In this document: piece by piece, positions 1 to 64,000 of the stretch
Position numbering within the stretch: position 1 is the first letter of the stretch
Layout: every line of letters starts with the position of its first letter
Assembly: GCA_010093605.1 (NCBI GenBank)
Contig: MU004184.1
Span: 639,897-703,896, forward strand
Length of the DNA: 64,000 bases
Direction: 5' to 3'
Origin: Lophium mytilinum
Taxonomy: Eukaryota; Ascomycota; Dothideomycetes; Mytilinidiales; Mytilinidiaceae
The notes under the pieces: generated by a model
Seen by the model: the letters and a program-made list of their open reading frames with translations, nothing else
Database searches by the model: none
What the model was told of the DNA's origin: nothing
Translations under genes and position numbers: made by a program

Positions 1-1086
1 CCAGCAACTATGGAAATCGTAAAAGCAGACACGGCGCAGGAAACCCAAGGGGGACTCGAGGGGTTCAAGATCCAAACCGTGCTAGCTCTGCAGCACCTAT
101 GGCGAATCGGCAGGGTCATGAACATAGGATGGTGGACGGGAGGAATCGCTTTCATATCGCACTGCAGCAGTGACGAAGGGGACAGACGGGCGAAGCTAGC
201 GGCCGAAGCCTGGAGAGCTATTCATCTGAAGCTGAGACCGGATCTCACTAGCGAGGAAGAAGACGCAGAAGAGCAAGACAACGACCTCGATGTCTGGCAT
301 ACGAAACACGGAGGTTTCAGCGGCGAAGAAGGCGTCGAGAAGGACCAGCGCCCGGCTTTACCGGACTACGAGCGAGTCAATGGCGGTGATGCAGCGGCGA
401 TACCGCCGTGTTTCACAGTGCAGGTTCAGGAGCTGCCTCGCGCTGCTGATATCGAGTGGAGCAGTGTTGGTGTGGCGAAAGCGAGCGTGAGCGTCAAGCT
501 GACCGCTGGCACACCGAGTCTGCATCTCACTAGGGTTCCCGACACGAGTTCCAGCTTTGTCTTCGTAGGCATTGAGGATGTGGAGGACTTGCTGGGCCTT
601 GATAAGGCTATCAGAGAGGCTCATGATTGGGAGGTCGTCTCTTGGACCCTACAGACACATGATGATACTCCTCAAGCTGCTTTCGAGGACTTGATTGGCG
701 GTTTCCCGGATGGCGGGACTGGCTCGCAGCCGCTTCACGTAGATAGGGGCGATCACTTTTACATCACGAAGATGACACGAGCGCGGGCAGTGGAAGTGTC
801 AAAAAGTCCTATCGTTAAACACATGGCGGAGAACGAGAGAGAAGATGAGAGCGATGTTAGGGGCCGTATTTACTCCGAAGACGACACTGAGAAGATTCAA
901 AGGCTGTCGGCTTCAGTGGAAAATCGGTACGTGGTTTACACCTCACAAGCCCTACCGACAGAGTGGCTGGAAGACATAGAGATCAAAAAGCAGATCGTCC
1001 CGTGTCAACGCGTATGGGATGAGAGTGGTCACCAGTTGGCAGCTGCAGTGGTAGTAAGGCGGAACACAGAAGTCCTAACGCACTAA
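1..1086 (+). CDS. Unrecognised protein, 3' part of a gene cut by the window edge
   Basis: An open frame runs from the first base to a TAA at 1084-1086. The first ATG is at 10, but the frame is open upstream of it and codon use looks coding from the start, so this is probably the last exon of a longer gene. About 360 residues are visible. They include an acidic stretch (SEEEDAEEQDND) near residue 82, a moderately hydrophobic N-terminal part (MNIGWWTGGIAFISH), and a C-terminal half rich in charged residues. I see no catalytic motif, zinc site or membrane anchor and do not recognise the family. It is followed by a tail-to-tail neighbour, PNO1 on the minus strand, about 210 bp away. The coding call is fairly safe; the function is unknown. 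Confidence 0.6.
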   Translation, partial: PATMEIVKADTAQETQGGLEGFKIQTVLALQHLWRIGRVMNIGWWTGGIAFISHCSSDEGDRRAKLAAEAWRAIHLKLRPDLTSEEEDAEEQDNDLDVWHTKHGGFSGEEGVEKDQRPALPDYERVNGGDAAAIPPCFTVQVQELPRAADIEWSSVGVAKASVSVKLTAGTPSLHLTRVPDTSSSFVFVGIEDVEDLLGLDKAIREAHDWEVVSWTLQTHDDTPQAAFEDLIGGFPDGGTGSQPLHVDRGDHFYITKMTRARAVEVSKSPIVKHMAENEREDESDVRGRIYSEDDTEKIQRLSASVENRYVVYTSQALPTEWLEDIEIKKQIVPCQRVWDESGHQLAAAVVVRRNTEVLTH

Positions 1087-1297
1087 GGCATGGACAGGAA
1101 TCGTAGTTTTTCTGAGGACTTAAGACATGGTTCCCTCAACACGAAGAATTATCTAGCTACCAACATTAGGCCGAAAAAAAGGTGATATTCGACCAACCGG
1201 CATATCCGCTAGCTTTAAGGAGTCTCGTGAACGCCGTCTGAAAATTACCCACTGAACGCCACATAATGCATGACTCATGTGTTGAGACCAAAGGAGT

Positions 1298-2338
1298 CTA
1301 GAAGCGCTCCTTCATCCGAGACGCTACGGTTCGTAGGTTTCCATACACCTGGGCCATGTTAAGATGGAAAATGTGAATGGTGGAGGAGAAACGTACCTTT
1401 CCTGGAGGTGCACCGAGGATGAGACTGACGATTGCTTCTCGTGCTAGTAATTACCATACAGTCAGTGAAAAGGCTCGAGGATGAATTTTTGGGACAAAGA
1501 GTAGAGGCCCATACCGATATGAATGTTCTTGAAGCCACCCAGAATATGTATTTTAGAGTCTGCTAGTACCACTCTCGTACGAGATGAGTTCTCAATTGCG
1601 AACTTGGTTTTGCCGTCCTATCAGAGACATGAGCGCTGTTCACGGGATACTCGGGGGTAAGTCAATTACCTTGCCAGCAATTCGGCCAATACATCTGCTC
1701 AGATGTTCTCCCGTCACTGCTTCTTGTCAGCGGCACCCCAGGTGACTAAGTGCTAGGAGAACGTACATGTCTTCACATCCTTGATCTCAAACGTCTCGAT
1801 ATACAGATCATCCAAACGCAATAATGCAATAGCATCGTCCACATCAAAGCCAAGGGTGAAGGCCTTGACAAAGTCTTCTCCCTTCTGAAGGGCCCCAGCC
1901 TGTGCCGACTTGGAGCTCCTCAGTTCCACGGCCTTCGATTTCATGTTCATTCTGACGGCGAGCTTCAGATGCTCAACTAGAGGAGGATACATCTTGGGCC
2001 ACGCAGCCTTCAGGGGCGACATGCGGTGTGGGGGAATTGGGATTTTCCTCTGCTCTCTCCGGTATTTCATCTGGCTCTCGGCGGCGGGGGCGAACTGGGG
2101 ACGTCCGTCGATGGTCATGGCGGCATCGGTGGGTTCATCTGAAGGCTCAAGAATTCCGATAGTATCGGAAGGAAGGGCATTTGTGTCTATGAGAGCAGTC
2201 TGTTCTTCTATCGCGGGGTTAGAGGGGTTACTGATGGTGGTGGAGGGGGAGGGTACCTAGAGCAGCAGGAGCTTCGGTCATAGTCTGGTCTTCTGCCAGG
2301 ACCTCAGGGCTACCGAGAGGCGCGGTTGGAGCAGGCAT
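1298..2338 (-). CDS. PNO1: Pno1/Dim2, KH-domain pre-rRNA processing factor (partner of Nob1)
   Basis: Spliced model of six exons (2338-2257, 2207-1767, 1716-1670, 1617-1515, 1443-1397, 1348-1298) giving 256 residues. All five introns are GT-AG and 48-71 nt long. The C-terminal two thirds match the Pno1/Dim2 family: RKIPIPPHRMSPLK, FTLGFDVDDAIALLRLDDLY, then across the exon 2-3 and 3-4 junctions KTLTGEHLSRCIGRIAGK, followed by a KH-like end with LADSKIHILGGFKNIHI and ASRMKERF. The N-terminal 70 or so residues are Pro/Ala/Glu-rich and variable, as in homologues. Known family role: binds pre-40S ribosomes, recruits the endonuclease Nob1 and the dimethylase Dim1, and acts in the nucleolus and cytoplasm. 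It is divergently transcribed from the MDM31-like gene across about 264 bp. Confidence 0.95.
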
Positions 2339-2602
2339 GATTCAAGAGGTTGAATGCAAACGTTGTTGTATAGGGAGTCTGCGAGGCGTAGCAGTGTGAA
2401 GGCGAGGTCGATATTGAACGCACGGCCGCAGCCCGCGAACAATTTCCATTCCAAAAGTAAAAGTTTGTGTTTCTGCCACCGCCTTCGCTTTTAACGATAT
2501 CATGAATTCCGCCGCCAGTTGCGACATCAAGGAACCCTATACTCGCCTTAACTGCTCTGCATCCTCCTCCCGTCTGGAAGCCATGTTGGCCTCTCCGGTA
2601 TC
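2339..2602. promoter_or_regulatory. Short divergent promoter region between PNO1 and the MDM31-like gene
   Basis: The two start codons are 264 bp apart and face away from each other, so both promoters and 5' leaders must fit here. I see no clear TATA box. The half next to the MDM31-like gene is pyrimidine-rich (for example ctgcatcctcctcccgtc near 2559). This is inferred from gene layout; no transcription start can be seen directly. Confidence 0.5.
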
Positions 2603-4850
2603 ATGAGTCGCAATGTAGTTCCCTCCGTCGGCGCTCTCTTACGGCGCACAGTCGCCGACTCGCAATCCCTCCTCCCACCGCCGTCTTCTCTCAAGCTCGT
2701 CCAGACCTCTTTGAACACACCCAGCCACCATACAGCCAGCGCCCTGTGCATACCCACGACCGCATCCATACCTCGATATACCCCTTTAAGCTCTCCCCGT
2801 GCTTTCCGCCGTCTCCCAGTAGCTTCTGTTGTTTCACCTAGCAATATCTTCGCGTCAGGACATGAACCAGTGACGACAGCGGCTTCATTAGCATGGAGAA
2901 GGCATCTTCACCACCAATCTTTCCAAGCGAGCAAGTTTTTAGATACAAGTGGTCGGAGATACAGGAGCTCTGGCAGTGGCAAGGCGGCTGCGGCAACCGC
3001 TTCAAATGCATCAGTTACCAAAGCCAAGCCAGCACCAAATACCGCTTCGAAAGCACCGGCAAAGGAGCCTTCAGAGCCTCCACCAACCGCTTCACATCCC
3101 GCTAGCAAGCCCCTGTTAGAGCGGATACCCCAATCTTTGCCTCACTTCCACAGGCCTACCAAAGATGAGCTTCTCGCAGCAGCGACTGGTTTCTGGTCTC
3201 GAATGAAAGTGCATTTCAAATGGTTGACTATTAGGAGTTCTCGGCCTTTTAACACTGATGATATCAGCGCCTTCATTTCCTGGATACTCCTCGGCCACAT
3301 CATCTGGATCATTGTTGGAACTACTACCTTTTTCTCGCTGACTATCTTTTTGATAAACACAGTATTTGCGCAAGGCAAGTACACCGTTGTGCTAGAAAGC
3401 AACTTTGCTAACCCTTGCTGAAGAGTCCCTGGCTAAATGGATTGGAAACTACCTCACTAGTTCCTCTGGCATCAAAGTCGTTTTCGAGTCTGCCGTCGTT
3501 CCTAAGTGGCGCGATGGAGTCATCTCATTCAAGAGAGTATTCGTCTCGAGAAGGCCTGGCCAAGGTCAATCCAATGTCACTAAAGGATCTCAAATATCGG
3601 CAGCAGCCGAGGCTGCAGCAATCGCCCAGAAGGAGCGGGATATAGCAAATGGCGTCGTAGAGGAAGAAGACACCAATTACACACAGTTCGATGTTTCTAT
3701 CGATACTGTGAATGTGACTTTGTCGTTTGCCAAGTGGTTCAATGGCAAAGGGCTTCTGAAAGATGTTGAAGTGAAGGGTATCCGAGGAGTCGTGGACAGG
3801 ACATCAGTGCGTCCACCAGAGGAGTACATTGACCCTAGGACATACAAACATGAACATCAGCCCGGAGATTTTGAGTTGGACTCATTCAAGATGGAGGACT
3901 TGCTAGTTACCGTTTACCAGACGAATAATTTCCGGCCTTTCTCCGTTAGCATCTTCTCCTGCGACCTCCCACAGCTGCGGAAGCAATGGCTTTTCTATGA
4001 CTTCTTGTCGGCAAACATGATGTCTGGGTCTTTTGACAATTCTCTGTTCACTATCCATCCAAGGCAGACGCATAACTATACTGGAGCTCAACTGATCGAG
4101 GGACGAGAGACCGAAGACGGCATCAGCTGGAAAAAGCATAGCCGTATACGGATCGATGCTCTCAATATCGACCATCTCAACCGAGGCTATGAGGGCCCAT
4201 TTTCGTGGATTCACGAAGGAAATGTGGACATCGTAGCCGACATAATGATTCCCAACGAGAACGACGACAGCATCGCGAAATACATGTCTGATTTCTACGA
4301 CCGCGTTGAGGCTACAGTGACCTCCAACGGGCACCGGAACGTCATCGACAATGCCGACGGCAAAGACACCCAGCAGCCCCTTCAATCGGCTCAAGCAATA
4401 ACCGGAGAACCAGTGGACAACAGATTCATCATCATGGATCTCCGCGTCCATCTTAACGATGTACGCGCCTCAGTCCCCATCCTCACCAGGGATATCGGCT
4501 ACATCAACAACGCCCTCGTGCGGCCCATCGTCGCGTACATCAATTCGAAAAAGACATTCATCCCCGTCAACTGTCGGGTGGTCAAGCGCGCCAGCGAATT
4601 CGATGGCAGCTGGACCGTCTACGACAGCGGGCTTATGGATGATCTGTCTCGGGAGGTAATTACAGCTAACCCCCCCCCCCCTTGGCCCAAATCCATCTTC
4701 TAACGTTGCGAATAGATGTACGACGCCTTCGCCCGCGACGTCCTCGACGACAACAGCGCCCGCAAACGCCGTTTTAAAAAGGTTGGGATTTGGACGCTCC
4801 AGCTCGCCGCGCAGGCATTGTTTATTGGTTTGGCGGGCAACATTGCATAG
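2603..4850 (+). CDS. Mdm31/Mdm32-family mitochondrial inner-membrane protein
   Basis: Three exons (2603-3374, 3424-4655, 4716-4850) encode 712 residues. The N-terminus is Arg/Ser-rich like a mitochondrial presequence. A strong membrane segment follows at about residues 225-255 (ISWILLGHIIWIIVGTTTFF). The large central domain carries the family signature (ESLAKWIGNYLTSSSGIKVVFESA, with VVPKWRDGVISFKRVFVSRR after it), and a hydrophobic stretch at the end (LQLAAQALFIGLAGNIA) is likely the second anchor. Known yeast role: Mdm31 and Mdm32 set mitochondrial shape and nucleoid distribution and affect lipid transfer. I cannot say which paralogue this is. Intron 1 (3375-3423) has a GC-AG border with a perfect AG/GCAAGT donor; the usual GT choice would break the frame. 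Intron 2 contains a run of 12 C. Confidence 0.9.
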
Positions 4851-6310
4851 CGGTACGTAAAGTGAAATGAACTCTCTCTCCCTGCGTCTTAAACATACCC
4901 GGGGCGTTTTTCGAAATGGTTTGTTAGCTTTTAAGATGGGGGCGTTTTTGGTGGTTTACGATAATGAGCGAGGGTTGGGCGCGGGCGGCTCGCTCGCACC
5001 TTCACGCTAAATGGTTCATGAGGTGTGGAGGGTTGGCAGTGTGCAAGATCTTGTAAGATAGTTGTATATAGATATACAAGAACGGTTCGATTCATTGGTG
5101 GTTTCCTCAGTGTGGATGGAAGTGAGGTGGAGCTGTGCGCGGTTGGATTGAGAAGTTTCTGTGTACGAAGTCGGTGGCTAAATGTGGTATATCTTATGAA
5201 CCATTTTGTCGTGTTTACCCTTTTAAAATACGTGGAAAACAGTCGCTGGACGAAGGCTTGGAATATCAATTCTCATACTCGAACCTCCTGGTCACGATGA
5301 CCCCTTTCGTGATATGGCTCATCCAGAGCACTTCGCAACGACTTCCCGAGCAGTCGAAAGGCACCGTCTCTGCTGAAATTTCTTGCCGAATAGCTTACCC
5401 CATATTCCGCGTATGGCTGTCTGTAAGCACTGGTGGCAAGGGGCCGTGATCTCAGGAGGCGGCATCGGGAAGATCACGAGATAAGCGCGGAAGTCGATGG
5501 AAGGGGCGAACCAAACATCATCAATAGTACCGATGTGAAACAAAGAACACCGCGTTATTTGACTCGTTAGTGGCGTAAGGTAGAGGTTGAATGCTATTCT
5601 TAGGATTTGATGGTGCGGTCGTTTTCGGAGCTGGCAAACATCCACGAGCGGCCTCGTCGTATTGCGCTCCCAACCTTCTCACTCACCGCCCTAATCGTCG
5701 ACCATTTCCTCAGCCCGCCTAATCCATTACCTGGAGACGCGCTCTATTCAAGCTGAACAGAGGCTCCAGAAATAGCTTGTCAAGCGAGGCTCGGCAAAAT
5801 AATACTGCAACGCTGAACATGGCCAACTTTAACCGGAGTTACGCGTGCTGTTACCACTTCGTACGTAAGTGGAGCTGACGATGAAAACCCTCCAAGGTTG
5901 CCCTCGCGTCCTCTTTCCAGTCAGCAGCCTATACGGGAAATTCTCGTTCAATGGAGTGGCGCAGGGTCCTCAGGTGGTGTCTCTCCGTAAGCCGGGACGA
6001 AGAGCAGCTCGTGAGGCTGTGCAACTGCACCCATCATCTTTTCCGGAGCGCCTCCACCACTATGCCGGTCCACGCTCTTCTCGTCGTATCCACATGCCGC
6101 AAATTGTGGCTAATCATCTGACTGCAACCTCAGACCGCCCAATCGCGCTCTATGCTTCGACCTCCCCCTATGTGACTGACCATTACAGATTGGCACCGTA
6201 GCAGTAATCACGGTGGTGACGACTCGGCCCATCAGCTTCCTACCATCCAGCTATGTCTCATGCTAGAGAGCACAAGGCAAAGGTAATTATAGAATCTGTA
6301 GCTACGGTTT
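4851..6310. other. Intergenic stretch without a convincing gene
   Basis: About 1.5 kb between the MDM31-like gene and the secreted-protein promoter. Open frames here (the longest about 110 codons) lack family resemblance and convincing codon use. The only structured item is the 67-bp repeat at 5252-5318, listed separately. Confidence 0.5.
5252..5318 (+). repeat. 67-bp dispersed element, copy A (3' flank of the MDM31-like gene)
   Basis: Aligns without gaps to the reverse complement of 10654-10720 with 57 of 67 positions identical by my count. It starts gaaggcttgg and contains tactcgaac and ctggtcacgatg. It lies about 400 bp past the MDM31-like stop codon, in the same sense as that gene. Copy B lies in the same sense past IRE1. 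No open frame is shared at both sites. Confidence 0.75.
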
Positions 6311-6321
6311 GATGTCTCGAG

Positions 6322-6327
6322 TATAAA
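6322..6327 (+). promoter_or_regulatory. TATA box of the secreted But2-like gene
   Basis: TATAAA, 160 bp upstream of the ATG at 6483. It is followed by a CA/CT-rich leader with repeated caactc words, a common fungal core-promoter layout for strongly expressed secreted proteins. Confidence 0.55.
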
Positions 6328-6482
6328 GACGACTCTGGTTCGCGGTGTAGAATCATCATCCACATCAAGCATCTCAACAACTCAACAACTCCTTCAGTAT
6401 CTCTGTCTACTTCAAAGTCTCTCGCTCTACTTCATTGCCAATTCTTTCTATCATCCAAAACAACAACCACTCCTCTATCAAA

Positions 6483-6980
6483 ATGCAGTACCTCACTATC
6501 GCCTCTGCTATCCTGAGCTCCGCTCTTCTAGTCTCTGCTGCCCCCACTCCTTCGGACTCCAACCTCAACGCTCGCGCATGCAGCGTGGCCTACCCTGAGT
6601 CCATCGGCTTCCCGATCAACTACAGCATCAGCCAAGACGCCGGTGCCGCCAACAAGCGCGACGACGCCATCACCTTCAACAACGTGCCTGCAGGCTCATA
6701 CGGCTGCCAGCTTGAGGTCAACTTCCCGGCTGGCTACCCCATCACCAGCTCCGGCAACAGCCAAGTCTACCTCTGGTCCGGCACCGGCGCATCCAAGCAG
6801 CAAGTCGGTACCATCAACTTCCTCAGTAGCCCTGTAGCCGCCACCAAGTTCGTGGTCAACAGCTTCACTTGCGCCTCGACTATGTCCTACACCATGTCTA
6901 TCGGCAGCGAGACTGATGCTGGCTCCGTTGCTTTTGCCGACACTAAGGATGCCGGCCTTACTATGACCTACAACTGCTAG
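6483..6980 (+). CDS. Small secreted protein, But2 C-terminal-domain-like
   Basis: A single exon encodes 165 residues. An earlier in-frame ATG exists at 6435, but the start at 6483 gives a classic signal peptide (MQYLTIASAILSSALLVSA, cut before APTP), so I prefer it. The mature part has four cysteines and the stretch NVPAGSYGCQLEVNFPAGYP, which resembles the fungal But2 C-terminal domain found in many small secreted proteins. It also has LNARACS and NKRDD sites that a Kex2-like protease could use. Family members are extracellular and mostly of unknown function; some are candidate effectors or wall proteins. A TATA box lies at 6322. The domain call rests on remembered motif resemblance only. 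Confidence 0.75.
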   Translation: MQYLTIASAILSSALLVSAAPTPSDSNLNARACSVAYPESIGFPINYSISQDAGAANKRDDAITFNNVPAGSYGCQLEVNFPAGYPITSSGNSQVYLWSGTGASKQQVGTINFLSSPVAATKFVVNSFTCASTMSYTMSIGSETDAGSVAFADTKDAGLTMTYNC

Positions 6981-7578
6981 ATCTTCGCAGAGTAATCTGC
7001 ATTGCATTGGGTGGAGCGTTAATTGGAGTGTTCGACACCTGAAGGTGTTATAGGACGTGTAATATCATGGATAATTTGCTGCATTTCTGCGATGGGTTAG
7101 TTTGGGTTTCCTGTAATTATATCACTCCTTTAGTACAACTACGGCACGCCGTATATACATGTATATCTATCTTCATCACCATCTGCTTCGCTGCATGCTG
7201 TGTGTTCTTGATGATAAGTGAGAGCCAGAAGTGGCATTACACTGCTCAAAGATATGCTTGAACATTGAACGAAGGTTGCGAACATAACTTTAATCACCAA
7301 ATGTCTTTCCGACGCGTGTATACCGAGCAACATAGCAATCGGTGAGGTGGCGGTTTACAAGACTCTGTAAAGATTATACTACTCCATGTACGCCTAATTC
7401 ACGATGTATAGTAACCTCACTTCTACCTCCAGGGTGCACTTTGAACCAAAAAGCAGAAAACCTGACAAGAATTCCCTCGCATTCACCCACCACCCCACCA
7501 CTGCCATTCCCATCATATCCTACCACTGATGATGGCCTCTATGATTGTATGACTAGAGCAAAACAGATGCAAAAATTG
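6981..7578. other. Intergenic, 3' flank of the secreted-protein gene
   Basis: About 600 bp, AT-rich in the first half. I see no gene or repeat beyond the likely 3' untranslated region. Confidence 0.45.
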
Positions 7579-7676
7579 AGGTCGTGCCCGGAGTCGAACC
7601 GGGGTTGCTGGAACTTAAGAACGACAATGAGGGCCGGTATCAGAATCCAGAGTGATAACCACTACACTACACAACC
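7579..7676 (-). tRNA. tRNA-Gln (CTG anticodon) with a 26-nt intron
   Basis: Read on the minus strand, the acceptor GGTTGTG (7676-7670) pairs with CACGACC (7586-7580). The D-arm is GTG...CAC, the anticodon stem CTGGA pairs with TCCAG, and the T-arm is CCCGG TTCGACT CCGGG. The anticodon CTG (7643-7641) reads CAG, glutamine. A 26-nt intron (7639-7614) sits just after position 37, the standard place for nuclear tRNA introns. The mature length is about 72 nt before CCA addition. All stems are intact, so it looks functional. Confidence 0.92.
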
Positions 7677-8309
7677 GTTGTGTTTTGATGTCGCCGCAAA
7701 TTATTTTGTATTGATAATCTGGGTGAGAAGCGGGGTCAGGCAGCATTCTGTTCGTGTGGGAGAAAAGCCGCATGTGGGGAGACCAGCGGAGTGTGTCTAG
7801 TGTCAGGGGTGCGGGCTGACTGGTTGGAGGGGCCCCCCACATCAACACTGCATGATTTCTGCCTGGAGGAGTGAGAGGACGATGAGTTAGGCTCATGAGG
7901 TGGAGCATTTGATAGAGAACTACTGAATCCATGTGGGGTCTGACTCCTATCGTAAGGGTATTGTTAAGCTTGCTGTTACTGTTTCTGTCACCAGCCCAAA
8001 GATTCGTGTGCGCGATATTGTACAAAGTCCGGACAAAACCATATTTGAAGTACGAACAGATGCTCTTGAAATACCTAATCTCTTCCGATACCTAAAGGTG
8101 TCTGTCTAGCAGGCTGGAGTTTCAAAGACGAGAATTTGGCAAAAGGTATGTAGGAGCTCACGTGACCACCAACTTATGCCAAGCCCTTTCCAAATTCTGG
8201 CGACCGCAGGCTGGCAACCTCGTCCCTCACTCAACCACGACCAAATCCAAACACTCTCACCTCCAACACCTCCGCTTGATACTCTCCCCGGCGGAGCCAA
8301 ACCTCCACC
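7677..8309. other. Intergenic, upstream of SPP2
   Basis: About 630 bp between the tRNA and SPP2. I see no supported gene; the last 100 bp is a C/A-rich leader for SPP2. Confidence 0.45.
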
Positions 8310-9641
8310 ATGGCCGACAAAAAACCGGCTATGAAGTTCTCGCTCTCGTTAGGCGCAAAGAAGCAGACGGCCGCCCCAGCCACCGTCAAGAGACCCGCCG
8401 CAGCTCTACAAGGCTTTGAAGATGAGGCCATAGTTGCACCCTCGGTGCAGGTGGTGTCAGCTTTCGACGCAGCCGCAGGAGGCGCAATCGACACCTCAGC
8501 ACCAGTAGTCACAACCGGACCTGTAGTCATCGCACCGCAAGCAAATCGAGACTGGCGCGCCGAATCGCGGAAGAAGCAACGCGGTCGTCTGCCCGACGGG
8601 GCTGGACAAGGACAACGTAGTGCTGATGTTAAAGAAGTGGACACCGGCGCCTCTAAGATCGCGTTTGGCTTGACCGTGGTCAAAGCAGACCAACGGGAGC
8701 CTGCTGCGGAGCAGGCTGCGGATACTATAAAGGCAGAACAACCAATGTTGGACGCGCCAGAGCCGGAGAGGCCAACGGAAGACCAGCTTGCGTTGCAGGC
8801 TCTGCTCGGTCAACGCCCCGAGTCGGACTTGGTTATTTCTATGGATGAGGGAACGGCGTTCAAGAACGACTTCTCGAATGCGCCGCCAGCTCCTTCGCTT
8901 GAAGACTATGCCAAGGTGGCTATCGAGGACTTCGGTGCTGCGTACCTTCGTGGATTCGGTTGGAAGGGCGACGACTCAGTCCAGCAGAAGACGAAGCCGG
9001 AGAAACGTCCCGTTCGCCGGTCAGCTTTGCTGGGAATAGGAGCGAAAGAGGAGGCTGCGGCGGGAATTGAGTTGGGCGAGTGGGGCAAAGGGGCAAAAGG
9101 AAAGCGGAAGGTGGATCAGCCGTACAATCCGGTGCTGTTACGCGACAAGGTGACGGGCGAGACGTTGACAGAGGAGGAGTTGAAGAAGCGGCAGGAACAG
9201 CAGAAACTGGTGGAGCTTGAGCCAATTCCAGAACGGAAGAAACGATCGCCAGCTCGAGAACTCGAATACCGAACGGAGAAGTCTTCCCGTCGGCACAAAT
9301 ACGAAGAGGACGATGAAAGGAGTGGAAGCCATAGGCGAAGGGATGACCGGGAGAAAGACCGAGACCGAGACAGGGATAGAGAGAAGCGCAGAGACCGAGA
9401 CTATGGCAGCAAGCATCGTTCGTCTCGCAGGGATAGAAGCACTTCCACAGACCGCAAGAGGAAACGACGAGACTACGACGAGCGGGATAGCGACAGCAGT
9501 AAGCGTCGACATAAGGAGGACCGCTACAAAGACGATCGTCATCGAGAAGACCGCTACGACCGTGGATCCTCCAAACGTGACGACCGAGACCGCGAAAGAC
9601 ACAGCGATTCTGGAAGGCGCCGAAAGCAAGAAGCCTATTGA
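8310..9641 (+). CDS. SPP2: Spp2-like G-patch pre-mRNA splicing factor
   Basis: An intron-free frame of 443 residues. The N-terminus is MADKKPAMKFSLSLGAKK, typical of Spp2/GPKOW/MOS2 proteins. The diagnostic G-patch region is at about residues 203-218 (VAIEDFGAAYLRGFGWKG). It is followed by a conserved basic patch (RRSALLGIGAK) and a YNPVLLRDKVTG segment. The C-terminal 130 residues are a low-complexity Arg/Asp/Glu/Ser tract with many RD and ER pairs, common in spliceosomal proteins. Known family role: binds and activates the DEAH helicase Prp2 before the first splicing step. The extent of the RD tract, and its many repeats at DNA level (9340-9600), are lineage-variable features. The neighbours are unrelated in function. 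Confidence 0.9.
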   Translation: MADKKPAMKFSLSLGAKKQTAAPATVKRPAAALQGFEDEAIVAPSVQVVSAFDAAAGGAIDTSAPVVTTGPVVIAPQANRDWRAESRKKQRGRLPDGAGQGQRSADVKEVDTGASKIAFGLTVVKADQREPAAEQAADTIKAEQPMLDAPEPERPTEDQLALQALLGQRPESDLVISMDEGTAFKNDFSNAPPAPSLEDYAKVAIEDFGAAYLRGFGWKGDDSVQQKTKPEKRPVRRSALLGIGAKEEAAAGIELGEWGKGAKGKRKVDQPYNPVLLRDKVTGETLTEEELKKRQEQQKLVELEPIPERKKRSPARELEYRTEKSSRRHKYEEDDERSGSHRRRDDREKDRDRDRDREKRRDRDYGSKHRSSRRDRSTSTDRKRKRRDYDERDSDSSKRRHKEDRYKDDRHREDRYDRGSSKRDDRDRERHSDSGRRRKQEAY

Positions 9642-10831
9642 GCGAAGGATCTCGTACATACCCACCCAAATACACGGCTTCAAATCCTGGCGGCTAGCTG
9701 AGCCGGGTGGCCTGAAATGCTATAATTTTCTAGCACAGAATCAGGACTCGACAGAAACGAGTGGTGTATGCGTATTCATCATTCCATAGTAATGACCAAG
9801 TTTGCTAACTGTGTTTGTGATAGCTGCTCGGAAGTCTTTTGCGATTACGAGACCCATTGCTACTGACTCTGATGAAATAGCAGAATTGAATACGCCACAT
9901 CGACACAGCTTATCCACGACCCCACTCCTCATCCATGTACGATCCTCATTGAGCTACATTGGTTCGAAATGGGCAATTGAAGACTCTGCGCATAAATAAG
10001 TTGGCATAATGACCACTACTACACCGCACTTGTTCGCCCCAGTCCTGGATAGAGGCTCGGAGGGCTCAACACACTCTTACAAGCCTACTAACGCATGCCA
10101 CTAATCTTTTTATGTCTTATTTTAATGTTATGTCATAGCCGTCTCTTACGAACAACTATACACCCCGAAACCACTTAGTCCCATCCGGAACTATAAACCC
10201 AAGACCCCCAAATTTTAAAAGGTCGCAAAAGCGTCAAATTACTACAACTTTGAGCGGCTCACATACTTTGCTCAACCTATTCAAAGCGTAATTTGGCCAC
10301 TTCATCGTAGTTCCAAAGAAGTCAAGCCCGTCCATCGGGCTCTCATATCCCCATAGAAATTAGCACACCCGGGCGTGCTCCCACATAGTATACAGTACAA
10401 CAAAAATACCATCAACGCAGCCTAAAAACCGCGCCTTTATCGAAATAGTTCCACCTTCGACTTCATATAGTGAACCCAGTAATGAGAACAGAATCACCCA
10501 GAAGTACCAGTCATCTTGCACCCTTTCCTTTCATGCTGTAAGTATATAAAGTAACTACAAACATGCCCCCTATCGCATGGCACACCCCGTCTAGTAAGAT
10601 CCTTTCACGCGCTCAGATCCAGGACTCTTTGCACCTATTCCGTCGCAATACGTGCTATGTCACAAAGGGGGCCATCGTGACCAGAACGTTCGAGTATTCG
10701 AATTGATATCCCAAGCCTTCATGCAGAAACATAACAATACGAAATTAGATACTCCACGCCCAACAATACATCCAAGACAAAGAACACGCAACGCGCCTGC
10801 GAACGATGCTCCTCCGCCATGCACGGCACCA
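9642..10831. other. Convergent intergenic region between SPP2 and IRE1
   Basis: About 1.2 kb between two converging 3' ends. No supported gene. It contains copy B of the 67-bp element (10654-10720). Confidence 0.5.
10654..10720 (-). repeat. 67-bp dispersed element, copy B (3' flank of IRE1)
   Basis: On the minus strand this matches copy A at 5252-5318 at 57 of 67 positions without gaps. It begins about 110 bp past the IRE1 stop codon and runs in the same sense as IRE1. Confidence 0.75.
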
Positions 10832-13800
10832 CTACAACCCACCACTCCCTTCAAAATACGGTCTAAACCTCGGTTCATTCTGCAACCCACACTGCGTCAC
10901 CGCATAATGGCAAGCCATCAGCAGCTTCGGAAACCTGCTAGTCCAGTACTCCAAATACCCCGCTGGCAGCGGCCCAACCTTCGCCTTCACCGTTTCATCC
11001 ATATCCTCATAGTGGTTCTTCTTGTTCCGCAACGCTCTCAGCAAGTCTAGCATGCGGTCGCCTGTGTATTTCCTCTGCTTGCCCAAGCTCGCAATGAACG
11101 CCCGATCCAGCTTACCCAGGAAGTCGCGCTTCTTGTCTAGCACCTCGGGGATGAAGGCCTCGAGGGTCAGGAGCTGAGCGGAGGGCGGGTCGCGGGGCTC
11201 ACGCTCCCAGTGATCCGAGCAATCGCATAGGAAGTTGAGTCGTTTTTCTGCAGACCAGAAGAACGGGTGTTGCATGACTTGGAGCGCGGTGGGGCGGTCT
11301 TCGGGTTTGTTTTCTAGCATCCATTCGATCAACCGGATCGCTTCTTCCGACTCGTGCCCTAGGTTTTCCAAGCGACTGAAATTGGCTTTGTTCTTTTTGA
11401 TGTTCAGTTCGCGGATCTGCATCCAGCCTTCGTCGTCGTCGAAGGGGTGCGAGCCTTGGCTAAGGACGTAGAAGAAGACGCATCCCAAGGAGAAGATATC
11501 TACGGCACGTTTCACGCCCTGTGAGACGGGGTCGGTAGAGCTGGACGAGTCGCGCGAATGGCCGTTGTTGGAGTTTTGGCGGGCTTCGAGCTCTTTGGGC
11601 TGGAGGATCAGCTCTGGGGCTTTCCAGCCGACTGTACCGGCGTTGCCGGTTGTTCCGACTAATGTACTGACGTTGTCCGGAAGAGTCTTGCAGAGGCCGA
11701 AGTCTGAAATGACTAAGCGAGGCCCCGATTTCTGGTTTCTTTGAGGATAGGCGATAAGAATGTTTTGGGGTTTGACGTCTCGATGTATGATCCTCAAGCT
11801 GTGTAGATGGTTTAGGCCGAGCGCTAGCTGATACAAGGCTCTGGGTGCATCGGAGTTGAGCTCGTTGAAGAGAGCAATTTGTTCGGGAGACCTGTCGTCA
11901 CCGGGCCTGCCGTCTCTGTACAGCTCCCACAGACTAGCTTGGCACAACTCTACAGCGATGTATAGGAAATGTTCGTCCTTTTCATCGTCAAAGTAGCGAA
12001 TGACATTGGGATGAAGGTCGCTTTCTTGCAGAAGTTTGACTTCTTGTTCGGCAAGACCAAAGTACTGAGGAAGCATGCGTTTGACAGCGACATCGCGTTC
12101 CTTGGGCATGGTCAATAAATGCATAACGAAGTTAAAGGGAACTTCTTACATTCCACTTGCCACCAAACACAAAGGTGCCTCCACTACCGTTGCCAAGGAC
12201 CTTGTCGAAATCAATCGTCAATTTGCCAATCCTGGGTTTCTGTTAGCATTGCCATGTGAGACTGAGTTTGCTCAACATACTTCTTGATGTTCGAGATATC
12301 TTGGACATTCCCGCCGTTGATAGTTATTTCATCAGGCTGCAACGGGTGATCTTGATCCAATTGTTTCGCGGCTTCTACAATGCGTCCAATCTCATCCTCT
12401 TCCTTGGGTGCCTTTCTCTTCTTTTTTCCTCCTCTCGACCCTCTGTGAGCCTTCTTCTTTGGCTTGGCTACATCCTGGCCGTTCGTAGTCTCACCAACGG
12501 TTTCGGTTCCATTCTCATTGATGTCTCCTTGACCTGGAACTTCTGGAGTCATTCTTTCTCCATCGATTGCTAGCGAAGATTCCACTGTCGTCGTTCTTGA
12601 AAGGGGCTCTACATCTGGCTCTTCTTCTGGTATCGCAAACCTGACACGTCGTTCATCGGGATCTGCAGAATGTGCCTCTGGAACGGTGACCGGGTCTGTG
12701 TCTATTGAAGAAGGGACAAGAAGAGGCTTCTCATTTAGAGCAATAGACCTCTTGAACACATCCAAAGTCTCCGGTTTTGCGAAACTATATGAGCCTAGAC
12801 CAAGAATCAAGGCCAAAATAGTGATGAGCCACGGCCAGAGCGCGGTCTTCTTCCTCTCTTCGATTTCATTCCGCAGCCCGTCTGGAGGCACTTCTGGCGA
12901 AATAGGCTCGTCAATCGAGAGCTTAAGTTCTTGAAGAGGAGCGGATATGGTTGGCACATCTCCTCGTCCCGTCCCAGCGTATTCGAGGGAGTGAACTCCA
13001 ACAAGGCCCTTTTTTTCAGGAAGGACATAAGCTCCTCCCCAGGTCTCATATCGGTTCCATTGAGGAGTATAGCACAGTGCTTTGGCGGCACCGTCTGTAA
13101 CAGCAGGGTACTTGTCCTCGGACATGGCATACCAGCTGCCGCTTTCGGTGCAGTTTAGCCAGACATTTTGACTCGCATCATCGAGACTTCCAGGGCCGAT
13201 GGGCTGCGGTAATAATATCAGTGGTGGGTCGTCATCATAATTCTCGAACGGCCGGGCTACATCGAAGACGCGTACTACGGGCGATGCGAGCTTTTTCCTA
13301 TAGACGCGCTTCTCATCGTCAATCTGCCGCCTAGAGGAATGATCGAGAGCATAGATCTCTCCATCAAATCTACTATATATGTACTTGTTGTCCATTGTCG
13401 TCAAGTACTGGCCATGGAGGTCACGATCTCGATTGTTCGGCGTCCATTCAAAGTATTTGATGGTACAGATAGGTTCGGTAGTTGCCATGTTTTCGATGCG
13501 GATAGTATACTCGGTTCGTCCTAGATTAAGATTGCCCTTGCACTCTCGCAAGTGAGAGTCAGCGAAGCCTGTTACTTGAGGCGCGCAACTCTCAGCGTTG
13601 ACGTCGGCGTCCCCGCCTAGTCCAAATGACTTTAGCACTTTTCCAGTGCGAGCATCCAGCTGGTACATGACAGTCTTCTTTTCTGCGTTATAGACGACGG
13701 GTGGGTTGTCACTGTAGTACGGTGAAGATCCCTCGAGCTCCCGAATTGTGAGGTGTAGGTCCTTCAGGGATGGCTGCGGACCTGGCTCCAAGTAATAAAG

Positions 13801-14382
13801 CCTTCCGTTCTCGGAGGGCTCGACAACCCACATGAACGGAATGTCGTGGGCATTTTCGTCGGCTGAGTCGTTCTTCTGGTGATATATGGTTTCCACCATA
13901 GGCCGTCCAGCGTCCAGGTGCCATAGTTCTTTGCCAGTGTTTCTGTCTCTAGCGTGTATGTGTCCATCAACAGTCGCCAAAAGGACAAAATCCTCGACTT
14001 CCCAGTCCTGCAAAGACCGCGCACTATGTCGCGTAATACCGCCCGACGGGGAGGCAAGAGATCCAGCAGGCGGTGCTCGAACAGCGGCGTTGGAAGACGC
14101 TGGAGCCGATGACAAGGTTGCAATGGCGCGCTCAATCTGGGGTACTAAGACGTCGGCTCGGGTCCGCTTCCGCGAAACGGGGAGCTGATGGTCGTCCAGT
14201 AGAGAGGGGCTGGGGGGTGTGACAGTATCGGCGAGGGCATCCTCGCGGGGAGACCGTCGATACTGGCGGTGCGGCGGTTGCTGCTGCTGAGCGGCCGTCG
14301 TGAGCCATGGTAGGAGGAGGAGAATGTGGAGGAGGGCAGGCTTGAGGCCAAGGCTATCGCCGGGAGGCCGGCGACGCGGCAT
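10832..14382 (-). CDS. IRE1: Ire1, ER stress sensor kinase/endoribonuclease
   Basis: Three exons (14382-12281, 12231-12150, 12100-10832), with two introns of 49 nt each, encode about 1150 residues. In order there is a signal peptide (LLHILLLLPWLTTAA), a luminal sensor domain at about 120-480 (DFVLLATVDGHIHARDR; GKELWHLDAGRP), one membrane span at about 514-534 (ALWPWLITILALILGLGSY), and a basic linker (KKKAHRGSRGGKKKRK). A kinase domain follows with the glycine loop GNGSGGTFVFGG made by exon 2, the lysine in VAVKRM, HRDVKPQN and DFGL. The C-terminal RNase domain keeps the catalytic Arg, Asn and His in RNKKNHYEDM. Known role: senses unfolded protein in the ER and splices HAC1/XBP1-type mRNA. 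HAC1 itself is not in this window. Confidence 0.97.
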
Positions 14383-15368
14383 GCTGAGGAGAGTCTACAA
14401 TGCGAGCGTCGAAGCCAGCGGCAGGCTGGAACGAGGAGCGAGATTCAGCATCAGCGGACGAAGAAGAGTAGGCTTGAAGCGAGCGAAGGGAGGAGGTCTG
14501 CGGAGGAGGAGAAGTGGGAGAGGTGTGTAAGATGTCAGATGGCAGGACGAAATGCGGTGGGGGAGCTGAAATGCAGATGGCGTGCCCCTTCTAGGGAGTG
14601 TGTGGCAGGGCGCCTGAGACTTGTGAGTGGGCCAGCATCCACCACCGGGAGCGAGCGAGCGAGCGAGCCAAGACGGGCCGCGGAACGATCAGGGACACGG
14701 CAAGCCAGCCTTCTTCGAGAATAGAACAGGCGCTGGGGCTCGCCGCAAGGCTGATGGCGCGGCACAGGCGTCGTTGCGGGGTGTTGAAACGCGAGGGCCA
14801 GGGAGTCCAGGGATCGTGAGTTGAGGTTGTTGTTCTCTTACGGACGGCTGCTGTCAAAGGCGGAGTGCCCTCAATAGAAGTAACAGAACCGCTGTGCTTG
14901 CCCTCGCAGCCCTTACAGTGTCGCACAACAAAGGATGCTCCCACCACGTACGACTCGCACAATCAGCAGCACACGAGTACGACATAACATGCGAGCATCC
15001 AGCCGAAACCCCTTGGCCGCCTGCACTGAAGCGGTAATTGGTCACCCGTCCTGAAACACAACCTACGCAATTCTGATAGGCCGTATGCGGCGCGGGATCC
15101 GACTTCTTCACATCTGGGGCCGCTACCCTCACTGCCTCGTCACTCGCCTCTGCACTGAAGTGCCACTTATCGCACGCAATTGGGACACGGTTTTCATTCA
15201 CTAGCATTGACATTGTTGTCTTGAGACATTCAAGCTTCTATGTAGCTGATCCACGCAATTGGGACACGGTATTCATTCACTAGCATTGACATCGTTGTCT
15301 TGAGACATTCAAGCTTCTATGTAGCTGATCCACGTCCTTGCGTGCCTCCTCGCATCACGGCTCCGACC
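14383..15368. other. Intergenic region between CCT2 (3' end) and IRE1 (5' end)
   Basis: About 1 kb. The part next to IRE1 is GC-rich, purine-rich on the plus strand, and carries a short GAGC microsatellite near 14650. A 79-bp tandem duplication lies at 15173-15334. No supported gene; the overlapping frames on both strands here look like chance. Confidence 0.5.
15173..15334. repeat. 79-bp tandem duplication
   Basis: Unit 1 (15173-15251) and unit 2 (15252-15330) differ at two positions by my count, followed by 4 bp of a third unit. Each begins cacgcaattgggacacggt and ends tagctgatc. It sits about 35 bp past the CCT2 stop codon, so it may be in that gene's 3' untranslated region. High identity suggests a recent duplication. 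Confidence 0.9.
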
Positions 15369-17106
15369 CTACATGCGATCTCTCCGCCTCGGCGCACTGC
15401 GGATGATGTTGTCAACCCGAAGCAGGAGCTGTGAAGAGTTAGCGAGTGCCCTGCAAACATCATCTATCGATGCTTACCTCTGCTGCCTCGGACGCTGAGG
15501 AAACAACCGCGCGCTTCAGCTTGTAGCTCTCAATGACCCCCAGCTCCCTCATGTCTGCGATGCCACCGCCCGGCGTCAACAGATCCAGCCCGGAGGACGT
15601 CATGCCTGCGTATATGGCCTTGCGAAGCCTTGTCACCAGATCGCTCGAGTCGAAACCGGCGTTGTCGGCGAGGATGGTTGGCAGCTGCGCCAGAGCCTTC
15701 GCGAAGGATTCGACCGCAATCGCCTTCTTGCCTGCTACATTTTGCGCCGCCTGGGCAACCGCATTTGCCATCACCATCTCTGCGCAGCCACCTCCTAGCG
15801 TCGTCTTTGGCTCCTTGACTGTTTGAGATAGGACGGCAAGGGCATCGTGGAGCGAGCGCTCCGCCTCGTCCAGGAGTTGCTCTGTTGCGCCGCGGAGCAC
15901 GATTGTGCAAGCCTTGCCGGCGGCGACCCCAGAGAACTTGATCAACGTGTCCTCGCCGATGATGACCTCTTCGATGAGATCGCAGTGGCCAAGCTTGACG
16001 TTCTCGGGGTGGTCGAAGGATGAAGTGATCTCGCCGCCAGTCACCAACGCCAGACGCTCGACGCCGTCGAAGTCCGCGTGCTCGATGGAGCTTATTCCAG
16101 AATCAGCAAACAGTTGTTCCGGCCAGTTGTAGATTAGCTGCCTGTTGACGAAGCAATTGATGCCGTGGGCCTTGATTCGGTCCACCTTCGACTTCATCTT
16201 CTCGCGCTCCGCCTTCTCCAGGTCCGCCAACTTGCCCGTCGAGTCGACCTTTACCCTCGCACCGAATATCTTGATCTTGTCTGTGTCCATAGCGGTGTTT
16301 GCAACGAGGATCTTGGCATTCTCTATCCTCTTCGGTTGGTTGACACCGAACCTCTTGTCGAGAATGAAGCCTTCATCCAGATACGAGTCCTTGAGCTTTC
16401 CACCTGCTTTCTTGATGATTTGAATGTGCGTAAGATCTGTAGAGCCCTGCATTCTGAGCACAGCGTCAGTTGCTAGCTTTGCGAACTGCGTCCTGTCCTG
16501 GCTGAGAACTTTGGAGCTCAGAGTTGTTCGTGCTATAGCCTCTAGATCTTTGCGGAACGCTGCCTTGTCCTTGCTGTTATCCACGGCAGTCTTCTCCAAA
16601 GCTTGCAGTGCGGCCTGGCTCGCTATCCTGTAGCCTTCGATGATAGTCTGCGGGTGTATCTTTTGGTCGACGAGCTTCTCTGCCTCGCGGAGCAGCTCCG
16701 CCGCCAGAACCGTCACTGAAGTCGTTCCGTCTCCCACCTCGTCATCTTGCACTTTCGATATATTCACTAGCACCTTTGCTGCAGCGTTGTCCAAGGCGAT
16801 CGATTTTAGGATAGTGGCTCCGTCGTTCGTGACCATGATCTCGCCAGTTGATCTAATAAATAAATTAGCGGGGCCTGGCACCGTTTGATAGACACTTACC
16901 CCGACTGTAATATCTTGTCCATGCCTTTGGGGCCCAGTGTGCTCTTTACCAGATCTCCAACTGCAATAGCGCCCACAAAGGCCGAGAGACGCGCATTCTC
17001 GCCCTTCTCTTCCGTGACATCGTCCGCAAATATCTGGGTGGGGTTGTTGTACGACTAGAATATGTCAGCAAAATTCATGAGCTGGTATATACTTGAGACT
17101 CACCAT
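15369..17106 (-). CDS. CCT2: CCT2, beta subunit of the cytosolic chaperonin TRiC/CCT
   Basis: Four exons (17106-17104, 17054-16900, 16852-15478, 15428-15369) encode 530 residues, the usual length for the family. The nucleotide-binding motifs are present: [22 protein letters not shown] and [15 protein letters not shown]. Beta-subunit-specific stretches include [34 protein letters not shown] and [20 protein letters not shown]. The C-terminus crosses the last intron as [18 protein letters not shown]. Known role: one of eight subunits of the ATP-driven ring that folds actin, tubulin and WD-repeat proteins. The first exon is only the ATG: a GTGAGT donor follows it directly, and exon 2 begins SYNNPTQIF. 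The 275-bp space to the plus-strand gene at 17382 is a shared divergent promoter. Confidence 0.96.
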
Positions 17107-17381
17107 TATGCAGTACTAACAAGCAGAAGTGAGAGGGAAAAGAGGTGAGCTGACGCTGGTGCTGAGCTGCAGAGGGTTGTGCCTGGAGAGACGCGACTTT
17201 CGACCCGGAAATTTCATGGTTTGCCAAGCCATCTCCAAAGCCCCCGGCGACTGCCACCTGCCATTGTCCATTCATGTTTGCACAACGCGACTCACCTTCA
17301 GGCTACGCGTAGACTTCAGGATGCGCAAATCATACCCTACGCTTTCTCAACTATATTACTTAGACCCAATGCCTGGACAGC
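17107..17381. promoter_or_regulatory. Divergent promoter region between CCT2 and an unrecognised membrane-protein gene
   Basis: The start codons are 275 bp apart and face away from each other. No clear TATA box. Inferred from layout only. Confidence 0.45.
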
Positions 17382-19430
17382 ATGGGTAGGCAGGCGTATC
17401 TGACACGCTTGGCTCTGGTGAGTATGCGTAGAGCAATGCATCTCCATAGCTGTCATTCTTCTCCGTCTTCCCAAACACCGGTCACGGACTTATCTGTCCG
17501 TCATTATAGGGACGCTCTGCCTTCGAGGTCCAGGATCAAGGCAGTTCGCAACCTTTCCAAAATAGCCATCCACAAACCACAGAGTCCGACCCACGGACCG
17601 CTCCCCGCAATGACTACGTTCAACGATATGACGAGCGAGGACACCCGGTAAACCCAGCATCTCGTGAGCATGGACGGATATTGCGGGAGGCGCAGAACGA
17701 TGTTCTTGCTGCCATTGGAGTGGTGGAACGCCGCGCTTTACCAATGTCAGAAGAGGACGTTCAGTTGTTGTGCAGGAAGATAGACATTTTGGACACAATG
17801 GAGTCGGAGAACAACGCTGGAGATCTCGTTGCCGCCGTATCAACATTGGCTGATGTCCTGTGTACCTGGTGGATTGGGTCGCTTAGGGATCGGATCTTGG
17901 TGAGTGTGATATGGCGCAGTGGAAAAGACCTAGGTTCTGACGATACACTCAGACTTTCGAAATGCTCCCTAGCATGCAATTTTCGACTCTTATCTACGCT
18001 CAGTATCGGTCTGCTGGATTCTGGACGTTCTTTTGCGCTGGCCTACCTGCCCATATCTTCTGGTCGTCGGCATACCAGACCACCACTAGCTTGGTAGGCA
18101 GTTTGAGACTGATCGACAGTTTCCTACAGTGGAGGCAGCCATCCCGACGTACGAGGAATCGTGTCCAGCGGTGGAAACCCGCGATAAACGAGATGTGCGT
18201 TTCCAGTTCTCTGTCACATGTGTATTCTAATGAAGACACAGCTTCAGAGCAGTCGCGAAAGTCGCGTTTTTTCCATTGTACTATTATTCCAGTCTTCAAA
18301 GACTACATCTTGTGCCCATTCGGCCGTTTCTTCCCCCCCTAGAATCGTTCATTCCTTTCACGCCATCGTCACCTATCCAAAGGGTTCCATTCCCATCTAC
18401 TCTTACACGAGAATCAGTCACGACTTTCACTGTTTCGTTGCTTGCGTCTCCGCTGCTACTCTTCTTCGTTGAAGTGTTTATTGAAAGACAGGTCTATGGC
18501 GTCATATACGATGCCATAGAGTCGAGACAGCTGGAAGCGGGCAGTGAATTAGCACACTCCGAAGAATATCCCAAGCCACGGACTGCGAAGTTCATTGGCC
18601 TCAGTGAAGCGCCGTGGGGAGTCTTTGGAAGCGCGATCGATACACTGTTAGGCTATCTCCGCCGGGCATACATCTTCGACGACGAGCTCGATGGTCGCCG
18701 GACACCACAGGAACGCTACATAGAGAGAGAGCTCGACCGAATCCGCGCCGAGGTCGACTTGGGGAATCTTCAACTCACTGACTTGGAACGGCTTGATGTT
18801 CCATTGGCACATGCAGAGAACGACTCACGGCCTATGGAGTTCGGCGAGTCCGACACAGGCCATGCTACTATGCCTCTCGATCTGTCCAGGCCTGTCTCCC
18901 CCGTATCGCAAACTATCTCCGAAGGGAGTCTAGATGCCATGGACCCAAGCGTTCGAATAACTTCTAGGGAGGAGAACGACGGCATAGTCGAATTAGAGGT
19001 TCGACTTCCTCAACTAGCATCCGTTACGCACGAAGAACTCGCCACAAACGCCTCAGCAGCCAGAATTCACAACGGCCGAGGCGATGACGGCCAGCAATGG
19101 ATCTTCCCTCGAGCGACGAAGCTTTCAACAGAGCCTAGCCGAATGCTGGGGTCAATACTGAATAGCCAGATAGTGACCTGGGCAAGGATGCCTCTGCAGC
19201 TGGCCGGATTACGATTACTGGCTAGGGGATTCCAGGCCGCCCATTCTCAGGCTCTCTCTGGAAGATCTGTGCAGAATCCACTGCTCGGCTTACGCCCTTT
19301 CCGTGTTCTCGAGAGGGCGCTCTTGTGTGGAGGGATTGAGTTCATGGGGAATCTCACAGTCTGGGGCTGTGAGTGCTGTGTTGTCGCGTGCTTAGGCCAG
19401 GCTTTCTATAAGTGGGGGAGAAGCCGTTGA
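17382..19430 (+). CDS. Unrecognised multi-span membrane protein
   Basis: I built four exons (17382-17417, 17510-17899, 17953-18194, 18242-19430) giving 618 residues. All introns are GT-AG and the frames join cleanly. The N-terminal part is soluble (NDYVQRYDERGHPVNPASRE). Hydrophobic segments lie at about residues 155-195 (GFWTFFCAGLPAHIFWSSAY), 265-290 (TFTVSLLASPLLLFFVEVF) and near the C-terminus (GNLTVWGCECCVVACLGQAF). Between the last two is a 250-residue acidic, Ser-rich, probably cytosolic loop. I do not recognise the family. The layout suggests an organelle or ER membrane protein conserved in filamentous fungi. It shares a divergent promoter with CCT2. The reading frame is well supported, the function is not. 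Confidence 0.75.
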
Positions 19431-21737
19431 CGCATGTAGAGAACGACTACCAGCATAGGTACAGCGGTGAGAGAGATGGCCTGTTCACACGTTCATGCCA
19501 CTGGTTGCAGTCCTCCGACCCTCATCGGGCTGATTATGGCCTGTGAGCTGGATAGGGTGTGCGTTGTATGGGCTTGGGCTGAAGACTAGCTAGCCATTGG
19601 CAAGACTATGCCAGACACTCGTAGTCGTACCCCACCATCCTTCTTTACTGCCGTAGATTCAAGCAACTCGTCCCATCTCCTGATAATGCCTTAGCTCGCC
19701 TCGTGTATGACAAGGGATGTGCATCATGATATGCGACGCTTGCCATTAAGGGTGAGATACTGTACGACGGCCCACCTCATGCCTTCGCTAGCTAGCTAAT
19801 CCACGTACATCAAAGACTTACCATTTTGTCTAGACCTCTGATATTGTGAGTGGGTGATGCTTGGCTCCCTCGTCGACTCCAGTGACGCGCAGCGAGACAC
19901 GCTAGAGATCGACAACGACGTGCGAGCAGACAGGGATGTACGGAGGTAGCTCCTACGCAGAGCGGGCATCGCTTCCACCCAATGAGCGCAGGAGACCACA
20001 GTGTGCTCTCCACACTAGTCAGTTGGGCATACTGCTGGGCTGGCTGAGGCGGGAACCATAAAGACTACGATGCTGCCGCTGTTTTTGCGCCGGTGGACAG
20101 AGTCGTCGACATCCCCCTCATCGCTCGGGCTATGGCGTGAATGGCCTCGCGTACCAGCATCAAGGAACCTTTCGCTACGGCCCGGGCGCAAGCAACTCCG
20201 TAGTGCGATCCTCCGCGACACCTAGCGGATCCCACTCCAAGGACTACGTTCGACATAGGCCGCCTCACACTGGACTCGTTCAGGACGCTGTTTCCCCTCT
20301 ACCTCAGTATATTAACGCTCCTAGACACTGAACGATGCGTCCTGGGCCACCTTGGTCGGTCATGCTCGCTGCCGGACGGCTGATGCGACTGCCGTATCTT
20401 TGTGGGATCGAGAGAACAGCGTGAACAGCATCTGGGAAGAGCAGAGAGCCAAATGTAGAGGTCAGACGCGCCTCGTCCACTATCGAATCATGATCCGGCA
20501 AGAGGAGGAGACTGCAAGACGCTACATCTGGACGATCCTACCCACGCACGATTGGAGCCGCAACAATGGCCTGAATGCTACTGTCCACAGCGGTTGCACG
20601 ACAATAGTCCTAACGTCAGAACAAAAACTAAGATGGAACTCCGTGGAGCGGCATCACTAGACGGGCAGCGTGACACAATCGATGATGGAGACACCCGGAG
20701 CATGGCGGTGACGACGACGACCACGTTGGCTCGAAATCCCCTCGTCTCCAATCCTACAGGCATTGCCTGGCACGGCCGGTCACGCGCGGCTGTCAAACCT
20801 GCGACGACTGCGACGAATATGTACTCCCATCATTGGCGCGTCAACCCCATCGCCATCACTTAAGACGACCCACGAGGTAGACGCTTCCTATAGACCGGGA
20901 GACGTTGCTCTCCGGAACCACGCCACCGAAGTGACTGGCAACCAACAGCATAGGATGTGCTGATGGTCGTGGCTGGCTCCGTTACTTTTTGATGAAGAAG
21001 AGAAGGAGGATCGAGCTCGCGCAGAGTTTTGTGGGCAGCACGCTCGGGCCGACCTATGTCACGTGGTCGCTTAGAGCGAGGCCTGACACATGGTCACGTG
21101 GCTGCTTAGAGCCTCAAGGGCGGGGTTTGACAGGTAGGGGCTCTTTTGATCGCCACAACAATACGACGAGGCGCTCTCGCTGCCACCGCTGTTCAGACCC
21201 ACATACATAAGGCTTCTCGGGAGGACCCATCCAAGCGGTTCCGGCACCCATCGCTCTAGACCGTCGATGCGCTCCCGTCTGGCGGCCAGTTCTCCGTGTG
21301 CCCGCACGTCATCCCCCGCAGCAGACGCATCGAGGTGGTGCTATGATCGAGAATTGCTGCTCCATCGAAGGTAGAAATAGATGTGCCAATCAGCACCGCG
21401 GCACACATCGCCAGCCCTCCTGGCGCTCCTGGTCGTAGCCCAGTGCTCTTCTCGCCGTCTACTGTGCACTCGTACTGCAATGCGACGCGTAGATCCAGCC
21501 TGTTCTTGCTGTGGTACTGTTCTTTGCGAGCGGCACTGTGCCGCGTAAAGGCATGCATATGGCGTTTATGCTGAGAAACGGGCCGATACACGCGCCACCG
21601 TGCAGAAACAGCCCATCGGCAGTGGCGAGACTCTGGAGTTTACCCCGAGGAGCTTGCAGCCAATAGCCGTCCGTACCATCCTTCTAGCGCGACAATACTG
21701 GCTGCGTGCTCCTCTGGCGCAAAAACACTTGGCATTA
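19431..21737. other. 2.3 kb without a convincing gene
   Basis: Frames here reach about 110 codons on both strands but none shows splice-compatible extension, family motifs or coherent codon use. The region is near 52 percent GC by eye, so it is not an AT-rich RIP block. It holds two copies of gtcacgtgg 35 bp apart (21058 and 21093), each followed by a similar gcttagagc word. It may be an old decayed locus or a long upstream region of the Zn2Cys6 factor. Confidence 0.45.
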
Positions 21738-21763
21738 TTTCGGAGACGGACTCCCCTCCGAAA
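21738..21763. promoter_or_regulatory. CGG/CCG inverted repeat, possible Zn2Cys6 operator
   Basis: TTTCGGAG (21738-21745) and CTCCGAAA (21756-21763) form a perfect 8-bp inverted repeat with a 10-bp spacer, which itself contains ACGGA and CTCC. Zn2Cys6 dimers commonly bind inverted CGG triplets. The site lies 155 bp upstream of a Zn2Cys6 factor gene, so autoregulation is a reasonable guess. Confidence 0.5.
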
Positions 21764-21917
21764 CCCACTACTCCCCTAATTTCTCCCGCGGTACTCTATC
21801 AAATACAGTCTACAACCGCTGCGGCCGTCCTATATCACATATTGATATGGTGCGACTTGACCGCCAGCTCCTCCACGAGGCTTGTATTTATCCTCCAAGC
21901 CTCAAATCGCGCCTACC

Positions 21918-24681
21918 ATGAGTTCGAGGCCCATACTTCCATTGCCGTCAAACTTCGCGGCCCAACAACTTCAGCATGATCAGTTACCAAATCGTTCCGA
22001 CCACCCCAATGGCCCAAATCGCCCGACATATGCGAAGCGTGGCAAAATTACGATAGTAGCGTGCGTGCCGTGCCGTAGGAGGAAGACAAAGGTCGATAAT
22101 CCTCATGCTCCTTATGCCCAGCGCGAACTCCCAGGCACTTCCCCCAAGGCAAAGGACTAATACGCCTCGCAATTTAGTGTGATGGCAAGCGACCACTATG
22201 CTCGCAGTGCATCGCCCGAGAGGGCGCCTGCCTGTATGACATGACTGACGAGCAGCGCCGGCTCACCTTCCTACGAGACAACGTAGAGCACCTCGAAGAG
22301 GAGAAGAGCGCCCTGGAGACGCTCGCCAATGTTCTCAAGACCAGCAGTGAGGAAGAAGTCACCGAAATCATCAACCAGCTTCGAAATACCCCTGATGTTC
22401 ATACCGTCGCGCAATCACTCCGAGGTCGCCGGTCCTTTAGTGAGCGAAATGAAAGCTCCGTGATCAGCAACGCTGCCATGAGCGCCACTGGCTGTAAGAA
22501 ATAGACCTTCCATCTTGTCTCTACATAGCCGTGTGCTCAACTCGTTGACCTCTTTAGATGATTCTACCCCAACAAGCCCTGTATATGGCACCGCCCGACT
22601 CGAACAGTACGAAACTCTGATTCGAAAGATCGCCACAGCTTCTCAAAGCGACTTGAGCGAGATCATCCGGCGCCTACGATCTAACGACAATATCGGTGTT
22701 ATACTTAGTTCCATCCAAACTGAGAGTCTGCTCCAGGTCCTTCGCCCACGCGACGATGAGGTTACACCCACGATCGAGGCCGATTACTCTAGCCGGGAGG
22801 CGATGTTCGGTTTGGTGCAGGGATCTCAGACCGGAAACCATGGCCGAGCGCTGGACGCACACACGCCCTTGGTAAACCAGCAGCCTTGGACATCTGTGTC
22901 GAACGATTTTGAGTTTATTGAACACCTCCTATCTCTCTATTTCTCGTGGCAACACTCATTCTTCCAGAGCTTTCCGGAGAAGCTCTTCCGAGAAGACTTA
23001 GTAACAGGGGGAACGAGGTACTGCTCTCGGCTACTTGTCAACGCCTTGTGTGCCACTGGATGTCTCCTATCTCGGCGGCCCGAGGCACGGCGTGACCCTA
23101 ACGACCCAAAAACCGCTGGCCTGGACTTCTTCGATGAGGCCGTGAGGCTGTTGAACGAGACACGAACTTCGAGTATTCCAACCATCGCTGCTCTATACTT
23201 GTTGTGCCATGTCGAAGGCAACCGAGGCCAGCTCGGCTCACTGTGGATGTATAGTGGACGCAGCTTTCGGATGGCATTAGATATCAACATGCACTTGCGA
23301 AGTGACAAGTCAACATCGGATCAGCTTTCTGCTGTTACGAGTAAAGAAGAGGCGGCCCGGATTCATGCCTTCTGGGGTTGTTTCATTGCTGACCAGTAAA
23401 GTTTCCTACACCAAGTATCATCGCAAATATCTGAACTAACATGACCAGGGTCACAAGCTTCACCCTAGGTCGACTTCCCCAAATACCCATTAACGCCATC
23501 ACTATTGAGCTACCGCCGATTGATGATGAAGTAGACCAAGAGACATGGCTGGCGTACGATATTTCTAGTAGGAAAAGAGTGGGTGCTCGGTCTACCACAT
23601 TCAACCAAGTCGCTGCACTTTCCAAGATAGTCAACTCTACGCTTCACATGTTCTTTGCACCTGCTCAGATACTCAGCGGCACGACTCTCTTGGACGAATA
23701 CAACAAGTACTTGCAATGGTTTAGTCGACTACCGGACCTCGTCTCCAGCATCGACGATGCCCCTCCCCACATTCTATGTTTACAGTAAGTCTGCCTAACC
23801 ATCGATACCCTCGCAACATGGTGCTCGGCGATTAGTGCCTCGAGTCAACAAGTCCTGCATTGTGTCTTGAATAGTCATCGTTGCATCCCTCGAAGTCTTG
23901 AATAAAATGTCTGACACAACTATTCAGCATGTATTACCACGCCGCCGTCTTACTACTCTTCCGACCTTTCCTCAAAGCTCAGTTCACACATTCAGACGTA
24001 TCACCGCGTGAGGTGTGCCGCCAGTCTGCAAATGCCATTTCCGACATCTTCGCTCAACACCGCCGTCTGTACGACCATGTAGGCATACACACCTTCCAAG
24101 TGCACTGCCTTTCAACCGCCTGCACAATCCACATTATCAATGTCCCCACGATCTCAAGCACCAAATACCTTACCGCGGCTTGCAACGACTTCCAAGATCT
24201 CGTAGACCGCAACGAGTGGGCAACAGGGTCCCTCAACATCATCAAGGGACTAGTGCAGAAGTGGAACATTATCCTACCCCTTGAAGCCGAAACAGCGCTT
24301 TACCGCAACCAGGAAACCATCTCCAACTTCGACTTCGGATCAAGCACGCAAAGCTTTGCTAGTGGTGCGCCTCCATTGCAGCGCGGCCCCCTCTCCGAGA
24401 AGCGCGCCTTGTTCATCAGCCCGTCGTCGCAAGTCATGCAGAAGCGCCAGCGCTTGGCGCCCCGCGAAACGAGCGGGCATCAAGTGATGAACTACCTGTT
24501 CGCGCCGTCGCCGAATCAGCCCGCCCCGCTGCTCGGCCCGATGCATACCAGCACGTCGGCGGAGACGGAGTGGAATGACGAGCTGAATATGGTGGCGCAG
24601 GGCTTCGATGGGCTGAATTTCCTCGGCGACGACTGGTTCGATCCGTTTATGGGATTCCAGGGGGAGAATAGCGCTCTGTGA
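21918..24681 (+). CDS. Zn2Cys6 transcription factor, nirA-like family
   Basis: Five exons (21918-22091, 22178-22493, 22558-23395, 23449-23784, 23928-24681) encode 805 residues. The zinc cluster spans the first intron: CVPCRRRKTK then CDGKRPLCSQCIAREGAC, with spacing C-X2-C-X6-C-X6-C-X2-C-X6-C. A short coiled coil follows (RDNVEHLEEEKSALETL), then the fungal-specific middle homology region at about residues 240-560 (LYFSWQHSFFQSFPE; LHMYYHAAVLLLFRPF). The C-terminal end is acidic with FDGLNFLGDDWFDPF, a likely activation region. Proteins of this layout are often annotated as nirA-like nitrogen regulators, but the zinc cluster differs from nirA, so orthology is not implied. No gene cluster surrounds it. 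A CGG palindrome lies upstream. Confidence 0.9.
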
Positions 24682-25470
24682 CGTTATGAGGTACGCGGGG
24701 TTTGAACAAAGCTACTGGATTATATCAAGCAGCGGACTGGATTTCATCTGGCTTGGGTTTTACGACGGCCGGATTGGCACGCTTATTTTTCCCGCGATAT
24801 CCCGACCTCGATATTTTTTTCAACACTTGAGATTGTATGGTGTTTTAGCGCCGCGGGAGACTTGGTTCCGGTTATGTTGATGACGCGAACGACGACACGA
24901 TTGGCTGGCTGTGGGGCGTCCACTATACCAGCTTGTACGAGGGCGGTCACGAGGACATGGACTAATGTTTTTTAATGGACGACTTGGTAGCTTCGTCTCG
25001 TGGCAAGGCTTCTTCTTCTTCTTGCTCTAGTCTGAGCCTCTCGAATTAGCGGGCGGGTGGAATCCGGAAAATTGTGCGTCTATTGCAAAGGAGTGTGGGT
25101 TGGAGTCTACGGCAGGAGGGTAGCGATTAGAATAGTGTCTCGGATATCCCCCCCATGGATGTTGACACCAAGTCTGGCAGGAGCAGAGCGTAGTAACATA
25201 GTAATTCCCTGAAGTCGTTGCACTCAGGATGATTTCCGACCCCTTCATACCTAGCCCACAGCATTCCGCCCAGATTTGTGATTTTAACGACATGGGTTTC
25301 CAAACCACTCGAAACGCTCATCGTGTGCGAAAGGTCAAGATTTCTTGTACAAGGTGATGTCAAGAAGTAGTTATTTCCGACCTCTCGGTCATATCTACCC
25401 GAAAACGCCCAAAAACCATGCTCGTCGACATGACGCCCGCGCCGACCCCTCCACCTGCCTAACGCGCCCT
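24682..25470. other. Convergent intergenic region between the Zn2Cys6 gene and PRE1
   Basis: About 790 bp between two 3' ends. No supported gene or repeat. Confidence 0.45.
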
Positions 25471-26319
25471 TTACGGACACGCCACGCTATGATCATCGGC
25501 GTACTCCTCTTCCCGAATGCCGTCCTTCGTTATCACCTTGACCATGACGCCCTTGAAGTCGACGGGCAGGCGGCGCTTGAGCTCGTCGGTGCACATGCGC
25601 AGGATCTTCATGCCCTGCTCGAACGTGATGTCGGGGTGGTGGTGCTTGTCCAGGATAGAAAGGCAGTAGTACCTATCCCATCTCGTCAGTATTGCTACCT
25701 AAAACTCGACGCAGCTAGTTGGTTTGTATTCTCGTGTGTATGGGGAACGTACTGTGCGTAGCCGTGTGCAGCGTAGGGCAGCGGCGCCAGGCTCGCTAGG
25801 TAGTCGATCCAGTACAGCGACGGCTTGTCGGTGATCTGGTCGTAGCCGCCGAGTAGCAGGTTCACGGTGTAGGGCTTGCGCGAGCGGAGGGCGCGCGCCA
25901 ACTCGCCGCGGACGAAGTTTGCGGTCGCGGAGGGGGAGAGGTCCATGGCGTTACGCATGGAGTAGAGCTGGATGTTTGCTTGGATGAATTCGGCGAATTG
26001 GACTGGGGGCGTTGGGGTTAGCTAGGGTAGCTTGGTTCATGCTGGGTAATTGGAGAGGAAGGGGAAATCTTGTCTCGTCGATGGTATGGAGTTGTTAGAA
26101 TAGTACGTACTGGTATCGCCAGCCTCGCCCGAGAATGCCATTAACGAGTGTGAGTTGAGAGCTTTGGTCTTGTCGTCGGAGGCCTTGAGGATCGTGGCAC
26201 CTCGCATCGCAGCCTTCGAGGCGGCGATGATGGTAAAGTCCTTGCCGGTGATGCCAAGAAGAACCTCCCTAGTGTCATGGTGAGCTACATTCAAGCTGGG
26301 GAAGACACTATACTTACAT
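25471..26319 (-). CDS. PRE1: 20S proteasome beta-4 subunit (Pre1/PSMB2)
   Basis: Four exons (26319-26318, 26268-26111, 26002-25753, 25672-25471) encode 203 residues, the usual size. The sequence reads [20 protein letters not shown], then [48 protein letters not shown] and [14 protein letters not shown], typical of the beta-4 family. Beta-4 is non-catalytic and lacks the N-terminal threonine of active subunits, as here. It sits in the inner beta ring of the core particle. The first exon holds only A and T of the start codon; the G comes after a 49-nt GT-AG intron. No other in-frame ATG restores the family N-terminus without using intron sequence. The gene is divergent from enolase. Confidence 0.95.
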
Positions 26320-29036
<2,717 letters not shown>

Positions 29037-29742
29037 AGGGTCCACGTATGCATGATCCCGAGACGATCTGCTTCAAATGGATGCTTGAGCGCGCCCCGAG
29101 AGGGCGGGGGATAGTCATTGCACGGCTGCGCTGAATGTAACCTGAATAAATTGGTAGAAGCAAAAGCGATGCAAACTTCGGACGTGTTGAGTCCAAACAA
29201 TGCCTATTCTTGATTCGCACTAGCGTGACACTCATTCTCAGAACATTGCCAAGCACAAAACCGCCATTCCTGGGGACGAACGCCCACCATGAACAACATA
29301 GCACCAAGCCCTGTGTGCAGAAGTTGTTTTTGTCTCGTTCTTTGCATGTTCCAATTGCCCCTTTCTTAGCGTGGGCCGCACCGTTGAAGCTGTGCCGCTT
29401 GCGAATGAAACATGCAACGCTCCTATCCGCTTCGCCGCCCGATAGTAAATACCACCGCCATGTATCGGAAGGATGATATCGGCCTCGTATTAACACTCCG
29501 ACATGCTAAGGTGGTATGTCTTTGCCGTGCAAATGCCTTTTACTCATCCTTCTAACCGTACTACCACTATGGGTAGTATTTCCAACTCCAATAGGTCATG
29601 TTCGGCCAGACTAGAATCCTTCTGCCTTCTCGACACTCATACAAACCACTTTTCAAATACATTAAACAGACAATGATCTCTTCAATCCATTTCCCCGACA
29701 ATCAAAAAGACCGAACTACACTTCTTCATCCAATACCCCAAA
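29037..29742. other. Intergenic region between enolase and the cyclophilin-like gene
   Basis: About 700 bp. Holds the enolase 3' flank and an A-rich leader for the next gene; no supported gene. Confidence 0.45.
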
Positions 29743-30300
29743 ATGGTCATCAGATGCTTCTTCGATTGTGTTTGGACCGGCCCCGAGGTCGAAATCGACT
29801 CCAACAACGACGTCACTAGGTTGGGCGATGTAAAAGACCAATTCGGTCGCATTATCTTCCTGCTCCTCGACGAAATCGCCCCCAAGACGACAGAGACGTT
29901 TCGTACCCTCTGTACAGGAGAGAGGGGCTTGAATTATAGGGGATCGATGTTCCACCGCATCGTCCCGCAGTACATCCTTCGAGGAGGAGACATCGCCCAC
30001 GGCAACGGCACGGGCCAGAACTCCATGTACAACCAAAAGCTACCCGACGATCAGTTCTGCCTACAATTCAATCAGCCCTTCCTTTTGTGCATGGACAACA
30101 CCAGCCCCAACACCTCCCAGTTCATCATCACCACAACTGCCGCTAGCGGACTCAACAACAACCACGTTGTATTCGGCTATATTGCGTATGGTGATACCGA
30201 TTCAACAAGGGTGATTAGGGCAATCGAGGCTTGTGGGTGCAACTCTGGAAACATCAAGTACAGCAACATACCTACGATTACCAATTGCGGCCAAATCTAG
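29743..30300 (+). CDS. Divergent cyclophilin-like protein
   Basis: An intron-free frame of 185 residues with the cyclophilin fold signatures GRIIFLLLDEIAPKTTETFRT, FHRIVPQYILRGGDI, GTGQNSMYN, NTSQFIITTT and HVVFGYI. Known role of the family: peptidyl-prolyl cis-trans isomerase. Compared with cyclophilin A from memory, the catalytic Arg in FHRI is kept and the His before VVFG is kept. The Phe after the Pro is Tyr, the Gln before GGD is Arg, and the cyclosporin-contact Trp region (normally xxWLDGKH) reads ASGLNNNH without Trp. Activity is therefore doubtful. It has no signal peptide and its C-terminus (NIPTITNCGQI) is typical in shape. Likely a diverged paralogue rather than the main cytosolic enzyme. 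Confidence 0.85.
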   Translation: MVIRCFFDCVWTGPEVEIDSNNDVTRLGDVKDQFGRIIFLLLDEIAPKTTETFRTLCTGERGLNYRGSMFHRIVPQYILRGGDIAHGNGTGQNSMYNQKLPDDQFCLQFNQPFLLCMDNTSPNTSQFIITTTAASGLNNNHVVFGYIAYGDTDSTRVIRAIEACGCNSGNIKYSNIPTITNCGQI

Positions 30301-31000
30301 ATATTCTAGGGGAGATCCATCCATCACTATCTGGCTAGAAGGAGCATGGTCACACAAAGCCCCAGCGTCGAAGGGAAAGCGGAACTATTACTGAAGGAGA
30401 TACCCTAGAATTCAAAAATCAGATTGATCATGTTATTGTTCTTCAGCGTGATCTATCTACTGTTTTCTCGGTTGGAGCCGACCTTCCTAGTCACTATACA
30501 CGCTCCGCAAAATTGCCCCTACTAACACAACTTGGAGCAGAACATACTTCGGAGATGACCAAAGTTCTCTGATCATCATTGCCAAAGCACTAGAAAGCGA
30601 GTCGCTCGGAATTGTATTAAGTTTCGACGATGGCCAGCACTCCGTACTTGTATCTTGGTTTCAGCGCGCCAATTTCATAGTCTGAGACATCATTCTTCTC
30701 CTTACGATGCTTGCGGGGCTATGTACCACTAAGTCTCACTACAGTATTATCGAAATGCAAACATCCAAGGAGGAATGGTAGGTATAAGGGACTGTCAATT
30801 CCATTTTTGCGGAGATACCAGACAGCTCTATCCTCCAATACTGTCAGTAGCCTCTGATTCCGTCGTCGCGATCCTTCCAGTCTCTGATCTAGACTCAAAT
30901 GATCACTATCTTGCTTCTTTACTGTTCACATAACGCGTTCTCCTTCTTACCTTATTTAGTAGGCCATTTACAGGAGCGCAACATCCATTCGCGCGGCATC
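30301..31000. other. Intergenic region upstream of the GPI-protein gene
   Basis: About 700 bp. No supported gene; no clear TATA box. Confidence 0.4.
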
Positions 31001-31843
31001 ATGAAGGTCCTCTCCATCACGGCGTTTGTTTTCACATCCGTTCAGGCTCTGGTCAATGCGACGAACGCTATCGACCCCGACGAGTGCCAGAACGACGATA
31101 TCTCAACGGCTACTCGACTCGAGCAGCCCCTGACTTGTTCTCCAAGACCCTCGACATCTAGCGTAGTCGTCACGGTGACATCGGACATTACAATCACGAC
31201 ATGCTTGCCTAAGGATCATAGCACTACGAGGCTAACCACGAATTGTTCTACCATTTGCGAAACGGCTGAAGGTGAAACCCAGACTACGGTAGTATCACTT
31301 GGAGCCCCAACGAAAAGCCAGAGCTCTGTACCAACTACTGCTCCGGTCACGACACACACGACTATCTACACCACCCACTATTCATACCTCTGTCCAACGG
31401 GATGGACCCAGTCGAAGTACACAATCACCGAAACGTGCGCCAGCGAAACTCCGGTTTGGCCTGAGCGCACATTAGGATATATGCCACCGGGCTTCACTCG
31501 AACGGTGAATGTTTGCGAGAGTTGCCCAAACGGGCCAATCACTGCCACGGTTACGGTCCCGTGCTCCTCGACTGAGGCTGCGGATAGAATTGGAAGCCCG
31601 AATGACCAAGTTTATTCGACGGTCTCCAAAGAACAAACGAATGTAGTCCACAACGACGACGACTCGGACGACGGCAATGCAGCACCGCCGACGTCGACAC
31701 AAGGACAGCCACTACAAACGTCGAGCATTTCCCAGAATACGACCGGAATTGTGCTTGCGAACGCTGCTTCCCGATCGATTACCCGACTGATGCTAGCATT
31801 TCTCACGTTTGCTTTGACAGCTATTTGGGCCTGCTTGTGGTGA
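31001..31843 (+). CDS. Ser/Thr-rich GPI-anchored cell-wall protein, unknown function
   Basis: A single exon encodes 280 residues from the ATG at 31001. An upstream in-frame ATG (30899) would bury the signal peptide, so I prefer MKVLSITAFVFTSVQALVNA. The mature protein is rich in Ser, Thr and Cys (for example TTIYTTHYSYLCPTGWTQ; CESCPNGPITATVTVPCS). It ends in an Asp/Gly linker and a hydrophobic tail (RLMLAFLTFALTAIWACLW) preceded by small residues around NAASRS, a fair GPI attachment site. Such proteins sit in the plasma membrane or wall and may act in adhesion. There is no enzyme motif. I recognise the architecture, not a named family. Confidence 0.75.
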   Translation: MKVLSITAFVFTSVQALVNATNAIDPDECQNDDISTATRLEQPLTCSPRPSTSSVVVTVTSDITITTCLPKDHSTTRLTTNCSTICETAEGETQTTVVSLGAPTKSQSSVPTTAPVTTHTTIYTTHYSYLCPTGWTQSKYTITETCASETPVWPERTLGYMPPGFTRTVNVCESCPNGPITATVTVPCSSTEAADRIGSPNDQVYSTVSKEQTNVVHNDDDSDDGNAAPPTSTQGQPLQTSSISQNTTGIVLANAASRSITRLMLAFLTFALTAIWACLW

Positions 31844-32821
31844 ACCTTCCTTCCCTCACTAGAACCAATCCTGGTTTAACTCCGCGGGATATAAATAATT
31901 GGGTCTCTTTCCGTCGGAAAAGAAGCTGTCGCTGTGTCAATTGACAGCACACGATTGCGCTAATGCTCTTTACTCTCGGCCTTCCAAAACTTATTTAAGT
32001 TCATTCTAATGCTACTCTTTCCTTCATTCCTACCTAACTACTATTATCGTCGCATATTCATGCTTTCCTTCGTCTTTCTATTCGGGCGTATTTTGGGTTC
32101 GCTGGTTGCTGTCTTTTGCCTCCTATTAGGTAGCAACAGCTCGTGACCAACAGGTCATCGTCATTCCAATACTAGTAGTTCTTCTTCACTCGCCGCATTC
32201 CACGTGTACATACCTCCGGTTCCTCGAGCTGACCGAGCACCGAGGCGAGAGCAAGTCTACCCAGCATTGGTACCGGATCTACAAAACCGCAAAGCAGCAC
32301 ATGCAACAACCAGACAAAGAAACCGAGCACCGTGCTCGCCATCCCACGCACTCATACTACAATGCCGTTGTTTGCCCTGCCGAACAAAGAAACCACAACA
32401 TCTCTCTTTCATACCGCCTCTTAAACCTGTGTGACTGCCGCTTTGTCCTCTTGTCACGATCATGCTCCGAATTCCCACAATGAAGCTTAAAACTATCGCA
32501 GGGCCTCGCGCCTGCGTGGGGAATCATAAACCTGCGCAATATCAGGATTTCTTGCATACAAGCCTCTCAGAGACGGAGCGTTATTATTACATTTAGCCAT
32601 TTTGCACACGAAGCATCACTATCGTTCATTTTACCTACTCATTCTTTCCTAAAGCGATTGTCAATCATCTTGTCCGACTATACTATCATAATTGAAAGCA
32701 AAGGCCGTTTGACTTCTTGACACCTTCACACACAGGAGTATCAAGAACCGAAACAGGAACACAGTTTGTACTACAACACGACTTTATAGTGTCAACCACA
32801 GCCACAACCACGCAGCATACG
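31844..32821. other. Intergenic region upstream of the large disordered-protein gene
   Basis: About 980 bp. Pyrimidine-rich in parts; no supported gene. The reading frame of the next gene extends back to 32717 without an ATG. Confidence 0.45.
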
Positions 32822-35809
32822 ATGCAGAGGCAGAATGAACAGGAGAAGAGCGACACTGCCCGCCACACCCCCTTCACTACCACCACTCCCCGCCAGCACA
32901 ACGACCAGCACACCTCACAGCCAACGACATCCCCAGCTGGGCTCAGTCACGGACTTTATAACCCCATAACCCTTCGCCCCTCGCACCCCTCAACCGACAG
33001 ACCACAACATATTCGCCCTCAGGGAGGAATGGCTCCATCGCCGTTTCCAACCCCCTATCCACTTCCAACATCTACTCAAACATCTACACAAACAGACCTC
33101 GTACAATACGCACATCCCCAACAGCCCCAACCCACCTTCTCAACCTACTCCATCCCCGCCGCAACCCACCACTCCCCCCAGATCTCCCCCCTCTCCCAAA
33201 TCTCCCCTCTAACCCACCCCGCCCACCGCAGCCCCGTCTCCCCCATCCCCATCTCCCCCCTCACCCGCGAAGCCCTCGCCCGCCACAACGCCATCACAGC
33301 ATCCCAGCCCTCGCCCTCCTCGCAGTCCCCGCGCCGCGACTACCGCCCGCACCCGCCGTCGTACCCTCCGCAGTACCCGCAGCAACAGCGCAAGCCCTCC
33401 GCCCCGCGCAAACCCTCAGAGCCGCTCGCCATCGTAGCGAGCACGCGGCGCCCGACCGAGGCGTTGCTGACGCCGTTCCCGGGCTACTCGCCGCCGGCCG
33501 ACGAGGCGGAGGCGTGGGCGTGGCGGGGGGCGCGGGTGGCGGCCGCGAAGGCGCAAGGTCGTGAGAAGGGGTTTACGGGGGAGAAGAAGAGGCAAGTCCG
33601 ATTCCGCGGCGAGGGCGAGGGGAAGGGGGGTGATGGGAAGCAGCAGCAGCAGCGGAAGGCTAACTTTGTGGCGGAGCTTAGGGCGATTCATGCGACGGGG
33701 CCGCGGGGGGAGGGGGAGCGGTTGGCGAGGGTTGTGAGAGCGGCGTGGAAGGGGTGGGGGAAGGGGAGGGGGGAGGTGGAGGGGCCGGTTAGGGGCGATC
33801 CGATCCGAGGGAGTGCGTGGAGGGTTCCTGAGCTTCCTGAGGTTGGGGAGGGGTTGAAAGTGGTTAGGTATGAGGAGACGATGCCGGGGAGGGCGCCGAA
33901 GTTCGTGGAGAGGATCACAACTGGTCTGCCGCCACTGTCGATGGAGTCGCCGGTGGAGAAGGGTGAGCTAGAGAGGCGAGTGGTTGAGCAGACGAGGCAG
34001 ACGGATGAGGAGAGGGCGAGTGAGAAGGCTATTCCCCTTCCCCTTCACGAATTTAACGCGAAGGCGCTGGAGGTGTACAAAGCACACCAGCGTAGAAAGG
34101 AGGAGGAGAGAAGAGCAGCACTTGGAGGGAATGGCACTTCTATGCCCCTTCCAGAGCCTCGAAAGTCCAACGAATCGCCCGTCGCCATCTACCTGGCCGA
34201 ACGGCCTGAGATTTATCCCACCAGGCCAGCACGGCCAACGCGACCTGAAACCCTGGAGCCTCCCTTCTTCGGCCTGCAGCCGCTCTCCTTTTCGTCGCCA
34301 AGGACGCCTGCTAAGACATCTGCGGATGGATGTCACCGTGATGTTCCTATCCCACAGCAGCCTTTAGGGCAGCCGAGGAGGTCATCACCAAGACCACCTC
34401 CACCCTCTCCGATTGTAATTCCCCAGGTGCCAGCAAGACAGGCCCTGGTAGTACCAGCCCCAGAAAGGCCTGAGCGTAGTCCTACCGATCCAGTCCGGAA
34501 CGCTGCGATGAGAAATCCCGTACCGGTCAGACCGTTTCCGCAGAGTCTCCGTTCTGGGAGAGCGCAGGAGACGAAGCAAGAGCAAACGAGCCCATTGGCG
34601 TTGCTGAGTAGGTGGCAACAGAAGCTAGTGAGGTCTCCTGCGAAGGCGCAGACTCATCTCGTCGAAGGCAATAAGCAAGAGAACGGCGGACGAGCACAGA
34701 CACTACTAGTGCCGGAAAAAGACAGGGAGGACGAAAAGAGCGGGAGAGGAAACGATATTTCGAAAGCGGTACTGGGCACGCCTAAAGAGAAAAAGGGAAA
34801 GGAAGACATGAGAACTAAGCTCAAAGCGATGATCTCCTCACCAGGTCCTCTGATGTCTACGGACAGGAACGCGGTCAACATCTCGGCAGCAAGTGGAGGT
34901 ATCGGAGGACTGCACGCGGCTCTCTCCCTACCTTTCAGGAGCAATTCGACACGCGAGGCAGAAAAGCCACTACCGCCACCACCTACTCGGAAGGAATCAG
35001 GGAAAAAGGCGGCGAAGGAAAAGAAACCCAAGACTCTGGCTCTGGAGACTGCGTACCAACCTATGATACTGAGCGCGAAGCATAACAGACTCAGCACTGG
35101 AACCACGCTTTCAGACTTCATGCACCCTGAGCTGGGCAAGTCAGTCTTCAGTCGCCTCCCTAAGACTCCCAAGATTCCTAGGAAGCCTGTACAAAAAAGG
35201 AAGGGTTCCGACGAAAGCTTTGCCTGTCAAGGCATCGAAGATGAAGGAGAGCTGGAGGCGCCGTCTAGCCCTACGAGTATCTACCGCTCGGGACTTCCAC
35301 CTAGCGTTTACGGGCAAGGTACGTTGAGTCCAGAAGTGCAAACGGCACGTATAGATTCTGATATGAGCTTCTTCTGTAAAGGTCCGTACGATGACGACGG
35401 CCGAGAACATTACGAGTCATCAACACCGAGGCCTCGTTACGGCGCTGGTCCTAGCAGTCCCGCACGTGGGTTCAACGGCCGACATGGTGGGGATTTTGCT
35501 CGTGTCCCGTCTTTCCCTGGATACGGACAGCACGTTGCCGAAGCACGCGCACCGCCTGCCCGAACACAAGTAGCGCCAGGGGCACGGGCTGAAAAGAGAA
35601 GCTACTACTCCGAGTTTGAGGGTACGGACGACGAGGCTGAGTACACGCCCCGCCCACTAGTGCTTCAGAAGTCTGCTAACAATACTCCTGTTCAACTGCC
35701 ACCAGTGCAAGAGGAGGCGATGTCCAGCCCGCCAGGGGTGCAGAGACCTAGGCCGCGAGACACCCAGTTCTACGAGCCGTACCGGAAGCTGCTGGAGGAG
35801 TACGAATGA
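32822..35809 (+). CDS. Large disordered Pro-rich protein, unknown function
   Basis: An intron-free frame of 995 residues from the ATG at 32822. The N-terminal 200 residues are Pro/Ser/Gln/Thr-rich (for example SPISPLSQISPLTHPAHRSP), followed by basic and Gly/Glu-rich stretches. A Lys/Glu-rich middle holds KEKKGKEDMRTKLKAMISSP. A more ordered part at about 740-860 includes LGKSVFSRLPKTPKIPRKP. Two related motifs occur about 50 residues apart: SFACQGIEDEGE near 797 and SFFCKGPYDDDGRE near 847. The C-terminus is YRKLLEEYE. There is no known domain. The G/C-rich third codon positions and long uninterrupted frame support coding. I do not recognise the family; a scaffold or regulatory protein is possible but unproven. 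Confidence 0.75.
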   Translation: MQRQNEQEKSDTARHTPFTTTTPRQHNDQHTSQPTTSPAGLSHGLYNPITLRPSHPSTDRPQHIRPQGGMAPSPFPTPYPLPTSTQTSTQTDLVQYAHPQQPQPTFSTYSIPAATHHSPQISPLSQISPLTHPAHRSPVSPIPISPLTREALARHNAITASQPSPSSQSPRRDYRPHPPSYPPQYPQQQRKPSAPRKPSEPLAIVASTRRPTEALLTPFPGYSPPADEAEAWAWRGARVAAAKAQGREKGFTGEKKRQVRFRGEGEGKGGDGKQQQQRKANFVAELRAIHATGPRGEGERLARVVRAAWKGWGKGRGEVEGPVRGDPIRGSAWRVPELPEVGEGLKVVRYEETMPGRAPKFVERITTGLPPLSMESPVEKGELERRVVEQTRQTDEERASEKAIPLPLHEFNAKALEVYKAHQRRKEEERRAALGGNGTSMPLPEPRKSNESPVAIYLAERPEIYPTRPARPTRPETLEPPFFGLQPLSFSSPRTPAKTSADGCHRDVPIPQQPLGQPRRSSPRPPPPSPIVIPQVPARQALVVPAPERPERSPTDPVRNAAMRNPVPVRPFPQSLRSGRAQETKQEQTSPLALLSRWQQKLVRSPAKAQTHLVEGNKQENGGRAQTLLVPEKDREDEKSGRGNDISKAVLGTPKEKKGKEDMRTKLKAMISSPGPLMSTDRNAVNISAASGGIGGLHAALSLPFRSNSTREAEKPLPPPPTRKESGKKAAKEKKPKTLALETAYQPMILSAKHNRLSTGTTLSDFMHPELGKSVFSRLPKTPKIPRKPVQKRKGSDESFACQGIEDEGELEAPSSPTSIYRSGLPPSVYGQGTLSPEVQTARIDSDMSFFCKGPYDDDGREHYESSTPRPRYGAGPSSPARGFNGRHGGDFARVPSFPGYGQHVAEARAPPARTQVAPGARAEKRSYYSEFEGTDDEAEYTPRPLVLQKSANNTPVQLPPVQEEAMSSPPGVQRPRPRDTQFYEPYRKLLEEYE

Positions 35810-38224
35810 TGAGGGGAAAAGATGTTCGCGACTAACTTTAGACCATTCGTTCTCGTAGACGTGATATTGGGATCTATAGATCGAAGCAGTAGTAAATATG
35901 AAATGCTATTAATACCTGATTTACGACTTCAAAGTGGTCGAGCTGCTAGAAAGGGACCAAAGAGGCGACTTTGTGAGTGGGTAGCGAGATGGTACAGATG
36001 CAGCCCAGACGGGCTGAGCATGCAGAGCAATATAAACAAGAGCAAGGGAGTCTAGTCGCTTAGGTTGACGGACAGGAATATGGATAGAATATCCGAAATA
36101 GTCTAAGAATGTTTCGAAACATTTCGGAAGGAAACGTGGGGTGGGTGTACAGCATCCTGACACGAGTTTGCCTTGCAAGGGAGGTAATTCGAGATGAATT
36201 GAGGCTCATGACCCGGGAGATGCAGCGGACGCAGCACACGGGCGAGAGTTGACAAAATAGAACGGAGGGAGGGTTCCCGCTGTTCCTGCGGATGGGGCGA
36301 AGATGCGGCTGCTGGCTGCAGCTCTGCGGGACGGCCCAGTGCGTGCGGCGCAGTTGGTGGTGTGCGCCAGGGTGAGGCAGAGACAGTATCACTTCTCAGC
36401 GATGACGGAGTGGTGGGTTGATCGAGGGTTGGGGGGAGGGCAGCAATCTGGGGTGAGGCACAGCAACGGCATGTCGGGTGACGGTGGTCGGAGGCATTAT
36501 TTTTAGGCTCGAGTGCATAAAACGGCAGGAAACAAATGCGATCGGAAGCGGAATGGGGCGAGGATAATTAAGACCCTTGCGAGCAGTATGCTGGTTAATA
36601 GCACAAATGCGCTGTTCTGATATGAATGGAGGCAAATTATGCCAGTGCCAGCAGAGAGGTGTCAGCAGAGAGACTGGCCAGCTCACTAGAGGGGATTAGC
36701 AGATAGTAAGGTCGGATAATCGCCCTGTTTAGACTGCACGTGGGCGGGAAGATTGATTACTAATAAGAACTTAGCCTTAAGCGAATGTCCCGTGACCTCT
36801 AATTACCCCTGAAAGAGACCGACTAGTAATGTATTTCTCGGTAACTCTCACATGTCTCACAGCACTCCAAGATGCTGCTGATTCGGTCTAATCTGCCAGT
36901 GTTTCTTGATCGGTTCGTGCCCCGCGATGGAGGCTGCACGATATCCGTTGCAGTGGAACCGCGATAAGGCGGTGGCGGAGGTCAGGCTGCCCGCGGTGCT
37001 GTCAGAGGCACCGTGGGCTGAATATGTACTCCCAGGGCCTCTTCACCGCCTTCTGGCCGACGTGTGGGCCGCGCAGTCGTTTCGAGCGGCGTCACAGCTT
37101 GGAGGCGATGGCATGGCATGAGATGAAGGCGATGGCGACGGCGACGGGAGCCAGGCGGGAGGGTTGGTGATGAGCGTGACCCACCGAGCGCTTCCAGCAC
37201 GCTTCGCTCTCAAGCTTCGCCCAGGTCGTCGTCGTCTCCGCTCAGGCCGCTGGAGTCAGGGCTGGCCCGAGAGCGGCTGCAGGGACTCTGGGCGGATGAT
37301 TGGGCCAGACGGGCGCAATTGAAACTCGAGCGCCCTGGCCAGCTGTCGGCCTCAACCAACCACAGCTCTAAACGGCACTGTGGCACGCAGTGTGACTGCC
37401 ACGCCAAAGTTGCAGCGCGAAGACGGCCGTCGTGATTGGGATGCAGCCCTCTGCCACGACTCCCACCGGCCACTCCATGCGACGACGATGCCGAATCCTG
37501 CAGGCCTTGCCCTCTCCAGCCGAGTCGGCCCATGCTTTTCCCTCGAGCCCTCATGCTCCCGCTCATGCTTCGTCGTCCCCAGCGCCCTCTGTGAGATGCC
37601 CAAAGACCGCATGACAGCTATCCTCGACGACCCTTGACCCTCCGTCAGCACTGCTTGCCTGTCTTCTCTCTCTATATTCACGGCTCGTGAAGTCTCTGCC
37701 GGCCAGAAGCGCCGCTGGTTCCGTCTCTGCTCAGTCCCAATTCCCCAGTTGCGCCGTCTCTTACAGCTGCATCTCTCCCGGGCGTCTATTCCTGGAGATC
37801 CCCTCTCCCGCCGGCTCCCTTTGCACGCCCTATCAGCACGCGCCGAGCCCTGTGCAGCAGCGCAGAGTTGGCGCCATTGATTCTCCATTCGACAGCTGTG
37901 AGTACCCGCCCGCCTTTCTTCCGACCCATCTGCGTCCGTGCCCCATATTCCCACCACTGCCTCGAAGCGCCCGCCTAGACAAAAGCCCAGCGGCTCGCTG
38001 TCGCCCTCTTGCTTCCCTTTTCTCTTCAGCAGGCCTCTCAAATCCACTTGTAATTCCGTGTGTTCTTCTTATACTTTCCCGCTTCACAGTTGCTTGCGAC
38101 TTGTATAGCTGGCCTGGACCAAGTTGCTACTCCCGCGAAGCCACCCTCACCACCCCTCTATACACTCTGCCCGTTCATGACTGTCTCACGTTCTCTCTTC
38201 CAACAAGCCCCATCACTCTGAAAG
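35810..38224. other. 2.4 kb intergenic region with a long pyrimidine-rich leader
   Basis: No supported gene. Overlapping frames of 200-230 codons occur on both strands between 37350 and 38300, but they lack family resemblance and are explained by GC-rich composition. The last 550 bp before 38225 is C/T-rich and is probably a long 5' leader of the next gene. Confidence 0.5.
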
Positions 38225-39819
38225 ATGTCCTCCAACAACAAGAAGAACCTCACAGTCTCCATCATCAAGCAAGAACGAAGCAACTCATCCGATTCTGACA
38301 ACCGCTCTCTCAAGACTCCCAGGACTGCCCGCTTCGCCGAAGCCACCACTGTCCACTCGCCCGTCGACGGCAGAGGTCCCTTTGCAGACCCGCCCACGAA
38401 TCACTACAGGCCCCAAGCACAACCCTCAGACGTCGGCTTCGGCTACGTGCAGGGCGTCGAGATGGAGGAAACCGACCGGAAATACCTCCCACCACCAACA
38501 CCAATGACACCTCTCAAGAGCGCTATGAAATCCCCGGGCGCCGTTCCTCGGTTTGGCGAAGGCATTCTCAGCCCAACCTTCCGGGAAGAGCAAGTGCTTG
38601 AAAAGCACGAGGTCATGACCGAGAAAGAGCAAGCAAAGGACCTGGTAAGCTTCGACCACGAGTCTGATGTGCCTTCAGCCAGCTAACAAACGAACAGAAA
38701 GTCAAAGTACGAGTAAGGATAGCAAAGATCTTCCTCCGCGGTATCAACTTTGCCTGCAGTCTGATCGTCCTTTCCATGCTTGCTGCCGTCTTCTCCATCT
38801 TCAACACCACCAAAACGCTCGCACCTCGGAACAACCTCCCTCCGTGGGCTCAGAACACCCAGACCTGGCCACAGATCGTCCTCCTCGTCATTGCCTGTAT
38901 CTCGCTGTTCATGTCCATTGTTGTTCTGATCGCCTACTCAAGGGGAGGCCACAAGCGTGCGGAGAAGGTCGCAGCTTACTACACCGTCTTCGCCGTTGCG
39001 TTCTTCATCTTCAGCATCGTCATGTGGGCTATTGGCGCTGGCATTCTCAACCAGAGCAAATCAACGGGCAATGGCAAGGACATGTGGGGATGGGCGTGCA
39101 AAGACAACAAGCGAAAGCAGCTCTTCCAACAGGACGTTTCCTACGACCTCATCTGCCGTCTTCAGGTAATTCAGCCACCTCTTCGACTCATGATAAACGC
39201 TAACATCTCGCAGAACTGGTCTTTGGTCTGCGCCATTATCGAGGTCGTCGTCGAGACCCTGTGCATCATCATCTACGCCATCGTCTTCTACCGATTCTGG
39301 TCGAAGCGCAAGCTACGAAAGTCCATGGCCGTCCGCGACCGCGCCCGCTCCGACCTCTACCTCGCCCAGCTCCGTTCGCAATCCGCACCAAACACACCCG
39401 GCTTCGGGCCCATGTCCCCTCGCTCCGGCGGATGGCGCCCACCCCCAGGCCACTCGATGTACGTGGACCCGCACAGTGCCGCCGAGGAAGGCCAAAGCGA
39501 CAGCGTACAGTTCCCTCGCGGCTTCGCGCAGCCAAAGCCCTTCGCTCTGCAACCGCCTCCAATCAAGATCCAGGGCGCGACGCCCAAGGTGTCGCAGAAC
39601 GGCTTCGACGCCCCCGACCGCTCCGCCTCAGTGTCGCCACCACCACTCAGCCCCAGCTTCGAGCGCCGCATCGACCACGTGCCCGCCGCGCCAGGCGAGC
39701 AGCAATACGCCTCGGTGCCCATCCCCGGTGCGTACGCCAGCCCGCTCGCCAGCCCAGCACCCACGCGCGCGCAACCCATGGGCTTCGATTTCGGCCCCAA
39801 CGTGAACGCGCCAAAGTAG
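38225..39819 (+). CDS. Conserved four-span membrane protein, unknown function
   Basis: Three exons (38225-38644, 38698-39165, 39214-39819) encode 497 residues. The N-terminal 145 residues are soluble and phospho-rich (TVSIIKQERSNSSDSDNRSL; SPTFREEQVLEKHE). Four membrane segments follow: FACSLIVLSMLAAVFSIF, IVLLVIACISLFMSIVVLIAY, YTVFAVAFFIFSIVMWAIGAG and WSLVCAIIEVVVETLCIIIYAIVFY. The loop between spans 3 and 4 carries a conserved WGWACKDNKRK and QDVSYDLICRLQ. The C-terminal tail is basic then Pro-rich (LAQLRSQSAPNTPGFGPMSP). This arrangement is highly conserved in filamentous ascomycetes, from memory, but I know no assigned function. The four-span layout recalls MARVEL proteins without a clear match. 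A long pyrimidine-rich 5' region precedes it. Confidence 0.85.
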
Positions 39820-41902
39820 AGGTTCCTGACCTGCTTCGCGTTTGCTTCTAAACCATCGGCTGCATGGGGCGTTCTTGTGCTTGTTTTTAGCGGGCTTTCT
39901 CTGGTGTCAAACGGCGTCCTGTTCGGTTTGTCAGTTAGACGCCTACTGTGTATATGAAACTGGTGATCTTTTTCAGACCCCAAATCTCTTTTCTTTACTG
40001 TCCTTCACTTTTCCTTTTTTCTACGGGTGGAACACGGGATTTTTCTTTTGTATAGGCTGGGCTTATGAAAGCGAGTTGGGAGTGTGTGTTGTTTTTTGAT
40101 ACCTGATAAGGGAGCTGGGCTGTCTACGCTCGCTTTGGTTATTTCGGGAATCGTGGGGGGATCGAGATTGTCCAACAAGACGACGCATTTCTATTATAAC
40201 GGAGATGTGGGCGGACTATGTAATTCGCAGATCGGACACGGAAGCATGTCACTACTCAAAATATGAGAAAACATTTCGAAAACCTTTATTCATCGCTTCA
40301 TGCATTCGTGTGTCTTGTGATTGCTCGTCTCCTACTCCCCTCCGAATCTCCCCAACTTTCTCAACCTCTAGCCCTGCTCACAATCGCATAATCCATTCCA
40401 TTCCCCCCTCGCCTCTCGCGTCCCGTATCAATAGCCTTTCGCACTCCACGCACCGCTGACACGCACCACGAAGCGCCCGCTTGGCGCCCGTGTTCCACGC
40501 CACCGACCGACCGGCCGCTTCTGCGACCTCTGTCACACGGCGTGATGGACTGCTGATGAGAGCCGCCTCCAAACACCCTCCCCCCCCTCGCCTCACACCT
40601 GCATGCCGACTATCACACACCAGTCTCACCCCTACGCGTGGGAAATCTCCGCATTCCGCCGAATTTTGCGTGAGATGCAAGATGGCGCGTATGAGAGATG
40701 GTATCGGATGAGAAAGGAGTGGGGATGTGGGGTGGGGAATGCGAGGTGAGGTCGGCGAGCCGCCCAGCGACCACGGGGTTGGGGCGTGTGGGCGGGGAAG
40801 GGGGTTGGGTGGTGTTTTCTTGGTGTTGGGTAGTGGGTTGAGTTGTGTGGTGATAGTAACCTAGATGCTGTGGTTTTGATCTGGAGAGTCTTGAGTCTCC
40901 TATCTCGAAGGGAATGTGAGATTAGGCTATGGGAGGGCGGGTTTTGACTTTGGCTGGAGAGACCGTGCTGCATTACGTTGTTACGTCTGGTCGTATGGCA
41001 ATGGTTACCTAGTACCAATAGTCAGATGCGGAGTGTGATGCAATAGTCTGCCAAAAATTTGACATCGCCTCGACACTCCTGAGTTTCCCATCCTGAGGGG
41101 CGGATAAGCTGCCATCACTGCCACTCCCGCACTGGTTCGATTTCCTGGAAGATGTCTCACATAGAAGAGTTTCGAGAACAAACCGTACCTGGTAGCCATC
41201 TCGCGCCACCAGCATACCTGCGGGTCTTGGCAATCCTAAAGAGTAATTGCATTGTATCAAGATCTTGTCATAGTGACTAGATGAATAATGAATAGACCAG
41301 TTTGCGTTCCCTTAGCTGTGTAGCCGTTACTCTCACGGTTGGCTCTCCCTCAAACTCAGGGTCTCCGTTCAATCCACTCAACGTCTGCTCAACGTCAGTT
41401 TGCTACTGCTCTTCATATTCATGATAGTGGGTACCCTGTGCTATCGATACTTTTGATATGGAGGGGAGGCAGTGACGTATGAGTGATCTTGTACCTTCAT
41501 ATGCTAAGGTTTCTTCGATAGGGTACTCGAGTGTCCTTATCCGTTGCAAAGGCATTCTCCACGAAGCCAGGAGACTTCTACTTCCAAGGATGGCACTTAC
41601 TTAGCCACGTGCCTTCTTCTCCTCATTCACCTGAACAGCATATGATATCCCCAAATCACGCACTTCTACATTTGAAGCAATAAATGGACACTCGTGTATA
41701 AGCTGGCAAATGACTACGTTGGATATTAAGCAAAGCGTACGTAGTGAATGATGATAACGAGAGCATCAAAATGCAAAAGAATGCAAAAAGAAATAGTGAA
41801 GCTAGCAAGAGTCAAACAAGTGAGCACCGCCGTTAGAGCCCGGACCGCCTCGCTGCCTGAGCAGAGGGCTTTCGTGGGGTAGATAGTGGTTTTGGGTTCT
41901 TA

Positions 41903-42003
41903 TTGCAGAGGGTGGGGCAGAACCCACCTACACTGCGCCCAGGGTAAAGGCGATGGAATCATCTGTTGCAAAGGATGGGGCAGAACTCACCTACGCTGCT
42001 GTT
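41903..42003. repeat. Imperfect direct repeat pair
   Basis: Copies at 41903-41940 and 41966-42003 share ttgcaRaggRtggggcagaa and then cYcacctacRctgc. The four differences in the first 33 bp are all transitions, which would fit RIP-type mutation but is too small a sample to prove it. Confidence 0.5.
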
Positions 42004-42879
42004 GTGATGGAGACCTACAAAATTAAGCTAAATATACCCCAAACAACACAAATGCTTACACTTAGCTTTTACCCACCACCAAATCGCGTTTGATCACTCA
42101 CATCCATACAAGGATGGGTACGTCAATATCGAACGACTTTGTGGCATCATTTCCACCTTGGACGATTGAGGCTTTCGTGGCTGCTCAGTGAATGATTCAT
42201 TTTGACAGTCGAACATTAAACACCACTACAGTAGAAACTTGAATTAGAAGCTTGCTTGCCTAGAAGAAGCGTGTCGCTGACATTGAATAAGGGCTAAACG
42301 CGGGAGTTCATAGAAACGATGATACAGCTTGGTAGAAACTGAGTTTTCGAACTCACAGCGTTTTGACTTATCACGTGAAGTCACGTGGAGCCGAAGAATA
42401 TTGGTGAACTAGTTAGCTACCTGCCCTATAAAATAGGATGAGTCCCGTTTCCCCGGATTTGAAGGATCTTAGGGCTATGACCTCAGACGAACAGGAGACT
42501 ACCAACTTTGTATCTTTAGAAACAGACCTTTGTAATTTGGAGTAGTGATACCGTGCTAACAGGGCTGCTGCCGTAATGTATCATGCCACGGGCTTCTCAG
42601 ATTGGGTAATGTAGCACGGCCACGCTGAGCACATAATCAGATCACCGAAGGGCTTCTGGGAGTTACGGAACCTCAAAGCTAAGGATTTGACGTTCAGGAG
42701 ATTCTAAATCAGAGGGGAGTCCTCTAAGAACATCGAAAGTGTCCAAGTTTCAACGCCCTTGAGATCTTGTTCTATGATAGTATCGCGGTAGACACGTAGA
42801 AAGAACATTGAAGGGCTCCCGGAGGATTTAGAGTATTGAGGATGAGGATGTAAGATCTGGACACTTGATATGACGTGTT

Positions 42880-43230
42880 CCCCCCGATAAAGTATAACCT
42901 GTAGTATTCCAATCCTCCTAGACTATAGCGCCTAGCCTTAGGAGTATAACTCTTAAGTTTTAGCTCTTAAGACTAGATAATAGTAGTAAAGATTTAGAAA
43001 AGGCGAAATATCTGCGTGCAGCATGCGTGCTGCACGCGTACTACCCCAGTAATCGGGCGATAATGGTAAGGCTTAGTAAGGAACTTTAAATCTTAGCATA
43101 TATTAAGTATAGATTATCCCTCTCTCCTATTATATTTTAAGCTATGAATTTATCTTAGAGCTAAGCACTATATAGAATACCTTCTATAAAAGTTTTAAGG
43201 TTATAGACCTAAGGTTGGGCTAGAATACTC
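42880..43230. other. AT-rich block
   Basis: Markedly richer in A and T than its surroundings, with many ta, taa and ctta words (for example ctcttaagttttagctctta). Interrupted only by the GC-rich palindrome at 43014-43037. Resembles RIP-affected or non-coding satellite-like DNA; no family assigned. Confidence 0.5.
43014..43037. repeat. Perfect 24-bp palindrome (10-bp arms, 4-bp loop)
   Basis: GCGTGCAGCA and its exact reverse complement TGCTGCACGC flank TGCG. It stands out as GC-rich inside an AT-rich block. Confidence 0.8.
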
Positions 43231-43385
43231 CGCATGTAAAGTGGAGGGTGCGGGAGAAATCGCCAAGCGATTGTACTGTACGCTGTTTCGAACTCGACAA
43301 ATCGAGCTAAAGCTTCACCTCGGCAGCCTCCACTCCATACATCATTCCGAACGCCACACTATCGAACCATCTCGATACAACTACG

Positions 43386-44380
43386 ATGCCACAAGCACTC
43401 ATTCTCATCGCAGACGGCACCGAAGAGACTGAATTTGTCGCAACCTATGATGGTACTGTGCCCCACCAAGCTCTTTATACCCCGCCAACTGCTCGATGCA
43501 GAGCTAGCTAGCTATGTTAAATTTAAGCATCTATAGCCTCAATGGCAGTGAACGCTAATGGAAGACACCCGCAGTGCTTGTCCGCGCAGGCTTCAAAGTG
43601 AAGTCCGTCGGCGTCAATCTCAAAAACGACTTTGCGACGTATGTTCACTATTCTCGCGTATCCTCACTAGTCCTTTCACGGCACTTCCAGCCCCGTTTGT
43701 TTCTTTCTCTTGCCTCTATCAGTACCAGCGTAGAAACCATGCCCATATCATAGCCTGTTCTGCCCAACACTAACCGCGCTCGTACTTAGCTGCTCGAGAA
43801 ATATCCGCATAATCCCGGATGAACACGATATCGAGAGCTTCAAATACGACACCTACAACCCAGAATATGACGTTTTAATCCTTCCCGGCGGCGGGCCCGG
43901 CGCTGCCACATTCTGTGCCTCGGAAGTGGTACTTATGACCATAGCAAACTTCCGTGCTCGTGACAAATGGGTGGCAGCGATATGCGCTGGCACGACAGCA
44001 ATAGTGGTAGACACCTCGAGCTCTTACGGCGCACCGGCGGGGGTGGGAACTGTGACGAGTCATCCGAGTGTGGAAGCGGAGATCAAGGCCAAGGGATGGC
44101 ACTATTCACAGGACAGATGCGTTGTGGATAAGGACTACAAGTTGATCACTTCAAGAGGGTATGTGGCCGAAGCCGTATAGTCTTTGTCGAGGCACTTCAA
44201 CGTTGGTAACGACTATGAGCTAAGCTGACGTTTCCGAATGATAGGCCTGGAACAGCGCTGCTATTCGCCCTGTCGATTGTTGAGGAGCTATGCGGGAAGG
44301 AGAAAAGGAAGGAGGTTGAAGGGCCGATGCTCATGCCTGCCAGCGATAGCATGAAAGAAACGCCTGACAGCGATGGATAG
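43386..44380 (+). CDS. DJ-1/PARK7-type protein (DJ-1/PfpI superfamily)
   Basis: Four exons (43386-43452, 43575-43638, 43790-44158, 44245-44380) encode 211 residues. It begins MPQALILIADGTEETEF, where the Glu of EE matches the conserved DJ-1 glutamate. VLVRAGFKVKSVGVNL, LILPGGGPGA and the nucleophile elbow VAAICAGTTAIV with the reactive Cys follow. VTSHPSVEAEIKAKGW and SRGPGTALLFALSIVEELCG complete the fold. Known members act in oxidative-stress defence, methylglyoxal handling or as chaperones. The C-terminal tail ASDSMKETPDSDG extends past the usual end, and a similar 26-bp stretch repeats at the stop codon. It converges on the small membrane-protein gene at 44923. Confidence 0.93.
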
Positions 44381-44922
44381 CATGGAGGAAACGGCTTGAC
44401 GAGACTGAGGCTCCACAACGAGCTTCGGGAGGTAGCCCTCATACAGCTTCTAAAATGAAAAGTGAGACCTATAAGCAAGATTGCACTCTGTAGTGTTCCG
44501 CTGACCTGACCTCCCAAATCCCAATTTCCTTCGTGGCTATGTTTCGGCATGGCCTGCTTAGTACTCCATTTGCCTGTGAATTCAGGTCCTAGCGTCGCGT
44601 GGTATGGTGAGGCTGGCCCTTCTACTGGTATCAAGCTCATTGAAAAGACCCGGACAAGCTCGATGAGTAGTATCGGAGATGGGGGAAAGGGCCCGTAGCT
44701 TGGTTCCTCGCGTGAGAGTTGGTCCCGACGCCAGAGTCGGAGGGCCCTACGCTTGCCCAAAGGTCCTTCAAGACCCTTCGTGGCAAAAAGCCATCTAGCG
44801 TGGCGATAATTCCCTGGGAGATCTGCTGGGTATTTATGTACCAGTGGTGGCCATCTTGCGCCTCTTATCGACAACTGGCCATCATCGAAATCCAGTGCAT
44901 ACCCGGTGTTCTTCAAGCCGTC

Positions 44923-45273
44923 TCATCTCCCTTCCGTACTTTGACTCGCTCGCTCTTGATCCCTCTTAGATTTCCTCGCCGCCACCTGCGCAATCTTCCT
45001 CTCCATCTCCTTTCTCCTTCCCTCGAGCCTTTCCCGAGCAATTTCTAGCTGGGCAATCTTTTCATCCGGCGTCGCGTCGAGGACCTTTTGCTTCTCCTAA
45101 TTGATGCGTCAACAGTGCTCCCTGAAGCAGTCATATCTGGCCGATTGGACAGAACAAACCTGCTTCCACTCCTGCTTCGTCTTCAACCCGGCGCCATACA
45201 GCGCCCCGGTTGCTGTAATACCCGCCACGGCGCCCGTCATAATGAAGCGACGGATTGTCTGCCGTTGAGCCAT
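44923..45273 (-). CDS. Small membrane-anchored coiled-coil protein, unknown function
   Basis: Two exons (45273-45160, 45096-44923) encode 95 residues. The start MAQRQTIRRF is followed by a membrane segment (FIMTGAVAGITATGALYGAG). A helical, charged part with coiled-coil character makes up the rest (EKIAQLEIARERLEGRRKEM). The intron is 63 nt and GT-AG. The size, basic N-terminus and single span recall small mitochondrial inner-membrane assembly factors, but that is only a resemblance. I do not recognise a named family. It is divergent from HSK3 across 280 bp. Confidence 0.7.
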
Positions 45274-45553
45274 ACCCGCTAGACCAAAAAGTAAACAAAA
45301 ACCGTTAAAATAGCACAGAGGAGCCTCAATGGCAAAGCGATGAAGGGACTCAAGCCGCATCCCACAGACGACCACGAAATAAAGTTTTAACTCCGAGCCT
45401 CCGAAAACGCCCTAATGAGGCTCCACTACTCCACGCGCCGCCCGCGGCGCATCAACAAACCCGCAAACATCCCACCTTTACTTCCACGACACCCCAAACC
45501 CGCCAACACCACGCGATTACCTCCAAGGATCGAAATCAACCCTAAATTTCGCA

Positions 45554-46030
45554 ATGTCGAACCTCCCCCGCGCCGGCCAGCCCTCCACCTCCCGCCTCAG
45601 CACCCTCCCCTCGCAGAAGCCCCGCCAGCTCTCCCACCTGCACGCGCAGCTCGCACAGCTGACGGCGAACGTGTCGGATCTCGAGAACCTGCTGCGCATG
45701 ACGGCGGTGCAGGCGGAGAGTATGCGCGGGCTGGGTGGGTATATGGGTGGAATGTACGTTGCACTATCCTCCTCCCTGTCGCATTCATGGGAAAACATAT
45801 CTGGCTGGAGTGAGAGTTGAATGGCGTTGGGAGGCGCGCCGGAGTAACTCTATACTCAAAATTGGGGTTTTTATCTACAAGTCGCACGGCTAACATTCAC
45901 GCTCCACAGGTTCATGGCTGCGAGCAAAGTCCTAGGCGAAGAAACTGTGCGCGGAGGAGGGAGCGGGGCGGGGGGTGCGAGTGGGAGTATGGAGGAGCGG
46001 AGCGGACAAGAGGGAACTCAGGGCGCATGA
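45554..46030 (+). CDS. HSK3: DASH/Dam1 complex subunit Hsk3
   Basis: Two exons (45554-45753, 45910-46030) encode 106 residues. The conserved helical core reads HLHAQLAQLTANVSDLENLL, then RMTAVQAESMRGLGGYMGGM joined across the 156-nt intron to FMAASKVLGEETVRG, which matches the Hsk3 family. The C-terminal 30 residues are Gly/Ser-rich and variable. Known role: small subunit of the ten-protein DASH ring that couples kinetochores to microtubule plus ends. It overlaps no other gene. Confidence 0.9.
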
Positions 46031-49000
46031 AAGCATGGGCGCGCGCAATGGGATGGAGATGGGATTCGACATGCGATTCGATAAAGAACAAGCACCTGCG
46101 ACGGGCCGGACCGCTGCATGTTGGTTCACAGGCCTCGGGATGAATTCGTCATTCGGAGCCATGATGGCATTATTGCATGATGGGAGAACAAACTACTGAG
46201 AGTGTCCGAGCACGCTTAGCTTGAGAGATGGCGGAAGACGGGTATGGTGCTATTAGTACAGATATAGCGCGTGTCGAAGCGTGGGATGAGATGGAAGCTT
46301 CCGGCATGGAATTGGACTGGATTGGAATTGTCGGTGAAGATATGGGAGCTCATCAACGATGTTACCTTCAGCTGTTAGAAATAGGCCTTCACTATATGAT
46401 TCCGCTTCTACTCTTGTACATAGGAATCGAAATGATCTACCGACTGTATAGAGTGGTAGTAAGTGGGATAGTGGGATAGTGGGTGGATAGCTCGAGTCAA
46501 TTCACGATGCTTTATCTCGGCCCTATCGAGCACGGTGCCCGCTTAGGGAAAGATAGCAAGTCGCACACTAGCAGCTATGCACCCCAAATGCAGGGAGTTA
46601 ACGCCTTATCTGCCAGATGTGCAGCGTCCCCAGACATCTGGTTCGACGGAGTCGATCCGATGCTGCAGGTCATCCTGACTGTCAACAAGGAGCACTCCGA
46701 TAAGATTGCCCAGGAGCTGTGATAGGAAGCTGGCGCTGGCAGCTCGAGGTCCGTGGTGTCGTCGTGGCCCCTGTTTTACCGTTGGCAGACTGCGCAGTGA
46801 CGATACGGGCGAGATCATTGGTAGCAGCGCGAGCTGGCCGTTATCAAGAAAAAGATAAGCTATCGATTCGCAAGCCTGGACGTCGGTGAGGTGCGCGCGC
46901 ACGGAACCTCGAACGTGTGTATATAAGGCGAAGGTCGCCTGCGTTCATGTTCTAGAAAGGATCTCGTCATGTTCGACCAGTATGACTTCGGTTTTGGTGT
47001 TGCTCATCCGCTCTTCGTACCTGCGTCTTGGAACCTAGCCGGATTCGAATGTCACGCCTACCTACTTGGACGCACCACTCTGGACCCAGGACTCATATGC
47101 CTACTTGTGCCTCTCCATGACCATGGGTCCGTGGACTATCGATTTGCCCAGGGAATCTAAGATTGGAATTTGGAAGGGACTGGCAGGGGTCACGTGCTGG
47201 TTAGTGAGAGGTCACGGGATATGGGATTGGGGTTGAGGAAAAGTGGGAGGGCGGAGGCGGGGCGGGAGGACCGGGACGACAACAGCTCGACGACGACGAC
47301 TCCCACACCCACATCCTTCATCTCGTCGTCGACATGCCGGCTTCTGCGGGAGGACGCCTAATGCGTGCAGCCGTCGTTCGACACGCTCTGATCGGTGAGC
47401 GTTGGCCTGCAGACAATTATTTGGATTTCCAGGATGTGAGGCAGGAATGAGACACGCCCCCCACGCTCTATCCCGCGCGCTCATCTCCAGGAGACGCACT
47501 TCGGGCAGCTGCCCTTGCCACTGTCCGGCTATGTTCCCCCCGGCGCAGTTGGCGTGCATTTCTGCGGCATCGGCGGTACTCTAGAGGGACGGCTGGACTT
47601 GACTGGAGAGGATGGGCGCCATATACTCCGAATGGATATGTATGTACGCGCACGCCCGGAGTCCTTACACCTTGCTGCCTATGTCCGCGGTCAGCATGCA
47701 GTGGCGAAGCAAGAGCAAAGGGGTTGCTGTTGTCGGTGGTTCAGCGGCTGTGAGGATGTAAGTAGCATGCTAGCAGAAAGGTAAGTTTGTTGGCGACGTG
47801 TTTTCGCAGTACGGCAGAACGGCGACCTGCCTGCAGTGAGCACGGGAGCTGGACACGGCAACGGGAATTGTCGGCTCAGGTTGATTGATGCATATCGGCT
47901 CCGCACACCCTGGCGCGCTGACCTGCAGATTTGCGAGGTGGTGGCTTGAGCGTGCAGGGACTCGGCTGCATCCATGCTCGCTGCGACCCCCACGCGTCTA
48001 AAGCATCCGATGGACATTGGGAGTGGAGTTACCCCTCCTGCGCGTCCGGGCCGAGTCGTGTTTCTAGCACTGCACTGGGGATGATGAGGGCGGGCGACGA
48101 AGCCGCCTCTGTCTCTCCACTGGTAATCCCAACATGAACGCGCGCGGCGACATTGACAGAGTGGGCGTAGACTCCGGCAACTTGTCTGCTAGACTGCAGG
48201 AGCTGGCTTGCTCGCTGCCAAGGGGTCGGCTGTTGCGTGGCCGTTGGGATTGGCTGCAGCCGTTGGAGATCAGCATGTGAAATGCCCCACGAGATCTGCC
48301 TCTAGACGCGAGACACCGGCGGGTGGACGACACACGACGTCGCTCGTCTCACACCTGGGCGGTCCATGAATCGCGGCCTCGAGGGCCGATTTTTATGCTC
48401 AACACGCTGTGCCCAAGTCCAGAGCTCACCAGCATCACAACAATCGCATCTCGAGTCTCCTGCATCTAGGCCTTGACCCTGCGATGTAATACCGTTGCAG
48501 AGACCCTGTCGCTCGAAGCCGCCAGGCTATATCTCGCAAGTTGCAGCGGACCGCCGCCTCTGGCCCTGGTCCTGGGCGAGCTAGCCTCGCTCCGTGGAAC
48601 ATAAAGTGGCAGTCGGACACGGTCTGAAGTGGCCTGGAGAGCCATCAGGCCTGCCAAAATTGGCGTTGTAAAATTTTCGAACGCATTTCGGAGGACCTCG
48701 AACGGTGCCAGGCAAGTGTGCGCAAGCATGGAAAGCGTATATACTTTTAGGTTTCAGATTAGAACCACAGGCGCGTCCATTGCCACTTTTTGATCGAGGG
48801 AGCCTGCTAGACTCTCGCTATGCCTTCCAGAATAGCCTGAAGGGGGCGCGATCTCCAATCCTAGAGCCGATCTGACAGGGACCCTGCATCCTGGCCGTAT
48901 GTTCAAAAGCAAAGCGTGATGCTCAGCCAACAACGGACGATGCAATAGCCGCTTGGGGGAACCACGGAGCGGGAGCCTGGGTGGGTAGTGGGTGCATGTT

Positions 49001-51231
49001 CGTGGAGACGTTTGGGCTGGAGATGCGGAGCGCGCGGTGTTGGACGTGGTCAGCTTGTCGTGTGGCGAAGCCTCTCTTCGCTGCTCAGTAATAGCAATGA
49101 AACAGAGCGATGTCGACCCGGCCATCCGCGATTATTTCCCAGCTGCCCAGTTCTGAGAAGGGCGAACACGTCTCAGGGCCAATGGACCCTTTGAAGCGCC
49201 CAGTAGTTCACGGTGAGTACAGTCCAGATCGCCGTCTTTGCCCCAGGCCCAGAAGGGCGTCGTGGTGGGCGTCTTCCAAAGCAATTGCGCGCACTGTGAT
49301 TGGCACCGCGACCGCCCGCTGGTTTGGATCCGGTGCGCAGGATGTCTCCAAGCCTGCGCCTCTGCTTCCAGCGTTGGATTACGCGGCGTGTGATTGGCGA
49401 TAGCGTTGCGGCACGTCAACGAACAATGAAGAGCCGTGGCACGACGCTCTGGTCGGACAAGCAGACGTGCGCACAATAAGGCTATTGAAAAGAGGGTCCA
49501 AAACGTGGACAAGACCACGCGAGGTCCCGGGAGGGCCTCGGGTGTTTGAGGAAGAGGGGAAACATCGGCCTGTCTGGTGGGCGGAAGCGCGAAGTGGGAA
49601 ATGCCGTGGTGTTGAGGCTGGCTCCCGGCACGACGGCTGCTTTGGGCAACGGAAGCTCTGAACGACGTGGTCTTCCTTGCTGGCCTGGCCCGCGGTGGAG
49701 CCCGCAGCAACAATACGGCTTTGGGCCTGCGGGCTTTGAGCTGGTGTGAATCCTGAGTGTTGCAGCGTCTTGAAGAGCCCCACCTGATGCTGAAGAGAGC
49801 GGCGCCCCGAGTCGTCCTGCGTCGACGCCGCTGGGGTCAGCTGTATGCAGACGAAGGTGACTGGATCGGCCGGCTGGGTCTCCGACATGGTGCGCCGTCT
49901 TGAGTCGCTTGGCTGTGGTGTCTGTACGGCGGTGCCCTAATTCCCTCCCAGCGTTGTCGAGGGATAGCGCGTGGCAGAGGGACTGCCCTGTCTCGAGATC
50001 AGCCGTGACGGACGCGATGGAGGTCCGGCGGCTTCATGCCGTATGATGTATGGGCTGCCGTCGTACCAGCTTGGAGGCGAGGGTGATCGTCCAGCGGAGG
50101 AGCGCCAGATCGAGAGGCGGATCGAGATGCTTGGCACCAACGGCTGGAGTCGCAACGGCCCCGTAACTGCGTCTATCTCTGGGTATCCTGGGCGCCTGGG
50201 TTTTGCAGAGCGCGGGCGGAGGCAGCTGCGGCTCTGGCTCTCTGGTTCCGAGCATTTCGAGGCCGTTGTGGTACCGCGATTTGGAAGCCGTCGTGACGTC
50301 TGCGGACAGCCTCGCCGTCTGCTCCCAGGGCCTGCAGCTACTCTGCAGTCGAGAGGCCTCCTCTGGCAGGGAGCGGCTAGTTGCATGCCCAGCAACCGCT
50401 TTGGAGTGCAACTCTGCCCGCCTGTGTGGCCCTCCGTGCCCTCGTATGACGCCAACGGACGAAGCTTGACTCCAGCGGCCTCCACCGCGTACGCCCCATC
50501 CACACGCTTCGCGGCGGGCACTGCGAGCGCCGGCGCGTGTCTTTGTCCACCCACGGCCCCCCTCTGTGGAGGGACCCAGTGTGCCAGTACCCAAACTGTG
50601 GAGGTTGCTGCCCAGGCGTGGTCGTAGTCGCGGTCGTCGGCCACCTTGCCATAGTGTTCTATTTCACTCGTCTGGCCGTGCTCCTGCTCTGTGACGCTGT
50701 CTTCTACTCTTGCCCCCGCATCGCCATCGCCAACCTCACCATCCTCACCACCACCACGCCTGCAGGCTCCCCTGCGCATCCACTCGCTCGGCTTGCGCCT
50801 GAAGAAACCTGGAGCAGCGGGGCGCCACTCGTCTGCTCATTCGGCCCCCCAGGGCCCCAGTCCCCCCACGCGCGGCACCAGCACGCTCCACCAGGCCACT
50901 CGCCGCCTGCAGAAGGCCCGAGAGCGCGCAAAGGCGTTCGCACCGCTGTCATTGAGGCCGCGCCCAGTCTGCAAACCGCCTGCTAGGCCCGCTGCAGCAG
51001 CAGGCCGGTCGCTGCTAGTCCAGCATCTGAAATTGTCCCGACCGAGCTCGACGCCCTCACGCCGCTGACCTGGCCGCGACCGCACAGAGCAGCCCGTCAC
51101 GCTGCCGAACGGACGCTGCCTCCCGTGGGCTGCGCAGCGCAAAAGCAAAACTCCAACAATTGATTCCCCAGCATTTCGCTGCTGCCGTCCAACAGTCGCG
51201 TGCGCCCCCGGCTTTGCGCAACACCACCACT
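46031..51231. other. 5.2 kb upstream of AreA without a convincing gene
   Basis: The right three quarters is GC-rich and shows overlapping open frames up to 280 codons on both strands, none with family motifs, coherent splice extension or plausible composition. One weak candidate is a 63-codon frame at 46969-47160 behind a TATATAAGG word. Long upstream regions and long leaders are common for nitrogen GATA genes, so part of this may be AreA promoter and 5' leader. Confidence 0.5.
46969..47160 (+). CDS. Weak candidate: 63-residue open frame behind a TATA box
   Basis: An ATG-started frame of 63 codons begins 41 bp after TATATAAGG (46920-46928). The peptide (MFDQYDFGFGVAHPLFVPAS at the start) has no signal peptide, membrane segment or known motif. 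The promoter-like spacing is the only support; it may be chance. Confidence 0.2.
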   Translation: MFDQYDFGFGVAHPLFVPASWNLAGFECHAYLLGRTTLDPGLICLLVPLHDHGSVDYRFAQGI

Positions 51232-54115
51232 ATGTCTGGGGCACAATATGCGGAGCGTGGGGGAGCCCTGCGCCCTGCCCAAAGCGACCACTTTGACGCA
51301 CCCGCCGATCCTGTCTTCTTCTCTACATCCTCTTCTCCCAGACTCTTCCGCCTCCCCTCAGGCCCCTTCGACAACGACTCGGGCGACTCGTCGGCCGTCC
51401 AGTCCCTCACCTCAGCCAGCACGCTGGACAGCAAGCTGGATTTCCCACCCTCCGATGCCGCTGCTCGCCAGGGCATGCTCGCAGACAGCTTCTTCCCGAC
51501 CTGGAGCAACGATGCGGCCGGCGCCAATCTAGACAACCCGGAGGAGATGCAGAAGAATGACCCTCTAGCCACCCAGATATGGAAACTGTATAGCAAGGCC
51601 AAGACGCAGTTGCCCAACGCGGAGCGCATGGAAAATCTGACCTGGCGAATGATGGCCATGAGCATGAAGCGCGCTGAACTGGATCGCAGAGGGTTCGTCC
51701 GCCTTGACCCAGCAGCTACTTGTCATTTGAACCCAGGGCCGTGTTAACAGCAGTGCCTCCAGATTGTCGCGATCCAACTCCTCCTTCACACCCTCCGCGG
51801 GCTCCATGTCGGCGCCCAGCGGCATTGCGCAGCTGCGAAAATCCGTCGACCAGCAGGCGCACGCCCAGGCGCAGCAGCCGCAGGCCGATGCGATGAATCT
51901 GGACGATTTTATATTCCCTTCGTCGGTTGCGTCGCCCGCGGGTTTATCTCCGTCGCCGTCGAATGAACGCACAGCCTCGTCCAATACTACTGCACCGGGC
52001 ATACCGATAAGGAAGACTAGCCAGATGGCCGATCAAAACCACCACCTCGCCCGCGCATCAGCCCCGTCTGTTCCCCCAACCATCTCAAGAGAGCACGACT
52101 TTGGATACATCCAACGGCACGTGCGCAAAACAAGTATCGATGAACGACGGGTCAGTACTTGCCTTTTTCTTCGCCCTACCACCCTCTCATTCCTTATCTA
52201 ACAGCACCAGCCTCGCAAGCGACCAGCGGAGAACTCCCCACAGGTTCCCGCCGTTAACAGCATCATGATACCCAATGAGCCCGAAGCAGACGCGGCTCTC
52301 CATCACTATACCCTAGACCAGCCAATGCATCCCCCCACCTTCCAGCATCACGGCTCTCAGCCACAGGTACCCTACTCCATCGACACCTTCCAACTGCAAG
52401 ACGATCCCATTATTAGCTCCGCTGGCCCGTTCCAGCAGCAGTTCACCTTCTCTCCCGTTGGCTCGCCTATGATGGCCCAAGGTGGCCCATACTCTGCCAT
52501 GTATAACCCTAACTCGATGGGCTCTTCACTAAACTCTGCCGACTACTACTCCCCTCCTGGCTCTGCGTATCCATCCACCGTGTCGACGCCCCAGCCAATG
52601 GCTGAAGGCGATGGCCAGATGTACTTCGATCGCAATGGCATGGACATCCGCCAACCGCACAATCTCCCCAGCCAGTACGGACCGCATCGACCCTCGGGTT
52701 TGTCTAACGCGATGCAGCCACAGTACATCTTTAACCCAAGCGGCGAGACCATCTTCAGTGCAGTCACCAGTGCTGCACCCCCGACACCATTCTCAGCTCC
52801 CGCCTTCCATCAACCAAACCATGTTGACCCGTCGCACGTCCTGCACCAAGACTTCCCGTCGCGGTCGGATACTCTCCAGAGCTCTCGGCACGACAACATG
52901 TTCTCGTTCGGAGCTGACTCTGACAACGAAGAAGATGAGGGTGGTGCATTCCCCGATCGCACTATGCCCATGCAAGCCGAGTACTCCCCCATGGATGACG
53001 GGCCGTTGGACTTTAGCAATGGCTTCCAGTGGGAGACGAGTCTGTCGAACCAATTCAACCCTGTCCCGGCTCGCTACCCGGCGGGGCCCCCACGCAAGCA
53101 GGTGACAATTGGGCCAACGGAAATGGTGCCTTCACCGCAAGACCACTGGAGCCCTGGAGGCAGCCTTGGCCGTACCCATGGCTCTGCCGCGTCAGTCAGC
53201 GACATCCGCAATCGTGGCAACGACCCGAGACGGCAGAAAATACCCCGCACCAGTTCCACTCCCAACGCTGCTGGCCTCGCGCAGCAGCAAGCGATGCATG
53301 GCCGGCCGCAGTCATCGCCAAGCTCACCTCCAGAATCCGGCTTCAGTTCCGCGGCACCTTCGCGGCCTACCAGTCCGGGAGGGACCAAACAGGGTGATCA
53401 GAACGGCGTGCCGACGACGTGTACGAACTGCTTCACTCAGACTACCCCGTTATGGCGACGAAACCCCGAAGGGCATCCCCTGTGCAATGCCTGTGGTCTC
53501 TTCTTGAAGCTGCATGGTGTTGTGCGGCCACTATCGCTCAAGACGGATGTCATCAAGAAGCGCAATAGAGGAAGCGGCAACACCGTTCCTGTTGGCACAG
53601 CATCAACACGCTCGTCCAAGAAAGCATCTCGCAAAAACTCTCTTGCACAGACACCGGTCACCACTCCCACGTCTGCAAAAGCGAGTGGTGGCGATTCAGA
53701 GTCGCCAAAGTCTACAGGGTCTGGCGGCGGAAACTCGGCCCCGAATGCCTCAGGCATATCTGGCGGCGCTGCAGGACTCAACAAGAGTGGCGTGGTCCCA
53801 ATTGCCCCAGGGCCGCCAAAACCGCAGAGCGCTGGGGCAGGCTCTAACCAAAACCGCAGTGGCAACGCTCCTCCAAAGAAGGCCCGTCGGCTAAGCAAAT
53901 CTGGTATGATGGAGTTTGAGATGGGTGATGCCGACGACACCAGCGGAAAGATAGCGGCACCGCCGACCGTCCGGAAGAAGGAGTCGGCGCCAATGATCCC
54001 GCCCAATATTGGCAGCCAGAATATGGGCAGTTTGCCCATGGGTGCGATGGGACAGGGTCTCGCAACAGGAGTCAGCGGGCCCCAGGAATGGGAATGGCTC
54101 ACAATGAGCTTGTGA
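51232..54115 (+). CDS. areA: AreA/NIT2-type GATA transcription factor, global nitrogen regulator
   Basis: Three exons (51232-51692, 51751-52150, 52205-54115) encode about 923 residues. The N-terminal AreA block is present ([20 protein letters not shown], then [18 protein letters not shown]), as is a central [13 protein letters not shown]-like stretch across intron 2. The single class-IVa zinc finger at about 693-717 has CX2C-X17-CX2C spacing ([18 protein letters not shown]). The C-terminus is WEWLTMSL, the tail that in known AreA contacts the repressor NmrA. Role: activates nitrogen catabolic genes under limitation and binds HGATAR sites. The borders of intron 1 are uncertain: 51693-51750 has the better donor, but 51697-51736 also keeps the frame. 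Confidence 0.95.
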
Positions 54116-55698
54116 AGTGTCAAAAGACACACTCATCAAGCTCCCCAGCACATCGTACTGCACGTTTTCGCCGCGTGTTGACGAGGACCGGGGTTCGAAT
54201 GCCTCGGTGATGCCTCTTCCAATTGCAACACCTACGATGGCTTCAAGGCGGTTGACATTGTCCTGCCATTACTGTCTGAACCGGTTGTTTGCAAACTCCC
54301 ACCGCCAGGCTTCCCGTTCATCAACACATGCATTGTTTGCGACATTTGGCTTGTGGCGTTCAGGTGTTCTGTACTTGCTTTTGATTTTGGGAGGGCCGGG
54401 TGGTTTGCGAGTGCAGCGATTCCAGAGCTCGATCTGTCAGTCCCTACCATCATTGATTCCCCCCTCGCGACACGTTCGTGCTTTCCAAAGCTATGGTTCT
54501 GGCTGGCAGATTCTTCATGATACCTCGGATCATCTTGTTGGGGAGGTCTTATAGAGCGGTTTTGGTATTCTTCAGAGCGACATTACACAACACCCTACTG
54601 GCTATCACCTACTCAACCCGCTGGGTGAAGGAGGCAGGCGCTTCACACCGGCATCAATCACATCACTACACTACACTACTACTACCATCGAGCGCGAGAA
54701 ATTCTTGCGTCGCCACTTCCGGGACCGCGGTTAGGCACTCCCAATCTACCGCAGAGAGCATCTAATCACGAGAGGGTGGGTAATGAGTTCGACGGGTCGG
54801 GTTTATATCCTTTTCCTTTTCAAGCTGCATGAATCTAATGAATTTGCGTGTTTGAGTGATTCCCTTAGATCAATGGTGTTTGCTGTTTGCTACTTGCTCT
54901 GATTCTCCACTTCTTTATGGGATTGTGCTGTTCTGTGTGAGCTGGAATGCAATGGAAATGGGTACATAGATGGCCATTGTGCAGCGTGGGGTTATTACTA
55001 CATTGGAGGCAGATGGGATGGAATGACTGCTCATGCCGATGTCAGGGGCTGAACTGGGGGCTATGTTTTCATGGATCTGGCCAATAACGCTAATTGAATT
55101 CAGGGCCTGGCAGGAGGGCATGTAGTAGTAACAACATGGCTGTGCTTAGCATATGCCTTTTGTTTTATCGTTTTCTTTAATGCTTACCTACGATGTGCAG
55201 CCTGTCTATAGTAATCTCTGTGGGGTGCCAATTTCTGGTCCAGTTTGAAGAATCACGGAGTTTGACTCCTCAGTACCTCAGCATATCACATCTGCAATAT
55301 GCTCAATTTGCGGCTCAAGGTGGAACGTCGAATGCGTTTAAATTGGATACGTTGGACCCTTGATTGGCCGAAGGGCGAGGTAGGTATTAGACTGGCTCCT
55401 ATTTATACATTCCTCCGACGACGGCCCGATTTTAACGGTCTCTACATTTAAGTTCGAATCTCATCGCAAACCGAGCAGACCAATCCGACTTCCTAACGTG
55501 TGTCTCCCAAGGTGACTAAATTGAGTAAAGCCTTTTGCTGACGTTCGGGAGCCAAGCTACGAAGCCAAGCTGGGAAGCCCATGCTGCATCTGTATCTCTA
55601 TCAATATTTTGAAGCCCCTCCAAATCCAAGCTCATACCCATATAAAGTCCACAATTACACAGCATAACGTTGAGAATCATCAGCGAGGTAATCGATCG
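54116..55698. other. Convergent intergenic region, AreA 3' flank
   Basis: About 1.6 kb between converging genes. Probably includes a long AreA 3' untranslated region; no supported gene or repeat. Confidence 0.5.
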
Positions 55699-56934
55699 TC
55701 AACCTTCGGGCTCCACTAACGGCACAGTAGATAGCATCCAATCCTCTGTAGAGGCATCTCCAGAATGCGGTCGCATCTTTCCGTGAAACACATACACATC
55801 AACAGTTTCCGTAGGCTTTTCCTCGTCCCCAGGAACTTGGAGGGCGGTCTGGCACCCGATGGCGAAGCCGGCATCCGTCATCAATTCGAAGAAGACAGCT
55901 TCGCTGGAATGGCGCACCTTCATGGCAACCAACACGATGGCTCTGGGAGACCTGTTTACCAGTGCAGAGAGCGTGCGGACGAGCGAAGGGCTGCTGTCCG
56001 CATTGTACGTACAGTCGGCTACGATTATCAGGTCCAGGGCTTTGCTCTGAACGTCTCGAGGGAGGGGCTCGTCCCAATCCAGGGTTGTGAATGAGACTGA
56101 CGATGACATGGCTGGCTTCATGATTTCAATGTTCCTAGCCACTATTTCTTCGGCTTCTGCGAGGTCCGTAAGGAGCACTTCACAGTCTGGGACGCTCTGC
56201 GCAAGGCCAATGCCAACCTGAGCCATATCAGTATAGCAGGGGTTTAGCAAAAGCCTCATATAAGATCTCTTACGATTCCACACCCTGTCCCAAGCTCCAA
56301 AACACGAAGTTTCTTGTAGGTAGCAGAACTCAATACGCGCTCCAATATGTCCAGCCCATTGGCTTGGAGTGATACTACGCGGTCGAGATAGGCTGAGAGC
56401 GCGATGCCGGCATCCCTGAGCAAATTTAGAAGCTGTTGACGACCAACAGACAAAGGAAGGCTACCATAGGTGCCGTGCTATACTCTCGCCGGTCTCCTCC
56501 CATATACTCAGTGTCCGATTGTTCAACGGCATAAAACGTCTCTCAACTTTCTTCTCGGCGATATAAAGGCCGCTCGGGGGATCGATGATCCCACTCCATG
56601 CTGAAACAAGGCTGGGCAAGTCTGCATTCAGACTATAGTGCACCTCGAAATGATCCGACTCGGGGCTTCCTTTGAGGCTCACATGGAGTTGGGCCGGCCA
56701 TTCAATATCGGTGTGGCCTGTATCAAAAGCGACTGGGAGCGACCGCATGCCGCTCGTCCATTTTAGGACCTTGCGGAGGGCGATCTCGCCATCTGCATCA
56801 GCTGAACAGAGGGAGGCAACCAGGATGACATCTTCTGCCAGGAACGAATCGCCCAAGTCGGACGTGATGGTGATTAGAGCGCTCAAGGTGGTGCCTTGCA
56901 GGCGGGGCGGTTTGAGAAAGCGAATATACCGCAT
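55699..56934 (-). CDS. Family-16 (METTL21-like) protein methyltransferase
   Basis: Three exons (56934-56465, 56415-56274, 56217-55699) encode 376 residues. Introns are 49 and 56 nt. The N-terminal 150 residues are family-variable. The SAM-binding motif I crosses the second intron as LELGTGCGIVGIGLAQ. An acidic motif II follows (LLTDLAEAEEIVARN), then the D-x-x-Y type motif VADCTYN, characteristic of lysine methyltransferases of this group. The conserved RHLWDAGIALSAYL precedes motif I. Known members methylate elongation factors, chaperones or other proteins. The substrate here cannot be told from sequence. It is divergent from the gene at 57470. Confidence 0.88.
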
Positions 56935-57469
56935 CGCGGATTGCGGACGTGTGTGAAAATGAAGTTTTTGGTCTCTTTAAAGTGCCTCCGAGGGCGAATA
57001 TGTATGACGTCGAGTCGACCCAATTCACTTCAAAGCGTCAAGCCACTGCCGTTAGTTGCGAGAAGCTGCTGATGTGCCTACTACTCAACGGGTGCTTTGC
57101 GAATGGATAGTTCTGGAGTCGAAGTCTGCATGTGACGGGCATCGTGGTGAATATGGCCCCACGTCGCGGTAGGTTTCAAAAGCGCCTTTGAGGATTTTGT
57201 GACCGACGTGCCTTTGTGTGCTGGAGCTAGATTCCAAGGTTGCTAGTATAGTTCTTGTAACTTTGAAGTCGACGAAAAGCCACATATCTACCCACGTTCC
57301 CAGCCATCTTCTTTCTTAGTGGAGGTTTCGTGGCCGTGCCTCCAGCTTGCTCCCCGCGCGGCTCTTTCACGGCACGCCTCGCGCCTCGCTCAACATCACA
57401 CCCACCCACACCTCGAGCTATCGCGACCTCCATGTATCGCAGGCCGGCACCTGCCCGCCCGCATCTGCA
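56935..57469. promoter_or_regulatory. Divergent promoter region
   Basis: About 535 bp between the methyltransferase and the gene starting at 57470. The right 150 bp is C-rich and open in the downstream reading frame, so a start further upstream (57347) cannot be excluded. Confidence 0.4.
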
Positions 57470-58951
57470 ATGTACCACCGAGGCGATCCACGCTGGACGC
57501 GGCGCGTCGACACCTTTGTGCACGGCATCGAGTCGGCCAACGAGTCGGCCCAGGCCAACCTCTTCACCTTCGCCCACAACTACATAGGGCCCTGTCTGGG
57601 TTCCGTAGGGAACGCCTTCCACTCCTGTACCTCCTCGTGTTTCCCCTCCCGCGACGACCGTCGCCGCCATCGAGGCCGGTCGCGCGGCCGAGCTGAGCTC
57701 AGCTTCGACTTCTATGACGACTGGGAAGAAGACGAGAATGATGGCCTGCTAGGGTGGGGGAACGACGAGCTGGACCGCCTGCTTGCCGGCTCGAGGAGTT
57801 ATGGCGCTGCACAACCTGCGCGACAGCGCGCCATGAGCTATGGCACCAGACGGGACCGCGATGCTCGATTCCCAGGCGGACGCCGGAAAAGCGCTGTACA
57901 GCCTCATGATGGCGGCCCGGATCCTACCATAATCCCCAGCAGTTCCTATTTTGGCTTTTTGGGGAGGCTGCCCTTCAACATTGGGGGCAAGGGGCTTCGA
58001 TACAAGCCATCAGCCGCAGACTTGACCGAACATCCGGGCGCTCTGCGCCGAACGGATGAGGAACAGCCATTAGTGGAAGACAGTGACGAGGACGAGGCCT
58101 CTGGGGAAGGGAGAAAAGGACACAGGCGGAAAAGAAGCCAGACGGCACTCTCAGGACACTCGGGGCACACCACGGACTCGTTGAGCTCAAGAGGAGATCT
58201 CTTTCCCAGCGAGGACGAGGACGACGCTATACCCTTGGACGATGAGTTCACAATGGCGTTAGAGCGGCGGCAAACTGGGCTGGGAATGGACGACACCAGT
58301 AGTGGGAAGACGAAGTCGTCCAAAGCAAGACCGGCTGGTTCTCGCCTGTCGACCCGGACAGTCTCGTCGAGAAGCACGCACGAGTCGGGACGAAGAAACA
58401 GAGCAAATTCGCAAGTTAAACATCGTGATCCGGGGATTGAGGAGGTCCCCTCCTTGTCCGACCTCAAGCAGGAGGACGAGCGTGTGCGACTAGAGGAAGA
58501 AGCGGAGGTCGAGAGGAAACGCCATGAAGCACGTCAAGTAGCCCTCAAGCGGGGGCTGAGTGTGGATCATTTCGTAGTAAGTTATGGGATAGTGGGCACT
58601 GTGTCTTCACCGCTGATGTTTGAATAGCCATCTGAGAGTAAACATGACATTGCGGTACTGTCGCCGTCAAGTTTACCGTCCCAGAAGAGCTCGAACCGTC
58701 AGTTTTCATCTCCTGTGCTTTCTCCACAAACCGTCGAACCCCCGCAAACCCCCGCATCCATGCCATTCCCGACTTTCGACTCTCAAACTGCTCCAGAGAG
58801 CGGTGCCTTTGACATGGAAGGATCAGAGTTCTCAAGTGCTGTCCCGACACCAAACAGGCCGCTCTCACTGAGACACGAACCAGCCCAGAGTCAACCGACT
58901 TCCACGTTTGTTCCCGCGCGACTCCCGCATTTCGCGCCTGGACCGGATTGA
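57470..58951 (+). CDS. Unrecognised acidic/basic protein, conserved N-terminal block
   Basis: Two exons (57470-58576, 58628-58951) encode 476 residues. The start MYHRGDPRWTRRVDTFVHGI is preferred over the upstream ATG at 57347 because the extension is Pro/Ser-rich and poorly protein-like. The N-terminal 120 residues look ordered (ESANESAQANLFTFAHNYIG) and contain a Cys-rich CTSSCFPS that could be lipidated. Then comes DFYDDWEEDENDGLLGWGND, followed by long disordered Ser/Glu/Arg-rich parts and a helical charged stretch (EERVRLEEE-like) before the intron. There is no known domain. I do not recognise it; conservation in filamentous fungi is likely but untested. Confidence 0.75.
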
Positions 58952-59825
58952 ACGAGAACATATAGTTCAGTGTATTATCACCGTAGTCTCGAGATCTACC
59001 AGCTCCAGGCCAGGCCTTGCGACAGGACTTCACCAAACTTGAACAAGGTAGTGGCTTATTCGAGAACCACATGATCTTATCTCAGGGTATGACGTCCTGC
59101 CGATCAGCGGCAGCAGGAGAATCCTTGATGGGGTGTTCTAGGAGCTAGCCGTTCCTGTAGCCCTACGTTCTCTGTGGACACAAAGCTCCCAGTCGAATCT
59201 GGGAATGAGTCTCCCTTCATGATCCTATTGAATCGATCCATTCAATTTATCTTCAATCCGACACTTCGGTTCTAGCGCGATGTCAAACATTAGCCGCATG
59301 CTAGCCGCTAGCCACGACGTCAATGAGATTTGAGCTTTGGAAGTTCCAGCATAATATTGTAGTCAATATCACGGACTGAAGCTTTCGAATAGGTACCTAG
59401 GCTATGTTTACCTAGATGAAAACAAGTTTCACCTGAAGCATTATTGCTGTTGCGACGCATATGTTACTAGTACGGAAATCATTCCATGTTCAAAGACACT
59501 ATGCTAATGGCGTGAATTTTGGATCTTCATGTTCAACTGTGATATTGTGCTCAAGCCCACGTCCCAGTACTGGAGCCCTGAGACTCGTATATACTTGTCT
59601 TCATGAGATCGCTCGGAGCTTCGTCGATCGTGCAAGGACTGTCGTTGAATCGACTTAGGTGTCTACAAGTACAGAGAATCAGTTCACCCCGCCCAGACCG
59701 GAGGAAAATTTTACTATCCAAGCACAATATGTGAACCAGGCGCAAGTAGTCTCAAGCAAAACATGTCTTTGTAGTCTACTCCGCACAAAGAGAGGAAATA
59801 AAGAGTTCGGGCAAAAGGAAAGATA
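58952..59825. other. Intergenic region
   Basis: About 870 bp. No supported gene; only short frames and likely 3' untranslated sequence. Confidence 0.45.
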
Positions 59826-59945
59826 GACCCAAGCGGGAATCGAACCAGCAAAAACTCGAAGGGGTGCGCTGATACCGCATCCCTAGACTGATGAGTGAAA
59901 TGCAACGAAGATTCATCGAGTTACCACTCGGCCATCAGGTTCAGT
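59826..59945 (-). tRNA. tRNA-like sequence, degenerate or unusual type-II tRNA
   Basis: On the minus strand the D-region GATGGCCGAGTGG and the T-loop GCTGG TTCGATT CCCGC resemble nuclear tRNA-Ser or tRNA-Leu. The likely acceptor strands AACCTGA and TTGGGTC pair at six of seven positions with two wobbles. The T-stem has one mismatch. The middle is too long and has no clear anticodon arm; it holds a strong extra hairpin (AGGG-A-TGCG / CGCA-CCCCT). Candidates are a tRNA pseudogene or a tRNA with an intron and long variable arm. The isotype cannot be assigned by eye. Confidence 0.35.
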
Positions 59946-61468
59946 GTTGTTACAGCGAGCCGCCCTTGGAGTTCTGGGAGCTGTTCGAAGTTAAATGGTA
60001 TATAACCTATAAAGTCTGTTAGGCCTCCACTAACAAGATATTTTAGCGGTTATTCACACCGACGCTCAGCGCCGATTAAGGCTTGCACGTGCAATCTTAC
60101 GTATCATCCGGAGTAAAGCAGCTGCGCCTCGCGTGTCTCTGAACCGTATATGCAGATTGGAGATACTACGGTTTGCGCAAGATATGCCACCCTCCCACAT
60201 CCAGACCATCTTCGCTTACAACCCTCAACAAATCAGACTGTCATCAACAAAGACACGGCAAATGCAACGTCTGGTAATTACTACATGTCGACCTACTCGG
60301 CACATCACTTTCCTGAGTTTTCTGCGTGTCTGTGCCTTCGAGGATGTGGCATGTCATTTTGCTTGCGCCCAGTGCGCCCCGTGCGATGACGGGTTTGGGC
60401 GGCGATCTGTGGATTGCGGATTGCGACGTGCGATGCTCGGGTAAGTCAGCGTGGCGAGGGACGTTCGGGCGGAAAGCGGTGGTTGTTGCGAGGGGTGGGG
60501 AGATAAACAGGTGAGGCCAGGTTAGGTGATTCTCTGTTAGTCACGCTGGGAGTATATGATGCGATTTTGGAGGAGGTATAAAATAAGGTTGAGGGCTGTA
60601 TAGTATTGGACTCTTTATTGGAGGATAGGAGGGGGTTTAGGATCAAAATAACATGGGCGGAGTAACTATGTGGGGGAGTGCTGGGCGGGTTTGGGTTTAA
60701 CTTGAATATACTTTGGGATATATGGCTGTGGGGTTCTAGGAGGCAGATGGACGGGTTATTGGGATGGAGATAAGTGGCTTCTGTGGGTAAGGATGGTTGT
60801 GGTTAATCTTTTGTTTCGCTGATTATCACTTTTATAGATGGAATGGAGGTGATTAGCGTTGTTGACGTTTGGTGGCCTTTATTATTCAGGCTTTTGATAC
60901 TGCCAACTTCTCTGACAGCAACATATTTGGTTCGAAGATCTGTTTTGCACGACCCAGCCCCGAGCCGTGTAAATGCTGCGGGTTTTGGGTTCACTTGATG
61001 CTCGAGCTCGTCTTCTCTGCTTCTCCGTTACGAGGATGGAGCACATGGTTACGAGGTTAGACACACGGATATATCACTTCTCTAGTTCGCCTCTTCATTA
61101 CTCGACATCACTGAAGATAGGTACGTAGTGAACGAAGATTAGCTTCATCAATAAGTAATTTAATCTCTACTTTATATTACTCCTACCATCGCCTATTACT
61201 GTAATCTCTCGCTCGACGACCTCTTTCGCGTAGAACCTGTCTCCTAGTGTACAACTATCTTCACCACCTTCCCAGCGCCTCAGTTCAATCCATTTCACCG
61301 ACAACTCCTTGTCAATCACACACACAAGTCAGATCTCCGCTTCCTCTTTCAACCCCAAAGAATTTTCTCTTTTCAGATCTTACTCGGGATGTGTCTTTCA
61401 TACTCTAATAAATTAAAGAAAAGAAGTCTCGTAACTCGAAATATGAAAGCAAAGCCACTCCCCACCAA
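59946..61468. other. 1.5 kb gene-free region before the satellite array
   Basis: No supported gene. Composition shifts from mixed to AT-rich. The stretch 60450-60700 is G-rich on the plus strand (ggaggtat, gggggttt words). Confidence 0.45.
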
Positions 61469-61530
61469 CTACGCGGCAATCCGCAGCGCTTAATGTTTGC
61501 GTAATCCGCAGTCTTTTCGCAAACTTTGCC
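61469..61530 (+). repeat. Left-flank copy of a repeat bracketing the array
   Basis: Aligns at roughly two thirds of positions, with small gaps, to 63781-63840 (shared words tacgcg, cgcag, tgtttgc and gaactt/aaactt). Same orientation on both sides of the tandem array. Confidence 0.45.
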
Positions 61531-61630
61531 TTGTGCGTAATGCTTAGAAGTCCCAAGGTCCCCGGACTGAAAAGAAGATTTGAATTGCTTCTCGACTGAT
61601 TACGCGGCAAAAGGTACAAAAGCAATAGCT

Positions 61631-63700
61631 AAGTGGCTACGTCCTCCCTACGTGTCAAACTTTGGCGTGTGTCTTAGACGTGCTAGATGGTTCTTTGCCG
61701 CCTACCAAAGCATGTAATATAGGAAGATTAAAGGGGGTAATGTTATTCAGCCCTTTACTTTAAGGGAGATTATCTAAGCGGCTATATATTCCCTGCGTGC
61801 CAAATCTTAGCGTGGTCTTCAGATATATTAGACGGTTCTATACCACCTCCCTGCGCACGTAGTATAGTCAGGACAAAGGGACGGAGCGGAAAGGGGAGGG
61901 GGGGTATAGATAATGGTATCTAAGCAGCTATTTCTTCCCTGCATGCCAGATTTTAGCCTATTTTATGGGCGTGTTAGATAGTTCTTTGCCGCCTACTAGC
62001 GCACGTAATATAGACAGGATAAAGGGGAGGAAGAGGGGTGTAGGGAAAGAGGGGGGAGAGGGGTTTAAATTATTATTTATAAGCGGCTATATCTTCCCTG
62101 CGTGCTAGACTTTAGCGTGGTTCTTAAATATATTAGATAGTTCTTTACCGCCTACGAGCGCACGTAGTATAGTTAGGACGAAGGAACGGAGGGGAAAGGG
62201 GAGGGGGGTATAGATAATAGTATCTAAGCGGCTATTTCTTCCCTGTATGCTAGATTTTAGCCTGTTTTATAGGCGTGTTAAATAGTTCTTTACCGCCTAC
62301 CAGCGCATATAATATAGACAGGATAAAGGGGAGAGAGAGAGGTATAGGGAAAGAGGGGGGGGAGGGGTTTAAATTATCATTTATAAGCGGCTATATCTTC
62401 CCTGCATGCTAGACTTTAGCGTAGTTCTTAAATATGTTAGATAGTTCTTTACCGCCTACGAGCGCATATAATATAGACAGGGTAAAAAGAAGGGGTATAG
62501 CGCGGGGGGATAGGGGTGCATAGATACTAATACCTAAGCAGCTACTTCTTCCCTGCGTGCTAGATTCTAGCGTGGTTCGCGGATGTATTAATTAGTTCTC
62601 TACCGCCTACTAGCGCACGCAACATAGATAGGATAAAGGGAAGGGGTAGGGCGCGGGGGGGCAGGAGTCTAGATACTAATAGCTAAGTGGCCACGCGTTC
62701 TCTAGATGCTAAACTTTAACAGTGTTATTAGATATCTAAGACAGTTTTTTACGGCCTACCTGCGCGCGTAATATAGGCATACTAAAGGGGGAAGGTTATT
62801 AGGGGATAAGAATTCAGCCCGTCATTTATAAAATATAAGGTAAGTAGCTATATCTTCTCTAGGCGCCAAACTTTTACATTGTTATTAAACGTCTAATACA
62901 GTTCTTTTCCGTCTCTCTGCGCACGTAATATTGCCAAAAAAAAAAAGGGGGGGAGGAGGGGGGGTAGCGTGGCGTGTAGAATCCAGCCCGTCTCTTATAG
63001 AATAATAACTAAGTAGCTATTTCTTCCCTAGATGCCAAATTTTAATAGTGTTATTAGATACTTAAGAGATTCCTTTGCCGCATATCTGCGCACGTAATAT
63101 AGAAAAGATAAAAGGTATAGTAGAAGAATCTAGCCCGTACTATATAAATAATAGCTAAGTAGCTATATCCTCCCTACGTGCCAAATTTTAATAGTATTAT
63201 TAGATACTTAAGAGATTTCTTTACCGCATATCTACGCACGTAATATAGGAAAGATAAAAGGTATAGTAGAAGAATCTAGCCCGTACTATATAAATAATAG
63301 CTAAGTGGCTATATCCTCTCTACGTGCCAAATTTTAATAGTGTTATTAGATACTTAAGAGATTTCTTTACCGCATATCTGCGCACGTAATATAGGAAAGA
63401 CAAAAGGTATAGTAGAAGAATCTAGCTTATACTATATAAATAATAGCTAAGTGGCTATATTCTCCTTACGTGCCAAACTTTAACATTACTATTAGATGCC
63501 CAAGATAGTTCTTTGCCGCCTATCTGCGCACGTAATATATAAAGAGTTGAAATAAAGAAGGGGGGCTGCGAGGCGCTGGGGCGGCGGGCGCCACTCTAAA
63601 TAATAATAGCTAAGCGGCAGCGTCTTCTCTACGTGCTAAATTCTAGTATAGCGATAAGACGTCTAAGACAGTTCTCTTCAATCTTGCAGGCGTCTATTCG
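61631..63700 (+). repeat. Satellite-like tandem array, about 14 units of 145-169 bp
   Basis: Units begin at the word aagYRg after a taa/ct stretch. I place starts at 61631, 61776, 61922, 62081, 62226, 62385, 62536, 62685, 62842, 63011, 63157, 63303, 63449 and 63612. Each has a ctatNtcttccctNNgtgc-like head, a tagatagttctttaccgcct-like core, a cgcacgtaatat box and a G-rich purine tract. Units from 63011 to 63448 are the most alike; the left units are more diverged. Units 2 and 4 resemble each other, as do 3 and 5, so part of the array has a two-unit period near 305 bp. No coding frame follows the period. A centromeric or subtelomeric satellite is possible, but the position on the chromosome is unknown. 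Confidence 0.85.
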
Positions 63701-63780
63701 GGATTAATTTAAGTGAGGTATATGGGTTCGGGGGTGAGAAGAAGGCCCAAAATAAACAAAGGTCAGTCAAAACACTCTCG

Positions 63781-63840
63781 ATTACGCGCATTTCTCGCAG
63801 TTAGTGTTTGCAAGAGTTGCAGCCTCTCTACGAACTTTCC
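63781..63840 (+). repeat. Right-flank copy of the repeat bracketing the array
   Basis: Counterpart of 61469-61530 in the same orientation. See that entry for shared words. What follows to the window end is purine-rich and shows no gene. Confidence 0.45.
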
Positions 63841-64000
63841 CCGTATTCCAAGTTGAAAGAAGCGAAGGAGGGGAGGCAGGGAGGGGAGGTCCGAACGCAA
63901 CGAATGTGAGCTAATTTGTGTTCTTTCCAATTACACGGAAATTTCTTGTGCTCAATATCTATACGATTTCCAAGCTTCGTACCAGTTTGCCGTGCAGTTA

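Follow-up and report, generated by a model that had tools for sequence, protein, structure and literature searches.

The window analyzed here covers 64,000 nucleotides (C4:639897-703896); the assembly it comes from has 24 contigs and a total of 43.18 Mb. On its plus strand, positions 61629–63679 are occupied by an apparently non-coding satellite, a tandem array of 13 complete units (A1–A13) followed by a truncated 14th (A14). The first seven units start at 61629, 61774, 61920, 62079, 62224, 62383, and 62534, the last six complete units at 62683, 62840, 63009, 63155, 63301, and 63447, and the truncated unit at 63610, giving successive periods of 145, 146, 159, 145, 159, 151, 149, 157, 169, 146, 146, 146, and 163 bp. 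Tandem Repeats Finder (TRF) splits the array over five rows from 61771 to 63539 and, together with the box positions described below, sets its period range at 145–169 bp. A unit model built from 26 units matches 14 window stretches (61624–63679, E 8e-12 to 2e-27), the 13 complete window units matching it by construction; A14, which by its box positions is without its right part, was excluded from every 26-unit count. The units run head to tail, are longer than 100 bp, and are homogenized locally, as in a satellite, and the GC content of the array is lower than that of its surroundings. The initial annotation had described a satellite-like array of about 14 units of an unrecognized family with a regular box; TRF, box positions, and the unit model bear this out, and no description of the family was found in the literature, judged by titles and the openings of abstracts.

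Each unit carries a rigid core of about 92 bp, in which four boxes form two inverted pairs. The 26 complete cores, 13 from this array and 13 from a second array on contig C9, align over 107 columns with zero gaps, and nine columns are invariant; the five outer units of the contig C9 array are just 46–64% identical to the contig C4 units. Unit A13 may serve as the example. Box 1 (63444–63458, unit positions −2 to 12), delimited like the others by column conservation over the 26 units, has the consensus TA-n-CTAAGYGGCTAT; in the outer units C10–C13 of contig C9 it reads GGCAA. Box 2 (63463–63477, unit positions 17 to 31, consensus TCYCTRCGTGCYARA) is followed by a variable middle of 31 bp (63478–63508), which is free in sequence and fixed in length. 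Box 3 (63509–63521, unit positions 63 to 75, consensus TTCTTTRCCGCCT) is the inverted partner of box 1 (GCGGC/GCCGC), and box 4 (63526–63537, unit positions 80 to 91, consensus GCGCACGTAATA) that of box 2 (TACGTGC/GCACGTA). All these A13 features lie on the plus strand, as does the 66-bp linker that follows (63542–63607). Linkers measure 48–72 bp in the window array and 39–72 bp over both arrays. Boxes are damaged in A8, A9, A14, and C7, so any function may be gone.

Conservation in the unit falls on the core and not on the G-rich tract. The box first noted lies within box 4 and is indeed phased in the unit, as one of four boxes within the indel-free core; it is not present in every unit, since the exact CGCACGTAATAT is found in just six of the 13 complete units. 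With up to three mismatches, the box 3-4 pattern matches all 13 complete window units, and the box 1-2 pattern matches 11 of them (A8 and A9 are missed) plus the truncated unit. A purine tract held in the same phase, also part of the initial annotation, was not borne out: the linkers vary in length, and G-runs of at least four occur in 10 of 13 window linkers, with none in A10–A12, and in three of 12 linkers on contig C9.

The right-hand units had been singled out as most alike. A10–A12, near the right side, are indeed the most similar window units, at 91–96% core identity. They do not form the end of the array, A13 being 79–84% like them, and a second homogenized block lies elsewhere (A4/A6 93%, A3/A5 89% core identity, TRF period 304); the two blocks indicate copying at more than one place. 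In the contig C9 array, units C3–C5 share 88–93% and C12/C13 87% core identity, and the lowest value for any unit pair is 41%.

Pattern and DNA searches of the assembly placed the family at three places on two contigs, rather than at a single locus. The contig C9 array was found by DNA searches with two parts of the window array; it lies on the minus strand, at about 0.995 Mb of a 2.0-Mb contig, and 13 units were cut from it, with starts between C9:996825 and 995042. The third array (C4:572649-573340) came up when the right flank of the window array was used as query; it lies 129 kb to the left of that array, with 67 kb separating it from the start of the window, which puts the contig C4 places at 0.57 and 0.70 Mb of 2.48 Mb. 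It has five units, the fifth a poor one, and its units are near-palindromic, TACGTGCGC...GCGCACGTAG. Three further units of this type III lie past the window end, at C4:705.2-705.6 kb, in the direction opposite to the window array. The stretches of the family span 0.7–4.1 kb.

Allowing up to three mismatches, the box 1-2 pattern has 20 matches in the assembly, 12 in the contig C4 array (the truncated unit included) and eight in the contig C9 array, and the box 3-4 pattern also has 20, divided 13 and seven; the control gave zero for both. The type III pattern has six matches, all in the two contig C4 places (control, one). Over the whole assembly, none of the 46 matches of the three patterns is a dispersed copy outside the arrays. 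Of the 13 contig C9 units, the two box patterns miss five and six, respectively, and only the best candidates are scored in the DNA search, so strongly diverged arrays could exist. Single dispersed units were considered and rejected: among 10 exact matches to the 12-base box, six are in the window array and one in the contig C9 array, and the remaining three (contigs C8, C11, and C12) equal the control count of three, with nothing nearby by the unit model.

The flanks of the window array hold shorter, type II units, with ends like ACGCGGCAAT...TTTGCCGCGTA. A possible decayed one lies at 61471–61535 (plus strand), where ACGCGGCAAT-like and TTTGCCGCGTA-like ends stand 65 bp apart, weaker than in the main units. 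In the right flank, four pairs of ends are spaced at exactly 64 bp, compared with 74 bp in the main units: one at 63933–63996 (plus strand, inverted ends) and three beyond the window, at C4:703979, 704130, and 704291. Please note that type II was first recognized by eye, that the scan gives about three matches per strand in shuffled 76-kb sequence, and that the same right-flank scan also returned ends spaced 55 bp (at 64719) and 59 bp (at 65011) apart, fitting neither 64 nor 74. A stricter pattern has the type II unit at C4:704130 as its sole genome-wide match. The 10-bp difference between type II and main units is about one DNA turn and, for these few units, would fit proteins bound on one helix face.

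Both main arrays carry the marks of a RIP-mutated repeat, i.e., TpA excess, CpA/TpG deficit, and CpA-biased transitions. At 61629–63610 (strand not applicable), TpA/ApT is 1.53 and (CpA+TpG)/(ApC+GpT) is 0.68, judged against the rest of the same sequence (0.72 and 1.20 at window positions 1–60000, 1.15 and 1.04 in the right flank); the contig C9 array has 1.40 and 0.85, set beside comparison values of 0.80 and 1.14. Of 71 transitions in nine overlapping pairs of close units, 30 fall in CpA context, CpA making up 97 of 493 C contexts. Among A10–A12, five of 16 differing positions are CpA-context transitions, which indicates that RIP-like change continued after those duplications.

RIP makes transitions only, and transversions were counted apart for this reason. 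Over the 325 unit pairs, boxes 1–4 show 0.112, 0.051, 0.087, and 0.093 transversions per site, box 2 having the lowest rate of the five segments, and the middle shows 0.292. When the outer units C9–C13 of contig C9 are compared with the 13 contig C4 units, the values are 0.186, 0.042, 0.187, and 0.190 for the boxes and 0.437 for the middle. The observed difference between boxes and middle was reached by none of 20000 column shuffles and none of 85 rotations, counts that serve as a guide rather than a probability, as one alignment served both to define the boxes and to test them, the units are related, and the columns are not independent. The type III units add a further comparison. Once the 26 main units are reverse-complemented, the eight type III units fall into register with them, at 0.04, 0.23, 0.16, and 0.19 transversions per site for boxes 4, 3, 2, and 1, compared with 0.41 for the middle and 0.40 for the stretch between boxes 2 and 1. 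Up to box 1, six of the eight are gapless, D4 has one 1-bp gap, and D5 has a 1-bp gap and a 1-bp insertion; inside box 1, all eight carry an extra base. Between the units of this one genome, boxes and spacing are conserved, and the intervening DNA has diverged to near-random.

Among 72 distinct open frames near the three places, Pfam searches recovered a pectate-lyase-like protein, NFACT-C, GH16, and a glycosyltransferase, and no mobile-element families; the arrays are called intergenic on the basis of open frames only. One of 65 short flank frames has a weak Mpo1-like match (E 0.0077). The contig C9 array has an open frame of 160 aa, without Pfam match, ending nearby, and in the window an open frame of 616 aa (52265–54115) whose product has an AreA-like GATA domain lies 7.5 kb left of the array; this domain, taken with the RIP-like repeats, suggests that the source is a filamentous ascomycete. 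The flanks of the contig C4 and C9 arrays do not appear to be shared: blastn at E 0.01 found nothing outside the repeat stretch (hits at window coordinates 61500–66000 excluded), and blastp matches between flanking open frames fall inside the repeats only. Elsewhere in the window, a 79-bp tandem duplication (15173–15334) has 2.1 copies with 97% match. The whole assembly yielded no 5.8S rRNA match, and rDNA is probably missing from it. A coding array was considered and dropped: two of 13 periods are multiples of three, and in frames of 62 aa or more on and near the arrays Pfam found nothing at E 0.01, the weak Mpo1-like match excepted. Also set aside was a tRNA-like A box, which TAGCTAAGTGG in some units resembles: its G is not conserved, and ARAGORN found no tRNA in the window.

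The reading we favor, with about even confidence, is that of an old, RIP-eroded array of composite modules, putatively protein-binding, with selection acting on boxes and spacing. The unit would be one such module, in which the GCGGC...GCCGC and TACGTGC...GCACGTA pairs stand at fixed distances and the linkers between modules are free. One or two sequence-specific DNA-binding proteins may occupy the boxes, perhaps on one helix face, and adjacent modules could then add up to a strong local platform, regulatory or chromatin-organizing, that selection would keep. Local unequal exchange probably enlarged the array, which RIP has attacked. Its main rival is a functionless old satellite, left at a few loci by local duplications and eroded by RIP and drift, with boxes that are simply not yet lost or are poor in RIP targets. 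We regard this as possible, though on balance unlikely. The RIP-type indices of both main arrays, the share of close-unit transitions in CpA context, the damaged units, and the fact that just three places were found all agree with it; against it, transversions are not produced by RIP and are about 2.6 to 6 times less frequent in the boxes than in the middle, and the middle keeps the same length in all 26 units. Distinctly less probable, in our judgment, is an origin from a palindromic DNA transposon or MITE whose remnant turned tandem, its boxes being former transposase-binding sites. The TA-ended inverted ends TACGTGCGC...GCGCACGTA are exact in one type III unit and near-exact in others, and inverted boxes resemble transposase sites. 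Such an origin fits poorly with units spaced as a tandem and with pattern matches (20, 20, and six) that all lie inside the arrays, none dispersed. The 72 open frames also contain no transposase domain, though non-autonomous elements need no transposase gene nearby.

The remaining readings are not supported. That the arrays are clustered genes for small structured RNAs, in which the boxes would be stems in the pseudoknot order a b a' b', seems very unlikely to us. Boxes within a pair are complementary (pairing in 86.5% of cells, compared with 9.6–59.0% when partners are slid by 1–3 columns), and four of 12 pairs changed on both sides. Shuffling partners between units gives 86.2% paired, with 169 of 500 shuffles reaching the observed value, and an average of 2.6 both-side changes, with 68 of 500 reaching four; the complementarity therefore lies in the consensus, without covariation. 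The nested consensus fold is weak (−2.15 kcal/mol), eight folds (four units on either strand) give z values between −1.44 and +0.69, and Rfam scans of the window array, its flank, and the contig C9 array yielded no match at E up to 1 or 3. G-quadruplexes, one role proposed at the outset, do not correspond to the conserved part, the G4 pattern occurring in four of 13 window linkers and one of 12 on contig C9. For a centromere or telomere-associated satellite, likewise proposed, we see hardly any chance. The arrays are tandem and lower in GC than their surroundings, and that on contig C9 lies near mid-contig, but instead of many arrays with one site per chromosome, the family was found on two of 24 contigs, with two places on one of them, in short stretches none of which is less than 0.5 Mb from a contig end. 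The layout, with boxes at fixed distances in drifted DNA, suggests rows of putative protein-binding sites and not a centromere or the end of a chromosome.

In a fungus with RIP, tandem repeats are expected to be erased. Should selection maintain the boxes, the arrays would mark the target of a putative DNA-binding protein and offer a compact case for studying how a tandem element survives RIP. A bolder extension of the binding-module reading, which we put forward as improbable, is that the three places belong together as a single dispersed cis-acting system, in which a dedicated DNA-binding complex would read the four-box module. Were this so, the arrays on two chromosomes would be the only high-density landing sites of that complex in the genome, they might nucleate a chromatin state or bring loci together in meiosis, and selection would preserve the boxes in DNA under continued damage by RIP.

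Several known systems are comparable in part. In centromeric satellites, the CENP-B box is a short site for protein binding that has a set place in the unit. The present boxes, likened to it by layout, also have set places in their unit, but here there are four, and arrays were found on two of 24 contigs. In baculovirus hr regions and nematode meiotic pairing centers, repeated short motifs act as protein platforms at few loci. The rows of short motifs at few loci described here are similar, with a putative platform; here, not every chromosome has an array. Among fungi, Mycosphaerella graminicola has a tandem satellite with a unit longer than 100 bp in a genome whose repeats show CpA-biased transitions (PMC4522978), and the present family resembles it in both the tandem unit and the RIP-like process. 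The description consulted for that satellite mentions no conserved boxes at fixed spacing (PMC4522978), whereas here the boxes persist across arrays on two contigs.
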